Shown: positions 1-64,000 of the stretch, piece by piece
Position numbering within the stretch: the stretch's first letter is position 1
How the letters are laid out: every line of letters begins with the position of its first letter
Assembly: GCA_905221615.1 (NCBI GenBank)
Contig: CAJNDT010000990.1
Span: 344,608 to 408,607 of the forward strand
Reading direction: 5' to 3'
From: Symbiodinium sp. CCMP2592
Taxonomy: Eukaryota > Sar > Dinophyceae > Suessiales > Symbiodiniaceae
DNA length: 64,000 bases
Notes under the pieces: model-generated
What the model was told of the DNA's origin: nothing
Seen by the model: only the letters and a program-made list of their open reading frames with translations
The model's database searches: none
Made by a program: the position numbers and the translations under genes

Positions 1-598
1 TAAGCTAACCCTAAACCCTCAACCCCAGCTCCGTCACAAGAACACGGCAGGGGCCTCCCAGCGGATGGTCCCTTCGAATTGCCGAGCCTCCAGACCTCAG
101 TGGGCACGGGTCGTGGCATCTTCTGAAGGTTTAGATCACCCTTGTCCTTTTAGAAACAATAGACAGAGCCCTATACCTATATCCCTTAGTAGGAATTATT
201 TCAGAAGGTCTACTAGCCGGTCTGTTTATTCTTTTGGGGGAACCATGAAAAAGGACAAGGCTGGTTTAGATTCAATGGTTGTTTCGGGTTTTAAGGGTTT
301 CAGGATCTTTATTGGGTTTCTATAGGGGTTTAGGGTCTTTGACTTAGTGTTTACAAGGGCTTGCAAGGTTCTGGGTCTAGGCTGCAGGATGACTTGGGTT
401 TGGAGTTTCAGTTTCGGGTTGGGCTTGAGTTGTTGTGTGATGCCGTGCTGCAGCGCTACAAATCAGGCACGAACGTGTCATGCGGTCCGTCGGTGTGCTC
501 TGCGAGGTGTAGCAATGGCCTGACCGTCGTGGGCCATCCCACACACTCCACCCCACGCCGTCTGCCGCTGCCAAACCACCGAACCTTTTGATATTGAA
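1..598. other. Non-coding, degenerate TTTAGGG-like stretches
   Basis: No convincing gene. Short open frames occur but lack recognisable domains. Degenerate TTTAGGG-type tracts are visible near 225-425. The stretch ends where the CCCTAAA array begins, so the array is not at the physical end of this window. Confidence 0.5.
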
Positions 599-1461
599 GC
601 CTAAACCCTAAGCCCTAAACCCTAAACTCCTAAACCCTAAGCCCTAAACCCTAAACTCCTAAACCCTAAGCCCCTAAACCCTAAACTCCTAAACCCTAAG
701 CCCCTAAACCCTAAACTCCTAAACCCTAAGCCCCTAAACCCTAAACTCCTAAACCCTAAAACCCTAAACTCCTAAACCCTAAGCCCCTAAACCCTAAACT
801 CCTAACCCTAAGCCCCTAAACCCTAAACCTAAACCTAAACCCTAAACTCCAAACCCTAAAACCCTAAACCCTAAACCCTAAAGCCCCCTAAAACCTAAAC
901 TCCTAAACCCTAAGCCCCTAAACCCTAAAAATCCTAAACCTAAGCCCTAAACCCTAAAACTCCTAAACCCTAAGCCCCTAAACCCTAAACTCCTAAACCC
1001 TAAGCCCCTAAACCCTAAACTCCTAAACCCCCCTAACCCTAAACCTAAACCCTAAGCCCTAAACCTAAACTCCTAAACCCTAAACCCTAAAACCCTAAAC
1101 TCCTAAACCCTAAGCCCCCTAAACTCCTAAACTCCCCTAAACCCTAAACCCTAAGCCCTAAACCCTAAACTCCTAAACTCCTAAGCCCCTAAACCCTAAA
1201 CTCCTAAACCCTAAGCCCCTAAACCCTAAACTCCTAAACCCTAAACCCTAAACTCCTAAACCCTAAGCCCCTAAACCCTAAACTCCTAAAACCCTAAGCC
1301 CCTAAACCCTAAACTCCTAAACCCTAAGCCCCTAAACCCTAAACTCCTAAACCCTAAGCCCCTAAACCCTAAACTCCTAAACCCTAAGCCCCTAAACCCT
1401 AAACTCCTGAACCCTAAGCCCCTAAACCCTAAACTCCTAAACCCTAAGCCCCTAAACCCCT
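599..1461. repeat. Telomere-like CCCTAAA tandem array with 30-bp higher-order unit
   Basis: About 860 bp made almost entirely of CCCTAAA variants (CCCTAAA, CCCTAAG, CTCCTAAA, CCCCTAAA). From about 1290 to 1455 it settles into a 30-bp unit of four variant heptamers/octamers (ACCCTAAG, CCCCTAA, ACCCTAA, ACTCCTAA). The motif matches the plant/alveolate TTTAGGG telomere. The C-rich strand reads left to right, as expected at a left chromosome end, but about 600 bp of other sequence lies outside it. It is therefore subtelomeric or interstitial. Confidence 0.95.
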
Positions 1462-1599
1462 AATCACTGTCATCACGCCGGGCCCCTGGACCCCCTGCAA
1501 GGGGCCCCCTCTCGGGAATGTCCCATAGTCAATTGTTGTTGCTATGTGGATTCTTTTTGCCACGTAGGCACGAGAAAGAGTGGTTTGGATTTTCGAGTA

Positions 1600-1675
1600 A
1601 AGTAGGGGCCGTAATAGAATAGGGTTTTGGGGTATCTTATACTATATAATTATGATAAGGAGCCCCCAACATAGT
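1600..1675 (+). mobile_element. Hairpin element family L, copy 1 (partial)
   Basis: Contains the family-L core (GGCC.TAATA.AATAGGGTTTTGGGG, then an AT-rich ATACTATAT centre and GATAAGGAGCCCCC). The right end, with GGCCCCTATATTA, is missing. Confidence 0.6.
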
Positions 1676-1963
1676 GCACAACTTGTACATGTCCGGTTCC
1701 AACGCCGGCACACCACCGATTGGAATTGGCCCCGCTCCTGTGACGGCTTTCAACTCGTGACTCAGCACGTCCAGGGCGACCGCGAGCATTTGGACCGTGG
1801 GGTGGTCATCGAGGTAGGTGATGTCATGTGACACCGTGACCTTGCCCTTCTTGCCGCCAGTGGAAGCGGGGGCAGACACAGGAGCAGGACTCCAGGACGT
1901 TTGCTGGCGGCATAATGGGGCCAATGTGGCACTGCTAAAGGCCCTCACGTCTCCAAACTCCAC
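1676..1963 (-). other. Possible coding fragment, unrecognised
   Basis: A minus-strand open frame of up to 108 codons (1637-1963). Its part outside the adjacent hairpin element has balanced, protein-like composition, including a run reading SHDITYLDDHPTVQMLAVAL. There is no known motif. The last nine or so codons (1637-1675) come from the hairpin element, so the full frame is not a natural protein end. It could be an exon or decayed transposon gene, or chance. Confidence 0.2.
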
Positions 1964-3887
1964 TTGATCTTAAAATTGCGATGTGGCAGCACGCAGCTCT
2001 GAAAGTGGTCAAGTCAGGGACGCGGATTGTTATTACATTTTCGATTACTATTACTGTCTGGCACCTCGTGCAATGCACAAGAAACCTGAGACTGCAGCCA
2101 GTCTTCAGGTGCAGAAGACGGAAGATTCATGCAGCGATCCCGCATCCTGTAAACGACGTCGCAAAGAACCCTGGAGTGAGCCTAAACCCAAAGCCCTAGA
2201 CCCCTGAATCTAAGGAAACCGCGAAACTGTTTGACATCCTGAACCATGAACCTTCTGGGGGCCCAGACGCGCGGCGGTTGCGACACTGGGCTCCTTGCAA
2301 CTGCTGCGTTCTAAACATTAAAGAGTTTATGAGCTTTGGGCTCAGTGTTTGGGGTTTACATTTTGGTTTGGGCTCTTCGGGGTTACTAGTGCAGTTGCTG
2401 TGACTCTTGAGAACTGAGGACTTTGTTGCTTTGTGCACAGTTTGAATTTTTTGGGGGTGGTGCTAGCAAGAATGTAGAGTTCGAAAGATCTTCTACGCAT
2501 CTTGCGTTATCATGGTCTCTGATACCACGATATACCATCGAAACCCTATTCGAACGATTCAGGTCAGGACACTCAGCATGCTCATGCCCGAAACGCAAAC
2601 TCTAGGGAATAAACCTGAACCCCAAAGCCTGGATCCAAGGCCCGAAAACCCAACAAACGTAGTGCCTGCATTATAACTGAGCTATTCTCCGAATCCAACC
2701 TAGTCTTTCCTGATTTGCAGATTAACTATTCCCAATAAGTTCACTTTTCGTAACCCTAGACCGTCTGTGCTTGGATACCCGGGAGTCACACTGAGCTCCG
2801 AGCCAAACCTCTGAGGTGTGCGAGAAGTCCGACCACCTGTCGCCAACCTTTGGGTAATGTGGTTCAGGGCTCAGGGTTTAAGGTTGAGGGTTTAGGGTTG
2901 AAGGTTTGGGGTTGACGGTCTAGGGCTTGGGGTTGATAGTTTAAGGCAATTGGGCAGGTTTTAGGATACTAGTCATGGTGCACGGAAGGAGAGTATTTTC
3001 GCGAGAATATGGTAATCAGGTGTTTGAACCCTTACAGTAAGGTGGGGTCGGGCAGGGGCAGGCAGGGTGGCGTAGCGTTTTAGAAATATTCGGGCTTACG
3101 GCTTACGCAAGTTGTGCAAGCTGCAAGGCTTGTGTGTTTGCGGGCATGGTCTCAAGGTTTGGTGGTCTAGGTAGCCACAGAGTTGTTGTGGAATTCTCGA
3201 TGGGGTTGGGCGTTGAATCTTGATTTTGATGATGTTTGTTGAACTAGGGATGCAGGCTGCAGGGATTGGGGATGAGTGTTTGGAGCCGAGGTTTTGGAGG
3301 TGTTGTTTCAGGCCTCTGCGCCTTACAGGTACTGGCTCGTGAGTTAAGGTGTTCAGAACTTTAAGGCTCAGGGCTCGTGAGATATAGGCCTAGAACTTAG
3401 TGGTGTAGTGGGGACTTTAGGGCTTTACGGCTAAGGATTTTGGGCTTCAGGGTTTGGGGTTGTGTAGGGTTTAGGGCGTTTAGAAGCTTTATGGTCTGAA
3501 GAGTCTTAAGAGTCTTAAGTTTAAGGATCTTGTTTAACCGCCTGTTTTCGAACTGTGGCATTGCACGGATTTTGGGTTTAGGCCACGCTTAGGTTTGAAG
3601 GCTAGATAGAAGTAATGCTGAGACGGTCTGATGGATCAAGAACGAGACCAAAAGCCTCTCCAACACACGCGACCTCCCAACAAGCTCCCTCCTCCGAACC
3701 TTAGAAACACAAACCCAAACATCAAAATCTCCAACAATCCGATATACGAAACTAAATACCGATTCCCCGAAATCTGTGATTAAACATGGGTTTTAGGGTC
3801 TCTGGCATTACAACCCGAAGCTGTAAAACCGGCAGAAAACTCATAACGGCTACTACAAGCAGTATACGGGCTACAGTAGGGGTTAGA
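1964..3887. other. Non-coding DNA with degenerate TTTAGGG tracts
   Basis: No gene supported. Degenerate GGGTTTAGGGTT-like tracts run at about 2865-2950 and 3400-3600. The small overlapping open frames on both strands at 2200-2600 show no protein-like signal. Confidence 0.5.
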
Positions 3888-3979
3888 CCCAGACCTTCCA
3901 AAATCCCTTAAGGAATATACCTTAAATTATAATGGGATCCCAAATATGAATTTAATTAAGGGATTTTGGAAGGTCTGGG
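3888..3979. repeat. Hairpin element, singleton X
   Basis: A 23-bp arm at 3888-3910 (CCCAGACCTTCCAAAATCCC and on) is matched by its reverse complement at 3957-3979, around a 46-bp AT-rich loop. No other copy in the window. Confidence 0.85.
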
Positions 3980-4590
3980 GACCAAAAGGGTTACCACAAG
4001 CGCTCCGGTACGTCTGGCCTTGGTGGAGCAAGCCATCCAGTGCCGGCTGCGAGGGGCAAAGACGCGCGCTCTCCATCCCGAGCCTTTGAGGCTCAGGGCT
4101 TAAGGTGTTGGTTTTGGGTTTAGGGATGATCCTGAACCCTAAACCCTAAGGGTTCAGGGCCTATAGTTTTAGGGTGTAGGGATTACCCTAAACTAAACCC
4201 AAAAGGGTTTATAGGGTTTATGGCCATGTGCCAACTCGGTGGTTTTTAACGGATTTTGAGGGCTTTAGGGATCAGGGGCTGAAGGTCTTGGCTTCAGGGC
4301 TTTAGCCCCACAGCCCAACGGGAAAAGCATGATTTCGGGCGGCGCTTCCATGTGAAAGAAAGCATGACAAGGACTTGTTGTCGCCAAGAATTCAAGGTCG
4401 GTAGAGTTCTTGACAGATCCTCCGTTTTCGGCTGCACTGTATCTGGGTTTGGATGAAGGCCTTTTGCGGAGCTGCATCCTGGCGCCAAGCACAAGGGGAA
4501 CGGAATAGAATGTGCAAGCACATGAAAACCGGCTCAGGCAAGATACGCCTCTGTTTGCTACTCCACCTGGTACTACATTCGTGATGCTTA
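3980..4590. other. Non-coding, TTTAGGG-rich, small inverted repeat
   Basis: Degenerate TTTAGGG/CCCTAAA sequence at 4085-4300. It includes a short palindrome around 4131-4158 (CCTGAACCCTA against AAGGGTTCAGG). No gene supported. The minus-strand 200-codon frame starting downstream is driven by the neighbouring triplet repeat. Confidence 0.5.
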
Positions 4591-4959
4591 CGCTGTGTCT
4601 CACCATCATCACCATGGGCATGGCCATGCTGAGAGCAAGCAGGGGAGAACATGCTAAACACAGCCAGAACTCCAACACCACCGTCACCGGCACCGCCACC
4701 ACCATCACCACCATCGGCATCACCACCGCCATCGCCATCACCATCACTACCATGACACAACGAAGCCAGCGAGCACGACAACTACGACTGCTGCTGCTAT
4801 AAACTGCTATTGGCACAAACCCTTTACTTCCTCTGCCGACAGCGCTACTCCTACGATGGCAACTCAAAGCACCACTGTTGCTGCTACTACGACGACTACT
4901 ACTTCTACTAATTCCACTACCAATACCACTAGACTACCACTACCACTACCACTACCACC

Positions 4960-4996
<37 letters not shown>

Positions 4997-5015
4997 CTAC
5001 TCTACGACCTCTGCT
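4591..5015. repeat. Interrupted trinucleotide repeats (CAC/CAT, then ACT/ACG)
   Basis: CACCATCAC-type triplets run from about 4595 to 4755. CTACTA/ACTACC/ACGACG-type triplets run from about 4870 to 5015. Open frames on both strands through this stretch encode low-complexity Thr, Leu or Asp/Tyr runs and are products of the repeat. Confidence 0.85.
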
Positions 5016-5278
5016 GCACCACCAAGACTTCGGCCACCACTGAGACTCGCATTTACACGATGGGCCTGCAACTACGACTCCTTCGCACTCCTACGACTTA
5101 AGCAGGGCTGGAAGTACTGAAACCTGGTATTCAATGAGTCTTAACTCGTTGGGGCTTTTTCGACTCCGCTGGAGCATGCTGCCGAGAAGCAACAGGCTAC
5201 AGCTGCTTTGCCAAGCGACAACTTTGGTCGCGGCCCCTCGGAAGCTTTTGACGGGTTTGGGATTTAGGGCTAAGGTAT

Positions 5279-5380
5279 ACCTCTAGTCTCCATTGTAGCT
5301 TCTTTTTGGGGTTACCTTATAGGATCCTAATTATATATTTGGTTAAACCAAAAAAAGGAACTACAATGGAGACTATAGGT
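5279..5380. mobile_element. Hairpin element family B, copy 1
   Basis: Inverted arms ACCTCTAGTCTCCATTGTAG and its near complement ending CTACAATGGAGACTATAGGT. The loop carries GTTACCTTATAGGATCC, shared with the copies near 7.9, 20.9 and 26.7 kb. Confidence 0.8.
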
Positions 5381-5574
5381 AGGGCTTAAGTTCTGCATTT
5401 TGATGTTTGGCCAAAGGGTCCTGTCTGTCAGCATCCCCTGGGCCTTGAGACCTGAAAGCGGGGTCTAAGGCTGCGGTTTAGGGTTTAGGGTTTTGGGTTC
5501 AGGGTTTAGGGTTTAGGGCTAAGGCACTTGCGAGGACACAAAGATTTGAATGATTCCTATTGATGAACCCAGAG

Positions 5575-5662
5575 GGGGGTTTCCGAAAATAGGGGACCCT
5601 AATAAAATACCCTGAATAGTAGGATCCTTCTTTATAAGGACCCCAAGTTTTTGGAAACTCCC
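5575..5662. mobile_element. Hairpin element family A, copy 1
   Basis: Arms GGTTTCCGAAAATAGGGGAC and CCCCAAGTTTTTGGAAACTCC, with loop AGTAGGATCCTTCTTTATAAGG. Same design as copies at 24.1, 39.7, 41.8 and 51.0 kb. Confidence 0.8.
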
Positions 5663-6580
5663 ATATACGACCGTCAAGAGGCTCTCGTCCTTAGTCGACA
5701 ACACTTGGAGCCGTCTTCGAACCTTGGCAGCCCCCCCGTGGGACAAACCCGAAGCAAACAAACAAGTGGGCCAATCTTCAAACTCTGGATCCCACACCCA
5801 GACACCCCTGCACACTGAACCCCAGGTACCTACACTCATGAGCTCTGAAAGCCAAGTAGATCGAATGCCCCAAAACCTTGCCAGAAAAAATGAAAAGAAC
5901 ACTTTAGAGTAGCGAACCAGTACCCGGCCAAGTCTTAAACCCTCAAGCCTAAACCTAGGCTAGGCCAAGTGGCTCAAAGCTGCTGACCAACTTTCCGGAG
6001 ACAGATCTCCGTGACTTCCCAACTCGTCGAAGAGCTCCTACCAGGCCGAGGCTGCTAAACACAGCTTCTTGAAATTAGGATTTTAGGGTTTAGGGTTTAG
6101 AGTTTAAGGGTTTAGCGCCGAGTTTAGGGTTTTAGGGTTTACGGTTTAGAGTTTAAGGGTTTAGCGCCTAGGCCGCATTACGACTTAGGCATCTCTGGCT
6201 GAAACAAACTTGATGTGTAGCAGTAGTGTACTTCCCTGTATGGCAATGTACTACAATGCTGTGTGCCACACTGACGTGAATCGTTTTGCTGCGCCATGCC
6301 ATGTGACCACGGCTAAGCTCAAACCCGAAGACCCTGAACCCTAAACCCACTCTACGAAGCTTGGCATATTTGGACCCTTGCAACCAGCCATAGGACGGCC
6401 AGATCAAGTTTAGGGTCTCGAGTTGTGGTCCATTATGGGTCTGAAACCCTAAAACCCGGATGGGCGGACTGTACAGCCACAGATAATTCAATGTTAAGGC
6501 CCTAATTTGTTTCCCGCCAGGTACGTGCATGTGTGCACGCACGCATGTAGATATGTATTCATACTGGTACATATACATAT

Positions 6581-6583
<3 letters not shown>

Positions 6584-6613
<30 letters not shown>

Positions 6614-6745
6614 TACACACACACACACACACGCACATGCATGCATACATGCATACATATCTATGTACATATATATCCGTAGACCTACATCCCTGCTTAG
6701 TTTAAGTACATACCTGCACGGCACGTACATGTATGTCTGTATGTA
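6584..6745. repeat. Microsatellite (TA)n, (CA)n and CATA-type repeats
   Basis: A TA run (6586-6610) is followed by an AC run (6613-6632), then degenerate ATGCATACAT/GTACATGTATGT repeats. Open frames here encode only Tyr/Ile/Cys-rich repeats. Confidence 0.9.
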
Positions 6746-7860
6746 CATGCATACATTGGAGCCCTGTCCAAAGAGCCCATTCCGATGTCCACAAAACGAA
6801 TCCGAATGCTAGACACGGCCTGCGCACGCTCGGGGCAGGATCGCATCACCAGGTTCCACACACGCGGGTCCGGAGCAAGTTGCTGCCTCCATGGCAAGGA
6901 ATTCGAATGTAGCTCTAGGGTTGAGCGGGATTCCGTGATCCTGTCTAACGGTTAGTGGCGGCTAGGACTCAGAAGTATATTTATTTTTCTTCAGCATGCA
7001 TTTTTCTTCCTGGTGTAGCCGACATAAGTCGATGCAAATACATCATATCGAAGAACTGATTATTGTTAGAGCCGAAGCCCCAAAACTTCCTCTGTCAATC
7101 CAACTCAAGCGTCCACCTGCAACTGGGCCACTCCATGAGTCCCAAACCCTGTCGGAAAACAGCTCGTTCCGCTCAGGGCTACTTTGCCGGTTCATGGCTA
7201 GGTTTTACACGTGCGCTTATAAGTAGGGTGCCTAAACTTATAACCCATGTTGGGGGGACCGTAAAAAAACCCTTCGTACAGCTCCCCTTATGGACCCCTT
7301 TAAAGGAACCCTTTAAACCCTAAATCCAAAACCCCTAAACCCTATAAACCCCTACCATGAACCTCCAAGTAGTGGCCTGTGGCTGGGAGCTCTGGGTTCG
7401 TGTTTTGCTCTGCCCCCTTTTGAGGCAAAAGGGCTGAGCTCCCCTAAACTCTGAAGGGTTTATTTAGGGTGTAGGGCCGAGGGTTTTGGCGTTTAGGGTC
7501 CTTAACAGCCTACACAGAACCGTGTAGTCTAGACCCCTGACTTATCATAATTAGTGAAAGGAATCCGAAGGCACTGGCAGCAAGATTGATCAAGCGCCTA
7601 CATTAATACTATTCCTTTACGCTGCCCATGTATTTAAAGTAGAAGACCTAGCAAACCCCAGTTCTTAAGTTAAAGGCCCCCGTAACAAAGCCTAGAAAGC
7701 CCATGCAACAAGAAAGAACAATACGAAACCCTCATCAGGAACCTCTAAAACCCTAGAGCACACCGACAGAACCCACTACAAACCGTGCAGAGCTCCCATA
7801 AACCGTTAACTTCCCCAGCCCAAAGTGGTGAGCCTCTTCTCTATAGTTTTGAATTTAGGG

Positions 7861-7958
7861 TTTACCCAAAGGCCCCAAAGTAGTTCCTTTTTGGGGTTCA
7901 TATATAGAATCTTATAAGGTAATCCCAAAAATGAACTACTTTGGGGCCTTTGGGTAAA
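7861..7958. mobile_element. Hairpin element family B, copy 2
   Basis: Arms TTTACCCAAAGGCCCCAAAG and CTTTGGGGCCTTTGGGTAAA, continuing into AGTAGTTCCTTTTTGGG against its complement. The loop is the reverse complement of the loop at 26,739, so the two copies lie in opposite orientation. This explains why unrelated open frames at both places encode the same SFLGLPY.ILYMNPKKEL peptide. Confidence 0.92.
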
Positions 7959-7999
7959 AAAGTGCAAGCTGCCCTTGACCCAGAGCCGCCACCCCAAAA

Positions 8000-10030
8000 C
8001 CTGAGCCTCAAATCCCCCCAAAAACCATCAAACCCCCCATACGGCACTCTTATAGAACCCTTGAAGAAAACCCTTATCGTATAGGACCTTTATAGAACCC
8101 TCAAAGGAACCCTAGTCGTAACCCGACCGGTGGGCCGAATCAAGAAGCAAATGCCTGCGGAATTCGCAGAGTACCTGCAGCGCTATCGGCCATGCCTTCC
8201 GGAGTCCGGAGCAGGGAGGCTTTGGGCTTTATGAGGGTCTTCTGGGTTTTACAGGGATTTTGGAAGAAGGTGTTGCCTGTGTTGACGGAGTTTGTGTACG
8301 GTGTAGAGCTCAGGGGGAAGGCCCTGTAAAACTTACAGCTTGAACCCTAAACGCCACAGTTTCGTTGCATTTCAGGCTCGGGGTATCCATTCATTCGGAA
8401 ACAGTCTTTAGATTCTGGTGGGGAACATCTAGAATCTACAATACAAGGGGCCCTGCTTTCAGGATATTGGGACCTGTAGACCATACATCACAACCCTTAC
8501 GAAACCCTGTAAAGCCCAATGGACAACCTGAAGCCCAGTAGAACCAGAATGAGCGCTTGGCTCACGGCGTGTTGGGTACGGGCCATGAAATCTCAAGGGT
8601 TTAGGGTTTACCTTAGGGTTTGGGGTTCAGGGCTTACCGCTAACACCGTTCTTTGCAAGGAGGCTGTCCTGAAGAGTTTATGCTCGGGTGGCAGGGTTGG
8701 GGTCTCGGCTTGTTTTGAGCAGTCAACCCAAGGACGTTCTGAATGCGCAACCTCCGAAAGGCAGGAACAGTCACGGGAGAAGCCCAAGCCCTAAATGCCA
8801 ACCCCCGAACGACCCGGTGCCCCTGTAGTAGTCGTTTCCCGCACCATGACACCCCAAACTCCAAGTTGATAACAACCCTCAAGATCCATGTGCTCATCTA
8901 CTAGATACTTTCGGAGTGGGGATGGACACTTTGCGACAAAAAATCATATACTAAATAAAGACAACCAGACAAACAAACAAATTAACATACACACAAACAT
9001 GTATATGTATATGTATAAATGCAGTTAACAGAACTAACAGATATTTATGTGTGTGAATCTGTATGTGTATATATATATATATGTATGTATATACATATGA
9101 CCCATGAAGCCATGAACAAGCCTGTGCAGCATCGCTCGTGTAGGCCACAGCACGCAAGGTCCGGCAATCCGCCTCGCAGCATCAGAGTATTACAAAACAT
9201 CATGGTGCGTTTTGGTAGAATAGTAGACTATAGTGCATTTTAACTCGATATAACAGACTATACTACACTATATAGTACATTATTGTACAAGATAGTGAAG
9301 CATATTAAGCAATGTATATATAATAGTACACTACATCTGAAGACCACGGAGCGAAAAATAACATTCTTTTTTGGGAGGTGGAGGGGGCTTTTGTGTACGT
9401 GCTTTGGGTTGAGGGGCTGAAGGAGTTCGGGGGGCGTAGGGCTGAGGTCTTCAAAGGTCTGGGAATAGCGGCTCCGGCATCCGGGGTCGGACTTAATTAA
9501 AGTAAGGTTTAGGGCTCAAGGGAAGGGTGTGTTCAACGACGTGAAGGTGAGGCTCCGGCTTCCTTCTTGGTCCGGGGGCTACAGTTACGGAAGATGAGGG
9601 TCTTGGCTTGAAGAGCTCGCGAATAGCAGTGTTGGGAAGAGGGACAGGTCTGGCCACAGGCTCCAGAGGCTGTGGGTGGATATGGGTAGTTGCTAAATCA
9701 TTTTTTGGTCCCAAACATAATACGGCAGCCCGAAAAAAAGAAAAGGACCCTTAAACCACGGACCCTAATTTAGATTGCTACTCATGTGATATTTGGAATG
9801 CTCAGGGCCACTTGACAGAGTTCAAGCTTGATCAGCAGGTTGTGGCAACTGCTTCTTCGGTACTGTCAGCTGTTAAGCCCTAAACCCCAAACCCTAAACC
9901 CTAATTCCTAAACCCTTAGCGCAAACCCTAAACACTAAGCCCGAAACCCAACCCCGAGAATCTCGGAGAACCTCCGTGGCATGCCGCGCCAAATGGAGTG
10001 ACAGCGCCCAGAAGTCGCGGCAGCCGTTGG
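8000..10030. other. Non-coding DNA, no gene supported
   Basis: Contains degenerate CCCTAAA/TTTAGGG tracts (8600-8640, 9880-9960), a TA/TGTA microsatellite at about 9000-9100, and an AT-rich ACTATA-type stretch at 9225-9340. Open frames are short and low-information. Confidence 0.45.
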
Positions 10031-10240
10031 CCTAATATAGGGGACTTGAAAATTAGAATAGGGTTCCTTTTTAAGGGGATTATAAGGGCTCCTTTAAGGG
10101 TCCTATAAGGGATCTATATAGGGGGCCCTAGTAACTAGACTAGGGTTTTGGTGTATAGAATATTAGTATACAATATTAGCGATAAGTCTAACAAGGAACC
10201 CCCAAAATAGTATTGGTAACTATTTGGGGCCCTATATTAG
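10031..10240. mobile_element. Hairpin element family L, composite copy 2
   Basis: Begins CCTAATATAGGGG and ends GGGGCCCTATATTAGG. The left-end motif is present twice (10,031-10,075 and 10,119-10,150), separated by a TTTAAGGG/GATCTATA segment also found near 21.1, 28.8 and 62.9 kb. It looks like a nested or internally duplicated element. Confidence 0.75.
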
Positions 10241-10713
10241 GGGGGGGTTGCTCGGGAGCTCTCTTAGCCATGGTTCAGCTTATTGATTTTCCTGCTTCCG
10301 ATTCAGCCGGTGTTAGCACATGCCTGAACCCTAAACCCGTAAAACCTAAACCCTCGAATCCTAAACCCTCAGCCCTTAAATCCTAAACCCTAAACCTTGC
10401 AGTAAACCCCATAAAGTTGGAAACCGGATGAAGGCCAAATAGTGCTGGGATTCCTTGCTCTTGGCTCTTAAGGATTGAAGCTATTGGGTTTCCAACTTTT
10501 AGGCTGTTCCCTCATCAGGTTCCTACATCAGGTTTAGAGATTAGGGTTTAGGGTTTAGAGCTTCAGGGGTTGAGGACTTCAGGACTTTAGGCTCGCAGCT
10601 TGAGGCCTTAGGCTTGGGTTTGACAGGGTTTTGACCGTTGGAGTGTTCTCACTGGTACTCTCAACACTAAACCCTGCATGGTGAACTGGGGCTGGAAGTG
10701 TTTACTTGCAGAA

Positions 10714-10800
10714 TACCAGTAGTAGTAGTCGTCGTCGTAGTAACAACGGTAACAATAATAGCAAGAGTAGTAATAACAACAATGTTACTACTAATGATGT
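10714..10800. repeat. Interrupted GTA/GTC/ACA triplet repeat
   Basis: Runs of AGTAGTAGTCGTCGTCGTAGT followed by AACAATAATAGCAAGAGTAGT. No coding signal. Confidence 0.8.
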
Positions 10801-11040
10801 CTAGTGTATGTGATTCGGTTACAGGTACCGGCCAGGTACGGGGAAATAGAAGTGAACAAATCACTGTCATAGTTCATGATCTCTGATCTCTCGAAGTTGC
10901 CAATGTAGACCCCGTATACGAACACTAGTATGCAACTCTCTTAGCCCTCGGCCCTAGGAGTCCTTTGCGAACCGCACTACACTACCGAGACATAAGCCAA
11001 ATGAATGTAAACAGGCCGTGAGATCCAAGGCCAAGAACTT

Positions 11041-11142
11041 AAAGGGAACTCCAGAAAGTTGGAATATGGATCAATGGTAGGATCCCCTAAAATTTACCTT
11101 AAAGGGGTTAGGATAATCATATTCCAACTTTCTGGCTTCTAC
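11041..11142 (+). mobile_element. Hairpin element family I, copy 1
   Basis: Arms CCAGAAAGTTGGAATATG and CATATTCCAACTTTCTGG (11,051-11,135). Flanks AAAGGGAACT on the left and CTTCTACTG on the right recur, swapped and complemented, around the copy at 49.8 kb. The flanks therefore belong to the element, and the two copies are inverted relative to each other. Confidence 0.88.
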
Positions 11143-11419
11143 TGTATATTTGGGCATCAGAGTCCGGGGCTTGGTAGGATGAAGGGGTTGTTGAGTTGAG
11201 GGTCTCGTTTTTGGAGGCATTGAACAATCTCAATGTGAGAGCACCTGACCCCAGGCATGCTTCTTAACAATATAACCGAGCTTTCAAGATTCCAAGCACA
11301 TAGCCACCGGTTGTTTTTCTGACGATATGGAGGCGTGTTCGGGAACTGTTACGGCCTCCAATCGGCAGATCGCCGACAGGAATCGTCGACACGGACAAGC
11401 TCCAAACTGGTTTTTGCCA

Positions 11420-11595
11420 GTTGCTCGTAGCATAACAAACCCTAAACCCTAAACCCCTAAACCCTAAACCCTAAACCCTAAACTAGAAGTACCTCAAAAC
11501 TGGCTATCGCCAGATGCAGACGGGCATGCAGATGCTCGCCGGACCCAACGGACAAATTGTTTAGGGTTTAGGGTTTAGGGTTTAGGGTTTACACG
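11420..11595. repeat. Opposed CCCTAAA and TTTAGGG tracts
   Basis: CCCTAAA repeats at 11,439-11,485 face TTTAGGG repeats at 11,560-11,592. Together they form a telomere-motif inverted repeat with about 75 bp between. Confidence 0.85.
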
Positions 11596-11749
11596 GATAC
11601 AGGTACTGGCACTGCCAAATATCAGGTTTATCCCTGTCAGGTTGGAATATTGTGACCGTTTTGCTCTTGCTATCATTCCGGTTGTGTTTGCGATGAGTCT
11701 CAGTACAGGCTGTGACCATTTCTGTTTTTGCCAGTGGTGGAAGGACGAG

Positions 11750-11860
11750 TTGATGGTGGTGGTGGTGGTGGCGGCGGCGGCGGTGCTGCTGGTGGGTGGT
11801 GGTGGGAGTAGCCCGGGTGGCAGGGGTGGGTTTTGTGATTGTGGCGGTGGTGGTTGCAGC
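11750..11860. repeat. GGT/GGC triplet-rich tract
   Basis: G-rich run of GGTGGT, GGCGGC and GGTGGTGGGAG repeats. Translations are poly-Val or poly-Gly on one strand and His/Arg-rich on the other, so they are low-complexity artefacts. Confidence 0.8.
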
Positions 11861-12077
11861 TAAGGTGAACCTCTTGTTGTCATTACGGGTGCTACTTATC
11901 ACAGGCCGTAGCGTCTTTACAACACTTGCTCCTTTGTCTGGAGTGGTTCCTTCCTTGTCTAGCAGCTACAGCACCGACTTCCGTTCGAAGCAATGTCTTT
12001 TCAATAATACTTCTGTCTGCTCATAGGTGCACGCCATAACACTCTTACTTTCGACTCAATTGACTCGGACGTGGCTG

Positions 12078-12175
12078 TTACGGCTGCGACGACGACTACG
12101 ACTACGAGCTCGGCTACGCCTACCACTACCACTACGACTATTGCTACTAACTACTACTACGACGACTACTGCCAT
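12078..12175. repeat. ACG/ACT triplet repeat
   Basis: Interrupted CGACGACTACGACTAC and CCACTACCACTACGAC repeats. The plus-strand open frame that begins here is Thr-rich because of the repeat. Confidence 0.75.
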
Positions 12176-12596
12176 CCACTACTATTTCCCTGCATCATGA
12201 AGCCTGTCTGCAAAGGAGAGGCACTCTTTATATGGAAACCTGGGAGTCGCTGTGACGCCGGTGTCTTCTGGGCCAGGCTTACGGTTGGGTTCAACGTCTT
12301 TGTTGTGTTTCAGGGTTCGAGATTCAGTAGGTTTAGGGGTAAGGAGCAGCGGCTCGGGGCTGCGATTGGGGATGTGGGGATACCGGTCGCATGACGTTTA
12401 GGATCGGGCTTCAAGTTCTTGAACACCTTAAGATTGGCTCAAAGACTTGTTGCAAGTTGCTGCGGTGGCGATTAAAAGACAGGAGCGGCTGGAGGTCCCA
12501 CACTGTCAAACTCGGTCCCTCCCCGCCGGAGGTCTTCGCGCACCGTCCAAAGACAAATCCAAGCCTAGCAGGCCAGAGAACTCAGCTACGTCGTGA

Positions 12597-12714
12597 GGAT
12601 TGCAAACACGCACTGCAGTTCGCAAGTCGAGATGTCGCAATCAATGCACGTCGCTAGCATCACGTCAGGATTGGCACGAGGCACTGCAATTTGCATGTCG
12701 AGGTGCCGCGATCA
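12597..12714 (+). repeat. Imperfect 48-bp direct duplication, translates as related peptides
   Basis: AGGATTGCAAACACGCACTG... (12,597-12,643) and AGGATTGGCACGAGGCACTG... (12,667-12,714) are about 80% alike with a 70-bp period. Read in register, each gives a related 17-residue peptide (EDCKHALQFASRDVAIN and QDWHEALQFACRGAAIT). The second lies in a different frame and ends in a stop. This may be decayed repeat-protein coding DNA. I do not recognise the protein. Confidence 0.4.
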
Positions 12715-12965
12715 CTGACTGAACGGGGGCCAAAACGTTTCGCACAATTTGGAGCCCGCTTTTGCAAACGTTCGCACTCAGTCCAACGAATGGACGGAGG
12801 CTAGAGCCAGGAGCACAGGGGGTACATTGCAATACTGTATGTTTCGCTGTGGCCGTTTGGAACACTCGAACTCGCTCTCTGCTACATCCGTTCACATGCC
12901 GTCCGAGTCCGGAAACTGAGAGCGAACCGGCACCCATCTCCTGAACTGATGGAGATGGGTCCTGC

Positions 12966-13072
12966 GGTTGATGATATATACAATCCTGCATTACCTTAAT
13001 TAAGGACCCTAAACTATGGGAATTATGGTATATTCCTTATTATGGGTAATGCAGGATTTATATCATCAACCG
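12966..13072 (+). mobile_element. Hairpin element family E, copy 1
   Basis: Arms CGGTTGATGATATA...CCTGCATTACC and GGGTAATGCAGGATTTATAT..CATCAACCG. The loop carries AAGGACCCTAAACTATGGG and TATTCCTTATTATG. Near-identical copies lie at 42.4 and 48.7 kb, and a split copy flanks the retrotransposon. Confidence 0.93.
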
Positions 13073-13575
13073 TAGCAACCTGCAGAGCAGCCTAAAACCC
13101 GAATTATCAAGAACGGCAATTCCGTTCATTTCACTTAAAGTGGCGATAAAGAAGTGTCCACAGCAGGCATCTCCACGAAGGGGCCCGAGGGGGTTCTTTC
13201 AACAAAATTGTCGGAGAATCCTTTTCTGGGCAATCCTCTGGTCTTTTGGTTGCGAGGTCCGGGGTTTGGTCTTCAGAGCTAGGACCCGGGATTCGGGTTT
13301 AGGATTTAGGGGTTTAGGGTGTTTCCGGTTTAGGGGTTTAGGGGTTTAGGGATTAGGGTTCAGAGTTTAGGGGTTTCGGGCTTAGATGCAGGTTAGACCG
13401 GGACCATAGGATGCTCCACCTCTTGTATGTTTTTGTCGAGGCCAAGGGCGGCTACATGGCACTGACCCGTGAAATCTTCCTCTGCGCTGCCTGCTCTTCA
13501 GGTCTTCTGCCGGCATCTAGGAGGGACCTTGGCCCAGAAGCCGAGCTCATATGTTTTTGGGTTCACGCTAAGGGT

Positions 13576-13850
13576 GCACGCCATCCATCCATCCATCTAT
13601 CCATCAAGCCAACAGCCATGATTCCATCCTTCCTTCCATCCCTCCATACATGCACGGATGCAAGCACGAATTCACAAATGCATACATCACAAACGTGCTC
13701 GCTTGTGATTATGTATGTACATGCGCACATACCTGCGTACCTACGCACTTACGTACGTACATACAGACAAACAGATAGACAGCCAAGGCAGACATGCAAA
13801 AACATGATCGTACATGAATGTGTGTATGTAGATGTGTATATGACACGCCT
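13576..13850. repeat. Degenerate tetranucleotide repeats (CATC, ACAT, GTAC)
   Basis: Runs of CATCCATCCATCTATC, TTCCTTCCATCC, GCATACATCACA and CGTACGTACATACAGACAAACAGATAGACAGC. The open frame of 157 codons across this stretch shows repeat-derived composition. Confidence 0.8.
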
Positions 13851-14261
13851 GCATAGGCACAAGCCAGGCTTCCACCTTCTCTAAAAAGAAACGAGCACTG
13901 AATGCTATTGCGGCATTGGAGTTCAGATATGATTCAACCGGTTTAGGAGTTTGGGGTTTAGGATAACAAGCCCCAAATTGAAAGAATAAGCCCTAAACCC
14001 CGGAACCCAGGTGTTGGCAATAGCTTCAACAGATTAGTGGGCATATGTAGAACGCGCTGTCCAAGGACACGGCGAAATATTACAGAACAGGCGTAAATAA
14101 CATATGCATGTATATGTACACATGAAAAACAATTTATGAGTTTACTGATATTCGTTTATATTCATCATAACATATATATGTATATATGTATATAAACCCT
14201 ACAAACCCGTTACAACACCCCAGGAATCCCCTAAAAGCTCGCGAATCCTCAGGACCCTTAT

Positions 14262-14373
14262 ACTCAAAGGGGAAAAGGAGGGACCCGGGCAATATAATGG
14301 GTATATAATAGCTATATTATGTAAGGGTATATACCTAGGGGTCCTTATTAAGGGTCCCTCCTTTTACCCTTGG
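14262..14373 (+). mobile_element. Hairpin element family H, copy 1
   Basis: Left arm CTCAAAGGGGAAAAGGAGGG and right arm CCCTCCTTTTACCCTTGG. ATA on both sides could be a 3-bp target duplication. The loop has TATATAATAGCTATATTATG. It is related in inverted orientation to the copy at 28.6 kb. Confidence 0.88.
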
Positions 14374-14530
14374 ATATACAGCCCTTTCCCTTGCGAACCG
14401 TTTTAGAATCCCCCCAAAATTGTAGCCTGCCCGTACTTTAACTTAAAACATCAATCCTAAACCGAAGATCCCTCAAACCTAAACCTTGAAACCCCTAAAA
14501 TCTGCAAGATTCCAGTTGATGCAACCGTCC

Positions 14531-14641
14531 AGGACCTAAGAGCAACCTAGAAATAAAAAGGGCGCCCCTTTTGGTTTGAAGGGGGTTATAAGGGAACCTA
14601 AACCCTCAAAAACACAATAAGGGCCTACTCTGGGTCCTAGG
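14531..14641 (+). mobile_element. Repeat element family S, copy 1
   Basis: Shares AAAAAGGGCGCCCCTTTTGG, GGGGGTTATAAG.GAACCTAA and GGGCCTACTCTGGGTCCTAG with 34,516-34,620, and more weakly with 42,825-42,934. Ends are short inverted repeats (AGGACCTA / GGTCCT). Confidence 0.8.
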
Positions 14642-15289
14642 AAAGAACCGGATAGAACCCTAGAAAACCCCAATAAACCCTGAACGGTCCCATGATATAC
14701 ACAGAAAGCCGAACAGAAACCCTTAAGATCCTGTACAGCCCGCTGATTAAATCCTTCAAAACACGCTGGCAAAACCTTTGATTAAGCTATTTAAGACCCC
14801 CAAAACAAGCATGAACAAACTTCAATTCTTCACGAACCCCTGGACAACCCTGTAAATCCCCTGAAAATACACAAATACTCTGGAACTCCAGTACACTCCC
14901 CAGAACCCACCCTCAACCCTACTCCACACCCCTAACCCGAAATCATAAACTCTACACCCCTAATCCCGAATCCCCAAACCCTCAACCCTTGAACTTCAGA
15001 TCCTGTGGGAAAGAGAAACCTAAGCTACCAAACCCCAATCCTGAAAACAGTGAAACTTGAAGCCGGAGCACCCCTAAAGTCACCCTAAACCCAAGACCCT
15101 GTTATTAGGGCCTTAGGGTTCAGAGAGTTTCGGAAAAGATCAGACCCAGGGGCGGCGCACTCCTCCTCCGACCGCAGCTCGGGAGAGGGCCCGGCAGAGG
15201 CTCGACGAGCGTCTGCTCCGAGGAGCTGGGCGAGCTGCGCGAGGCCTCCGTGGAGGGTGGGGCCCGTTTTGGGGGGGGGGTTCCGTTGA

Positions 15290-15475
15290 ATTTAGGGGAT
15301 AGTGGTTTAGGGGTTCAGGATTTAGGGTTTAGTCTAGTTTAGGGGTTTAGGGTTTAGGCTAGTTTTGGGGTTTACGAGTTTAGGGTTTAGGGGCTAGGGG
15401 TTTAGGGTTTAGGCTAGTTTTGGGGTTTACGGGTTTAGGGTTTAGGGGCTAGGGGTTCAGGGTCTAGGGCTCAGT
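15290..15475. repeat. TTTAGGG-derived minisatellite
   Basis: Two copies of a roughly 57-bp unit (GGTTTAGGCTAGTTTTGGGG...TTTAGGGGCTAGGGG) built from TTTAGGG variants. Preceded by a G9 run at about 15,273. Confidence 0.75.
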
Positions 15476-15645
15476 GTGCAACCGTTTCTTGTAAAGGGTT
15501 TCATCAAGGTTTAGAGGTGGGGGCCCGGTTTGGAGGGTTCCTTTCAATTTTAGGCTTTGGGTATACAGGGCTCAAGAGGTTTCATTGAGGGTTCTGTAAG
15601 GGATCTGTAAGAGTACTACAAGGGGTTTCGGGGTTGGGGGGTTTT

Positions 15646-15756
15646 GGGGCCGTAGGAACTGGAATAGGGTTCTCATAATGATAGGGTTTTTGGGTACATC
15701 ATACTCTACATATATATATATATAGATAGATAAAGATATAGTAAGGAACCCGAAAG
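15646..15756 (+). mobile_element. Hairpin element family L, copy 3 (degenerate)
   Basis: GGGGCCGTAGGAACTGGAATAGGG, TAGGGTTTTTGGGTACATC and an expanded TATATA/GATA centre, then TAGTAAGGAACCCG. The right end is lost. Confidence 0.45.
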
Positions 15757-16631
15757 TCCCACAGCCTGGCTCAAGCGGCGTGCGGTAGCCAAGGCGTCAA
15801 TCTCGCTCATGTGCGTGGTCACGGAGGCGTTAGACCCGATGGACACCTCAGGGTTCTGGTTTGGGATATCGGGATACCAGGTTCGGGGTTTCAGACTGTG
15901 GGTTAGGGCTTGTGAAGTTTTAGGTCTGGGGCTTCGGCTGTTAGGGGTTGGGCTTTGGGCTTGTAGGGTGTAGGGCTTCGGGCTGGTACCTATATCGGGT
16001 TTGTGAGGCTGCCGGGTTTGTGTGAAAAGCTTTAGCAGATTGTGTCTAGGGTTTGAGGTCCCCTGCTGGTGGTGGGCTGCCCCCCCTTACCAACTCCGTT
16101 TTCTACGGGGAGGGGTCGGGATAATGACAAACATGACATGGCAGCCTCAAGCAGCACGCGATTCTGCTGAGAGATGATGATGAGGATGATGATGATGATG
16201 TCTACAGTTTCTCAGAGAAAGATGGTCCGTGTTCCTGCATACTGTTAGCTGCTTCGCCCCCGGGCGTTCAATCTCACAAGGTGTGCTTCCCTCCATGCAT
16301 CCATACTGCTCCTTGTTTGCACAGCGGTTTAAGCGACGTACGTGCTCGTGGTAGCGGTCACGGTCGTCGTGGTCGTCTGTCTCCTTATCTTCAGTATGTA
16401 CATGATGATGTGTGCTCCTTTCACTGCTTGTGGAGCTGCACTGGCACCATGATGTTTAGGAGGACCCTAAACCCTAAACCCCCAAGCTCCTAAACCCGAA
16501 ACCTCTAAACCTACACCCCTAAACCCCTAAACCCTAACCCCAAACCTTGTAAAGTCTGACAAAACCCTCACGAATCTGCAGCTTCAGCTTCAGCTCCCAA
16601 GCTCTGAGGCGCTCCACTCTGGCCTGCGAGC

Positions 16632-16688
16632 CTAGTAATAGTAGTTATAATTGTACCCCATTCCTCCATTCCCTACTAACCAAAGGTA
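16632..16688 (-). mobile_element. Hairpin element family J, single arm
   Basis: TAGTAATAGTAGTTATAATT followed by GTACCCCATTCCTCCATTCC and CTACTAACCAAAGGTA matches the right half of the complete copy at 23,717-23,805. The left arm is missing. Confidence 0.75.
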
Positions 16689-17463
16689 TAGATCCCTTTA
16701 AAGGAACCCTAAACCCCTCTAGATCCTTTTAAAGGAACTGTATAGACCCCGACACCCCAGGACCCTCGAAATCCTAACGTCCGCGTAAAACCTCCCAGGA
16801 CCAGGATCCTGTAAACCGCATAAAGGTCCCTAAAAGTATCCCCATTGAACTCTTGAAATTTACAGTCCGCCCGGCAGTCCTGGCCTTTCGCCCTGCGCCA
16901 GCTCGCGGCGTCGTGAGTTGCTGTGGAGGCGCCTGCGGTAGCTACTTCATAGTGGTTTAGGCCTTAAGGTTTAGGGTTTAGGGCCTTGAGAGTTCGAGGG
17001 GTTTGGGGTTTAGAGTTCTAGGGTTCAGAGTGGAACGAATGTTCATAACGTCTTCATAAAATGTTTTTTGAGAGGTGTTGGAGGCTACTAGAGGGACCGT
17101 AAGACTGGGAACAGGGCCTTTCTATCACAGTATACTATAACTCTAAATGGTCTGTACACGGGTAGAACTGCAATCCACTTTTTCTATTATGCTAGGTTAA
17201 AGTATATTGTAGTATAGTGCATTATAGAATGTTTTGTTTGATTAGGTGGTACACATGTTACATACGATGTTATTATGTTATCTTGATATTTTATCTTATA
17301 TTAGAGTACATCATATTACATTACGTCATGTCGTGTTTTATTAGTACAGTACGTCCAATATTATGTTAGTTTATTGCAGCATATTGTTCAATACTAGTCG
17401 ATGTTCTATTGCATCGAATCTTACCACAGTACATTATATTGGATTACGCCATATCAGAGCATG

Positions 17464-17464
17464 T

Positions 17465-17501
<37 letters not shown>

Positions 17502-17502
17502 C
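17464..17502. repeat. (TA)n microsatellite
   Basis: TA dinucleotide run within a wider AT-rich segment (17,100-17,600) that shows no genes. Confidence 0.9.
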
Positions 17503-18142
17503 TGTATATTACATGTAGCTACACTACAGCTTAATATGCATTATGTAAAATTAGGGTAATTCTTATATTGTAGCACCGTATACTCTATTCTGTCTAGTTT
17601 CATATTCGGGCTTAGCGGCTCCAGGTTGAGGAGCAGGGTTTGCGAGTTTAAGGGGCTAGGGCTCAGGGTTTAGGGCCTTAAGGATTGGTGCTTTTGTTGG
17701 CTTAGACTGTTGTGAGTTTAGTGCAAAACGTAATTCAGCTGGAAGGTCTTGATGCTCCGCCATTAGATCTTGAACAGCGATGGTACCAAGCTTCAGAGAA
17801 GTTTAAACACTTGAAGCGACAAGGGCAGGCTTAAGAAGACAACTCCCGCAGTCAAAAAGTCGCACAAGCTGAAGACTCGAAAACGCTACGCCCAAATCCC
17901 TACGGACTAAACTCTGTCTGAAAATTAGATAAGTTTAGGGCTAAAGAATTCTCGAAACTCCAGGGGCCAAGCTCTCGGCTCTAGGCTTCAAAAGCGCAGC
18001 CAAAGCACGACGATCGTGATATTCATCGGCGTGCTGATCGGAGTGTGACTGTGTCTTCGCATCGACAGCCGCCGATCTCAAGGGCATCAGGATTCCAGGT
18101 TTGGTTGTTGAGGTTTCAAGGGGTTTGAGTTTAGGGTAACCC

Positions 18143-18216
18143 TATCCCTCCAAGGGCCCCATAGTTAGGGCCCTGGACCCCTTAAGGACCCCATAATAAG
18201 GTCCCTGGAGGCATTA
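18143..18216. repeat. Hairpin element, singleton N
   Basis: Arms ACCCTATCCCTCCAAGGGCC and GGTCCCTGGAGGCATTAGGGT with a GACCCCTTAAGGACCC centre. Confidence 0.65.
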
Positions 18217-18351
18217 GGGTAAGGTTTCGGAAAAGCAGAGAGCCCGCCTCACATTGCACTCGAGTTTGAATCCCTGACCCCAACCCCTACTGACCTACTG
18301 CCTGACTGTCAACTTGTGACATTATCATCCCCCCTCACATTCTGGCCGGGA

Positions 18352-18445
18352 GTAGGGACCCCTCATTTTATAGAGAAACACGGTCCGGCCCGGGGAATCC
18401 TTGGGTAGCAGAGGTACGGCTCTATAAAATGGGTGGCCCCCAATT
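18352..18445. repeat. Hairpin element, singleton O
   Basis: Arms GGGACCCCTCATTTTATAGAG and CTCTATAAAATGGGTGGCCCC around a GC-rich loop. Confidence 0.7.
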
Positions 18446-19211
18446 CCTATTTTGAGGCCCCAGCCCTTCGTCAGATTTGACAAGCCCTCCAAATCTTGTA
18501 TGCTGCTTGCCCTGATCGTTGCGCTCAAAAACACGCACTAGCCCAGAAGGCTACCTCGCATGTTAATCTGACGTTTTGCAGTTGCTGCGCTTGGTGCGGT
18601 AAGCTTTCGGAACTCGGCCACTGCTGGACGAGGCTTCAGTTAGGGTTCGGGTGCTTTGGCTTTTCACGGTTTTTACTCCGTCTCACAACTGCCCGGACTC
18701 CTGCAATCTTTATGCGCGGAGCCCCAAGCCCAAAGCCCCAAAGAGCCTGCACACCCTTTACTTTACCTTTGGCCCCAAGTTCCCAAACCCAAACTCCCAA
18801 CCCCAGAACCCCTCAAACTCAGCAACCCTCCAAACCCAACAAAACGAATGCAAACTACCCAGGCAGTGCTTCAGGCTTGATCTTGAATCCCTGCACCCTC
18901 AACCGCAAGTTGCACTAGCCGAGGAGCTACAAGTACCTGATAGGTTAATTTCAGGTTTTGCAGCTGCTTTGCACATAGCAGTGCTCCCCAAGCCCTAGTC
19001 CAGAAGCCAGAAAGCCCTACTAATTTCGAAACCCGGAGCCCCAAAACCCAAAACCGCAAAACCCTTAAACTCTATTAGGACACGTTCCGTCGACGTCCTC
19101 ATTCAGGGTGGTGTTGGCTTTGGAAGTTTGGTTTTTGATGATCCGTGGCTGAGTGCAGAGGGCAGAGGGTCTTGGGGCGGACAGGGGCGTTTGAAAAAGC
19201 TTCGATAACAG

Positions 19212-19310
19212 GGCGGTTGTCAAAATTAGAGTCCCTCTTTGGGTCCTTATTATAATACGGCACCTATTATTTAGGGTACCCACAAAGGGACCATAATTTT
19301 GACAACCACC
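19212..19310 (+). mobile_element. Hairpin element family G, copy 1
   Basis: Arms GGCGGTTGTCAAAATTAGAG..CC and GGACCATAATTTTGACAACC. The loop carries TTATTATAATACGGCACCTA. A truncated second copy is at 52,658. Confidence 0.9.
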
Positions 19311-19438
19311 CAACACTCGAAGCAAGACCAAGGCATTCTGTCAGGTCCATCCTCCACTCTCCGGCGATTCGGGCAGCCCTGGCGGCTCCACCGACAGGCC
19401 GTAGATCGGTGCCTGTTAGGCCAGAGGCTAGGGGTTGA

Positions 19439-19516
19439 TCCAAAAACCTACCGTTTTAAGGGTTAGACCCCATAACTAAGGGGTCATAACCTACTATTTT
19501 ATAGGGTTTGGGGCCA
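19439..19516 (+). mobile_element. Hairpin element family P, copy 1
   Basis: AACCTACCGTTTTAAGGGTT, AGACCCCATAACTAAGGGGT and CATAACCTACTATTTTATAGGG. Its reverse complement recurs at 35,420-35,497. Confidence 0.75.
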
Positions 19517-19681
19517 CAGGTAGGGGTTAAGGCTGTTAGGGTTTCAGGCTTAGGGTTTAGGGGTCAGGGTTTACGGGTTAGAAGACGGAGCCGAAGAGGA
19601 CGTTGTGAGTAGGTTCTTTCATGCTTTGTTGAAGGACTCTCACGACAAGTTGGCATTGGCGGTGTGGCAGGGTCTGGGAAG

Positions 19682-19790
19682 CCCTAAGGGTCCATGTACC
19701 CAAATAGTATATACTTTGGGCCCAATGTACCCATATAGGGAGTACTTTAAGGCCAATGAATATACTATTTGGGTACATGGACCCTTAGGG
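19682..19790. repeat. Hairpin element, singleton Q, perfect 31-bp arms
   Basis: Arms 19,682-19,712 (CCCTAAGGGTCCATGTACCC and on) and 19,760-19,790 are exact reverse complements over 31 bp. The loop is 47 bp. AAG on both sides could be a 3-bp target duplication. Perfect arms suggest a young insertion. Confidence 0.95.
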
Positions 19791-20935
19791 AAGGCAATGT
19801 TGGTTCCCGGGTTTGCGTCCAAACTTCACGACGAGGGATCGGGAAAAAAACGAGGCCTTTGACACCTGTAGCTCTGCGGAGGAATCTGAAGTACTCCTTC
19901 GTGGTTACTATAAGGTGTACTATATGGGTTACAATAGGGTTTAGGGTTTTGGGCTTTGTTTATAAGGCTTTGGATCTAGGATGCAGGGCTCAGGGGTTTT
20001 AGGGTTCAGGGCGTGGGGGGCTTAGCGTTCAGGCCTTTTGATAGAATCCGACACTTATTTTAACAAAAAAAGTCTTTCCAGAAAGACCTGGTATAAGTCT
20101 CAAGTCTCGAGCAACTCATATAAACCGTGTCGCCCTGCCAAGGGACCTTGGCAGGCGCGTCACTTAACCTGCGCAGTATCTCCAGGTTCGGGCTCTTGAA
20201 GCGTTCCTTGGCTGGCTTCTGCATCCCTCCTACTAGCTCATGGTTGGGATAGGATGCTTTAACTACCCATAAAAATGTAAAGTTTTACCCAACTATGACA
20301 AAGCCTAATTCAAGCTGATCTCAACCATACAACAGACTAAAGACTAAAGTCCGAAACCACGAAGCCTGAGCCCTAAACCCTTCTAAGCCCTAAAGCCTAG
20401 CCCCTAAACCATAAGCGCACTGAGAACCAAAATCCCAACAACAAAAGTGAGTAATCCTTGGAACTTGTTACAACAAACATGAAACTTGATTTCTAAGAGC
20501 ACTAAAGAAACCCCTCTAACTAGGGTGTGTAGCCCCAAGGGTCCAAGCACCACTCTCCACAAATCCTAACCTACATAACTACTATCCTAAAACCGAGTAC
20601 CTGATTACTGGGTCCTTTGGACCCCTTGCAATAAGCCAAAGGTCCAGGTCCAAAGGTGTCGGGGGAGGTCGCCGAGCCTTTTGTGCCATCAGCTGCAGGT
20701 GCTTTCGGCTGTTTTACAAGGTTTAGGGTTTAGGATCTAGTGCTTCCGGGCTAGCGGCTAGGGACTTGGGCTTAGGAATAGGGGCTTATGTGTTAAGGTT
20801 AAATTTTAGGCTTTAGATTTCAAGGTTTAGGCGCCTCACTTTGGGGACGCTGCTAAAGATTCGGCTTTATGTGTGTAACGGTCCTCTAACTTTTCGGAAA
20901 CCATCTGGGCTTTCAACCTGGCAGAATCTACCATT

Positions 20936-21042
20936 ATACCCTACTCATAGGCTCCATAGTGCAGTAGTTCCCTTTTGGGATTGCCTTCTAGGGCCCCAAC
21001 TATGAACCCTAACAAGGAACTACTATGGAGCCGATGGGTAAA
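20936..21042 (+). mobile_element. Hairpin element family B, copy 3
   Basis: TACCCTACTCATAGGCTCCA and the matching TGGAGCCGATGGGTA, with AGTAGTTCCCTTTTGGGATT against AACAAGGAACTACTATGGAG. The arms are diverged. Confidence 0.82.
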
Positions 21043-21095
21043 CCCCTAGACTCAGGGATCTTGAGCTGTCTCGATCCGATCTTCCCCTTCCCAAC

Positions 21096-21289
21096 CCCAG
21101 ACCTCTGGGAGGATCATGGGACGTAGCAGGGTTCCTGAAAGGGCTCCTTTAAGGGATCCTTTAGGGTTTAGGGTTTAGGGATCTATAAGGGAAAGTAGAT
21201 CCCCTAATTTGGGGCCTTATACTGCTAAGGGTACTTCATAGGAACCCCCATTAAGGGATCTACTTTTCGGATCCTCCCGGAGGTCTGGG
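21096..21289 (+). mobile_element. Composite hairpin element family K, copy 1
   Basis: Outer ends CCCAGACCTCTGGGAGGATC and GATCCTCCCGGAGGTCTGGG. Inner hairpin AAGTAGATCCCCTAATTTGG and CCATTAAGGGATCTACTTTT. A TTTAGGGTTTAGGG run sits between the left outer and inner arms. The reverse-oriented copy is at 24,208. Confidence 0.88.
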
Positions 21290-21371
21290 ACTGCAAGTGC
21301 TATCGGAATCCCGAGTTCGGGGGAGCCTTCGATTGGAGCCCTCGGACACAACCAGCTCGAGTACCTAATGT

Positions 21372-21475
21372 CGGGGCCTTCATTATTAGAAGAGGGTTTT
21401 GGGCTTTGGGGCCCATTATACGATATTTATAATAAGCAACCCCTCAAATGTGGGTAATTTTTTATACGGCCACTA
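21372..21475 (+). mobile_element. Hairpin element family L, copy 4
   Basis: GGGGCCTTCATTATTAGAAGAGGG, TTGGGGCCCATTATACGATATT and AATAAGCAACCCCTCAAATG. The right end is diverged. Confidence 0.7.
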
Positions 21476-21499
21476 TAGTAACCCATCATGAGCACGGTT

Positions 21500-23716
21500 T
21501 AGGGATTCGTAGGGTTCCTCTGGGGCATAGCAGACTGTCATACTGAAGTCCTGCTGAAGATGGGTAGCTGACAGACATGCGGCTCCTTTTCGGGCCCATC
21601 ACGTACTGAGCTCATCATTTTAGAATGGGCGCCCAAAACGGATACTGCTCGTTTTGCTAGCCGTCTCTGGGCTTGTGCTCAATTCTCGTTTAAATACTTT
21701 AGGTACCTTTAGGCTTTAGGGTTTAGGGCTAGGTACCGGAAGCGGCAGCACAATTTAGAACACCGTGATGCTAAACTCGAAACCCGACACCCTCACCTCA
21801 ACCCTACACTCCCTGGCATTGGCCATCAACCCTAAACCCGCCATTGCAGTCGAAGCACCTCCGGCTGTGGACAATGGTCCACACAGGCTTCCATAGACAG
21901 AACGGGCCCGTCAGCCACTGTCGAACTCTGGAAGCCGTGATGAAAAGCACAAGAAATCAGGGTCCCGAAAGCCTCAATGCAAGGCTTGAGAGGATTCGGC
22001 TGGGCCCTAAAGAACCAACCTGCTTTGGGATAGAGGGTTCAGCTACGAAGAAAAGGTTGCCAGGTAGGGTTTAAGGTTTGGGGGCATCTGATGGGTGGGG
22101 CTCAGTGTGCGCAGCGTAAGGATGGGATTAGGTGAAGCAAACTCGAACTTGTTGGGATGCAGGGCCTGGAGCTTAGGAGAGAGTTCGGGGGGCGTGAGAT
22201 CAGGTCTGAGGTACAAGCTTCGAATCCTAAACCCCAAACCCCAAACCCTATAAACCCTAAATCCTGAGGGCTTTGAAGCTCTGATCTCAACCTTTCGCAG
22301 GGTTCAGGATACATGGTCTGGGGAAAGGGCGGTAGAAGCTTGAGGCTTCAGGGAAACACTGAAACCTGAGATCAGGGGCTCTTCATCTTGCTTTTCGTCT
22401 GAGAATCCTTTGAAGACTACTTGGAGGGCGATGCTTTCTGGACCAAGTAGACCCTAAATCCTAAGCCTTAAACCCGAACCACCCAATCTCTCATAACGAA
22501 AGCGTCAAGTCCAGTTTCCCCTTGAGAGGGTTGGTGGTTCCTTCAGCCCTAGATAAGTGTTGTCGTACCCATGACCAAGGTTAAAGGCATCAGGGCCTCT
22601 ACAAACGCAGGGGGGTGGGGGTAGGGGTGGGGGAGCGGGGATTGATTGTGGAGTTCAGGCGAGCAGGTTAGAGGCTGAGGTTTGCAAAACATTAAACCCG
22701 CCAAAGTGCTCCGACGACGCAGCATATGGAGAAGAAGCCCACGACGATCATCATCACTTCCGTAGCACGCTCTGTGACGCTTCCCTCGTGCAAATGCTTA
22801 TAGGGTTAAGGGTTGGAAGGCTACTTGGGACAGGCTATCGTACGACTGGCTACGGGAATCGACGCAGGGCACTCCTTTGACTGCAGAGCGTACGACTACA
22901 AGCGCACATTGCTCATCGTTCTCCTCTGATCTCCGCTAAGCTCAAACCTGCATGTGGGATCACCAAAACTTCTGGCTCAGGCACATTTTCGTATTCGTAG
23001 GGCAAGCCAATAACAAAAGAAGCACGAAAGACAAATACCAAGGCCCTACACCTTAAACGCTATACATCCTAAACCCTAATCCAAAAACGATACTACGTTT
23101 TAATGACTAACTATCCCGACCTCTGCAGTACCTGTAGCGCGAAAGACTGAATATCAGGACAGCACAATCAATACCCGTTGAAAAAAGTTGGTTTCGGGAG
23201 TGCCGCGAGTAAATCCCAAAAGAAGGAATCAAGAACGAACCAAGCCGGAAAACGCTCTCCGAGACCCTCACCATAGTTGAAGCCCTCGGCCAGACTCTGC
23301 GCCTTGCTCCCTGCATGCTCTAAGCCCAAACCCAAGAACCCCAGAACCTTGTCCCATCTTGTCCCTAAACCCTGGACCCCAGGCAAGCTTCCACAATGGC
23401 CGGCTTCGGTGTGGAGGAAAGCCTCAGGCCAGATATCTTCTGAATCGGCGGAATTCCGATGCCCGCAGAGGGAGCTTTAGTGGGGTGTTCGGCTGGCTGT
23501 AGGACCAAGCAAAACACAGCACGACATTGCCACAAAACCCTAAACCTTAAAAGCCTGAATTCCAAACCCTAAACCCTCATACCCTAGACCCTATACCCTA
23601 AACCCTGTACCATGAACCCTAAACCCGCTAAAGCCCCGAAAACCAACCCTGAAGCATCGAAGCTGTAAGCCTTGCGAAGCCCAAACTCCAAACTTTAAGC
23701 CCAAATAGCCCTAAAC
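21500..23716. other. Non-coding DNA, no gene supported
   Basis: Several 60-76 codon open frames occur on both strands but none has a recognisable motif. CCCTAAA/TTTAGGG-like fragments are scattered throughout (for example 22,225-22,262 and 23,560-23,630), with a G-rich patch at 22,610-22,640. Confidence 0.45.
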
Positions 23717-23805
23717 TTACCTTTGGTTAGTAGGGAAGGGAGGAATGGCAGTAATAGTAGTTCTAATTGTACCCCATTCCTCCAGTCCCTACTAACCAAA
23801 GGTAA
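23717..23805. mobile_element. Hairpin element family J, complete copy
   Basis: Arms TTACCTTTGGTTAGTAGGGA..GGAGGAATGG and CCATTCCTCCAGTCCCTACT..ACCAAAGGTAA around a TAATAGTAGTTCTAATTG loop. Confidence 0.93.
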
Positions 23806-24099
23806 GTAAAGCTCAGCCCCTAAACCTTTAAACGCCACGTCGAACCTCAAACCATCCAACACCTTGAACCCTAAACCCGAAACACTTTGAACCCTAAATC
23901 TTCAAAGCCGAAGCCCTAAGCATAAAACCCCTCAGGCCAAAACTTTCAAGCCTTAAGCTTTCCAGCCCCTCGAACCTGAGGCCTTTGACCTTGAAGCCCT
24001 CAGCCCTAAACCCTCAACTGCTTCGACTTCTAACTTCAGACATACCTTTAGAAAACATTTTTCCAACCTTAGTACTTGTATTATTTCCGCCTCCTATTT

Positions 24100-24204
24100 G
24101 GGTGGTTTCCGAAAAATAGGGGACCCAAATATAGTCCCTAAGTACAAGGAGCCTTATTATGAAGGACCCCAAATAAAGGTAGCCCTGATTGTTGGAAAAC
24201 TCCC
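24100..24204 (+). mobile_element. Hairpin element family A, copy 2
   Basis: GGTTTCCGAAAAATAGGGGA, then TTATTATGAAGGACCCC, and the right arm TTGGAAAACTCCC. It directly abuts the family K element starting at 24,208. Confidence 0.85.
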
Positions 24205-24207
24205 ATA

Positions 24208-24414
24208 CCCAGACCCCCGGAAGGATCCAAAAAGTAGATCCCTTAATGGGGGTTCCAATTAAGTCTAATTAAGTACCCTTAGTAGTTTAGGGCCCAAATT
24301 AAGGGATCTACTTCCCCTTATAGATCCCTAAGCCCTAAACCCTGAAGGATCCCTTAAAGGAGCCCCTTGAGGAACCCTACTAATTAAGTCCCATGATCCT
24401 CCCGGGGGTCTGGG
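24208..24414 (-). mobile_element. Composite hairpin element family K, copy 2
   Basis: Reverse orientation to 21,096-21,289. CCCAGACCCCCGGAAGGATCC at the left and GATCCTCCCGGGGGTCTGGG at the right. Inner arms AAGTAGATCCCTTAATGGGG and AAATTAAGGGATCTACTT. Confidence 0.88.
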
Positions 24415-25109
24415 TATTAACTTCATTTGAGCGACTCCGCGGGGTCCACCTCCTCCGGGAGAACGCAGGCACAGGCGCAGCTTTCAAGGCCGTAGTAGGG
24501 AGCCCCCGCGCAGTCTGCGGCGCAGGCCCGACGATAGGCCTGACCTCGATTCCGGATCTATGGCTTTTGGGGCTGTCAGGTTTTGGTGTTATAAACCCTA
24601 GATCCTGGTTGACAATGTCAACCCTGAGCTCGAGAACTTAAAGGGTTGATGGGTTCAACCCCCAAACCCTCAAGGCAAAAGGCTCACCGGATTAACCCAG
24701 AAACCCCCCTCAGCATAGGTTTTGAAGTCCCACATGTAAGCCGCATGTTTGCTTTCCGGAACAGTAGTAAACGCTTAGTAAATGATTAGGATTTAGTCAT
24801 TGGTTTTATGCCGAAACCAGCATATCCTGAGAACCGGCTTACATAGAGTCTAGGGTTTATAGCATTTCCCTAAACTCTAAACCCTAATACGTCACAGTGG
24901 CCACCCGAGACGTCAATGTAGCCCGGCAGGCAGCTTGGCGTCACGGGGCGGTCACTTGAAGGAACTCTCTGTTGGAGGGTCCTTCAGGGTTTAGGGTGTA
25001 GGGTTTAGGGCTTGGGGTTTAGGCTTAAAAGGTCCTTCAGGGCTGCCATGTCAGAGTTTAGAGGCCTAGGTTGCAACTAGGAGGAGAGGGGTGAGGATCT
25101 ACGAGTCTA

Positions 25110-25213
25110 CTTGGAAGGGCAGGGGACTTAGTAAGTAGGTTATAAGTAAGTTTATAAGTGCCCAATTATAACCCTACTTATAACCTACTTACTAAGTCCC
25201 CTGCCCCTCCAAG
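25110..25213. mobile_element. Hairpin element family C, copy 1
   Basis: Arms CTTGGAAGGGCAGGGGACTT..AGTAAGTAGGTTATAA and the complement ending TTACTAAGTCCCCTGCCCCTCCAAG. The termini CTTGGAGG/CCTCCAAG are shared with family D. Confidence 0.93.
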
Positions 25214-25292
25214 CATACGGTGTAGCCTTGAAAATAAAAACAGCGGGGGGAGGGGGGCGGGGGTTGTACGAAGAAGCTTGAAGAAGCATCTG

Positions 25293-25386
25293 TAATATAG
25301 GGACCTTAATATTTAGAATAGGGTTTTGGGGTTATAGTAGGGACCCCCGAAAAATAGTGTTGGTAATTATTTAGGCCCCTATATTA
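25293..25386 (+). mobile_element. Hairpin element family L, copy 5 (best-preserved)
   Basis: Starts TAATATAGGGACC and ends GGCCCCTATATTA, with TTAGAATAGGGTTTTGGGG and GTGTTGGTAATTATTTAGG inside. 94 bp. This copy defines both ends of the family. Confidence 0.88.
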
Positions 25387-25620
25387 AGCCCCAGATCGCA
25401 AGTCTTGCGGGTCCTCGCACTCTTCGGAGAACTGCTGGCATTTACCTGAACGAGTCCTTGGCGGTCGAGTGGAATTTTAGACCTAAGTTTTACATGGGCC
25501 CTGGCCCTTGGGGACGACAGCGGCAGCAGAGCCGTTGTCGTGGCTTAGGACCCTGTGTATGAATACGTTAAGAGAGCTCGCAAATGCAACTGGAACAGCA
25601 AGAGCGAAAGAAGGAGACAA

Positions 25621-25806
25621 ACTGGCAGCAGGAGTAGGAGCAGGAGCAGGTGCAAGAGCGGGAGCAGGAGCAGGAGGTCAGTAGTAGCCGGAGCAGAAGT
25701 AGGCGGAGAGTAGCACGACAAGTAGTACTAGTACTAGTACTAGTACTAGTACTAGTACTAGTACTAGTACTAGTACTAGTACTAGTACTAGTACTAGTAC
25801 TGGTAC

Positions 25807-25865
<59 letters not shown>

Positions 25866-25890
25866 ATAGTACTAGTACTAGTACTAGTAC

Positions 25891-25939
<49 letters not shown>

Positions 25940-26056
25940 TGTAGTAGTAGCACCAGCAGCAGCAGTAGCAGCAGCAGCAGGAGCAGTAGCAGTAGCAGTA
26001 GCAGTAGCAGTAGCAGTAGCAGTAGCAGTAGCAGTAGCAGTAGCAGTAGCAGTAGC

Positions 26057-26115
<59 letters not shown>

Positions 26116-26335
26116 CAGTAGCAGGAGCAGCAGCAGCAGCAGCAGTAGCAGTAGCAGTAGCAGTAGCAGTAGCAGTAGCAGTAGCAGTAGCAGTAGCAGC
26201 TGCAGTAGCAGTAGCAGTAGCAGTAGCAGTAGCAGTAGCAGTAGCAGTAGCAGTAGCAGTAGCAGCTGCAGTAGGAGTAGGCGTAAGAATCCGCGTAGCA
26301 GGACGAGTAGGAGTAGGAGTAGCAGAGCAGGCGTC
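25621..26335. repeat. Long patterned trinucleotide/hexanucleotide array
   Basis: About 700 bp in blocks: AGGAGC-type units, then (TAGTAC)n at about 25,722-25,806, (TAG)n, a second (TAGTAC)n block, (TAG)n, CAG-rich units, (AGTAGC)n, (AGT)n, and two more (AGTAGC)n blocks split by AGCTGCAGT. The TAGTAC unit is its own reverse complement by rotation. All six frames stay open in places and encode poly-Thr, Val, Leu or Ala runs, so the long open frames here are artefacts. Confidence 0.97.
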
Positions 26336-26738
26336 GTCAATAACATGATTAGTAGCAGACGTAGTATCATATTCTCCCTGGCCCGCCACCATCACCATCA
26401 TCAACTGTGATAGACCCATCAACACCTCAATCACCATCATGATAACCGCCATCACAAGAATCCTCAACACGCTCACCAATCATCGTCTTCATCGTCACTA
26501 GCTTCTTCTTCAGCAACTTCACACTGTGTCCTGCATCGGCACCGATATCGAAATCGTGTCCATGCTCATCGGTTGAATGGTCCTCGCCTCGATCCTTACA
26601 TGACCTGTATACCGTTTGGAGAAGCGAACATTGAACATCGGTTTTGAGATCACATTGGCGTGGAGCTTGGGTAAGCAACTTGCGGTTCAGGGTGCCTGAT
26701 GCGTTGCCCAACAAACCCATAACTCGATCCCAAACGTT

Positions 26739-26832
26739 TACCCAGAGGCTCCATAGTAGTTCCTTTTTGGGATTACCTTATAGGATTCTATATATGAACC
26801 CCAAAAAGGAACTACTTTGGAGCCTTAGGGTA
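26739..26832 (+). mobile_element. Hairpin element family B, copy 4
   Basis: Arms TACCCAGAGGCTCCATAGTA..GTTCCTTTTTGGG and the complement ending GGAGCCTTAGGGTA. The loop ATTACCTTATAGGATTCTAT is the reverse complement of the 7.9-kb copy. Confidence 0.92.
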
Positions 26833-28450
26833 GGGTGTAGTGTACGATCCTGAAACCCTAAACTCGAAATATTGTCGGGCGTGCAACCTCGAAGAAACCG
26901 CGGCGAGTCCGATGCTGCGCTGCAGATCAGAAGGCTTGCAAGCACCACACAGCGCTTCTGCATGGGGCTATACCACATGGAGGCAGCTCACTTGATCTTC
27001 ATAGGGGAAGATGCTATCTCCAATCAGGCAAAATAAACTTGAGCAGAACATCACGACAAAGACAAATGTCTGACAGCAACTGAAGAAGCCTCCCACGTCC
27101 AGCACTAGGTCAGTGCTGGTTTACCGCTAAACATCGTGACTTAGGCGACGGTTTAGGGTTTTATAAACACCCTGAACCCCAAATACTAAAACCCTCAAGC
27201 CCTCAAACCCCAAACACTAAACCCCCCAACCCGCAAACCCTAAACCACTAATCCCGAGAGCTTAGCATTGTCGCTCCAAGCCCTTTAGCCTCCGCGCTCG
27301 CCATGCTGGTATCCCTACTCCGGCATCTAACACTGCACTCTTCTCATATTGGGGCCTTGATAAGCAGACCTGGGTTCTTTGGGTCATGTCGTGGTATACT
27401 GTTCTAGAATAAGAAAATCTAAAGGGGCTACAAGGGGATACCAACTAATTTTACAAACCCGTTTCTGAAAAAGTCAAGCTTAGCAAAACTTTGCCCTGAC
27501 CCGGAATCATGCAGCCTACCGTCAACCCCAAACCCTAAACCGTACAACTCCAAGCCACTCGTAAACCCTAAACCCTAAACCCTACAACCCCCAAGCCATC
27601 AACCATAAACCATCAAACCGAGCCCCAGACCTCCCTGGGGTCTGCTTAGAAGGACAGTCATCAGTAGGTTTAATATAGTTACTGTTTGTAGTGCATATAT
27701 TTACTAACTACTACCAATATCACTATTGCTATGATCAACAGTAGTACTAGCGGCAGTAGCAGTAGTTAGTAGTCGTAGTCGTCGTCGTCGTCGCATTGTC
27801 ATCATTCTTCGGGTAATGTGAGTACCATTAGATTATTACCATTACCACTTTTGTAGTGTTCCTCTTACCGTTTTGCTTGCAAAATTACATAAACACATTC
27901 TTGAGGATCCCCGGGTTGGTTTCGGACAAAGCATGCGCTGAAGGCCGAAAGCCCAGATCCTTTACCTCCTGTACCGAAACCGTAGACTCCAAGCGCATAG
28001 AACCTAGGTACTGCCCCCCATAGAGTAAGAGTCTATACTAGTCCTAATATATGTATACTATGAAGACTATTCAACTATTACTGAGTATGGCCGTACCCAA
28101 CATAAAACCTACTTAGGGTTTGGAGTTGAGGGCTTTGGGCTAAACCTTTAAACTCCCGAACCGTTGCCATGCACGCCTGAAAAAAAGGGAATAGAGCTTT
28201 AGAGTCATACAGAGGGATGGGACGGATTAGACTCACTTAATCTGACCACTGCAATAAACCAAAATAATCTTCGTCGAGCACTCCAAAGCATTCCCCAAAA
28301 AACAAAGCCCAAAAACTATCAGACACATAAACCATGTAACCCACGAGTCGCATAGCATGATTATCATGCTATTGGCTACGCGGGTTTAGCCCTACTACTT
28401 CAGGACTCACAACTTAAGTTCCGCTAGCTGCAGTCCCAAACATCAGTGAT
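26833..28450. other. Non-coding DNA, no gene supported
   Basis: Contains CCCTAAA-like tracts (27,170-27,245, 27,530-27,585), a short AGT/CGT triplet patch at 27,741-27,795 and a small perfect palindrome at 28,361-28,376 (GCATGATTATCATGC core). No protein-like frames. Confidence 0.45.
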
Positions 28451-28566
28451 GGGAGGCCAAAAAGGGGGTTTACGATTCTTGGGGTAGGTATTCCTTAAGA
28501 TGAACCCATTGTGGGAACCCTAATCCTTACTAAACCCGTATAGGCTACAACCCTATTTGGCCTCCT
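28451..28566. repeat. Hairpin element, singleton R
   Basis: Ends GGGAGGCCAAAAAGGG and CCCTATTTGGCCTCC. Inner arms are partly complementary (GGGTTTACGATTCTTGG region against CCTTACTAAACCC). Confidence 0.6.
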
Positions 28567-28636
28567 ATGAATCAGGGCCCAAGCCAGCGTGTTGAAGGAC
28601 ACCAAAGACGGCTCCAGCCGAAGCCGCGGCAACCTG

Positions 28637-28773
28637 ACTCAAAGGGGAAAAGGAGGGATCCCTAATAAGGACCCCTAGGTATATACCTTTAATATAGCTA
28701 TTATGTACCCATTATGTAACCCATTATAAGGTAGGGGTCCCCATTAAGGGTCCCTCTTTTTCCCCTTTTGAGT
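28637..28773 (-). mobile_element. Hairpin element family H, copy 2
   Basis: Arms CTCAAAGGGGAAAAGGAGGG and CCCTCTTTTTCCCCTTTTGAG. TGA on both sides fits a 3-bp target duplication. The internal sequence (CCTAGGTATATACC..AATATAGCTATTATG) is the reverse of the 14.3-kb copy. Confidence 0.92.
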
Positions 28774-28903
28774 GACAGGAGCTCCGGCCCAGCCAAACCC
28801 CAAGCTCATCATGAGCCGGGCGAGTCGTATCCGCAGGGGCTCCTTTAAGGGTCCCTTTAAAGGGATCTATAGGGATTCTATAAGGGTGCGGGGTTTAGGG
28901 TGT

Positions 28904-29023
28904 ACTTGGAGGTTCATGGGTAGTTATAAGTAGGGCTATAAGTAGGTAACTATACTTATAACCCATATTACGAGATTTACAAGCCCACTTATAACTTCCA
29001 TTAACTACCCATGAACCTCCAAG
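28904..29023. mobile_element. Hairpin element family D, copy 1
   Basis: Arms ACTTGGAGGTTCATGGGTAG and CTACCCATGAACCTCCAAG. The interior is multiple ATAAGTAGGG/TACTTATAACC blocks. Preceded by a CTTTAAGGGTCCCTTTAAAG tract that recurs beside family D at 62.9-63.1 kb. Confidence 0.93.
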
Positions 29024-29025
29024 AA

Positions 29026-29127
29026 ATATAATTAGACTACGGTTTTGGGGCCCATCATGATAATTTTATAATAAGGAACCCCCTCAGCATACGTAGTATT
29101 GGCCATGATTTAGGCTCCTATATATTA
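29026..29127 (+). mobile_element. Hairpin element family L, copy 6
   Basis: ATAATTAGACTACGGTTTTGGGG, AATAAGGAACCCCCTCA and GTATTGGCCATGATTTAGGC..CCTATATATTA. It directly abuts the family D element, so its outer left end is missing. Confidence 0.8.
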
Positions 29128-29303
29128 AGCTTATATCGCATACCATTGGGGTGAGAATGATATTGTCCTTCTATGTCCTTCTCTGATCGATTCTCCATCT
29201 CGGATTCTATAACACTGTCCCCAAAGATCCCAAAACCCCATTCTTCTGTGGATTGACGAACGCCTCTATATTCCAGCGTAGCAACAGTATGGCGTTCAAC
29301 ACT

Positions 29304-29477
29304 TCAACCCAGCCCAGATGCTGCATGCGCGAGCGTGCACAGAATGAGCGCCGCATTGATGGCAGACTCGCCACCATCTTGAAGTGCCATGGCCGTGGCA
29401 CGGCCAGAAGTGTTGGCCAGAATCCCCCGAACACGGGGATTGTAGAGGCCGACAATGAAGGCGACAAAGTCCTGACC
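29304..29477 (-). CDS. Possible exon, unrecognised
   Basis: A minus-strand frame open between two TGA stops (29,478-29,480 and 29,304-29,306), with no initiating Met near its start. Composition is strongly protein-like: DFVAFIVGLYNPRVRGIL near the start, then a small-residue stretch containing ATAMALQDGGESAINAAL, then LILCTLAHAASGLG. Likely acceptor AG just before GAC at 29,471. The frame stops soon after GGGTT, where a donor could be. A hydrophobic/alpha-helical domain or a retro-element gag remnant are both possible. The evidence is composition only. Confidence 0.25.
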   Translation of the reverse strand, partial: GQDFVAFIVGLYNPRVRGILANTSGRATAMALQDGGESAINAALILCTLAHAASGLG

Positions 29478-29950
29478 TCAAGCCGCGTCGAAACAGACTC
29501 AAGCAAATCGAAGGACCGAGAATCAAACTGGGCTAACATTCAACTGAGAAGCTTCGCTCTTTGGACGCGTCCCAGGCCGTCGCCGCTTTTGGTCTTTGAG
29601 GCCGGCGAGCGCCGCTTTTCGTACGGCCTTCAAGGTCAAACGCTGAGCACTCTTGCATTAAGAGATTGAGCATTGAATTCAGACCCGGGATGACCCAGTC
29701 CATAACCCATCCTCAAAGTTCTTCGCGTCCACGAAGGGCGACCAACTCTATGAGGTCCTCCAGCCGACCTAGGTATGCACTGATTGCACGCACAGATTCG
29801 GCAAGCTTTACTGTAACAAGCATTGCTTAAACAACGGACACCAGCAGTTTTCATCCCCGTCCATATCGCCTCAGACATCCAAAGCGCAGACCGCCCCAAA
29901 CTCTCACACGCAGACAAACATACACGCACCTCAACTCAGATGCCACGCTA

Positions 29951-30070
29951 TCAGGCGCTATCGTACATTCGCACCGAGCTGCCGCCAGCCATGCGGGAAT
30001 TCAGAACCCCCGCCCGGCTGAGCATGATGTTGACGGGCAAGGGGCCTGCCGGCAACACATCTCTTCGCAT
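29951..30070 (-). CDS. Possible exon or small coding fragment, unrecognised
   Basis: A 39-codon minus-strand frame starting ATG at 30,070, too short to stand as a gene on its own. It reads MRRDVLPAGPLPVNIMLSRA and continues GVLNSRMAGGSSVRMYDSA before a stop. The composition looks protein-like and GCAG precedes GCCCC inside it, a candidate acceptor. It lies in the repeat-free island and may belong to the same transcript as the neighbouring open stretches. Confidence 0.2.
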   Translation of the reverse strand: MRRDVLPAGPLPVNIMLSRAGVLNSRMAGGSSVRMYDSA

Positions 30071-30916
30071 GCAGCATTACGCAACGTGAAGACAACACAG
30101 AGCCTGTGAAGTCTGCGGGCGACACGACGGCGTTGAGGACACAGATGTCTTCGGGCGAGTGGCTCGGGTAGCGCTACACCTGGTCTGCGCGTATGCATGC
30201 GAGCTGAAACTGCAAAGCGGTGCCAGGCACAGCGACGCTCCGGGGTAGTCATGGTGCTGACGTCCCAAACACGCATTTTGTTCGGAAGCTCTAAGGCAAT
30301 TATGACTTTGAGCACTCAAACTCGGAGTCGGTGCCAACACAATGTAACAGTGAACACTGCAGATCAAAGCATCGCTAGAGGCAGGCAACCTGTCGCCACA
30401 AAGTGCGCGGTTTTTTTGTCAGACGAGCGCCGGGACGCGCTCCCGTGAGACTCGTTGCCAACCTACGGAAATGCGTGTCGGGCGTGTTTTTGTCGCTGTA
30501 CTGTAGGAACCTGTACCTATCGTACATTTCATTGCAAGGAACATGTTGCTCGTTGCTTCGCTCTGCTACCCGTGCATCTTTCTCGGTATTAAGTCTTCAC
30601 TTTAGTCCATGTATGGTTTAGTGAGTGAAGCACCTCAAGCCCAGGTCTCAGCCGGCAAGATGTACTTGGCGTGGAGGTTCTACCATTAGTTCGGCCTTGC
30701 TGCGATCTCGGTGTGCAGCGATGGCAAAGCTACCGTCAGGGCTAATTCAAGCAGCAAGCGAAGCTCGGGACCGAGGCACTGCGTCTGTTTCCTGCAACTG
30801 CGATTTGATCGCACAACTGCTGGGTTTTTGTGCTTATTACGACAGGTCCTGGAGTGCGTGCTGTCGGCCCTTGACGGAAGCCATCTGGAGAGGAAATGCA
30901 CTGTTTACGGGCCGAC

Positions 30917-31060
30917 TCAGTCGCGCGGACTCTCGGCCTCACTCGTCTGGCCAAAAGTCCTGAGTCCTGACCGATTGGACGACAGCTGCTCGCTGTATTG
31001 CATATCGGAGGCTTGGGATCGAGCGAACTCGTCCATGACATCACGCACCGGATCGTATGC
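30917..31060 (-). CDS. Possible exon, unrecognised
   Basis: The last 47 codons of a 100-codon minus-strand frame. They have hydrophilic, helix-type composition (YDPVRDVMDEFARSQASDMQ, then EQLSSNRSGLRTFGQTSEAE). The upstream half of the frame is Cys/Val-rich and unconvincing. No motif known to me. Possible donor near GAGTGAGG at about 30,939. Confidence 0.22.
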   Translation of the reverse strand, partial: AYDPVRDVMDEFARSQASDMQYSEQLSSNRSGLRTFGQTSEAESPRD

Positions 31061-32515
31061 AATCCAACCGCATACGAAATGGCAGCATGTTTGCACCAAA
31101 AACATGGTTCTCGAGCACACAATCAAACAAACAAGGGAGACATGCACGTTACAGCAAGCGGCAAAACAGCAAGACATTAGTTTAGTCGACCAAGCTTCGA
31201 CAAGCTTTTTTCCAGACAAAGCTCGCGACTAAACAGAACAGGGACTGTTCCAGAAGTAACTCAAGAGACTCATCAACTCGGCTAGACGATGAACTAACGA
31301 GCCAACCACAACTGCGACGGAATCAAGGGAGGAGGAGCCAAACAAAACGAGGAAACAACCAACACACAACCAAACACGCAAGAGAAAAAAACAAGCGCAG
31401 GGACGGCTAGCCACAGCAACACGCAGATCGCCAGACACGAAAAGACCAGGCAACGAATGAACACAAGACCAGGCAACGAATGAACAAAACATAGAAAAAA
31501 CGAGCGAGCAAGACAGCCAGCCAGCAAGCAAGAAAGCCAAGAAAAGGCACGTGTGCAACCAAAGCGGCAAATGCAAAAGAGCGAAGAAGAAGAAGCTGGA
31601 CGTCGCCAAACAAGTAGACGAAACCAACTCAATATATTTCACGGCCCAGACACGGCAACTTTGCCTTGCACACATGTGCCGTCCGCCCGGACAATGATGC
31701 ACTCGTCGGCCGCGAGAGTCTTCACCGCAGAGGGCGAAGGACGTGCCCGACTCGGCGCCCCTGACTGCTGCAAAGGCATCGATGCATCACGCACGGCGAC
31801 CGCTAGCATGTTCCTTGCGCCCCAGGAACATGGGCTTTTGAGGCCCCCGGGACCTGAAAAGTTGAAGGCCTGGGGCCTGGGGCCTAGGAGGGGTTTATAG
31901 GGTTTATGGGGTTTAGGGCTTATAGGGCTTATAGGGTTTATAGGGTTGATAATTAATAGGGTTTAGGGTTTATAGGGCTTAGGGTTTGGAGGTTTCGAAT
32001 GCAGGTTTTAAAGTTCCATAGGAAGTTGACTTTCAGGTTGGAAGCTCGGGATGTACGCTCGCGTCTCGCTCGTTCCTGTGCATCATATCGCGACATGAAC
32101 GAATTCAAGATGACAGCTGTCTCAGTCTCTGACAGGGTAGACTTCAATATACGATGCATATTCTGTGCATGCGGAACACCTCACTCCACCCCCACTCAGC
32201 ACGATTTTAGCGCACAGTAGAACTCAACATGCGACGAGCTAGCCGCAAGAAACGACTTGCAGAAATGTAGAAATGTGCGGAACGGCTTTGTAGCGTGTTG
32301 TACAGTCGCAGATTCATGCACAACTCATTTCACTTTCAGATGTTTGGAGGCAAATTATGTAAGAGAATTTACAATGAATCGCGGATTTCGGGACGACGTG
32401 GCAGTACCGGGAGCGGAGCGTGAAAATAGCTAATGGGACATGAGCGCAGACTTTCCGCCGTGCCACAGCGGGAGCGCGTGATGTTCCGTGTGCACATTGC
32501 GCGGCCTAGCGGCTC

Positions 32516-32620
32516 ATATAGGGATCTTAATAATTAGACTAGGGTTTTGGGGCCACTATACTATAATTGTAGTAAGGACCCCGCAAAATAGTATTGGTAA
32601 TTGTTTAAGCCCCTGTATTA
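32516..32620 (+). mobile_element. Hairpin element family L, copy 7
   Basis: ATATAGGGATCTTAATAATTAG, ACTAGGGTTTTGGGGCC, GTAGTAAGGACCCC and AATAGTATTGGTAATTGTTT then AAGCCCCTGTATTA. Complete. Confidence 0.9.
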
Positions 32621-34428
32621 CAATCATTGACCCCTTCGCTTTATTTTACAATGAACCTACAAGAACCCCACAGTGAGCACCACACTGTTTGGGGAAGAAT
32701 CCACAACGGGAAGCCCTAAAACCACGAACAGCGCACCCTAACCCCTGAGCCTGAAACCCATAACCTTAAACCCTAACCCTTCATCCCTAAATCCTAAAGG
32801 CATAATTTACATCGGTTTCAGAGGAACCTGGCGAATATCTGCAGCCCTGCTTCCCATTGGTCAGCCCTGACGGATGTTGAACTTGAGGTCCCGGTGTTCA
32901 AGGTTTCAGGGGGTCGGGGTTTAGGGTTTTTCAGGGAGGGCTGTAGGGTTTTATGGGGTTTACGGGTTTTTGGCAAGGTAAAAGAGGGTTGGTGGGTTTA
33001 GCTAAGGTTGAGCGTTGAATGTGCAGTGCGCAGGGCTTCGGGGTTCGGGGAATAGGATGAACGGTTTGCTGGGACCCGGTAGATAGAATATGCAGGGTTA
33101 TGAACTGCAAGCTGCATTGTTACACAAAAGTATCACGGCTATGGCTGTGATAGCCAGTCTACCGAGCACTCTTTGAGTCTCTAGGGTGAAAACGAATAAT
33201 TAGGATGATGACTATGAAGATGAGGTAACGGCAACCGGGCAGATGCTTGTGATGCTGGTAGTTTAACAGTTTGGTGGTGACGATACAAACTCTAACAGCG
33301 GTGATGACAGCGCCAAGCCGTGAACAACGACAGCACGGTCACGATGACCACGACAATGGCAGGCAGCACTATTAAAGTTGAAACAGCACCATACGGTCAT
33401 ACGGAATGCTCAAGCTGAAACAGAGCCTTAGCCTGGTACGATCACTGCTCAGAACAGAAGATGCCGGAGGAGAAACGTATAGAAACTGTGAACCTCCCAA
33501 ACCCTGAAAGTCCCCGAAGCCTAGGCCATGAATATGTGTTCACTGAATGAGGAGACAAGGAAGTCCAAGTTCCCACTCACCAGTCCTCTCAAGGAGCCAC
33601 ATGCGTGCGCAGACACGCGCACACGCGTGCACACGCACACACGCACACACACGGACGGACACGGACGGAATTCCCGATAAGAGGCCCGAAGACCTACAAC
33701 ATGAACCCTCAAGCCTAAATCAGACCTACTAGGATGTAGGGTAAACCCCAGATCATTGGAGCAGCACATACAAGGAGGGCTTCGAACTTTGTGGGGCCCT
33801 GGAGGAAAACCCTCAACCTCAGGGTTAATTTAGTGTCCCTAAACCATAAACCCCTCAACCCGGAAATCCTGGACTTTCAATCTGGAGCCCACCGAATTAT
33901 GAGCGACGCTCTGCCTGAGCCATGCGCCCATCGCGGCATTCTCGCCCCGAATGCTCGGTTTCTCACCTCAACAGAAATGAGCACAGAAGGAGCAAGAGAA
34001 CTTAGACTGACTACCAACCGAACCCTATACCCTGAACCCGACATCCGAAGCTCAAAACCCGAAGCCCGACATCCATCGGAGAACCTGGCAAGGCTCGGGA
34101 TTTCGGTCGCAAGTCTCTGGGCTCAAGATATAAGTTAGTCGCAGAATTTGGTAAAACCTAATGAAATCAGAAGCGATAATCTCTAAAGTCCCGTTGAGAC
34201 TCGGCACCAAACGCAGGCTCCAGCCGTCATCCATGTAAAGCACGCCCCTAAACCTCATTATTCCACAATGAGACATGCTCTGAAAACGTCGCTATATCGC
34301 TATATACGGTTTATCCCAGGAGCCAACTCTGATTGCTAAGGCCCCTACATGAATACCCTTAAAAAACGGCCCCATTAAGGCCCCTTTGGTCGGGCCAGAG
34401 ATGGCCTTGAATCCTCTGCTAGACCCAA
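32621..34428. other. Non-coding DNA, no gene supported
   Basis: Degenerate CCCTAAA and TTTAGGG fragments, a CA/CG-rich microsatellite at about 33,608-33,668 and a GCAACG/ACGACA-rich patch at 33,290-33,370. Open frames at 33.5-34.1 kb show no motif. Confidence 0.45.
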
Positions 34429-34515
34429 CTTGGAGGGTCGGGGGACTTAGTAAGTAGGTAGTAAGCAGACTTGTAAGTACTTATAAGTCCCGAAAATAAC
34501 CAGTTACTAAGTCCC
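34429..34515 (+). mobile_element. Hairpin element family C, copy 2 (right end truncated)
   Basis: CTTGGAGGGTCGGGGGACTT, AGTAAGTAGGTAGTAAG and TACTAAGTCCC. The expected right terminus CCTCCAAG is missing, replaced directly by the family S element. Confidence 0.82.
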
Positions 34516-34620
34516 ACGTAACCTAGGGATAGAAAGGGTGCCCTTTTTGGGTTCAAGGGGGTTATAAGATAACCTAAAGACCCTGAAAACGGGAATAAGG
34601 GCCTACTCTGGGTCCTAGTC
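34516..34620 (+). mobile_element. Repeat element family S, copy 2
   Basis: GTAACCTAGGGATAGAAAGGG, GGGTTCAAGGGGGTTATAAG and GGGCCTACTCTGGGTCCTAG. Very similar to the copy at 14.5 kb. Confidence 0.85.
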
Positions 34621-34949
34621 ATAGTCTGTAAGACCATCGGCCAGCAGCTGCATCCAGGAGGTAACTGTCTGATTCTCGAACAAAGCGGACGAAAAGAACT
34701 GGGTTGCAGCCGCCATGACGGCCTGGTCCTGTGCCCGTAGCGGAACCGAAAGAGCCATCATCAGTTGAGCAACTCAAAAAAGTCACCAGCCTGAGGTAGG
34801 CTGTAAGGCGGAGCCACTGGCTTCAGGAAGGTAGACAAATCTCGCTGTTCACCAAGCAGCCGGAGACGACCAAAAAGAATCTGTCCAGTCTAGGTCCAGG
34901 TCCCATGACTGGAGAACCGATACCTGAGAGGACCGGAGACCATTAGAGA

Positions 34950-35400
34950 ACCCTGAAGCCCAAGGACCCTTATGTAGAGAATCCTAGCCTAAACCCGAAA
35001 CCCTGAACCCTTCAACCTGAACCCTGACCATCAAACCCTGAAGCCTAAATCTTTAGAGAACCCTAAAGCCCAATGACCTTCAGAGAACCCGTAAAGTACT
35101 TAGAGAATCCTTAGAGAACCCTAAATCCGAATGACCATCAGAGAATCCTAGCCTAAACCTTAAGAAAACTGCCCGAAACCCTGAACCCTAACCCTAAAAC
35201 CTGAACCTCCGGAAACCCAAAAGCCCAATACCCTCAACCCTAATACCCTAATACCCTAAACCCTAATACCCTAATACCCAATACCCTAAACCCTGAACCC
35301 TAATACCCCAATACCCAAAACCCTAACCCTAAACCCTAATACCCAAAACCCTAATACCCTAAACCCTGAACCTTTGGAACCCTAAAGCCCAAGGACCCTC
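34950..35400. repeat. Degenerate CCCTAAA/CCCTAATA tandem repeats
   Basis: Densest at 35,225-35,365, where ACCCTAATACCCTAAACCC variants repeat. Flanked by looser CCCTGAACCC-type copies and a recurring TTAGAGAACCCTAAAGCCC motif (35,050-35,170). Confidence 0.85.
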
Positions 35401-35419
35401 AGAGACTCATCCTGTATCC

Positions 35420-35497
35420 CCAAACCCTACAAAAATAGTAGGTTATGACCCCTTAATTAGAGGGTAGAACCCTTAAAACGGTAGGCTTTCGGATCAA
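35420..35497 (-). mobile_element. Hairpin element family P, copy 2
   Basis: AAATAGTAGGTTATGACCCC, GAACCCTTAAAACGGTAGG. Reverse complement of 19,439-19,516. Confidence 0.75.
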
Positions 35498-35498
35498 G

Positions 35499-35580
35499 GA
35501 ATATACCTGAAATCATATTCGGGGTCCTACTATAACTTTCAGGTCTATTCCTGAATTAAGGGGTATTGGAGTCTCTGGGA
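35499..35580 (+). mobile_element. Hairpin element family F, degenerate copy
   Basis: AAGGAATATACCTGAAATCATATT and CTGAATTAAGGGGTATTGGAGTCTCTGGG resemble the right half of family F. Confidence 0.55.
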
Positions 35581-35689
35581 TCGCAGGCCTCCTGCTCGGA
35601 TCTCCTGCGCCAGGGCCAGGGCCAGAGCCCAGGCGCCGTGCCGCGCGTGAGCGGCCAGGAGCCCAGAACCTTTCAGGCGGGGATCTATA

Positions 35690-35865
35690 GGGGGGTTTAG
35701 GGGTTTAAGGGTAGGGTTTAGGGTAGGGTTTAGGGTTTAGGGTTTAAGGTTCCAGTAAGGGATCTATAGGGTGTAGGGTTCCTATAAGGGACCTATGAGG
35801 GTACAGGGGGTTAGGGTTTAGGGTTTAGGGGTTCGGGTTTCGGGTTTGGGGTTTAAGTCTGTAGC
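35690..35865. repeat. TTTAGGG tandem tract
   Basis: Near-continuous GGGTTTAGGG variants interrupted by GGGATCTATAGGG units. Confidence 0.85.
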
Positions 35866-36112
35866 CCGGAGAGCCCAGTACCCCTTAACTGAGGAATACC
35901 TCGGGCCCAGGGTCCCTTTAAGGGATCGACAGGGTTTAGGGTTTAGAGGGCTCCTATACCCCTTAATAAAGGAATATAGCTTAAATCATAATATGAAGCC
36001 CCTAATAGTTTAAGGTATGCCCCTTAATTAAGGAATATAGCTTAATTCATCATATGAAGCCCCTAATGATTCAAGGTATGTTCTTTAATTAAAGGCTATT
36101 GGGCTCTCTGGG
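35866..36112 (+). mobile_element. Hairpin element family F, expanded copy
   Basis: Ends CGGAGAGCCCAGTACCCC and GGCTATTGGGCTCTCTGGG. The interior has two tandem copies of a 60-bp unit (35,955-36,014 and 36,015-36,075; TTAATTAAGGAATATAGCTT and ATATGAAGCCCCTAAT). A TTTAGGG fragment lies in the left half. Confidence 0.85.
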
Positions 36113-36119
36113 TTCCGGG

Positions 36120-36360
36120 GTTGACGGGTCCGGGTTTCGGTGTTTGTGGGTTTAGGGTTTACGGTTTGAGGGTTTAGGGTTTGAGGGTTTGGGGTTTAGG
36201 GTGTACGGTTTTACTAGTAGAGTGATACAGGGGTTTAGGGGTTTAGGGTTGAGGTTTATGGGGTTTAGAGTGTAGAGGGGTTTAGGGGATTAGGGTTCAG
36301 GGCCGGGTTTCGGTTTTTTGGGGTTTAGGGGTTAAGGCCTATTCCGGTTTTTACAAGGCT
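36120..36360. repeat. Degenerate TTTAGGG tract
   Basis: GGGTTTAGGGTTTACGG, TTTAGGGGTTTAGGG and similar over about 240 bp. Confidence 0.8.
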
Positions 36361-36589
36361 TCCTGAAATTGCGGGGGTGCCTTCATGAAGGGGTCCTTGT
36401 CACCACCCGCTTCAAGGGACATGACTTGAGGTCTTCGAATTCAGCGCTGACGTCATATGTAGGTAGTTTTGGTGATGAACTTAAAAATCACGAAACGTGC
36501 TGCGCCTTGTATACTTCTATACCTAAGCATCATTCAATAACATCTCACCGGATTCCTCGGCGATGGGGAACACTGAATCAGTTTCATCG

Positions 36590-36774
36590 ACGTCGTCGTA
36601 TTGGTTGTTGCTCTTGTTGTCGTCGTCGTTGTCGATTTCGTTGTAGTTGTTGTGGTTGTAGTTGTAGTTGTTGTGGTTGTAGTTGTAGTTGTAGTTGTAG
36701 TTGTAGTTGTAGTCGTAGTTGTAGTTGTAGTCGTTGTCGTAGTCGTGGTCCTGGTCGTAGTTGTAGTTGTAGTT

Positions 36775-36824
<50 letters not shown>

Positions 36825-36869
36825 TGTTGTTGTTGTTGTTGTTGTTGCTGCTGTTGCTGTTGTTGTTGC

Positions 36870-36900
<31 letters not shown>

Positions 36901-37500
36901 ATTGCTGCTGATGTTGCGCTTGTTGTTGTGGTTGTTGTTGTCGTTGCTGCTGTCGTCGTCGTTGTCATTCTTGTTGTTGCTGCTGCTGCTGCTTATGTTG
37001 CTGTTGTTGCTGTCGTTGTTGATGTTTCTGTTGTTGATGTTTCTATTGTTGTTGTGGTTGTTGTTGTTGTTGTTGGTCTTATTGTTGTTGTTGTTGTTGT
37101 TGGCAGCTGTTGCGTCTGCCTGTCGCTATTATTGTTATTGTTGTTGCTGATGCTGCTTATGTTGCTGTTGTTGTTGTTGTCGTTTTTGCTGCTTCTGTTG
37201 CTGTTTGTGTTGGCAGCTGTTGCGTCTGCCTGTGGTTGTTATTGTTCGTGTTGTTGTTGCTGCTGCTGTCGTCGTCATAGATGATGGTGAGGGAGACGGT
37301 GATGGTGACGGTGAGGGTGATGCTGATTTTGTTGATTTTGATGCTGAAGATGTTGCTGCTGCTAGTGATGACGATGATGACGATGATGCTGGTAATCATA
37401 GTGCCGCTGGTGATGATGCGGATGATGAAGATGATGACGATGATGATAATCGTGACAATGGTCATGATCATGATGATGAAGCAGTTGCTGCTTCTTTCTA
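36590..37500. repeat. Long trinucleotide array (GTC/GTA/GTT, then GAT)
   Basis: GTAGTT and GTTGTC blocks to about 36,780, pure GTA to about 36,822, GTT/GCT-rich units to about 37,270, then GATGATGAC-rich to about 37,500. A block containing TTGTTGTTGGCAGCTGTTGC..GTCTGCCTGT occurs twice (about 37,090-37,123 and 37,203-37,235), giving a 112-bp internal duplication. Open frames encode poly-Thr, Val, Cys, Leu or Asp and are artefacts. Confidence 0.95.
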
Positions 37501-37829
37501 ATGAACTATAGAGGTGCTGACATTGCTGCTCTAGATGATGGATCTCCGCGAGTGAGCTGCAGGGTCTGGGAAGAGTCTGGGGCTCGCTTAGGCATCGACA
37601 AGCCGTGCCTGAAGCGTCGGTAGCATCTGCGCACGGCGCGGGCCGGACTCCATCGTGTGAGGTCGAAGCTGCGAACACCTGCAAGGACTTCAACCTTAAC
37701 GGTACGACCGTTAATAACAACCAGAATAAGAGCCGTAACAACAGCCGGGTAAGAGCGCAGTTGCAGATTCAGGCGAAAAAGAACTTCCTGACCGGTTCAG
37801 GAAAGATGCGACTATCCTACTAAATATTT

Positions 37830-38673
37830 TGCTTACAACCCAAACCTTGAATAACCCTGGACCCGGAACCCTTATGTCTTTGCCGTCTCAATCCTGGATC
37901 CCAAACTCGCAACCCGAAGCGCAGAAACGAACAAAAAATACCTTAAACCCCAAGCTCCAGACCCCAACGCCTAAATCTGAAACGCCACACCGACGAGCCT
38001 GAACCCTCAACCCAAATATTAGGTCCTGAAACACCAGACTCAACGACTAAACTTCAAGAACTCCAGAAACTCTTTTTGGAGGGTGCATGAACAACCTATT
38101 TACAAGGGTCCCTTAAACTCCGTCTCTGCGGAGATTTCCGGAACACCCTAGAACCCAACACCCGCCTTCACCGTGCAGGACCCTGTCAGGCGGGCAGCGC
38201 CACAGCCGCCCAAAGCAAAAGCTCAAACCACAGCTCTCTTATTGGAGCTCTGTGAAGACACTGACGCTTTCGGGCTTGTGAGTTGGCGAGTTGAGGGTTA
38301 GGATAAGGGCATAAAGCTGCGGGTTTGCAGGGTAAGGCTCCGTGGTTTAGGAGCCTTGTTTTTGTTCAAGGATTCTCTAGGATTTCGGACGATCTTCAAT
38401 CGTTTCGGAGGGTTCGTCATCTGCCGGGTTTTAGGCTGGTTGGGTTCGAGTTGGTATGAGTTTTTAGGGTTTAGGATTTAGGGCTTGTAGAGTGTAGGGG
38501 TTTAGGGTTGGGCTTTAGGCTTAGGAGTTCAAGGTTGAATTAGTGTTAGGACCAGGTGCAGGGATGTACCCCGGACATGTCGACCGACCAAGGCTACCAA
38601 ACTGAACCTGCTCAAAGCGACTCCATGCTCGCAACAGAAGGTTTAGGGTTTGATCAGGGTTTAAGGGTTTAGG
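37830..38673. other. Non-coding DNA, no gene supported
   Basis: Scattered CCTAAAC and TTTAGGG-like fragments. No open frame with coding character. Confidence 0.45.
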
Positions 38674-38774
38674 TTAGAAGGGGCCCCCACCCTGTAATAG
38701 TGGTATAATAGGAATATAATGGGGCCCTAATATAATCCTTATAGTCACTATTACAGGGTGGGGGCCCCTTCTAA
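38674..38774. repeat. Hairpin element, singleton M, perfect 29-bp arms
   Basis: Arms 38,674-38,702 (TTAGAAGGGGCCCCCACCCT and on) and 38,746-38,774 are exact reverse complements around a 43-bp loop. Inserted inside GGTTTAGG-type sequence, with TTTAGG on both sides. Confidence 0.95.
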
Positions 38775-39090
38775 GGTTTAGGGTTTACCATGGCTGGTTT
38801 GCTGCGCATCTGGGATGAGACCCGTAAAGTCTTTTCAGAGGCTCGGAAGCAACATCACTTGCGGCCGCACCCACAGAGCCCAACGATCTGAGGGTGTAAA
38901 GATACTGAGGGTGAGCATATGTAGGGGTCCTTGTAACAAGGATAATACTCATTTATATGGTGTAGGAGCAGTCAAATGGGGATCGCTTTACGTGGCATGC
39001 CTGGGAACATACAGAGCTTGAGCCCCAAATTGGGTTTGGCCTTTCGCCATGAGGGCAAACAACGCCTCGTGACATCCCGAGCCAGAAACG

Positions 39091-39144
39091 ACTACTAATA
39101 CTAATACTAATACTCATACTCATACTCATACTAATACTACTACG
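39091..39144. repeat. (ACTAAT/ACTCAT)n microsatellite
   Basis: CTACTAATACTAATACTAAT then ACTCATACTCATACTC and CTAATACTACTACG. Confidence 0.9.
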
Positions 39145-39650
39145 AATTACTGATGCTACCTGAAATCAGAAACAGGCTCACACTCCTTAACCCTCAACGG
39201 CAAATGGACTAATTTGCAAAGACAGTATCCGGCAATCCTCACTCCCGCAGCTTCAACATCCGAACCTCAAAGGTGCGCCCCAAACCCCGAGCTCCGAACT
39301 CTAATCCTCAAACCGAAACTTTGAATCAGTGTGCTTCGTCCACCTCGTGACCTACGGCGAGTTCACCGAAGGCGGAGCTCGCTTCGTCGTCAGTGACCCA
39401 AGCTGCAGGGAAGGTTTCAATGCCAAGGTTGTGAAGCCTTATGATGTTTCGGGTTCAGCATTTGGACTTGGAAATCCACTGCTCAAGGCCTTAGCATGGA
39501 CAGCCAACTCAAAAATGAGGGCCAACAGATTCGGTTACATGGACGAGAATCCCTAACACTAAACCGTATTTGAATGTGAAGGCCCTTCCCACTACACCAA
39601 ACCCTAAGGACTAAACGCGATTTGAAGAGTTGGCAGACGTAGGAGTAAAA

Positions 39651-39796
39651 GGCTTACTGGTTGTCACTCGCAAATGGGAATTTCCGTAAATGAGGGACTC
39701 TAATGTAATAAACTAAATAATAGGATCCTTATTAGAAGGACCCCAAAATAAGGGTCGCCTATTTTGGAAACTCGCAAATAAGGGTCCAGTAAGCCA
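39651..39796. mobile_element. Hairpin element family A, copy 3, with extra outer arms
   Basis: Core GGGAATTTCCGTAAATGAGG and CCTATTTTGGAAACTCGC. Outside it, GGCTTACTGG (39,651) pairs with CCAGTAAGCC (39,787), so this copy is longer than the others or sits inside an older palindrome. Confidence 0.8.
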
Positions 39797-40550
39797 AAAG
39801 CGGTCTCCATGCTGTCATCCCATTTCCCGGTAGGTGCTAAATAGGCTCAAAGGGGTTTGCTACCCTAAACCCTAAACCCCTAAACCCTGAAACCCTAAAC
39901 TCCAGACCCTAAACCGTTTGAACTTAGGTTTAGGCTCGGTTTTATGATGCCAGAGACTTCCCCGATCCTCGCTCGGATTGTCTGCTTGACCGCTGGCAAA
40001 AACCACTACTACGCCCCTAAGCCACAGGACTCTAAACCTCCCTCGTACAGGGCTTGGAACAACTTCTACTAATCCCCTTATGAATCAGCACTACACAATT
40101 ATGGTATAGCAGATCCCCAGAAGACCTTTGTAAGCCCTAAACGCCGAACCAAAAACTGAAGGGCGCAGGCCTTCCCAGGTCTCGCGCTTCGGAGTCCACT
40201 TGATCTTCCAGTCCTGCATTTGTTTGTCTTTGTGCTTCATGTCTTGCTTCGTGAGATCGGCTTATTCTCGTTCGAAACTGTTCTCTTCGTGATTGGTAAG
40301 ATTTAGTAAATTTATAGTACGTAGCTAAAGGACTCTGTAGGAAGGCTCAAAACACCGGACCAGGATTCATCTGGTTTCCCAAGTAGCCGCAAGAGCCGAA
40401 GTATGCAGTGCACCTTCTCTCATGTATTGTTCTTCATCTCCTCATCGACCCTGCTACGTGCTCCATGTGCGCACGAAAGCATGCAGAGTGCCTGAGCCCC
40501 AAAGCAACCCAACCCTGAGCCTTCAAAAGGTGTTGTAAGAGTGTAGAACA

Positions 40551-40975
40551 CACATATATATAATATAATATATAATATATAATATATCATATATCATATA
40601 TCATATATAAAATATAATATATAATATATAATATATAATATATAATATATAATATATAATATATAATATAATATAATATACTATAATATAATATAATATA
40701 ATATAATATATAATAGAATATATAATAGAATATATAATAGAATATATAATATAATATATTATATAATATATAATATAATATATAATATAATATATAATAT
40801 AATATAATATATAATATAATATAATATAATATATAATATAATATAATATAATATATAATATAATATATAATATAATATAATATAATATATAATATAATAT
40901 ATAATATAATATATAATATAATATAATATAATATAATATAATATAATATAATATAATATAATATATATATATATT
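40551..40975. repeat. AT-only array, ATATAATATA-type units
   Basis: About 425 bp with A and T almost exclusively. TATAATATA units vary in register (TATAATATA, ATAATAGAAT, TATCATATA). It was probably prone to expansion or assembly error. Immediately downstream, 40,990-41,022 resembles part of family A (CTAATATAGTACCCTAAATTG). Confidence 0.97.
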
Positions 40976-41149
40976 ACCTTAACTCAATCCTAATATAGTA
41001 CCCTAAATTGTAGGATCCTTTTTGAGCTCCTCCAACAACAAACCCCAAAAACCTGTTGTAGTTGTTCAGGCTCCTAGGCTCAAGCCAAACAATAGGAACC
41101 ATGAGCGAAACCCTTTAATGGAACCCTATTCTACTCCAAGCTTAACCCT

Positions 41150-41288
41150 GAAAGTAAGCCTAAAGAGAACAATCCTAAAGGAACCCTATTCTCTGTGTTC
41201 AACGCCATAAACTAACAACAGTGAAAGAAACCCTAAAGAGACCCTTCCTAAAGGAAGCCTAGTCTCTATGTTCAAAGCCATAAACTAT
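41150..41288 (+). repeat. Two-copy direct repeat, about 73-bp period
   Basis: CCTAAAGAGAACAATCCTAAAGG..CATAAACTA (about 41,160-41,214) and CCTAAAGAGACCCTTCCTAAAGG..CATAAACTA (about 41,233-41,287). A looser third copy may lie upstream at about 41,105. Confidence 0.8.
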
Positions 41289-41289
41289 G

Positions 41290-41389
41290 AGGGCCTTAGT
41301 AATTACCTATACTATTTGGGGGTTCCATATTATAGTTATAGTATCATGGGCCCCAAAACCCTATTCTAATTATTAAGGCCCCTACATTA
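41290..41389 (-). mobile_element. Hairpin element family L, copy 8 (reverse)
   Basis: GGGCCTTAGTAATTACCTATAC, then GGGCCCCAAAACCCTATTC and TAATTATTAAGGCCCCTACATTA. Reverse complement of the family consensus. Confidence 0.9.
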
Positions 41390-41728
41390 CAGGAATCCTT
41401 GCTTCTGACGAGGTCGTTCTTCCGAGGGCGGTGGGCCATCCCATCCTGCCGGACCTGTCGGTCTTGGCTTTGGGTTTACGATTTCGGTTTTAGGATTGCA
41501 GGTTTAGGGTTTAGGATTTTAGGGTTTAGGTTTTAGGATTTAAAGTTTAGGCTTTGGGGCTTAGGGTTTAGGACCTAGGTTTTCCTTTGTGGGCTCCGTT
41601 TCTCACTGCTGTTATACGAGTAGCCGGAGGTTATGGGGCTTCTGTTTCATGACGCCTGCAGGACGACAGCGCGTCCGACAGCTTGTAAGCAGCGACGCCC
41701 AACATTCGGCTCAGTCCGCGGGGGGCAA

Positions 41729-41743
41729 GGGGGGGGGGGGGGG
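41729..41743 (+). repeat. G15 homopolymer
   Basis: Uninterrupted run of 15 G. Open frames across it shift easily and are unreliable. Confidence 0.95.
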
Positions 41744-41777
41744 CAAACTGATAGCCAAGATGCTTCAAGCCGGCAAA

Positions 41778-41880
41778 TGGGAGTTTCCGAACATCGGGGA
41801 CCCGAATATAGTACCCTAAATAGTAGGGTTCTTATCATAAGGACCCCAAAATAAGGTACCCCTAATTTTCGGAAACTCCA
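41778..41880 (+). mobile_element. Hairpin element family A, copy 4
   Basis: GGGAGTTTCCGAACATCGGG, ATATAGTACCCTAAATAGTA, TCATAAGGACCCC and CTAATTTTCGGAAACTCC. Confidence 0.92.
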
Positions 41881-42383
41881 CAATACTGCCAACAGGCAGC
41901 AGTGTCGGCTCGATGTCCGGTGGCGGTATGTGGCTTTGCAGGCGGGGCGGCGCCTGTCACGCGATCTCCTCGGCTAAATGCCTGCGCTCCTTCGTTTCAG
42001 GCTGGAGCATGGCGAAGTCGAACCACAGAGAGGTAGCACACCAGTGTCAGGCTATAGGCGCCTCGAAAGAAAGAAGAAGAGAAGACAAGCCGAACCCCCT
42101 TACACAATCCTAAACCCCAAGCCCTGCGCATCCTGCACCCACCGCCAGCCCTGCCGCGCTTTCGATGTTGCCCTCCCGGCGTTTAGATAGTTCGATTCAA
42201 ATCCAAGAACAGAAACAAGGGGAGTGCACAGGACTAGGACCTGCAAGGGTCTGAGTGCTGGACATAGTCTCCCTTTATGTATAGTTCTTACACAATCATA
42301 CCATATCATGCCTCCCAAGACCTCTACTTGATTCTCTTTATCTATATCTACATCTATATCCATATCATTCCATATCTACATCT

Positions 42384-42802
42384 TGCGTAGTTCTCTAGAT
42401 GAGGGTCCCTGTTTCGGTCCCAAAAGTAGTATGGCACCTTACAAATGCGGTTGATGATATAAATCCCGCATTACCTTAAGGACCCTAGAGTATGGGGATT
42501 ATGGTATACTCCTTATTATGGGTAATGCATGATTTCTACCATCAACCGTAGGACCCGAAGGGACCCCAACTTCGACAACTACCAATGCCTAGAGATCAAG
42601 CCCTGAACTGACGAACTCTTGATGAAACACTGCGGTGCCCTTATAAAAAGGACCCTGATGTAGGAACCTGATTAAGAAACCTTGGGGCCTTTATTAGGGC
42701 TCCTTGTATGAATCTTGTTATTTTGGGGCTATAGGTCCAGGGTTTCTTAATCAGGTTCCTACATTAAAAGGGACCCTCATCTTAATGCAGAGAACTACGC
42801 AG
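42384..42802. repeat. Large nested palindrome containing family E
   Basis: Outer arms TTGCGTAGTTCTCTAGATGA..GGGTCCCT (42,384-42,410) and AGGGACCCTCATCTTAATGC..AGAGAACTACGCAG (42,768-42,802). Inside lie the family E copy at 42,448 and a second hairpin, 42,641-42,770 (GATGTAGGAACCTGATTAAG against CTTAATCAGGTTCCTACAT). Confidence 0.82.
42448..42548 (+). mobile_element. Hairpin element family E, copy 2
   Basis: CGGTTGATGATATAAATCCC, GCATTACCTTAAGGACCCT and GGGTAATGCATGATTTCTAC..CATCAACCG. Nested in the larger palindrome. Confidence 0.93.
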
Positions 42803-42824
42803 GTGAATCCCTAAGATTTAGGAT

Positions 42825-42934
42825 GCCCAGTAACCTAGGGATAAAAAGAGGTCCCCTTTCGGTATTGGGTAACTTTATAAGGAACCTAGGACTACAGAAG
42901 AGACAAAGACTAAGGGGACTACTGGGAATCCTAG
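42825..42934 (+). mobile_element. Repeat element family S, copy 3 (diverged)
   Basis: CCCAGTAACCTAGGGATAAAAAG, TTATAAGGAACCTAGG and GGACTACTGGGAATCCTAG. In this copy the ends CCCAGTA and TACTGGG are complementary. Confidence 0.7.
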
Positions 42935-43060
42935 AGACTGAAAACCTTAAACCCTAAGTCCTAAACCCCTAAACCCTAAACCTCTAAACCCTAAACTCTA
43001 AACCCTAAACTCTAAACCCTGACCTCTAATAGACCCTAAACCCTAACCCCTCAAAGCCCC
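42935..43060. repeat. CCCTAAA tract
   Basis: CCTAAACCCCTAAACCCTAAACC and CTCTAAACCCTAAACTC variants. Confidence 0.85.
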
Positions 43061-43154
43061 TGAAGCCCTAAGACGGAGGAGGCCTTGAACCCGACGCCGC
43101 CCCACTTGCGCAGTGCCTCGGCTCGGAGGACTCAACGGTCAACGCAGGACGTGG

Positions 43155-43450
43155 GGTTTATTAGGGTTAAGGGTTTAGGGTTTAGGGTTATGGGCGCAGG
43201 GTTTAGGGTTTAGGGTTATGGGCGCAGGGTTTAGGGTTTAGGATTAAGGGTTCAGATGGGTTTAGGGTTTAGGATTAAGGGTTCAGATGGGTTTAGGGTT
43301 TAGGATTAAGGGTTCAGATGGGTGCAGGGTTTAGGGCTATTAGGGTTAAGGGTTCAGATGGGTGCAGGGTTTGGGGTTTAGGAATATATAAGGGTTCAGA
43401 TGGGTGCAAGGTGTAGGGTTTAGGGTTTAGAGTTTAGAGTTCATAGTTCC
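43155..43450. repeat. TTTAGGG-derived minisatellite, about 31-bp unit
   Basis: Repeats of GGGTTTAGGGTTTAGGATTA..AGGGTTCAGAT, then related units with GGGTGCAGGGTTTAGGG. Earlier units carry GGTTATGGGCGCAGG. At least seven units. Confidence 0.88.
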
Positions 43451-43596
43451 GGGTTTAGGGTCTATGGTGCATTTGTCTGTTGTCTCGTTCTGTGCAGTTG
43501 TGAGGGAGGGGAGGGTTGTAACTCCTGGAACCTAGGGGCTGGCAAGACTTCTAGAGGTTCTCATCCTCTCAGTCTACAGCAGTTCGAGGAAGGGTT

Positions 43597-43709
43597 ACTT
43601 GGAGGTTCATGGGTAGTTATAACTGGGGTTTTAAGTCCCCTAATATGGGTTATAAGTATAGTTACCCTACTTAAAACCCTACTTATAACTACGCATGAAC
43701 CTCCAAGTA
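43597..43709. mobile_element. Hairpin element family D, copy 2
   Basis: ACTTGGAGGTTCATGGGTAG and CTACGCATGAACCTCCAAGT. TA lies on both sides of CTTGG/CCAAG. The interior is TATAACTGGGGTTTTAAGTC and GGGTTATAAGTATAG blocks. Confidence 0.93.
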
Positions 43710-43859
43710 TACAATCCAACGGCAGAGTCTCCAGGGCGCTCATGTGAAGGGTTTACTTACATAGGTCTTCGGTAGGATTCTGCAAGGGTGGAATCTTATG
43801 AATCTGTATACATCGCGCATCGGAGTCTTAGCAAGGAGAGCCCAAACCCCACAACTCCG

Positions 43860-44530
43860 AAGTATTAAAACAGTTGAATCGGCATTCCAGGACTGTTTAA
43901 CTCTTGTTTTGGAAGAACGTCGTGGACTTCAAGTTGGTTCAGCACTCGCTTGTTCACATCACGTGCGCTGACCCGATGTGCTACCCGAAAGACTGTACCG
44001 ATCATGATCTCGCTGGATTGGAAGGCAATATCACAATGCTCGCACACCCGGAGTTTGTATAAGTTAGTGACAGTTAGTTGGTGTTTGAGTTGCACGAACA
44101 GCTGTCAAACTGTGACACACTCCACGCCTCCACAGCTCCTTGACTTCATGCTCAAGTTCAATGCTAGGCACATCGCGCGTGTTCTCGACCACATATCGCC
44201 TTAAGGTGATCCTGAAGCTGCTTACAGCAAGCCAACTGCTGCGGCCGTAGTGAGTGATAGCCAACATTAAACTTGGACAACCCTACAATTACTTCCAAAA
44301 CCCAAGTCGCCTCAACGCAGACCCTAGATTGCGACGATGTCAGTCTACGGCTACGTTCAAACAAATATTTCACAGTTCAGCTTTCGATTGCATGAACTTT
44401 AAACTCCAGGCGCTAGGCCCCAGACCTGATCGTTAGCCCAATGCAATAGACAGAGAAACCAACAACACGCGAAACGCACGAAAAGAGGATGCGCAAGCAC
44501 CAACATCGCAACAACCAGAAAAATTAAAAA
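43860..44530. other. Repeat-free island with exon-like minus-strand frames
   Basis: No TTTAGGG motif or hairpin element. Two minus-strand open stretches look protein-like: 44,064-44,267 (SSFRITLRRYVVENTRDVPS, then IELEHEVKELWRRGV) and 43,865-44,095. They lie in adjacent frames with candidate splice signals between them. Possibly two exons of one gene. Confidence 0.3.
43865..44095 (-). CDS. Possible exon with CxxC motif, unrecognised
   Basis: A 76-codon minus-strand frame. Residues 18-21 form a CEHC motif followed by DIAFQSSEIMIGTVFRVAHR and VSARDVNKRVLNQLEVHDVL. The CxxC plus IMIG pattern is vaguely like a small zinc-binding domain such as the PARP-type finger, but the expected second half (His and Cys) is not evident, so I do not assign it. 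The initiating Met is arbitrary. The 44,064-44,267 frame upstream on this strand could be a preceding exon. Confidence 0.25.
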   Translation of the reverse strand: MQLKHQLTVTNLYKLRVCEHCDIAFQSSEIMIGTVFRVAHRVSARDVNKRVLNQLEVHDVLPKQELNSPGMPIQLF

Positions 44531-44776
44531 TAAATAACCCAAAAGCTTAAACCCTAAACATCTCTAAACCCCAAACTTCCCTAAACATCGCTAGTGCGCG
44601 AAAAATGGTAGCAGAGAAGCGCCCGTCGATCGGCCCAGGCGTTTGACCCGCCCCTTGGGCGCCTTCTCCTGCACTTTCCAGAGCAGGGTTAGAAGGGTTG
44701 CTAGGGATATCTGTAATAATCAAAAGAGTGTTCCTTTGAAGGGTCCCTACTATAAGGGTACTAGAAGGGATTTGGG

Positions 44777-44860
44777 GATATAGGGGCCTTAATAATTAGA
44801 ATAGGGTTTTAGGGCCCGTTATACTATATTTGTAGTAGGGATAGTATGGTTTTATAATGG
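44777..44860 (+). mobile_element. Hairpin element family L, copy 9 (right end lost)
   Basis: GATATAGGGGCCTTAATAAT, TAGAATAGGGTTTTAGGGCC, GTTATACTATATTTGTAGTA. The terminal GGCCCCTATATTA is absent. Confidence 0.82.
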
Positions 44861-44963
44861 TTGGGGCTGAGGGGCTAGGCATTGCAGTTTAAGTCTACGT
44901 ACTATGAGGCCTATGGGTTCAGCACTGCAGGGGGATGGCAAGGGGCTTTGACTTGTCGGTCGT

Positions 44964-45085
44964 ACTTAGAGGATCATGGGACTTAGTAAGTAGGTTATAA
45001 TTGGGGTTATAAGTCCCCTAAGTGGGGTTATCCTAATTATAACCTACTTATAACCTTACTTACTAAGTCCCATGAGCCTTCAAGT
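44964..45085. mobile_element. Hairpin element family C, copy 3
   Basis: ACTTAGAGGATCATGGGACT and AGTCCCATGAGCCTTCAAGT, with TTAGTAAGTAGGTTATAA against its complement. TA duplication at both ends. Confidence 0.92.
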
Positions 45086-45175
45086 AAGCTCTGGATTTTG
45101 AGCAGCTTTCGAATCATACTTTCAGTTTGGCGTCCTCCAGCCAGGAGCTTTCTTCCCCAGAGCCCCCGGGTAATG

Positions 45176-45300
45176 AATGCATACATACCTGCGTACATAC
45201 AGACATACATACATACTTACATACATAAATGCATGTAGGCATACAAACTTCCGACATACATACATGCATACATACGTATAAACACACATATCGGTATATA
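45176..45300. repeat. CATA/ACAT tetranucleotide repeat
   Basis: ATGCATACATACCTGCGTAC, ACATACATACATACTTACAT and similar. The minus-strand frame here is a Tyr/Cys/Val repeat artefact. Confidence 0.85.
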
Positions 45301-45417
45301 CACGCAGTTAGGCTCTCCGCTCGACTCACCGAGGTTTGACTCGAGGGCCAACGCGCTTTGGTTGGGATCGTCGGGCTTGCTGTTCTCGAGGGCCAGCGGG
45401 GTTGAAGAAGCCGGTTC

Positions 45418-45525
45418 CCAAAGAGCCCAATACGCCTTAATTAGGGAATGTACCTTAAATAACTAGGGGCTTCATATTATGATTAAAGCTATATTGCTCA
45501 ATAAAGGGATGTTGGGCTCTCTGGG
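45418..45525 (+). mobile_element. Hairpin element family F, copy 2
   Basis: CCCAAAGAGCCCAATACGCC, TTAATTAGGGAATGTACC, TAGGGGCTTCATATTATGAT and GGGATGTTGGGCTCTCTGGG. Confidence 0.9.
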
Positions 45526-45529
45526 TTTA

Positions 45530-45800
45530 GGTTTCGTCGAAGCTGCCGCGAGCGCGGCTTGAACTCGAGGACCCCACTGGCCTTCAACGACAAGTTCTGC
45601 TTCTGCTGAGCATGACACATGTGCACCAGGCGGGCCCGAGGCGAAAGGGGCGCACGACTGCAGCGTGTTGGCATGGGTCCATCGATGATCTTCTGGAGTT
45701 TGGCCATGCATACCTCGAACTCAACAACTCCCTCATTCGACCACGATGTGTTTGTATCAAGGTCCAAATAAAAACCTCGACATAAATGTCTTCATCCATG
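45530..45800 (-). other. Possible coding fragment, unrecognised
   Basis: Overlapping minus-strand frames. One, at 45,498-45,767, contains TNTSWSNEGVVEFEVCMAKL then QKIIDGPMP. Another, at 45,472-45,711, contains AEAELVVEGQWGPRVQAALA. The switch of protein-like signal between frames suggests an exon boundary or an old frameshift. The family F element begins right at the downstream edge. Confidence 0.22.
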
Positions 45801-45999
45801 TGTGTGTGTATATATATATATGCTTTTTCAGTTATGTCTTATGTACTGCTTTGTTTGTTTATTCCCATCTAAGTATATCTTCACATGCGCTACAGGATTT
45901 TTCAGGATCGTAAGGTTTTCTGCTTTGTAGAACGTGACGTCACAGCCAAGCCGAGACATTTACTTGACTGAACACACCCTAAACATCCCTACACCACTG

Positions 46000-48590
46000 T
46001 GCGACAGTAGAACCTTAAAGGAAACGAACTGTCTGATAGGAAACCCCATTTACGTTCATGTTATGGGAAAACGATTGCATGGGATATAGGAAGAACCAGC
46101 AACACAGTCTTAAAGATACTTTAGCCATACACGTGCTGAAGGATACACAAAGTCTCTCACAGATACGAATCTCATATACATGTCTATACATAGATGTACT
46201 TATAACAGCCCAACTACCTGTCTTTATGCCCGGAGATGTTCGCGAGGCTGGTCGTTCCTATGACCGCTCTTTATGTACCCTAATCACTACTTCAGACTAC
46301 CAAAGCCTACTCTTAACTCTTTCTTAGGGTCCCCATAAACTCTACATTAGGAGGCTTTTTCAGAACCTGCAAGAAGTAGGTTATGGCAGTTTAGTTTAAG
46401 GTGAAAAATCCAAAGTGTAAGCTGAGGAACCACTAACCAAAGCGATGAAGGTAAGGATCGAAGCCGTAAGGCCAACAACCCCAAAAGCCGTTTAAATCAT
46501 GCAATCCTAGACCCTCCAACGGTGGGTAGAGTAACCTACAAATGGCTAATATTCTAAGTACTTGTGGGGTCCAGGTACACCCTACACCCAGCGCCATCAT
46601 TGGTTCACGAGATTTAGATGCCCCCCCTCCCCCCGGAGCATGCATACAATAATAGTTTGGGGTTTATAGGAGTAACCCTAACAGGGAATCCTGAATAATC
46701 TGGAGTACGCGCGAGAGTTGAGGGGTTGGGCTTTATACCAAAGTTATATATCCCGAGGACGACAGATGACCATGTATTCAGGCCACATTAATCACGGACC
46801 GCTTACGATTTGAAAGCTTGTGGGCTTCAGGGTCTAGCGAAACCCTAAAACCCAAATCCTAAACCCTGAACCCCAAAACCCTAAACCCCAAATCCCAACC
46901 TTGAGATTAGAGGATTAGGCTCCCTCCGCAAAGCAGAGTCAGAGTTCATTTAAGGGTTGGTCGGTTTAGGGTTTACGGTTTAGGGCTTCAGAGTGTTAGG
47001 GTTTAGGGTTTCAGGGTGTTAGGGTTTGTGCCGTCGGGTGTAAAGTTTAAAGTTTAAACAGGGTTACTTTGCATGCGCAACCTTGAGACCCTACGCACTG
47101 AAGCCTAGTAGCCTTTCGCCTGAAGCCTATAGCCCCAAATCTTAGAACCTAAACCTTTACAACCTTTGTTGCATTTGTATTTATAAATACGCAAGCACTT
47201 CCCTAAACCCCAAACCCTAAGGAGGGGCCTCATAAATGTTAAACCCTACAATTACCTTAACCCCAGATAACCTACCCTTTTAAGGACTTATGTAAGGAAA
47301 TCATACCTCTAGATCCTCAAATTATAAACCCTAAATCCTAACTCCTAAACCCTAAATCCTAAATCCTAAGTCTTAAACCCTAAACCCTAAATCCTAAACC
47401 TAGACCCTAAACCGCCAGGTAGGGTATGAAATCGCTACGCAGCTCCTCAGCGTCAATCGCCACCGCCTGGGGCTTTGCCAGGGGGTTTAGGGTTTAGGGC
47501 GTCTCGACGCGCAGCGGCAGTATTTTCTATGTAGGAAGACGCCCCAACACTCCCAGGGGTGTGGGGGGGCGGCCTGTCTACGTCTAGCATTGGAGTGTGA
47601 TTCCACCACCAAACAATTACAAATTGGTGTCTGTTTCTTTCCCGCCCGCTGTGCGCTTACACAGGCTACCACCCAAAATATTACCTTTTAGGGTTTAGGG
47701 CTTACGCCCTCAATTCCCACCTCTGCCCTGGTTGGCTCCTGCTCGATTTCTGGCCAAAACAAGTGCCGGGGAGCAGGGGGTGAGCGGCCACGGGCCGAGG
47801 GGCCAGAGGTCGGCCAGGCCAAAGTGGCCAGCCGCGGCCAGCTCTAGGGGTTTAGACCTAGGGTTTCGGCTTTAGGGTTCAGGGCTTGTGCGTTGTTCCG
47901 CGTCTTCCCGCATGGCTCTCCCCACATTGCAACCCAATCTCTGATCCGCCTCCTGGAAACACAACTCAGGCATGTGGGCTCCCAGATCACACACTACCGT
48001 GTACCACTCAATGTCCAAGAGTACCAATGATGTCCACAATGAAGCCGTTTAGGGAGTAGGCGACTTCTTGCGGACTTGCCGCGATTCAATCTCAGCTTCG
48101 GGGGTGCGGGATGTAAGGTGTAGTCGTGTCCCTGCGCTTCGCAATCCTGAAGCCTTATATGAACCCCAAACCTTCGAAACCGTCCGCAAAACCGAGAAAC
48201 TTGAAGAGGCTGTTTAATCCCTGACTATCCAGCTTTCCAGCTCACATACGGGCTGCGGGTAATGTACAGTCTCAATAATTCGAACCGGGTTTTGCTGTGG
48301 TACAGTTCATGTACCTAAACACGAACCCCACAGGAACCCTAAGTTTTTGGTGGCATGGCAAATGGGAACACTAATTGAGGAAGAATATTGGTATGTCCTT
48401 GGGGAAACCTGAGGCCCTAAAGCCTACGTCCCTTAACCCTGAACCCAGTGACCAAGTGCCGAGCCGATTCTGCTGCGTTTAGCCGAACCCGCCTGGCAAA
48501 GGCCAGTTGACCACAGATAGGGTTCAGGGCTTAAGGTTCAGGGTTTAGCGTCAGGGGGCTCAAAGGGACTACTGAGCCTGAGCCCCCAGC
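46000..48590. other. Non-coding DNA with CCCTAAA/TTTAGGG tracts
   Basis: Tracts at 46,840-46,890, 46,960-47,030 and 47,335-47,420. No hairpin families recognised and no gene supported. Confidence 0.45.
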
Positions 48591-48593
48591 ATC

Positions 48594-48680
48594 TATTTTA
48601 AGGGGCCTTAGTAATTGGAATCGGGGCTTTGGGATATACGTCTACTATAGGTAAAGTAAGGAAACCTAGGACATAATACT
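48594..48680 (+). mobile_element. Hairpin element family L, copy 10 (truncated by family E)
   Basis: TATTTTAAGGGGCCTTAGTA, GGAATCGGGGCTTTGGG and TAAAGTAAGGAAACC. The expected right end is missing and family E begins immediately. Confidence 0.65.
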
Positions 48681-48681
48681 A

Positions 48682-48783
48682 CTGTTGATGATATAAATCC
48701 TGCATTACCTGAAGGACCCTAAACTATGGGAGTTATGGTATATTCCGTATTATGGGTCATGCAGGATTTATATCATCAACCGT
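48682..48783 (+). mobile_element. Hairpin element family E, copy 3
   Basis: GTTGATGATATAAATCCTGC, ATTACCTGAAGGACCC and GGGTCATGCAGGATTTATAT..CATCAACCG. Confidence 0.93.
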
Positions 48784-48908
48784 ACTATGTGCTACTCCTT
48801 ATTCTTGACCTCAAATCACACCGTGAGCCCCGAGCCCCGTGGAGTCCCTGAATTTGAAGACCCCGAGCCCCGAACTGGGTTTAGAGGCTTAAGGCTTACC
48901 TGTAGCCG

Positions 48909-48982
48909 AAAGGGCCTACCTTTTTAGGGTTCCTTATTATGGTTTCTATATATAGTTCCTTAAAAAGGTAGGTCTTTTCGGT
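48909..48982. repeat. Hairpin element, singleton U
   Basis: Arms CCGAAAGGGCCTACCTTTTTAGGG and CCTTAAAAAGGTAGGTCTTTTCGG around TTATTATGGTTTCTATATAT. Confidence 0.82.
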
Positions 48983-49349
48983 TTAGGATTTAAGGCCTCA
49001 GGGGCATCCCCAAAAACACAAAACTTCAGGAGCTGGATGGGATCAGTATCCCAAGGGAACTACAGGCTGGCCATGGCTAAGCTTTAAGACTTTAAGGTCA
49101 CACAGGACATGCCTGCCTAAAAGGCTATTACACGTCACTACACTTAGTGCACTCCTTCAGGCCCTAAATTACGTGGGTTCGCGAACTACCTAAAGGAGAA
49201 ACCATAGCAAGAGAACTCGGCATACCAACTTTATCATAACTACTGGTTACCAGGGTTAGCACCCAGGATCAACGATTACTGCCAGCTGACATGGCTTACC
49301 ATGGCAGCCAGGAAAGTTGCCGGCATTCTTCGGAGCATTGCATGTTCAT

Positions 49350-49680
49350 GTTCAGTATAGATCTCGTTCTAACAGCATCAGCGTTGTAGGCATACAAACA
49401 CGGCCGTAATCATCGCCATCTTCTTGAGTCGTCTTCTTCATCTTCAACCTTCAAGCAGCACTTCAGACACATTTCCTTGGAATCGGATATCAAGTCCCCA
49501 TCCATCCAGGTGACAGACAGCCCCACACACAGCAAACTAGCAGACTCGAAGCCCCGGTGCAAGAGCTGTAAACCGTACCAGTCTGTCAGCACAGCAATGC
49601 GCATATTACTATTCAAGAAGCACTCACATAAATACATAAGATAACGAACAATAAACAAATGAAAACAATGCAGGATGCCC
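49350..49680 (-). other. Possible coding fragment, unrecognised
   Basis: The minus-strand frame 49,410-49,658 (82 codons) contains MRIAVLTDWYGLQLLHRGFE and SVTWMDGDLISDSKEM, then an acidic EDEEDD tail. Composition is protein-like with no recognisable domain. Confidence 0.22.
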
Positions 49681-49807
49681 GAACGTTACGTAAGGACCCT
49701 ATACTCCGCTAGAAGCACGGTGCATATCGAAGACAAGACGACGGCCTCCTGAGCCCTGCAGCCGGCAGGATCAGCAGGAAAGCGAGCCTGGCGAGCAGCT
49801 ACAAGTG

Positions 49808-49912
49808 CAGTAGAAGCCAGAAAGTTGGAATATCATTATCCTAACTCCTGTATGGTAAATTATAGGGCATCCTACCCTGAACCCATATTCCAACTTTCTG
49901 GAGTTCCCTTTA
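49808..49912 (-). mobile_element. Hairpin element family I, copy 2
   Basis: Reverse orientation to 11,041. CAGTAGAAGCCAGAAAGTTG at the left and CCAACTTTCTGGAGTTCCCTTT at the right. Confidence 0.9.
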
Positions 49913-50003
49913 GGGGCCTTAAGAATCAGACTAGGGTTTATATAAGAGGCCTTAATAGTCAGAATAGGGTTCAAGGGGCCTTAATCATCAAAATGAGGTT
50001 TAG
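49912..50003 (+). repeat. Three tandem partial family-L left ends
   Basis: AGGGGCCTTAAGAATCAGAC..TAGGG (49,912), AGAGGCCTTAATAGTCAGAA..TAGGG (49,945) and AGGGGCCTTAATCATCAAAA..TGAGG (49,974), about 30 bp apart, none followed by the element body. Confidence 0.8.
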
Positions 50004-50127
50004 GGTTCCTTCAAGGGTTCCTTTGGGGGTTGCGACAGGTTACGATGAGGAAAGTATAAAGGTGAAATTTAGTGGCCTTAGGCTGCCTCGAAGGAGGGGT
50101 TCTGGTTATAAGGGTTTAGTGGTATAG

Positions 50128-50207
50128 GGGGCCTTCGATTTTGGAGTAGGGTTTGGGGGCTTAATACTACAAGTTTGAAATAATATTGGAAGTTATTCTG
50201 GCCTATA
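50128..50207 (+). mobile_element. Hairpin element family L, degenerate copy 11
   Basis: GGGGGCCTTCGATTTTGGAG..TAGGGTTTGGGGGC, TACTACAAGTTTGAAATAAT and ATTGGAAGTTATTCTGGCC..TAT. Confidence 0.6.
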
Positions 50208-50798
50208 AATGCCAACTGTACTTCGGTCTTAACTGAGTTCCTATATTATACGGAGACTTTACGTAGTTTGAGGGCTCAAGGATGTACGGTATAGCTACTT
50301 ACTTGGACCTTTAGGGCTTTTTGGCAAGTCCTTCACCGAGGGGTTTAGCAGTTTAGCTTCTCCGCAGTATAGGGTTTGACGCATGGAAGGGTCTAGAATT
50401 CAAGGTTTGGAGCATCTTCAGGATGTTGAATACCCTAAACAATGGTTTCAACTGATGATAGGCTCTCTTACGCACGAAACTTCCCATTTCACCTGAATAC
50501 CTTTGTATCGGTGGGAAACGGTTTAGGATTCGACTACAGACTGGCTCAACGCCATTCCCTTCCACTCGACTGTATCTTCCGGGGCCCTAAGGGTTTATTG
50601 AATTTGCCAAGACAGCTTTATAGGTATCTATTTGGATTTCTCGGGAGTTTAGAAAACTTTAAGAGGCAAGATCTTAGCATCGACAAGCTGCAAACCTGCA
50701 TCCTGAACTACTAGTACATACATGCTACGCACCACACCCCAGGGCCATTCACTGCGGGTTTCCGACTGAGCGCTGCGCAGGGCAATGATGAATGGGCA

Positions 50799-50943
50799 CT
50801 TGGAGGTTCATGGGCAGATATAAGTGGGGTTTAAGTCCCCTAATATGGGTTATAACTCTAGCTACCTTACGTACTTACCTACTTATAGCTACCCTAAACC
50901 CTAAACCCCTTAACCTACTTCTAACTACCCATGAACCTCCAAG
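50799..50943. mobile_element. Hairpin element family D, copy 3
   Basis: CTTGGAGGTTCATGGGCAGA and ACTACCCATGAACCTCCAAG, with CA on both sides. The right half carries an extra CCCTAAACCCTAAACCCC insertion. Confidence 0.9.
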
Positions 50944-51022
50944 CAAGAACGGAATATGACAGGGACTCGCGCTTCTGTGCTCCCGACAGTCGGGAAGACG
51001 GAAGGTCTTTCCTCACAACCAG

Positions 51023-51128
51023 ATGGGAGTTTCCGAAAATGAGGGGTACCTTACTTTGGGGTCCTTATAATAAGGATCCTACTATATAGGGTACTATATT
51101 AGGGTCCCCTATTTTCGGAAACTCCCAG
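51023..51128 (-). mobile_element. Hairpin element family A, copy 5
   Basis: ATGGGAGTTTCCGAAAATGA and CCCCTATTTTCGGAAACTCCCA. The loop (GGGGTCCTTATAATAAGGAT) is in the opposite orientation to the copy at 41.8 kb. Confidence 0.93.
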
Positions 51129-51130
51129 AT

Positions 51131-52657
51131 CGTCGTGTGCCACAAGTGTTCTTGCGGACCTTGTGCGCGAAGTAACCGACGCGCAGCGAGCTTTCTGTCA
51201 TGTTGTGTGGGCAAACCGGTGGCACTAGAGCATGCTCAACCAGCACAGCGCGTCGATGCTTTCGATCAGCGATCCCCCTCAGCTCATGCAACTAAACACA
51301 TACTTGAACCTCGAATCCACGTCTCTCGGTTCCTGCGACCCTGCATACTCCACCCTCTCCCAGCAAACAGAATTCCAAGAGAACTGCCATCACCCCGAAA
51401 CACGCACCTTAGGGTCTCGGGCTCAGGGCTTAGAGTTTAGAACTTGGGGCTTCGCGTCGAGAGTCTAGGGCCTAGGGCGTAGAGCTCAAAGCTCAAACTC
51501 CGGCCAAAAAAGACCCCAATAGACACAACCCCAACCACCCCGAAGCCCTGTTAAGTTAAAAACCAAACTTGCATACTAGCTCCAGGACAACCTCTGCCCC
51601 GAAAGACACAAAGGGCCCAACACAATAGACAGCAAAACAAACCTGTGGTCAGCCCGATCTCCCCGGCTCAATACAACTAAGAACAAAATGAGGCAGAAGA
51701 AGCCTAACACCGCAACGCACCTGCAACACTCGCAAGACACAACAGAAACATCATGCAAACCCCAGCAAACGCCAATCCAATCTTCAAAACCCTAAACCTT
51801 ATCTCTTGTGGAACCCTTGGACCCTGATAAATGTCAAGGCCTTAGAGAACCTTACAGAGACACCTGTAGAACCGTAGAGCCCTTTCAGAACCCTCAGCCC
51901 TAAACCCTAAACCCCCTTGACATCCGAAAGCAAACCACCCTTAACCCTAAACCCTAAACCCCCATAGTACCCTTATAGTAACCCTTCTAGCTCCCTCAAA
52001 GGAACCCTTGGGGTAACCCTAAAACCCTGAACCCTCCAACAGCAGCCCAGAGGTATCCCGTCCTTTTTGGATCGCTCCCTCGGCTCTGCTGCGAGGTAGT
52101 TGGGGTTTAGGGCGTGCGGCTCTAGGCTTTTTGGATTTGAGGGTTTTTGAGGGATGTTGGGTTTAGGCCTTTGGGGTTTAGGGCTTTTGGGTTTAGAATT
52201 TTTGTATTTAAGGGTTTGGGATTTGGGGTTTAGGGTCTCGGGGTTTTGGGCTTCTGGACTCAGGCTTTTGGGTTAGGGTTTAAAGCTTTCAGGTTTATGG
52301 TTGTTGGTCTGATTTTGGGGTTGAGGTTGAAGGTTTGATGTTGAAGGTTTCTGAAACTAAACCCCCTTAGAACCATAATAAAACAACATGTTTAATATTC
52401 CCGTGGGTTTTACATGAACAAAAAAGAATTCCTTAGGAGACTATAAGAAAGCCTGAAAACGTTCCTGTGCAGATTTTCTAGGGATTGGGGACAGGGTTCG
52501 TTGGGTCCATGTAGCTACACCGTTATAGTTAGTACTTAAGGGTTCACATGTAGGTACTCTGGGGTCACAGTGCATACGAAATCGCGACCGGGACCCTCGG
52601 AGACGGTGGTTGCAAGGGCCCGAGCTCCGGGAGGGTTTAGGATGTTAAGGCGATATG
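51131..52657. other. Non-coding DNA, weak coding-like patch at start
   Basis: 51,131-51,400 has no TTTAGGG motif and has open frames on both strands without recognisable motif. 51,780-52,380 is rich in CCCTAAA then TTTAGGG variants (51,895-52,030, 52,100-52,350). No gene assigned. Confidence 0.4.
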
Positions 52658-52737
52658 GGCGGTTGTCAATATTAGGGTCCCTTTTTGGATCCTTATTATA
52701 ATACGGAACCTATTATTTAGGGCACCCAAAAAGGGGT
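52658..52737 (+). mobile_element. Hairpin element family G, copy 2 (right arm truncated)
   Basis: GGCGGTTGTCAATATTAGGG, TTATTATAATACGGAACC, ending at AGGGCACCCAAAAAGGGG without the final TTTTGACAACC. Confidence 0.85.
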
Positions 52738-52847
52738 GCTTTGGGTTTGCCACAGTGAGCTTGCCGAGGGTCGCGCGCTGTCTGCGCGACTGTCGAATGC
52801 ACTGGCGGAGTGGCTTAGAGTGCCAGCTACCGAAACAAGAGCAGGAA

Positions 52848-52950
52848 CCCAGCGAGCCCAATACCCCCTTAATAAAGGAAGACACCTTAAATCATTAGGG
52901 GCTTCATATTATGATCTAAGCTATATTCCTTACTTCTTAAGGGGCATTGG
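52848..52950 (+). mobile_element. Hairpin element family F, copy 3
   Basis: CCCAGCGAGCCCAATACCCC, TAGGGGCTTCATATTATGAT and TTAAGGGGCATTGG. The right terminus GGGCTCTCTGGG is missing and family E sequence follows directly. Confidence 0.85.
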
Positions 52951-53011
52951 TGCATTGCCCATAATAAGGAATATACCCTAATTCCCACAGTTTAATGTCA
53001 TTAAGGTAATG
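52951..53011 (-). mobile_element. Family E copy 4, left fragment interrupted by the retrotransposon
   Basis: TGCATTGCCCATAATAAGGA, ATATACCCTAATTCCCACAG..TTTA and TTAAGGTAATG match the reverse complement of family E up to the point of LTR insertion. A matching right end, AATGCAGGGTTTGTATCATC..AACCG, is found at 62,947-62,972. Confidence 0.82.
53007..53011 (+). repeat. Target-site duplication TAATG (left)
   Basis: TAATG directly before the 5' LTR, repeated directly after the 3' LTR at 62,851-62,855. Five bp is typical of Ty1/copia elements. Confidence 0.95.
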
Positions 53012-53346
53012 TGTTGAAATGCTTCTCACTGCATGCCCAGGTATCAGGTTAGACAGGTGTGTAGTCTGCTTGAAGGGATTGCCGGCACTTGTATAGTTTC
53101 CTTCAGGTAGGCTTGTACATGTGTGTTTCCTGTATCCTTTGGCTTAGGGGAAGGCTGCGTAGGAAAGCCTCTTGAGCCATGTGTACTGTAACCAACAACT
53201 TGTAAAGCTGTACAGGTCGTTTGTTGGTTTGTCGGTTCTCTTGTTGCTTCGTTGAGATCGTGAGTCGCCTCTGCGCCCAGCCATAGAAAACATCTTGCGT
53301 GAGCTTCGCTGCAGGGTATGGCCACCCAGGGTGAACACCTTCAACA
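53012..53346 (+). repeat. 5' LTR (335 bp)
   Basis: TGTTGAA...TTCAACA with 7-bp terminal inverted repeats. Identical by eye to 62,516-62,850, and the antisense open frame inside it (93 codons) is also identical in both LTRs. The LTR includes the first ATG of the polyprotein at 53,318. Promoter elements are not certain. TTGTATAG (about 53,089) and CTGTATCCTTTGG (about 53,130) are the only TATA-like strings. Confidence 0.97.
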
Positions 53347-56300
53347 GGTTATGAGCCCAACGCCTGGGCCAGAAGCAACCGGAGCGGTGGCTTCTCCGGC
53401 CTCTCTGCCTGGAGTGCGGGGAGGCGGGGATGCACCGCAGACTACAGTGAATGGTACAACCGCCGGAGTTGGAGTGCCATCGCCCTCTGGGCTTGCGCAG
53501 CCTATTGGGGATGGAATCCAGCAAACTATGATGGATGCGTCGTCGGGGCCATCGACTTCCACAGCTGGTCTAGTGCCATCCCCTCAGCTGCCACAAGAAA
53601 CTGTTGGAACAGCCGGCCAACCGAGAGTTTCAGCAGTCGGTAGGACAGGAGGCGATGGAACACTAGGCCAGGTTGGAGGCTTGGGCACAGCTGGCGTTAC
53701 GTATGAAGCAGTATCTACCACGGAGGTCGCTGATGCGAGTGGGGTGCATGGAGATGCAACTGCAGTGACTCAGGGTTTCAGTGTGGCCACCGAAAGTGGA
53801 ATGGCTAGCGCTCAGATCAATGTTGCCGCAGGCGTCTCAGGGTACAACCCATCTGCAGCGAATCCTGGAAGTAGTGCTGAGGGCTTTGAAACGCCCAGAT
53901 CAACGGCGTACGGGGCGTCAGCGGTCATGCAGACTGGGGCTCAGGCTTTTGCTAGTCAGTTGCTAGGAAGAGTGCAGTCTCTGTTTGGTGGCGCGGCGAA
54001 CGTACAGCCACTGCCGCAAGGGTGGGCTCCCAGTCCACTGACTTCTCCTCCAAGGCCGTCGCGACCACTACAGCCCCTCGAGAGAGGAGGCCGCGTCCTG
54101 CAAGATGAGTGTCAAGTGCCGATGCCGTTGTTCACTGGTGCCAACGCGCAGCAGCTTGCTGCCATGGAGCAAAGAGCTCCCTTGCTCTACGGGTCCGGGT
54201 CTCCGGACAGGCCTCCGCACACCGAGTCCTCATCTATTCCGCATGATGCGATTCAGGCAGAAGTCGCGCGACAGCTTGATGGGTTGAAGCAGCAACTGCG
54301 AGCTGAGCAAGAGAGAGCTGGTCGTGCTGAGGCCGAACTCTCGAGGATTCGGTCTCAGCAGGCTGGTGAAGTTGAGGCTACGGCGTTGCAGCAGGTGGGT
54401 ACTAGGGAGGTTGGCTTTAGTGGGTTTGGTGATAGTGGGTTCGGTTCGCATCCTGTCGCCAACACTGGGGTTGGATTTGCCCCTTCTTCATCCTCACCGC
54501 CTCCTCCTCCGCCTCCTTCCGCTCCCGAGCCTCAGGGCTTCGCTGGTTTGTTCTCAGGGCTCCTTGGTTCCGGTGCGCGGTCTTCCAGCCCTGCACCGCA
54601 GAGGCCACAAGCAGAACCCAGAGGCACACTGCCAGCAGGAGCCGCGAGTGCATCAGGACCCACAGATTGTGAGATACTGATTGCTGGGATGCATCAACTT
54701 CAAGATGCCATGTCAGAGATGCTCAAGGGATCTCGTGCCGAACGCGATGGCGGCAATTCTCCCACCAACCCTGAAGCTGTTAAGCCAGGCATCTCGAGTT
54801 TCCCAGCTTTGGCAGAGCTCACTTCGGATGAAGGGTCTCTTCTGTACCAAGATTGGTTAGTCGTGATTGGGGGTTTGGTCGGTGATGTTTCGGACACAGC
54901 AGCAGAGTGGTGGCGTCAGGTTTTGGGTGTGGTTGATACGGCCTATGGGGTTTGGATTTCGTCATCACCCTTGGATAGGCTAAAGGTTGAGCCCGTTGTA
55001 CCGGCTGAGTTGCTTCAAGGGCGATGGGCGCGTGTCAACTTTAGGATCTGTAGTATGCTTATGGCGGCAGTTCCCGAGTCTATCAAAGCAGACATTGTGG
55101 CCCGCAAATGCAATCAATCAGCTCCTTCCATCCTTTTCCGTTTGCACACCACGTACCAACCAGGTGGAGGTTCAGAAAAGGAGGTTATTCAGAAGAATCT
55201 CATGCAGCCCACTCCAGCATCTGATCCCTCCTCAGCCGTGAAGTCTTTGCGTGAGTGGATTCGTTGGTACAATCGCTGTGAAAGTTGCAACATGTCACCT
55301 CCGGACTCGACCATTTTGTCCAAGAGCCTCACTACCATCACTAGCCAAGTTTTGGCGCAGCATGAAGAAGCGAAGTTTCGAACGTTTATGCTTCGTTCCA
55401 TGTTAAAAATGGATGCTCAACCAACTTCGTCTGCAGTCCTGGAGTACCACAAGCACTTGCTTGCAGAGATGGAAGCCCTTGCAGTCTCTAAGGCCACAGG
55501 TGTGAGTGCCCCTAAGGTTCGAGCTGTAGGCACGCCCAGTCCGGGAACATCTCCAAAGGCCAGTGGGCAGCCGCAGGCTTCAAAGCCCTGCAAGTTTTTC
55601 ATGGGTATTTCGGGGTGTAGGCGGGGTCCTAAGTGCACGTTTAGCCACGACATGTCAGGACTTTCTCGTCAGGAGCGCAGCAAAAAGTGCTTAGCATGTG
55701 GCTCTGAGGCACACCGCCAAAAGGACTGCCCGGTAGCTGGAGGAAGCCCAAAGGGGAAAGGACAGCCAGGTGGAGGAGACACCAACAATGCTGCAGGCCA
55801 CAGGCCTACAACGGCTGATCAGGCGTCTACTGCAATCCAGCCGGGCGCGAGCCCAGGCCGAGCGGAGGACTTCACAGCGTTTATGCGCATGATGTTTGCA
55901 GCTGCCAGTTCTTCCGAAGCCTTTCCTCCTGCATCCACCCCAGCCGCTCCCGCGCAGCCTCCGGCGATTGAAGACAAACCTGCAGCGCAGGAGGAGCCTA
56001 AGCCGAGCATTAAGACCATCCATCTCACAGCCATTGAGCCTGGGCAGGTTTTGGAAGTAGATGGTAGTCCTAGTTTTTTGGCTTTGGTAGACAGTGGGGC
56101 CACTCATGCCCTTCGCGCTGCAAGTTCCGAAGCTGAATGGGCTAGTGCGCAACCCGTTGTCGTGTCACTGGCTGGAAAGGAGACTTCGGCTATGCGTTTG
56201 TCTGCTGCTGGTACTCTTCTGTTGCCTCCCACATCCAGTGCCCAAACCATCGTGCCGCTGGGTTCTGTCATCCAGCAGCTGGGGTATCGTTTGGATTGGA

Positions 56301-59300
56301 CTGCCTCGCGATGCCGTTTGATTGCTCCTTCGGGTCGTGCCTTTCGCTTGAGGGTTAAAGGTGGGTGTCCAGAGATCATGGAATCAGAAGCCTTGGTGCT
56401 AATCAGCAAGCTAGAAGAAAAGCGGCTAGAGGACTTGAAGTCTCTGGAGGCGAATGTGGCCGAAGGTACCTCTCGCATCCGAGCTGTCAAAGCCTTGATG
56501 TCAAAGAGCTGGTGGGATCACATGCAGGACTATGTGAGCCTTGGATCTACCAATTCAGCCCAACTAGCGTTGCAGGCCGCGCCTTTCTTGGCAGATGTTC
56601 CCCAAGCAGCTTTGCAGGGACTTGTTGAGGATGTTGCTCAGGTTTCAGGATGGGAGCTCCTAAAGGGTTTGACGCATCTCAATCGGCGTCGCCGTCGTGC
56701 ATTGCTCAATGCCCCAGAGTGGATTGTTCATCTGTACGCTGGAGCCCCAGGCCCTAAACCCTTTTCGCACCTTGAGTCCAAGAATGTGGCTGTCCTGGAA
56801 TTGGACATTACCAGAGGCTCAGACCAAGATGTGCTACGCACTCCTGCTTGGCGCGCTCTAGTTTGGGGTGCCGTGCATGGCAAAGTGTCGCATCTTCTTG
56901 GTGCTCCACCGCGTGGTACGTTTGACACACATGCTCATGGGAGTAGCGTTGTCCCACCTGTGCGCGGGCCATTGGACTTATATGGCCTTCCAGATTTGTC
57001 AGCAGCACAACGGTCGAAGGTTGATCGTGAAACGGCTTTGCTTTGCCGACAGATTTGGTTGCATGCTGTGGCGACGGCAGGTCGCAAGGTTAGGCCGCCA
57101 GCTGGAGTTACTAGGCTTGAGGTTGGCTTTCTGCTTGAGCACCCGATGCTTATTGATCGCTATGTGCCTCCTTCGCATGCCTTGTTTGGTCAGGTCCCTA
57201 GTTTTTGGAATACTGGACTTTGGAATTCCTATGCCGATGAAGCAGGGTTGTTTGAAGTTCATGTCTACAAGGGGGATTTAGAGCATGTGATAAGTAGGCC
57301 TACGACCTTAGGCACGAACTATGGTGATTTGCAGTACCTAGAGACCCTAAGCCTTGACAAGGGTTTGCGTGGTGTCACTGTGCAGGCAGCCGCTGCAGAG
57401 CCTGAGAGTGAGAGCAGTGGCATGCCTCATCTGCATCGCAAGTCCCATGATTCAGCTCGATGGGCCCCTGGTTTTGCCCAAGCCGTGAGCATGAGCATCC
57501 AAAACTGGTCTAGGTGGTTCCGCATTGCCAAAACAAAGGCAGACGAACAGGCTTGGAGGGATCATGTGAAGAATAATCACCAACCGTTTCGGAAAGACTG
57601 TAGTGTGTGCATCAGAACTGCCGCCTCAGGACGCCGCCACGTTGGTGTGACTCACCCCTCACAGTTTACTCTGTCTGCGGATGTCTGTGGACCTCTGAAG
57701 GTGCCAGGTGCTGACCCGGAAGGTAGGTCAAAGGCGCCGAAGAAGTTCAAGTATTTTCTAGCTGCTTCGTATCGCTTTCCTCGTTTGCACGGCATGCCCG
57801 AAATTCCAGACCCCTTAGATGAGGTAGATCTCTCCAAGGAGGAGCCGCTGGACGATTTCCTTGAGGGTGCAGGTACAGGGCTAACTGAAGAAGAAGCGAG
57901 GGATATCTTAGAGAATCTTAGTGAAGATGATGCCCCACCTCTTCCGCCTCCACCACATGCTCCGGACGACAGTTACAGCCCCTCTAAAGAGGAGGCCGAG
58001 AGCCAAGAAGCAGAGGAGGAGGAAGATGGAAAAGAGGCTCAGGAGGAGGAAGCTGACGACGAGGAGGAGGCACTCCCGAATCGCGGTCCTCAAGAAGGGG
58101 ATTGGGAGTTTGAGTACTCAGATCTCAAAGAGCCAGTGCAGTCTGACAGGCTCATGTTCTGCGTTCCGCTGTTTGACAATAAGTCGCCTTCCGTCCTTGA
58201 AGCCCTTCAAGAAATTTACCTCTACTTGCGGGCACTCAATCTTCCAGTCTTGCGTTTGCATACCGATAGGTCGCGTGAGTTCATGAATAAGGCCACTCGC
58301 AAGTGGTTTGCAAATCAGCTCGTGAGGGTCACCACAACTGAGGGTGATGCGCCAGCCCAAAACGGCTCAGCAGAGCGCACCATCAGGTGGCTTAAGACTC
58401 GGGCACGAACTCTACTGCGAGCTGCTGATTTCCCGCCGCCCCTGTGGGCATGTGCAATGCGAGCTGCTGCAGCACAGCAGAGGTCTGAGGTACTAGGTAT
58501 GGCCACGAAGCTTGCAGCGCCTTTTGGTGCTAAGTGCCTGGTGCGCGTGAAGGCCTACACGTCTGTTGCAGCTGCTAAGGGCGAGATTGCCGAACGGTGG
58601 ATTTCAGGTCGGTATGCGGGTTTATCTCCAACGGTTAATGAAGGTCATTTGGTGTACAGGGATGATGGCAAAGGCAATGGGTTCACACAGTCGCTGCACG
58701 TGAGAACTAAGGTTGTTGAGCCTCCTGAGTGCCCTGAGCAGTTTGAGGGCGAGTCTGTCCCTGTAAGGCGTCGCGTTGTAGGAAAGTCCCCGCCAGAAGC
58801 AGAGCTGAGAGCTGCCCAGCTCGGCTCATGGACGTGGTCTGAGCTTGAAGCTGGCGCAAAGACTTTGCTGCAGGAATGGGATCCTGAGGCTGCCAAGAAT
58901 CTCCTCATGCAGGTTTGCCAAGCCTACCCCGAAGAGCAGTATCAAGCTGGAATGTTCCGTAGGGGAGGGATAGTAGGCTGTATGCGATCGACTTGGAGTA
59001 AGCCGTGGCTTGCCTCACTGTGCGCGCGCCTGTTGCAGCATCACGCACCTGATGCTACCTTCACGTCGGTGTGTTTGTCCAACTCGTGTCAAAAGGACAT
59101 TCACACTGATTCTTCCAACCTTCCGGGAACTACAAATCTCATCCTACCAGTGTGTCTTCCTAAGTGTGGGGGCGATCTTTGGGTTGAGTTAGGTAGTGGG
59201 GATGTTGTTAGGGGGTCTATTGTAGAGCACACTGATGCACGAGGTCGCAAGCGTCACGGTGTGGTGCACAGACTTGAAGAGGATGAAGTTTTCGAGTTTG

Positions 59301-62300
59301 ATCCTAAGCGGCATCATTTCGTAACTCCCTTCAAGGGCACCCGCGTCGTTGTTATAGGCTACACTTCCGACGTGCTTGGAAAGGCCGAAAAAGATGACCT
59401 TGACGGCTTAGCAGATTTGGGATTTCCTCTCCCAGACTCCGCCTATCTCCAGGCCCCGCGTCTGTCTCAAGTACAGGAGGAGGAGGAGGCCACTGAGGCT
59501 CATGAGATCCCTATCCATCAACACCCTAGCTTCCCGGAGAGCCAACCCGTCAACAAAGGTGGTGGTTGGCAAGAGGTCTTTCCAGTTGCAGATGGGTTTG
59601 TAGACTTCGCTGTGAACTGGTCGTGTTCGTATCGGCCAGTTGCCCCTGTATGCAGCCCCTCTAAAGAGGAGGCCGGACCAGAGCAGAACCAAAGACCCGT
59701 TGAGATTGATGAGGCCTGGCCGGTTACTGTGTCTTGGGACATGTATGTTCCGCAGGAGCCCATGAGCGATGCCGCAAACGCCAGCAACTGCAGTTTGAGG
59801 GTGCTTAAGGTTGTAGAAAGTGGTTCGCGGAGCTCGTTAGAGGAGGAGGGTTTCGTAAGCGAAGGTAGACCCGTAATCCCCTACCGCCTGTGCAAAGCCG
59901 AACCGACGTTCACGAAGAACATAGAACACCTTCTAAGCAATCTAAGCTCACCTCTGCAAATCGTTCACACTGTAGACCCCGCAGAAGTCGCACTCAATCC
60001 AATCCCTTGGATTCCGTCCATTGAGAAAGAAGTAAAGGCCATTGAGCATGCGGTGCTCAGACTGCGCCCTTCAGACCCCAGGCAGGCCGAGTACTTGAGT
60101 GATCCTCGACTGCAGGTGGTACCTTCCAAGTTTGTGTTCACAGTGAAACCGCCCGACCAAGGGGCAGCAGCTGTTGGTGACACTGGGAAGCTTGCGCTCA
60201 CTCAGCCCGACAACAGTACAGAGGCCCTTCAGGGCGCTCCAAAGGCTTCGTCGCAAGGCCAAGGTTTGTACCGTCGGAAAGCGAGACTTGTTGCTTGCGG
60301 AAATGTGGCGCCAAATACAGGCTTGGATGTGTATGCTGGAGGTGCTCAGGCTGAGAGCTTGAGAACAGTGATTGCCCTGGCAAGCTTCTTTGGTTGGTTG
60401 TTGGGAGTGTTGGATATCACCAGCGCGTTCCTCAAAACGCCTATTCCTTGTCTTGAAGGTTTCCCCATCTTTGCGTTGACCCCGCCCCGCTTGTTGGTCA
60501 AGCTTGGTCTTGCAGTTGCACATGAGCTGTGGATACTATCCCACGCGGTTTACGGCCTTCGAGAGGCCCCGCGCTTGTGGGGACAGTATCGAGATGCTTG
60601 TTTGGCAGCGTTGGTGTGGGACCTTGACGGCGTGACCTACCGGCTTGAGCCTTCGACCCTAGACCCGAACTGGTGGAAAGTCGTCAGGGTTGAAGGTGGT
60701 CGCGTTGAGGGCGCATTGTTGGTGTACGTTGATGACTTCTTGTTGTGTGGGTCGCTAGGTGTCCTTCAAAGTTTGGCAAAGGCTCTGCAAGAAAAGTGGG
60801 CCACAACACCGTTTGTGGTAGCTACCCCAGAGCAGCCGATCAAGTTCCTTGGCGTGGACATCATTGTCATTCCTCGTGGGTTTGTTCTCTCACAGCAGTC
60901 GTACGCAGAAGAAGTCTTGCGGCTTCATGAGGTACCTTGCCACGTGAGGGGTAGAATCCCTTGTCCTCGGGAGCTAGCGTCGTTTGAAGTTGGCGAAGGA
61001 GACTCCAGCCCCCCTGACGGGGAGGCCGTTCACCGCGCGCAACAGGTGACTGGTGAACTGCTGTGGTTGTCTCAACGTACTCGCCCGGACCTGGCGTTCA
61101 CTGCCAGCTTGCTTGCTAGTTTGTCTACGAAGGCGCCTTGTCGTGCTCTACGCATTGCTGACCGTGCCTTGGCTTACTTGCAGCGAACCAAGACAGCGTC
61201 GCTGGTGTTTGAGGCGGACGGAACCCAACTTCACGGTTGGAGTGACGCAAGCTTCTCGCCAGAAGGCCTTCGCTCACATGGAGGCTGGTGCGTGTGTGTG
61301 CATGGATGTCCAGTTGCTTGGAGGTCGGCGCGTCAAGCTTTTGTGACACTTTCTACTGCTGAAAGTGAACTCACTGCTTCGATTGAGTGTGCAATCGCGC
61401 TTGAATCAATTGAGGCGTTGCTTCACACGGTTGGTTTTGACGTTGCCGAAGAAAGGGTGTTGCACGTTGATTCCCAAGCGTCACTTGCGATTTCTGATGG
61501 TCATGGATCATGGAGAACGCGACACCTACGGGTAAGAGCTGAGTACCTTCGTGAGCAGACTCGCTCTGGGAAGCTGAGGCTTGCCTTCTGCCCGGGTGTG
61601 GAACAGCTTGCAGATCTACTGACCAAACCTCTTCCGTCTGCAAGGATTGAAGAGCTTGTCAGGTTATGGGGCATGCGTGACTTTGCGGGTGATACAGCCG
61701 ACCGAGAGGTCAGGCCGAGCTCGTCAGCAGCTGTCGACCCAGTCGCGTTGAGTGCCTTGTTGTGTTTGCTTCAAATCCAACCTGCACGAAGCTCAAGCCG
61801 TGAATCCGAGTATCCTGGCTTGCAGCTTGATGGATCCCTGGAGCTGTACTTCGTTCTTGGCATGGCATTGGTTTGTGTCCTTGTTGTGTGGGAGTGGTTG
61901 AAGAGATTGTGGGATCGGCTTGATGCGTGGTGGGCTGGTTCGCATGCGTCGTCTCGTCGAGCCCGTCGTTTGAGGCGTATGCAGAGAGCTGTTGAGGATG
62001 AGCTTGCTGCCCAACTGCAGGGCATGAGTCTTGAGGACGTGTCTTCCAGACCACCAGCAGGTGAGTCCACAGCTCACAACGAGAGGGCACCTGTGCCTTC
62101 GCAGTCCTCCCACGAGTTGCCTGCTGCACCACGGCCCAAGGCCACACAGTCTCGTCGCCGCCCTGCAGTGCGTGAGCAGTCTACTCAAACGGATCGTGAG
62201 CCTGCTTTCCAACCAGTCACAGGAGTCCCACCAGATCCGATGCCTGCCAGGATCGAAATCCGCACGCAGTATGAACTTCCCCAAGGTCCCTTTTACTTCA

Positions 62301-62419
62301 CTGCGCACGGGGATTGTGTTCATCTAGATTCTAATTGTTGGGGTTTAAGGCGTAATACACCCTTAACTACCCGCAACTTGTGCCGTGTTTGCAGAGACCG
62401 CCACCGCACAGGTCTCTAA
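53318..62419 (+). CDS. Gag-Pol polyprotein of Ty1/copia retrotransposon, with dioxygenase-like and methyltransferase-like domains
   Basis: A single frame of 3033 residues. Start: ATG 53,318 is the first Met after an in-frame TGA (53,300) and lies inside the LTR. M12 (53,351) is an alternative. Order: Gly/Ala/Ser/Thr-rich N-terminus; coiled coil about 309-358; Pro-rich about 392-405; gag core about 495-725; CCCH finger C758/C767/C773/H777; CCHC knuckle C791/C794/H799/C804; protease D925 (DSGA); Rossmann, C5-methyltransferase-like region about 1135-1345 with HLYAG but PPR1199 where catalytic Cys is expected; integrase zinc motif H1416/H1421/C1428/C1431 and catalytic D1455, D1650, E1686 (D-x35-E), with an acidic insert about 1498-1607; 2OG-Fe(II) dioxygenase-like domain about 1830-2035 (H1929-x-D1931, H2000, R2009); reverse transcriptase about 2319-2560 (D2366, YVDD 2470-2473); RNase H D2643, E2682, D2718; hydrophobic segment about 2842-2862; tail C3000/H3002/C3007/C3022/C3025. 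It copies element RNA and integrates the DNA. No frameshift separates gag and pol. Confidence 0.97.
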   Translation: MATQGEHLQQVMSPTPGPEATGAVASPASLPGVRGGGDAPQTTVNGTTAGVGVPSPSGLAQPIGDGIQQTMMDASSGPSTSTAGLVPSPQLPQETVGTAGQPRVSAVGRTGGDGTLGQVGGLGTAGVTYEAVSTTEVADASGVHGDATAVTQGFSVATESGMASAQINVAAGVSGYNPSAANPGSSAEGFETPRSTAYGASAVMQTGAQAFASQLLGRVQSLFGGAANVQPLPQGWAPSPLTSPPRPSRPLQPLERGGRVLQDECQVPMPLFTGANAQQLAAMEQRAPLLYGSGSPDRPPHTESSSIPHDAIQAEVARQLDGLKQQLRAEQERAGRAEAELSRIRSQQAGEVEATALQQVGTREVGFSGFGDSGFGSHPVANTGVGFAPSSSSPPPPPPPSAPEPQGFAGLFSGLLGSGARSSSPAPQRPQAEPRGTLPAGAASASGPTDCEILIAGMHQLQDAMSEMLKGSRAERDGGNSPTNPEAVKPGISSFPALAELTSDEGSLLYQDWLVVIGGLVGDVSDTAAEWWRQVLGVVDTAYGVWISSSPLDRLKVEPVVPAELLQGRWARVNFRICSMLMAAVPESIKADIVARKCNQSAPSILFRLHTTYQPGGGSEKEVIQKNLMQPTPASDPSSAVKSLREWIRWYNRCESCNMSPPDSTILSKSLTTITSQVLAQHEEAKFRTFMLRSMLKMDAQPTSSAVLEYHKHLLAEMEALAVSKATGVSAPKVRAVGTPSPGTSPKASGQPQASKPCKFFMGISGCRRGPKCTFSHDMSGLSRQERSKKCLACGSEAHRQKDCPVAGGSPKGKGQPGGGDTNNAAGHRPTTADQASTAIQPGASPGRAEDFTAFMRMMFAAASSSEAFPPASTPAAPAQPPAIEDKPAAQEEPKPSIKTIHLTAIEPGQVLEVDGSPSFLALVDSGATHALRAASSEAEWASAQPVVVSLAGKETSAMRLSAAGTLLLPPTSSAQTIVPLGSVIQQLGYRLDWTASRCRLIAPSGRAFRLRVKGGCPEIMESEALVLISKLEEKRLEDLKSLEANVAEGTSRIRAVKALMSKSWWDHMQDYVSLGSTNSAQLALQAAPFLADVPQAALQGLVEDVAQVSGWELLKGLTHLNRRRRRALLNAPEWIVHLYAGAPGPKPFSHLESKNVAVLELDITRGSDQDVLRTPAWRALVWGAVHGKVSHLLGAPPRGTFDTHAHGSSVVPPVRGPLDLYGLPDLSAAQRSKVDRETALLCRQIWLHAVATAGRKVRPPAGVTRLEVGFLLEHPMLIDRYVPPSHALFGQVPSFWNTGLWNSYADEAGLFEVHVYKGDLEHVISRPTTLGTNYGDLQYLETLSLDKGLRGVTVQAAAAEPESESSGMPHLHRKSHDSARWAPGFAQAVSMSIQNWSRWFRIAKTKADEQAWRDHVKNNHQPFRKDCSVCIRTAASGRRHVGVTHPSQFTLSADVCGPLKVPGADPEGRSKAPKKFKYFLAASYRFPRLHGMPEIPDPLDEVDLSKEEPLDDFLEGAGTGLTEEEARDILENLSEDDAPPLPPPPHAPDDSYSPSKEEAESQEAEEEEDGKEAQEEEADDEEEALPNRGPQEGDWEFEYSDLKEPVQSDRLMFCVPLFDNKSPSVLEALQEIYLYLRALNLPVLRLHTDRSREFMNKATRKWFANQLVRVTTTEGDAPAQNGSAERTIRWLKTRARTLLRAADFPPPLWACAMRAAAAQQRSEVLGMATKLAAPFGAKCLVRVKAYTSVAAAKGEIAERWISGRYAGLSPTVNEGHLVYRDDGKGNGFTQSLHVRTKVVEPPECPEQFEGESVPVRRRVVGKSPPEAELRAAQLGSWTWSELEAGAKTLLQEWDPEAAKNLLMQVCQAYPEEQYQAGMFRRGGIVGCMRSTWSKPWLASLCARLLQHHAPDATFTSVCLSNSCQKDIHTDSSNLPGTTNLILPVCLPKCGGDLWVELGSGDVVRGSIVEHTDARGRKRHGVVHRLEEDEVFEFDPKRHHFVTPFKGTRVVVIGYTSDVLGKAEKDDLDGLADLGFPLPDSAYLQAPRLSQVQEEEEATEAHEIPIHQHPSFPESQPVNKGGGWQEVFPVADGFVDFAVNWSCSYRPVAPVCSPSKEEAGPEQNQRPVEIDEAWPVTVSWDMYVPQEPMSDAANASNCSLRVLKVVESGSRSSLEEEGFVSEGRPVIPYRLCKAEPTFTKNIEHLLSNLSSPLQIVHTVDPAEVALNPIPWIPSIEKEVKAIEHAVLRLRPSDPRQAEYLSDPRLQVVPSKFVFTVKPPDQGAAAVGDTGKLALTQPDNSTEALQGAPKASSQGQGLYRRKARLVACGNVAPNTGLDVYAGGAQAESLRTVIALASFFGWLLGVLDITSAFLKTPIPCLEGFPIFALTPPRLLVKLGLAVAHELWILSHAVYGLREAPRLWGQYRDACLAALVWDLDGVTYRLEPSTLDPNWWKVVRVEGGRVEGALLVYVDDFLLCGSLGVLQSLAKALQEKWATTPFVVATPEQPIKFLGVDIIVIPRGFVLSQQSYAEEVLRLHEVPCHVRGRIPCPRELASFEVGEGDSSPPDGEAVHRAQQVTGELLWLSQRTRPDLAFTASLLASLSTKAPCRALRIADRALAYLQRTKTASLVFEADGTQLHGWSDASFSPEGLRSHGGWCVCVHGCPVAWRSARQAFVTLSTAESELTASIECAIALESIEALLHTVGFDVAEERVLHVDSQASLAISDGHGSWRTRHLRVRAEYLREQTRSGKLRLAFCPGVEQLADLLTKPLPSARIEELVRLWGMRDFAGDTADREVRPSSSAAVDPVALSALLCLLQIQPARSSSRESEYPGLQLDGSLELYFVLGMALVCVLVVWEWLKRLWDRLDAWWAGSHASSRRARRLRRMQRAVEDELAAQLQGMSLEDVSSRPPAGESTAHNERAPVPSQSSHELPAAPRPKATQSRRRPAVREQSTQTDREPAFQPVTGVPPDPMPARIEIRTQYELPQGPFYFTAHGDCVHLDSNCWGLRRNTPLTTRNLCRVCRDRHRTGL
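53347..53361 (+). promoter_or_regulatory. Primer binding site, half-tRNA initiator-Met type
   Basis: GGTTATGAGCCCAAC begins directly after the LTR. Its complement, GTTGGGCTCATAACC, has the CAU anticodon flanked by the GGG/CC stem typical of initiator tRNA-Met. This is the arrangement known for Drosophila copia, where a cleaved half tRNA primes from the anticodon arm, and not the usual 3'-CCA end (TGG...). Confidence 0.85.
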
Positions 62420-62506
62420 AGGCAAGCCAAGGTTCAAGGCTAGAGGTCCCAGGAACGGGCATGCTGTAAATAGTGCAGCGTGTGCTAGTTGCCTGTCGGC
62501 TCTAGC
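62420..62506 (+). other. 3' untranslated region of retrotransposon
   Basis: 87 nt between the polyprotein stop and the polypurine tract. No further frame of note. Confidence 0.8.
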
Positions 62507-62515
62507 AAGGAGGAG
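62507..62515 (+). promoter_or_regulatory. Polypurine tract
   Basis: AAGGAGGAG ends directly at the 3' LTR start, the expected position for plus-strand DNA priming. Confidence 0.85.
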
Positions 62516-62850
62516 TGTTGAAATGCTTCTCACTGCATGCCCAGGTATCAGGTTAGACAGGTGTGTAGTCTGCTTGAAGGGATTGCCGGCACTTGTATAG
62601 TTTCCTTCAGGTAGGCTTGTACATGTGTGTTTCCTGTATCCTTTGGCTTAGGGGAAGGCTGCGTAGGAAAGCCTCTTGAGCCATGTGTACTGTAACCAAC
62701 AACTTGTAAAGCTGTACAGGTCGTTTGTTGGTTTGTCGGTTCTCTTGTTGCTTCGTTGAGATCGTGAGTCGCCTCTGCGCCCAGCCATAGAAAACATCTT
62801 GCGTGAGCTTCGCTGCAGGGTATGGCCACCCAGGGTGAACACCTTCAACA
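62516..62850 (+). repeat. 3' LTR (335 bp)
   Basis: Same length as, and apparently identical to, the 5' LTR. Polyadenylation signals are not evident by eye. Confidence 0.97.
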
Positions 62851-62855
62851 TAATG
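62851..62855 (+). repeat. Target-site duplication TAATG (right)
   Basis: Matches the left duplication. Followed by CCTTAATG, the complement of CATTAAGG just left of the 5' duplication, so the insertion site was the centre of a palindrome. Confidence 0.95.
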
Positions 62856-62863
62856 CCTTAATG

Positions 62864-63110
62864 TAATCCCTATAGATCCCTTTAAAGGGACCCTTAAAGG
62901 ACCCCTTATAATAACTGCCCATGAACCTCCAAGTAGGGTTTTTGCCAATGCAGGGTTTGTATCATCAACCGTTCGGGATAGGATTTTGAGCTTCAGAGAC
63001 TGGGGGAGGGCAGGGGCCCTCCGGGAAAAAACCCTAGTTACTTGGAGGTTCATGGGCAGTTATTATGAGGGGCCCTTTAAGGGTCCCTTTAAAGGGATCT
63101 ATAAGGATTA
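62864..63110. repeat. Inverted family D-type arms around a family E end
   Basis: Left arm 62,864-62,935 (TAATCCCTATAGATCCCTTT and on, to CATGAACCTCCAAGTA) and right arm 63,039-63,110 (TACTTGGAGGTTCATGGGCA and on) are near-complementary. The spacer of about 100 bp contains AATGCAGGGTTTGTATCATC..AACCG, the right end of the family E copy that was split. Confidence 0.85.
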
Positions 63111-63136
63111 TATTAAGGGTATAGGCTTTAGGGCCT

Positions 63137-63248
63137 ACTTGGAGGTTCATGGGCAGTTATAAGTGGGGCTATAAGTAGTCTAAGAGGAGTTGTAAGTGCA
63201 ATTACCCTACTTATAATCCTACTCATAACCACCCATGAACCTCCAAGT
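63137..63248. mobile_element. Hairpin element family D, copy 5
   Basis: ACTTGGAGGTTCATGGGCAG and ACCACCCATGAACCTCCAAG, with TA on both sides. Interior TATAAGTGGGGCTATAAGTA against TACTTATAATCC. Confidence 0.93.
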
Positions 63249-63894
63249 AACCCCTGAACTGCAAAGCCTCAGCCCTAAAGCCCTGAACTATCCAAGTCCT
63301 GTGAGGTCGTTCGGGTCCATGGTTACGATTTAGGGTTGAGGCTTTGGAGTTTTGGGGGTTGCAGTAATCTAGGGGCCTCATGGACTTTTGTTGGGTCTTG
63401 TTTTGGTTGCAGCCAGTGAAGATCCATGTCAAACCGTTTAGGGTTTAGGGAAGCTTTAAGCAGCTCGAAACCGTAAACCCTAAACGACAAAGGGGTTCAC
63501 GTCGTAGATTTCCGAGGTCGGGTATCAACTTGAAATCCGGAATGTCGGAATACAGAGTCAATCAATCAGCCGGGGAGGAGCGAGGGTTGAGACCCTCCAG
63601 CTTTCTGCTTTAGGGCTTAGGGTTCTCTAGAGTGTAGTGTCGGTGTCAATCAGACGCAGCAGGCTCCTCTTTACTCTGGAAAAGAAACTGTCAATGTTGT
63701 ATAATATCCTCAACCAGTACTCTGAGCCCTGGATCCAACCTGCAAGCCGACAAAATCCCAGCTAGATCAACAAAGGCTTGGGAGTGACAGCGTCTCGAAA
63801 ACAGCGGGATCCTGTTAGGTTGAAGCCACCCCCTGAATCCGAAACACCAAGACCCTCCCTGATTCCGATTTATAGCCGACCAGGCTTCGGGGTT
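63249..63894. other. Non-coding DNA, no gene supported
   Basis: CCCTAAA/TTTAGGG fragments at 63,325-63,345, 63,435-63,485 and 63,605-63,625. No coding character. Confidence 0.45.
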
Positions 63895-64000
63895 GGGGCC
63901 TTAATCATTAGACTAAGTTGTTTTTTGAGGGAGGGGAGGGGGCATATCATACTATACTTGTAGTAAGGAGCCCCGAATTCGTGCAGGTAATTATTAAAGC
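63895..64000 (+). mobile_element. Hairpin element family L, copy 12 (cut by window end)
   Basis: GGGGCCTTAATCATTAGACT, CATATCATACTATACTTGTA, GTAAGGAGCCCC and GGTAATTATTAAAGC. Confidence 0.8.

Follow-up and report, generated by a model that had tools for sequence, protein, structure and literature searches.

A predicted TET/JBP-like oxygenase domain in the polyprotein of a Symbiodinium copia retrotransposon

A copia element, present in many copies in the coral-symbiont dinoflagellate Symbiodinium sp. CCMP2592, carries, within its gag-pol polyprotein, a predicted 2-oxoglutarate (2OG)/Fe(II) oxygenase domain at positions 58835 to 59437 of the window, which is the whole 64,000-nucleotide stretch of DNA that was analysed. 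On balance, we favour the view that the domain is an oxygenase of the TET/JBP kind and a regular module of copia pol, and that it most likely oxidizes a DNA base and so reduces or re-marks silencing methylation. The assignment draws on conservation, a structure model, fold matches and profile links. All features described below lie on the + strand.

A young, intact copia element

The element is a young, intact LTR retrotransposon. Its 5' LTR (335 bp, TGTTGAA...TTCAACA, 53012 to 53346) has the same sequence as its 3' LTR (62516 to 62850), and the identity covers 336 bp if one extra G in front is counted. The LTRs are flanked by a 5-bp target-site duplication, TAATG, at 53007-53011 and 62851-62855. 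A putative primer-binding site, GGTTATGAGCCCAACG (53347 to 53362), follows the 5' LTR immediately and presumably resembles the half-tRNA-iMet site that primes Drosophila copia. A putative polypurine tract, AAGGAGGAG (62507 to 62515), immediately precedes the 3' LTR. The gag-pol frame extends from stop to stop over 3038 codons (53303 to 62419). Frames of at least 3000 amino acids hold 34 of the 59 near-identical, near-full-length matches to the oxygenase domain (window counted), the copia elements sampled in this genome being the domain-bearing ones.

The element belongs to Ty1/copia by its TG..CA LTRs, its short target-site duplication, and an RVT_2 polymerase with an integrase upstream. Members of this superfamily share TG..CA LTRs, a 5-bp target duplication, and RVT_2 downstream of integrase, whereas the window element has two additions: a methyltransferase-like module before the integrase and the oxygenase module after it.

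The polyprotein includes a CCCH zinc finger at codons 761-783 (55583 to 55651; Pfam zf-CCCH_4 1.2e-5, zf-CCCH 4e-4). The sequence VDSGATH (56087 to 56107) we take, from general knowledge of retroelements, to be the motif of an aspartic protease; Pfam gave no match for this protease region. A C5-cytosine-methyltransferase-like domain (56435 to 57397) lacks the motif-IV cysteine: the site reads GAPPR in the window, and among 54 covering rows none has Cys, 53 have Gln and one, the window, has Arg. A catalytic C5-methyltransferase upstream of the integrase was therefore ruled out, the Cys of PPC being missing. The integrase (57563 to 58400) was recognized by its motifs, namely an H..H..C..C zinc motif and D 57680, D 58265 and E 58373, with an acidic insertion separating its two Asp residues. 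The Pfam rve match is weak in the window (E 0.14), and in the homologue P0053 it has an E value of 7.1e-6, under the rve cut-off. The reverse transcriptase (RVT_2, codons 2323-2542, 60269 to 60928; Pfam 4.5e-14) has YVDD at 60725. With integrase motifs upstream and RVT_2 downstream, the oxygenase domain does lie between these two enzymes, as the initial annotation had it.

Conservation of the oxygenase domain

The four residues that the initial annotation named as candidates for the active site are all present where it placed them. Its residue numbers start at the Met that is codon 6 in the 53303-62419 frame. The putative iron-ligand motif H-x-D occupies 59102 to 59110 (codons 1934 and 1936), where H1929 is encoded by 59102-59104 and D1931 by 59108-59110. 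The second putative iron-ligand histidine, H2000, is the second H in RHH (59315 to 59317), and the putative 2OG-binding arginine is R2009 (59342 to 59344). The same annotation described a GG-x-L block, which is present as GG-x-L-W, and an N-x-x-G block, which is present in the window but whose G does not fall in an invariant column; the conserved part of this region is H-x-D-x-x-N plus a second Asn.

Conservation of the H/D/H/R residues among related elements, whose absence would have spoken against an oxygenase, was evident at every depth of comparison. All 20 sequences of one alignment, namely the window and 19 copies from the same genome at 36-45% identity, share the four residues. Twenty diverged copies had been fetched, and L032, a near-duplicate of L031, was excluded from this alignment; it likewise carries the motif. 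In a family alignment of 94 domain rows from 93 proteins, with a mean divergence of about 42%, the residues occur in 85/86 (H), 86/86 (D), 84/85 (second H) and 82/83 (R) of the rows covering each site, 8-11 rows being gapped there. The motif is also unbroken in all 30 near-identical loci fetched, of which the window is one. A wider set of 14 sequences has 11 invariant columns, and the H/D/H triad accounts for three of them. One further copia-like lineage, represented by 4 of the 12 wider loci, has Lys near the position of R2009.

The ratio dN/dS is low; among the 30 of 190 pairs listed, the more distant ones have values of 0.06-0.39, with dS saturated. Divergence of the domain keeps step with that of the reverse transcriptase. 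Judged by these sequence comparisons, the oxygenase domain is under purifying selection.

Predicted fold, profile matches and alternative readings

The predicted structure is consistent with the double-stranded beta-helix of 2OG oxygenases, in that a confident model matches members of this class; a fold without this helix had been named as grounds for rejection. NgTET1 is the top VIA row, ahead of FTO by 1.0 Z and of PHD2 by 1.8 Z. The Z scores below it are 9.9 for FTO, 9.3 for ABH3, 9.3 for ALKBH5, 9.2 for AlkB and 9.1 for PHD2, and a family missing from the VIA lists is not thereby excluded. The best Foldseek rows include PiuC, ABH2, PHD2 and AlkB, with low TM-scores (query-normalized, 0.28-0.40 across 38 rows at E<=1e-3), and fold matches in BFVD include plant-virus replicase entries. 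The window domain resembles TET/JBP proteins (PF12851; NgTET1, TET2, CcTET, JBP1/2) in its HxD...H triad, downstream Arg and predicted 2OG-oxygenase fold. It differs in being internal to a retrotransposon polyprotein rather than a host gene, and its activity would be presumed from resemblance. The stretch from HxD to the second His is longer in the window domain than in NgTET1 or JBP1. PHD2 has the same H-to-R spacing and the HxDxxN motif, so these features do not single out TET.

The resemblance to TET/JBP proposed by the initial annotation is borne out by the top VIA row and by Tet_JBP matches in nine of nine homologous loci, but not by the window copy itself, whose oxygenase domain has no Pfam match. 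Searches of Pfam, PHROGs, NCBIfam and PDB sequences with the domain gave no direct match below E 0.01; the best PHROG match has E 0.011 and the best PDB sequence match, an unrelated TIFY protein, E 0.022. Neither a PDB sequence search with two relatives (L055 and L051) nor an NCBIfam search with three returned a match. In the close family, Pfam reports Tet_JBP in 3 of 20 members (E 0.097-0.30) and Cupin_2 in 4 of 20 (best 0.027), and in alignment A3, which has 21 members, Tet_JBP matches none. AlkB/FTO and PHD/P4H families are found by Pfam in none of the 20 members, the nearest one being Asp_Arg_Hydrox at E 0.16. Profile links tie the window domain to relatives that match Tet_JBP. In the nine scanned loci, from the same genome, Tet_JBP is the only 2OG family that Pfam finds (E 3.5e-6 to 4.8e-4, all under the 34.9-bit cut-off); the loci had been chosen with the Tet_JBP profile, which makes the test partly circular, and two of them (L053 and L061) span just profile positions 72-117.

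A six-frame Tet_JBP search of the genome yielded 148 matches, none reaching the cut-off. All except one are free of internal stops, and many have equal frame lengths, as expected of repeats; 12 were read individually. This search, which could miss intron-split genes, singled out no host gene of the classical TET/JBP type. One of 14 control genomes, that of E. coli, also yields a match under the cut-off. Among viral contigs, no relatives of family A2 were found (103 pattern matches, 0 confirmed). The wider alignment A6 has no segment of sufficient conservation to serve for scanning the viral or genome collections.

The domain could instead be an active 2OG oxygenase that works on something other than a DNA base, a possibility to be taken seriously even if we think it doubtful. 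As an RNA demethylase (FTO/AlkB-like) it would protect the element's RNA, and as a protein hydroxylase (PHD/P4H-like) it would target Gag, integrase or a host factor. The element replicates via RNA, the five VIA neighbours FTO, ABH3, ALKBH5, AlkB and PHD2 are all within 2 Z of NgTET1, and both the leading Foldseek rows (PiuC, ABH2, PHD2, AlkB) and the viral replicase entries in BFVD point in this direction. Against such substrates, the nine profile-picked relatives match Tet_JBP and no other Pfam oxygenase family, and the same polyprotein has DNA enzymes as well as a C5-methyltransferase-like module.

That methyltransferase-like module bears on another reading, in which a dead oxygenase fold is retained for a structural or DNA-binding role in the integrase or reverse transcriptase. 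Because the adjacent module lacks its catalytic Cys, pseudo-enzymes are probably present in the polyprotein, and Lys replaces Arg in one related copia-like lineage. A dead fold is nonetheless quite improbable given iron-ligand residues that are near-invariant over 85-86 covering rows at such divergence, and a triad that supplies three of the 11 columns that do not vary in the 14-sequence set. A chance resemblance in a rapidly evolving linker within a dead repeat would fit the lack of a Pfam match or a meaningful PDB sequence match for the window copy, but has almost no likelihood in view of the identical LTRs, open frame, conservation, low dN/dS and confident predicted fold; the first four of these were the grounds on which decayed or chance sequence was ruled out.

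Proposed function and relation to other mobile elements

For the favoured TET/JBP-like oxygenase, we infer catalysis, a DNA-base substrate, a site of action and a gain for the element as follows. The oxygenase would travel together with integrase and reverse transcriptase and act on newly made cDNA or on the DNA where the element inserts. There it may oxidize a DNA base, either 5-methylcytosine or thymine, the latter to 5-hydroxymethyluracil, and methylation that silences new copies would thereby be reduced or re-marked.

Mobile elements with related enzymes are already in print, as retrotransposon methyltransferases and as TET/JBP oxygenases of fungal DNA transposons. According to the available text of Kojima 2025 (PMC12730594), fungal DNA transposons and Helitrons carry TET/JBP genes whose coding regions are mostly undisrupted. 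Like the window element, these are mobile elements with a TET/JBP-type oxygenase; as far as that text describes them, the TET/JBP protein is encoded beside the transposase, whereas here the domain lies inside a dinoflagellate LTR pol polyprotein. In Symbiodinium, SymbioLINE-Dnmt and SymbioDIRS-Dnmt3 are retroelements whose coding frame includes an enzyme of DNA methylation (de Mendoza 2018, PMC5890265). They carry a methyltransferase, a writer, whereas the window element carries an oxygenase. The same report gives Copia as the most abundant superfamily, without any DNMT domain, and the words "TET", "JBP" and "dioxygenase" are absent from its main text. The accessible open-licence literature yielded no TET/JBP-like oxygenase inside a retrotransposon polyprotein, and in its dinoflagellate-retrotransposon part JBP appears, in PMC11244446, solely in the reference list.

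The initial annotation also suggested that the element might oxidize bases, evade silencing or add to the host's 5-hydroxymethyluracil, which we infer only as what such a domain might do. It seems unlikely, though conceivable, that base oxidation in these dinoflagellates falls mainly to retroelements, whose TET/JBP-like oxygenases, spread across the genome within copia and DIRS-like polyproteins and sometimes accompanied by methyltransferase-like modules, would make the host's 5-hydroxymethyluracil, oxidized methylcytosine, or both. We know of no enzyme identified as the maker of 5-hydroxymethyluracil in dinoflagellates. If the proposed function is correct, the commonest class of Symbiodinium retrotransposons could act on 5-methylcytosine in heavily CG-methylated genomes, and the oxygenase domain offers a concrete, expressible candidate for dinoflagellate 5-hydroxymethyluracil synthesis.

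Host element of the oxygenase-like domain

The oxygenase-like domain (58835-59437, forward strand) lies between the integrase and RVT_2 of an intact LTR retrotransposon (53012-62850). The element has two identical LTRs of 335 bp each (TGTTGAA...TTCAACA), a target-site duplication (TAATG), a putative polypurine tract, and one open frame of 3038 codons, in whose product Pfam detects a CCCH finger, RVT_2 (E 4.5e-14) and, weakly, rve. The putative primer site, GGTTATGAGCCCAACG (53347-53362), presumably resembles that of Drosophila copia, which is primed by a half-tRNA-iMet. Degenerate TTTAGGG-type telomere-like repeats (52095-52269) occur just upstream of the element. A long acidic insertion (57700-58150) separates the first and second catalytic Asp inside the integrase core, and a hydrophobic, membrane-like segment (61838-61903) follows RNase H. 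To our knowledge, such a segment is not usual for copia elements. A tail stretch of 19 residues with mean hydropathy above 1.6 is present in 19 of the 20 sequences, among 94, that have a recognizable end.

The polyprotein also includes a C5-cytosine-methyltransferase-like domain (56435-57397) between the protease and integrase motifs. Where the catalytic Cys would be expected, 53 of 54 covering rows have Gln and the window has Arg. A published study describes the Copia superfamily as having no DNMT domain (de Mendoza 2018, PMC5890265).

The window element belongs to a young, amplified family. When the domain was searched against its own genome (1.098 Gb), 150 of 4690 candidates were scored, and at least 59 rows (window included) match at 98% identity or more over nearly the full length; at least 34 of these are in frames of 3000 or more amino acids. 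Internal stops are absent from 146 of the 150 scored rows. Thirty fetched near-identical loci differ pairwise by a median of 0.54% over roughly 3.7 kb, and 350 of 435 pairs differ by less than 1%. The largest difference, 7.1% between loci L009 and L024, implies that more than one subfamily is present.

Conservation of the domain and its link to TET/JBP

The initial annotation proposed an H/D/H iron triad with a downstream Arg (H1929, D1931, H2000 and R2009), and these residues prove to be conserved among related elements. All four are kept in 20 of 20 aligned sequences, a set made up of the window copy and 19 diverged ones that share 36-45% identity (with L032, which nearly duplicates L031, omitted), as are N116, N122, GG, W, E and others (numbering from 58772). 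Across 94 domain rows from 93 proteins, covering rows retain the first H in 85 of 86, D and N116 in 86 of 86 each, the second H in 84 of 85 and R in 82 of 83. Five lineage pairs with dS below 1.3 have dN/dS of 0.04-0.16; remoter pairs, in which dS is saturated, give 0.06-0.39 among the 30 listed of 190 pairs. Among 54 proteins, all picked through the domain and so representing domain-bearing elements only, oxygenase and reverse transcriptase (RT) distances correlate (rho 0.85; 1431 non-independent pairs), with means of 0.42 and 0.40, respectively. Conservation of the domain is thus similar to that of the polymerase, and the two have moved together.

The sequence link to TET/JBP proteins runs through relatives: the window copy of the domain has no Pfam match, and loci linked to it by profile match Tet_JBP below the cut-off. 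Tet_JBP is matched by 3 of 20 close relatives (E 0.097-0.30) and by none of the 21 members of another alignment, A3. A search of the genome with PF12851 (Tet_JBP) yielded 155 candidates, of which 150 were scored and at least 148 matched at E ≤ 10; none of the 148 listed reaches the cut-off, the strongest scoring 29.6 bits (E 2.2e-4). E. coli, one of 14 genomes used as controls, likewise has a sub-cut-off match, so that the weakest of these matches may be due to chance. Twelve of the 148 were fetched. The window family's profile matches all 12 (49.7-91.3 bits), and an hhalign comparison links the groups at 99.85%. In the nine loci scanned against Pfam, Tet_JBP is the sole 2OG family (E 3.5e-6 to 4.8e-4; two match part of the profile); because loci were chosen by the Tet_JBP profile, the informative part is the absence of other oxygenase families. 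H-x-D-x-x-N is kept in all 12 loci and the Arg in eight, the other four, all of one copia-like lineage, having Lys. A 14-row alignment has 11 invariant columns, which include the three ligands.

Oxygenase-like modules in other retroelements

The module recurs in retroelements beyond the window's lineage. A second copia-like lineage (L053, L054, L060 and L061; frames of 3089-3203 amino acids) has it between integrase-like and RT-like sequence, with RVT_2 at only 0.08 in L053, where the stretch is cut. Here, Lys (GGPK), shifted by one residue, replaces the putative 2OG-binding Arg. In a third copia-like arrangement (L058 1-1596 with L066 2-2299, both on the minus strand; RVT_2 6.1e-6), the oxygenase is upstream of the integrase motifs, not downstream. 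Another element (L063, L051 2411-4501 and L064 3-1859; contig C485 of the same genome, about 43.8-51.3 kb) is apparently DIRS-like, judging by a weak tyrosine-recombinase N-domain (0.075) and RVT_1 (0.0047). Its pol frame of 1283 codons, a length common to several other PF12851 matches in this genome, encodes a Tet_JBP-matching domain, then a methyltransferase-like stretch (PPC and ENP motifs), then RT. Finally, L055, L056 and L057 are mutually similar short open frames (271-326 amino acids) with a lone Tet_JBP-like domain, and are possibly host genes or retroposed fragments. These placements exclude L059 and L062. In a tree of 32 domains, the group that includes the window is separate from the remaining 12 with support of 99/99; because several long branches meet in it, acquisitions were left uncounted.

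LINE and DIRS elements of Symbiodinium are reported to bear DNMT (de Mendoza 2018, PMC5890265), and the main text of that paper mentions neither TET, JBP nor dioxygenase. Fungal DNA transposons and Helitrons are reported to carry TET/JBP genes (Kojima 2025, PMC12730594). Our literature comparison for dinoflagellates and Symbiodinium, which drew on titles and abstract openings, mostly outside subscription journals, yielded no report of this domain among the matches listed.

Possible roles of the oxygenase

The substrate of the oxygenase is probably a DNA base. According to a review, hmU substitutes for 12-70% of thymine in dinoflagellates, and hmU in general is likely made by TET-family enzymes (PMC6723414); 5-hmU is described as enriched in most repeats of Breviolum minutum (PMC11071213), and CG methylation as about 70%, globally like that of mouse or human, in two species then called Symbiodinium (PMC5890265). 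An RNA or protein substrate seems less likely, and a dead fold improbable.

Arriving together with integrase and RT, the oxygenase could oxidize 5mC either where the element inserts or on the newly made copy. Alternatively, it could mark the cDNA of the element with hmU.
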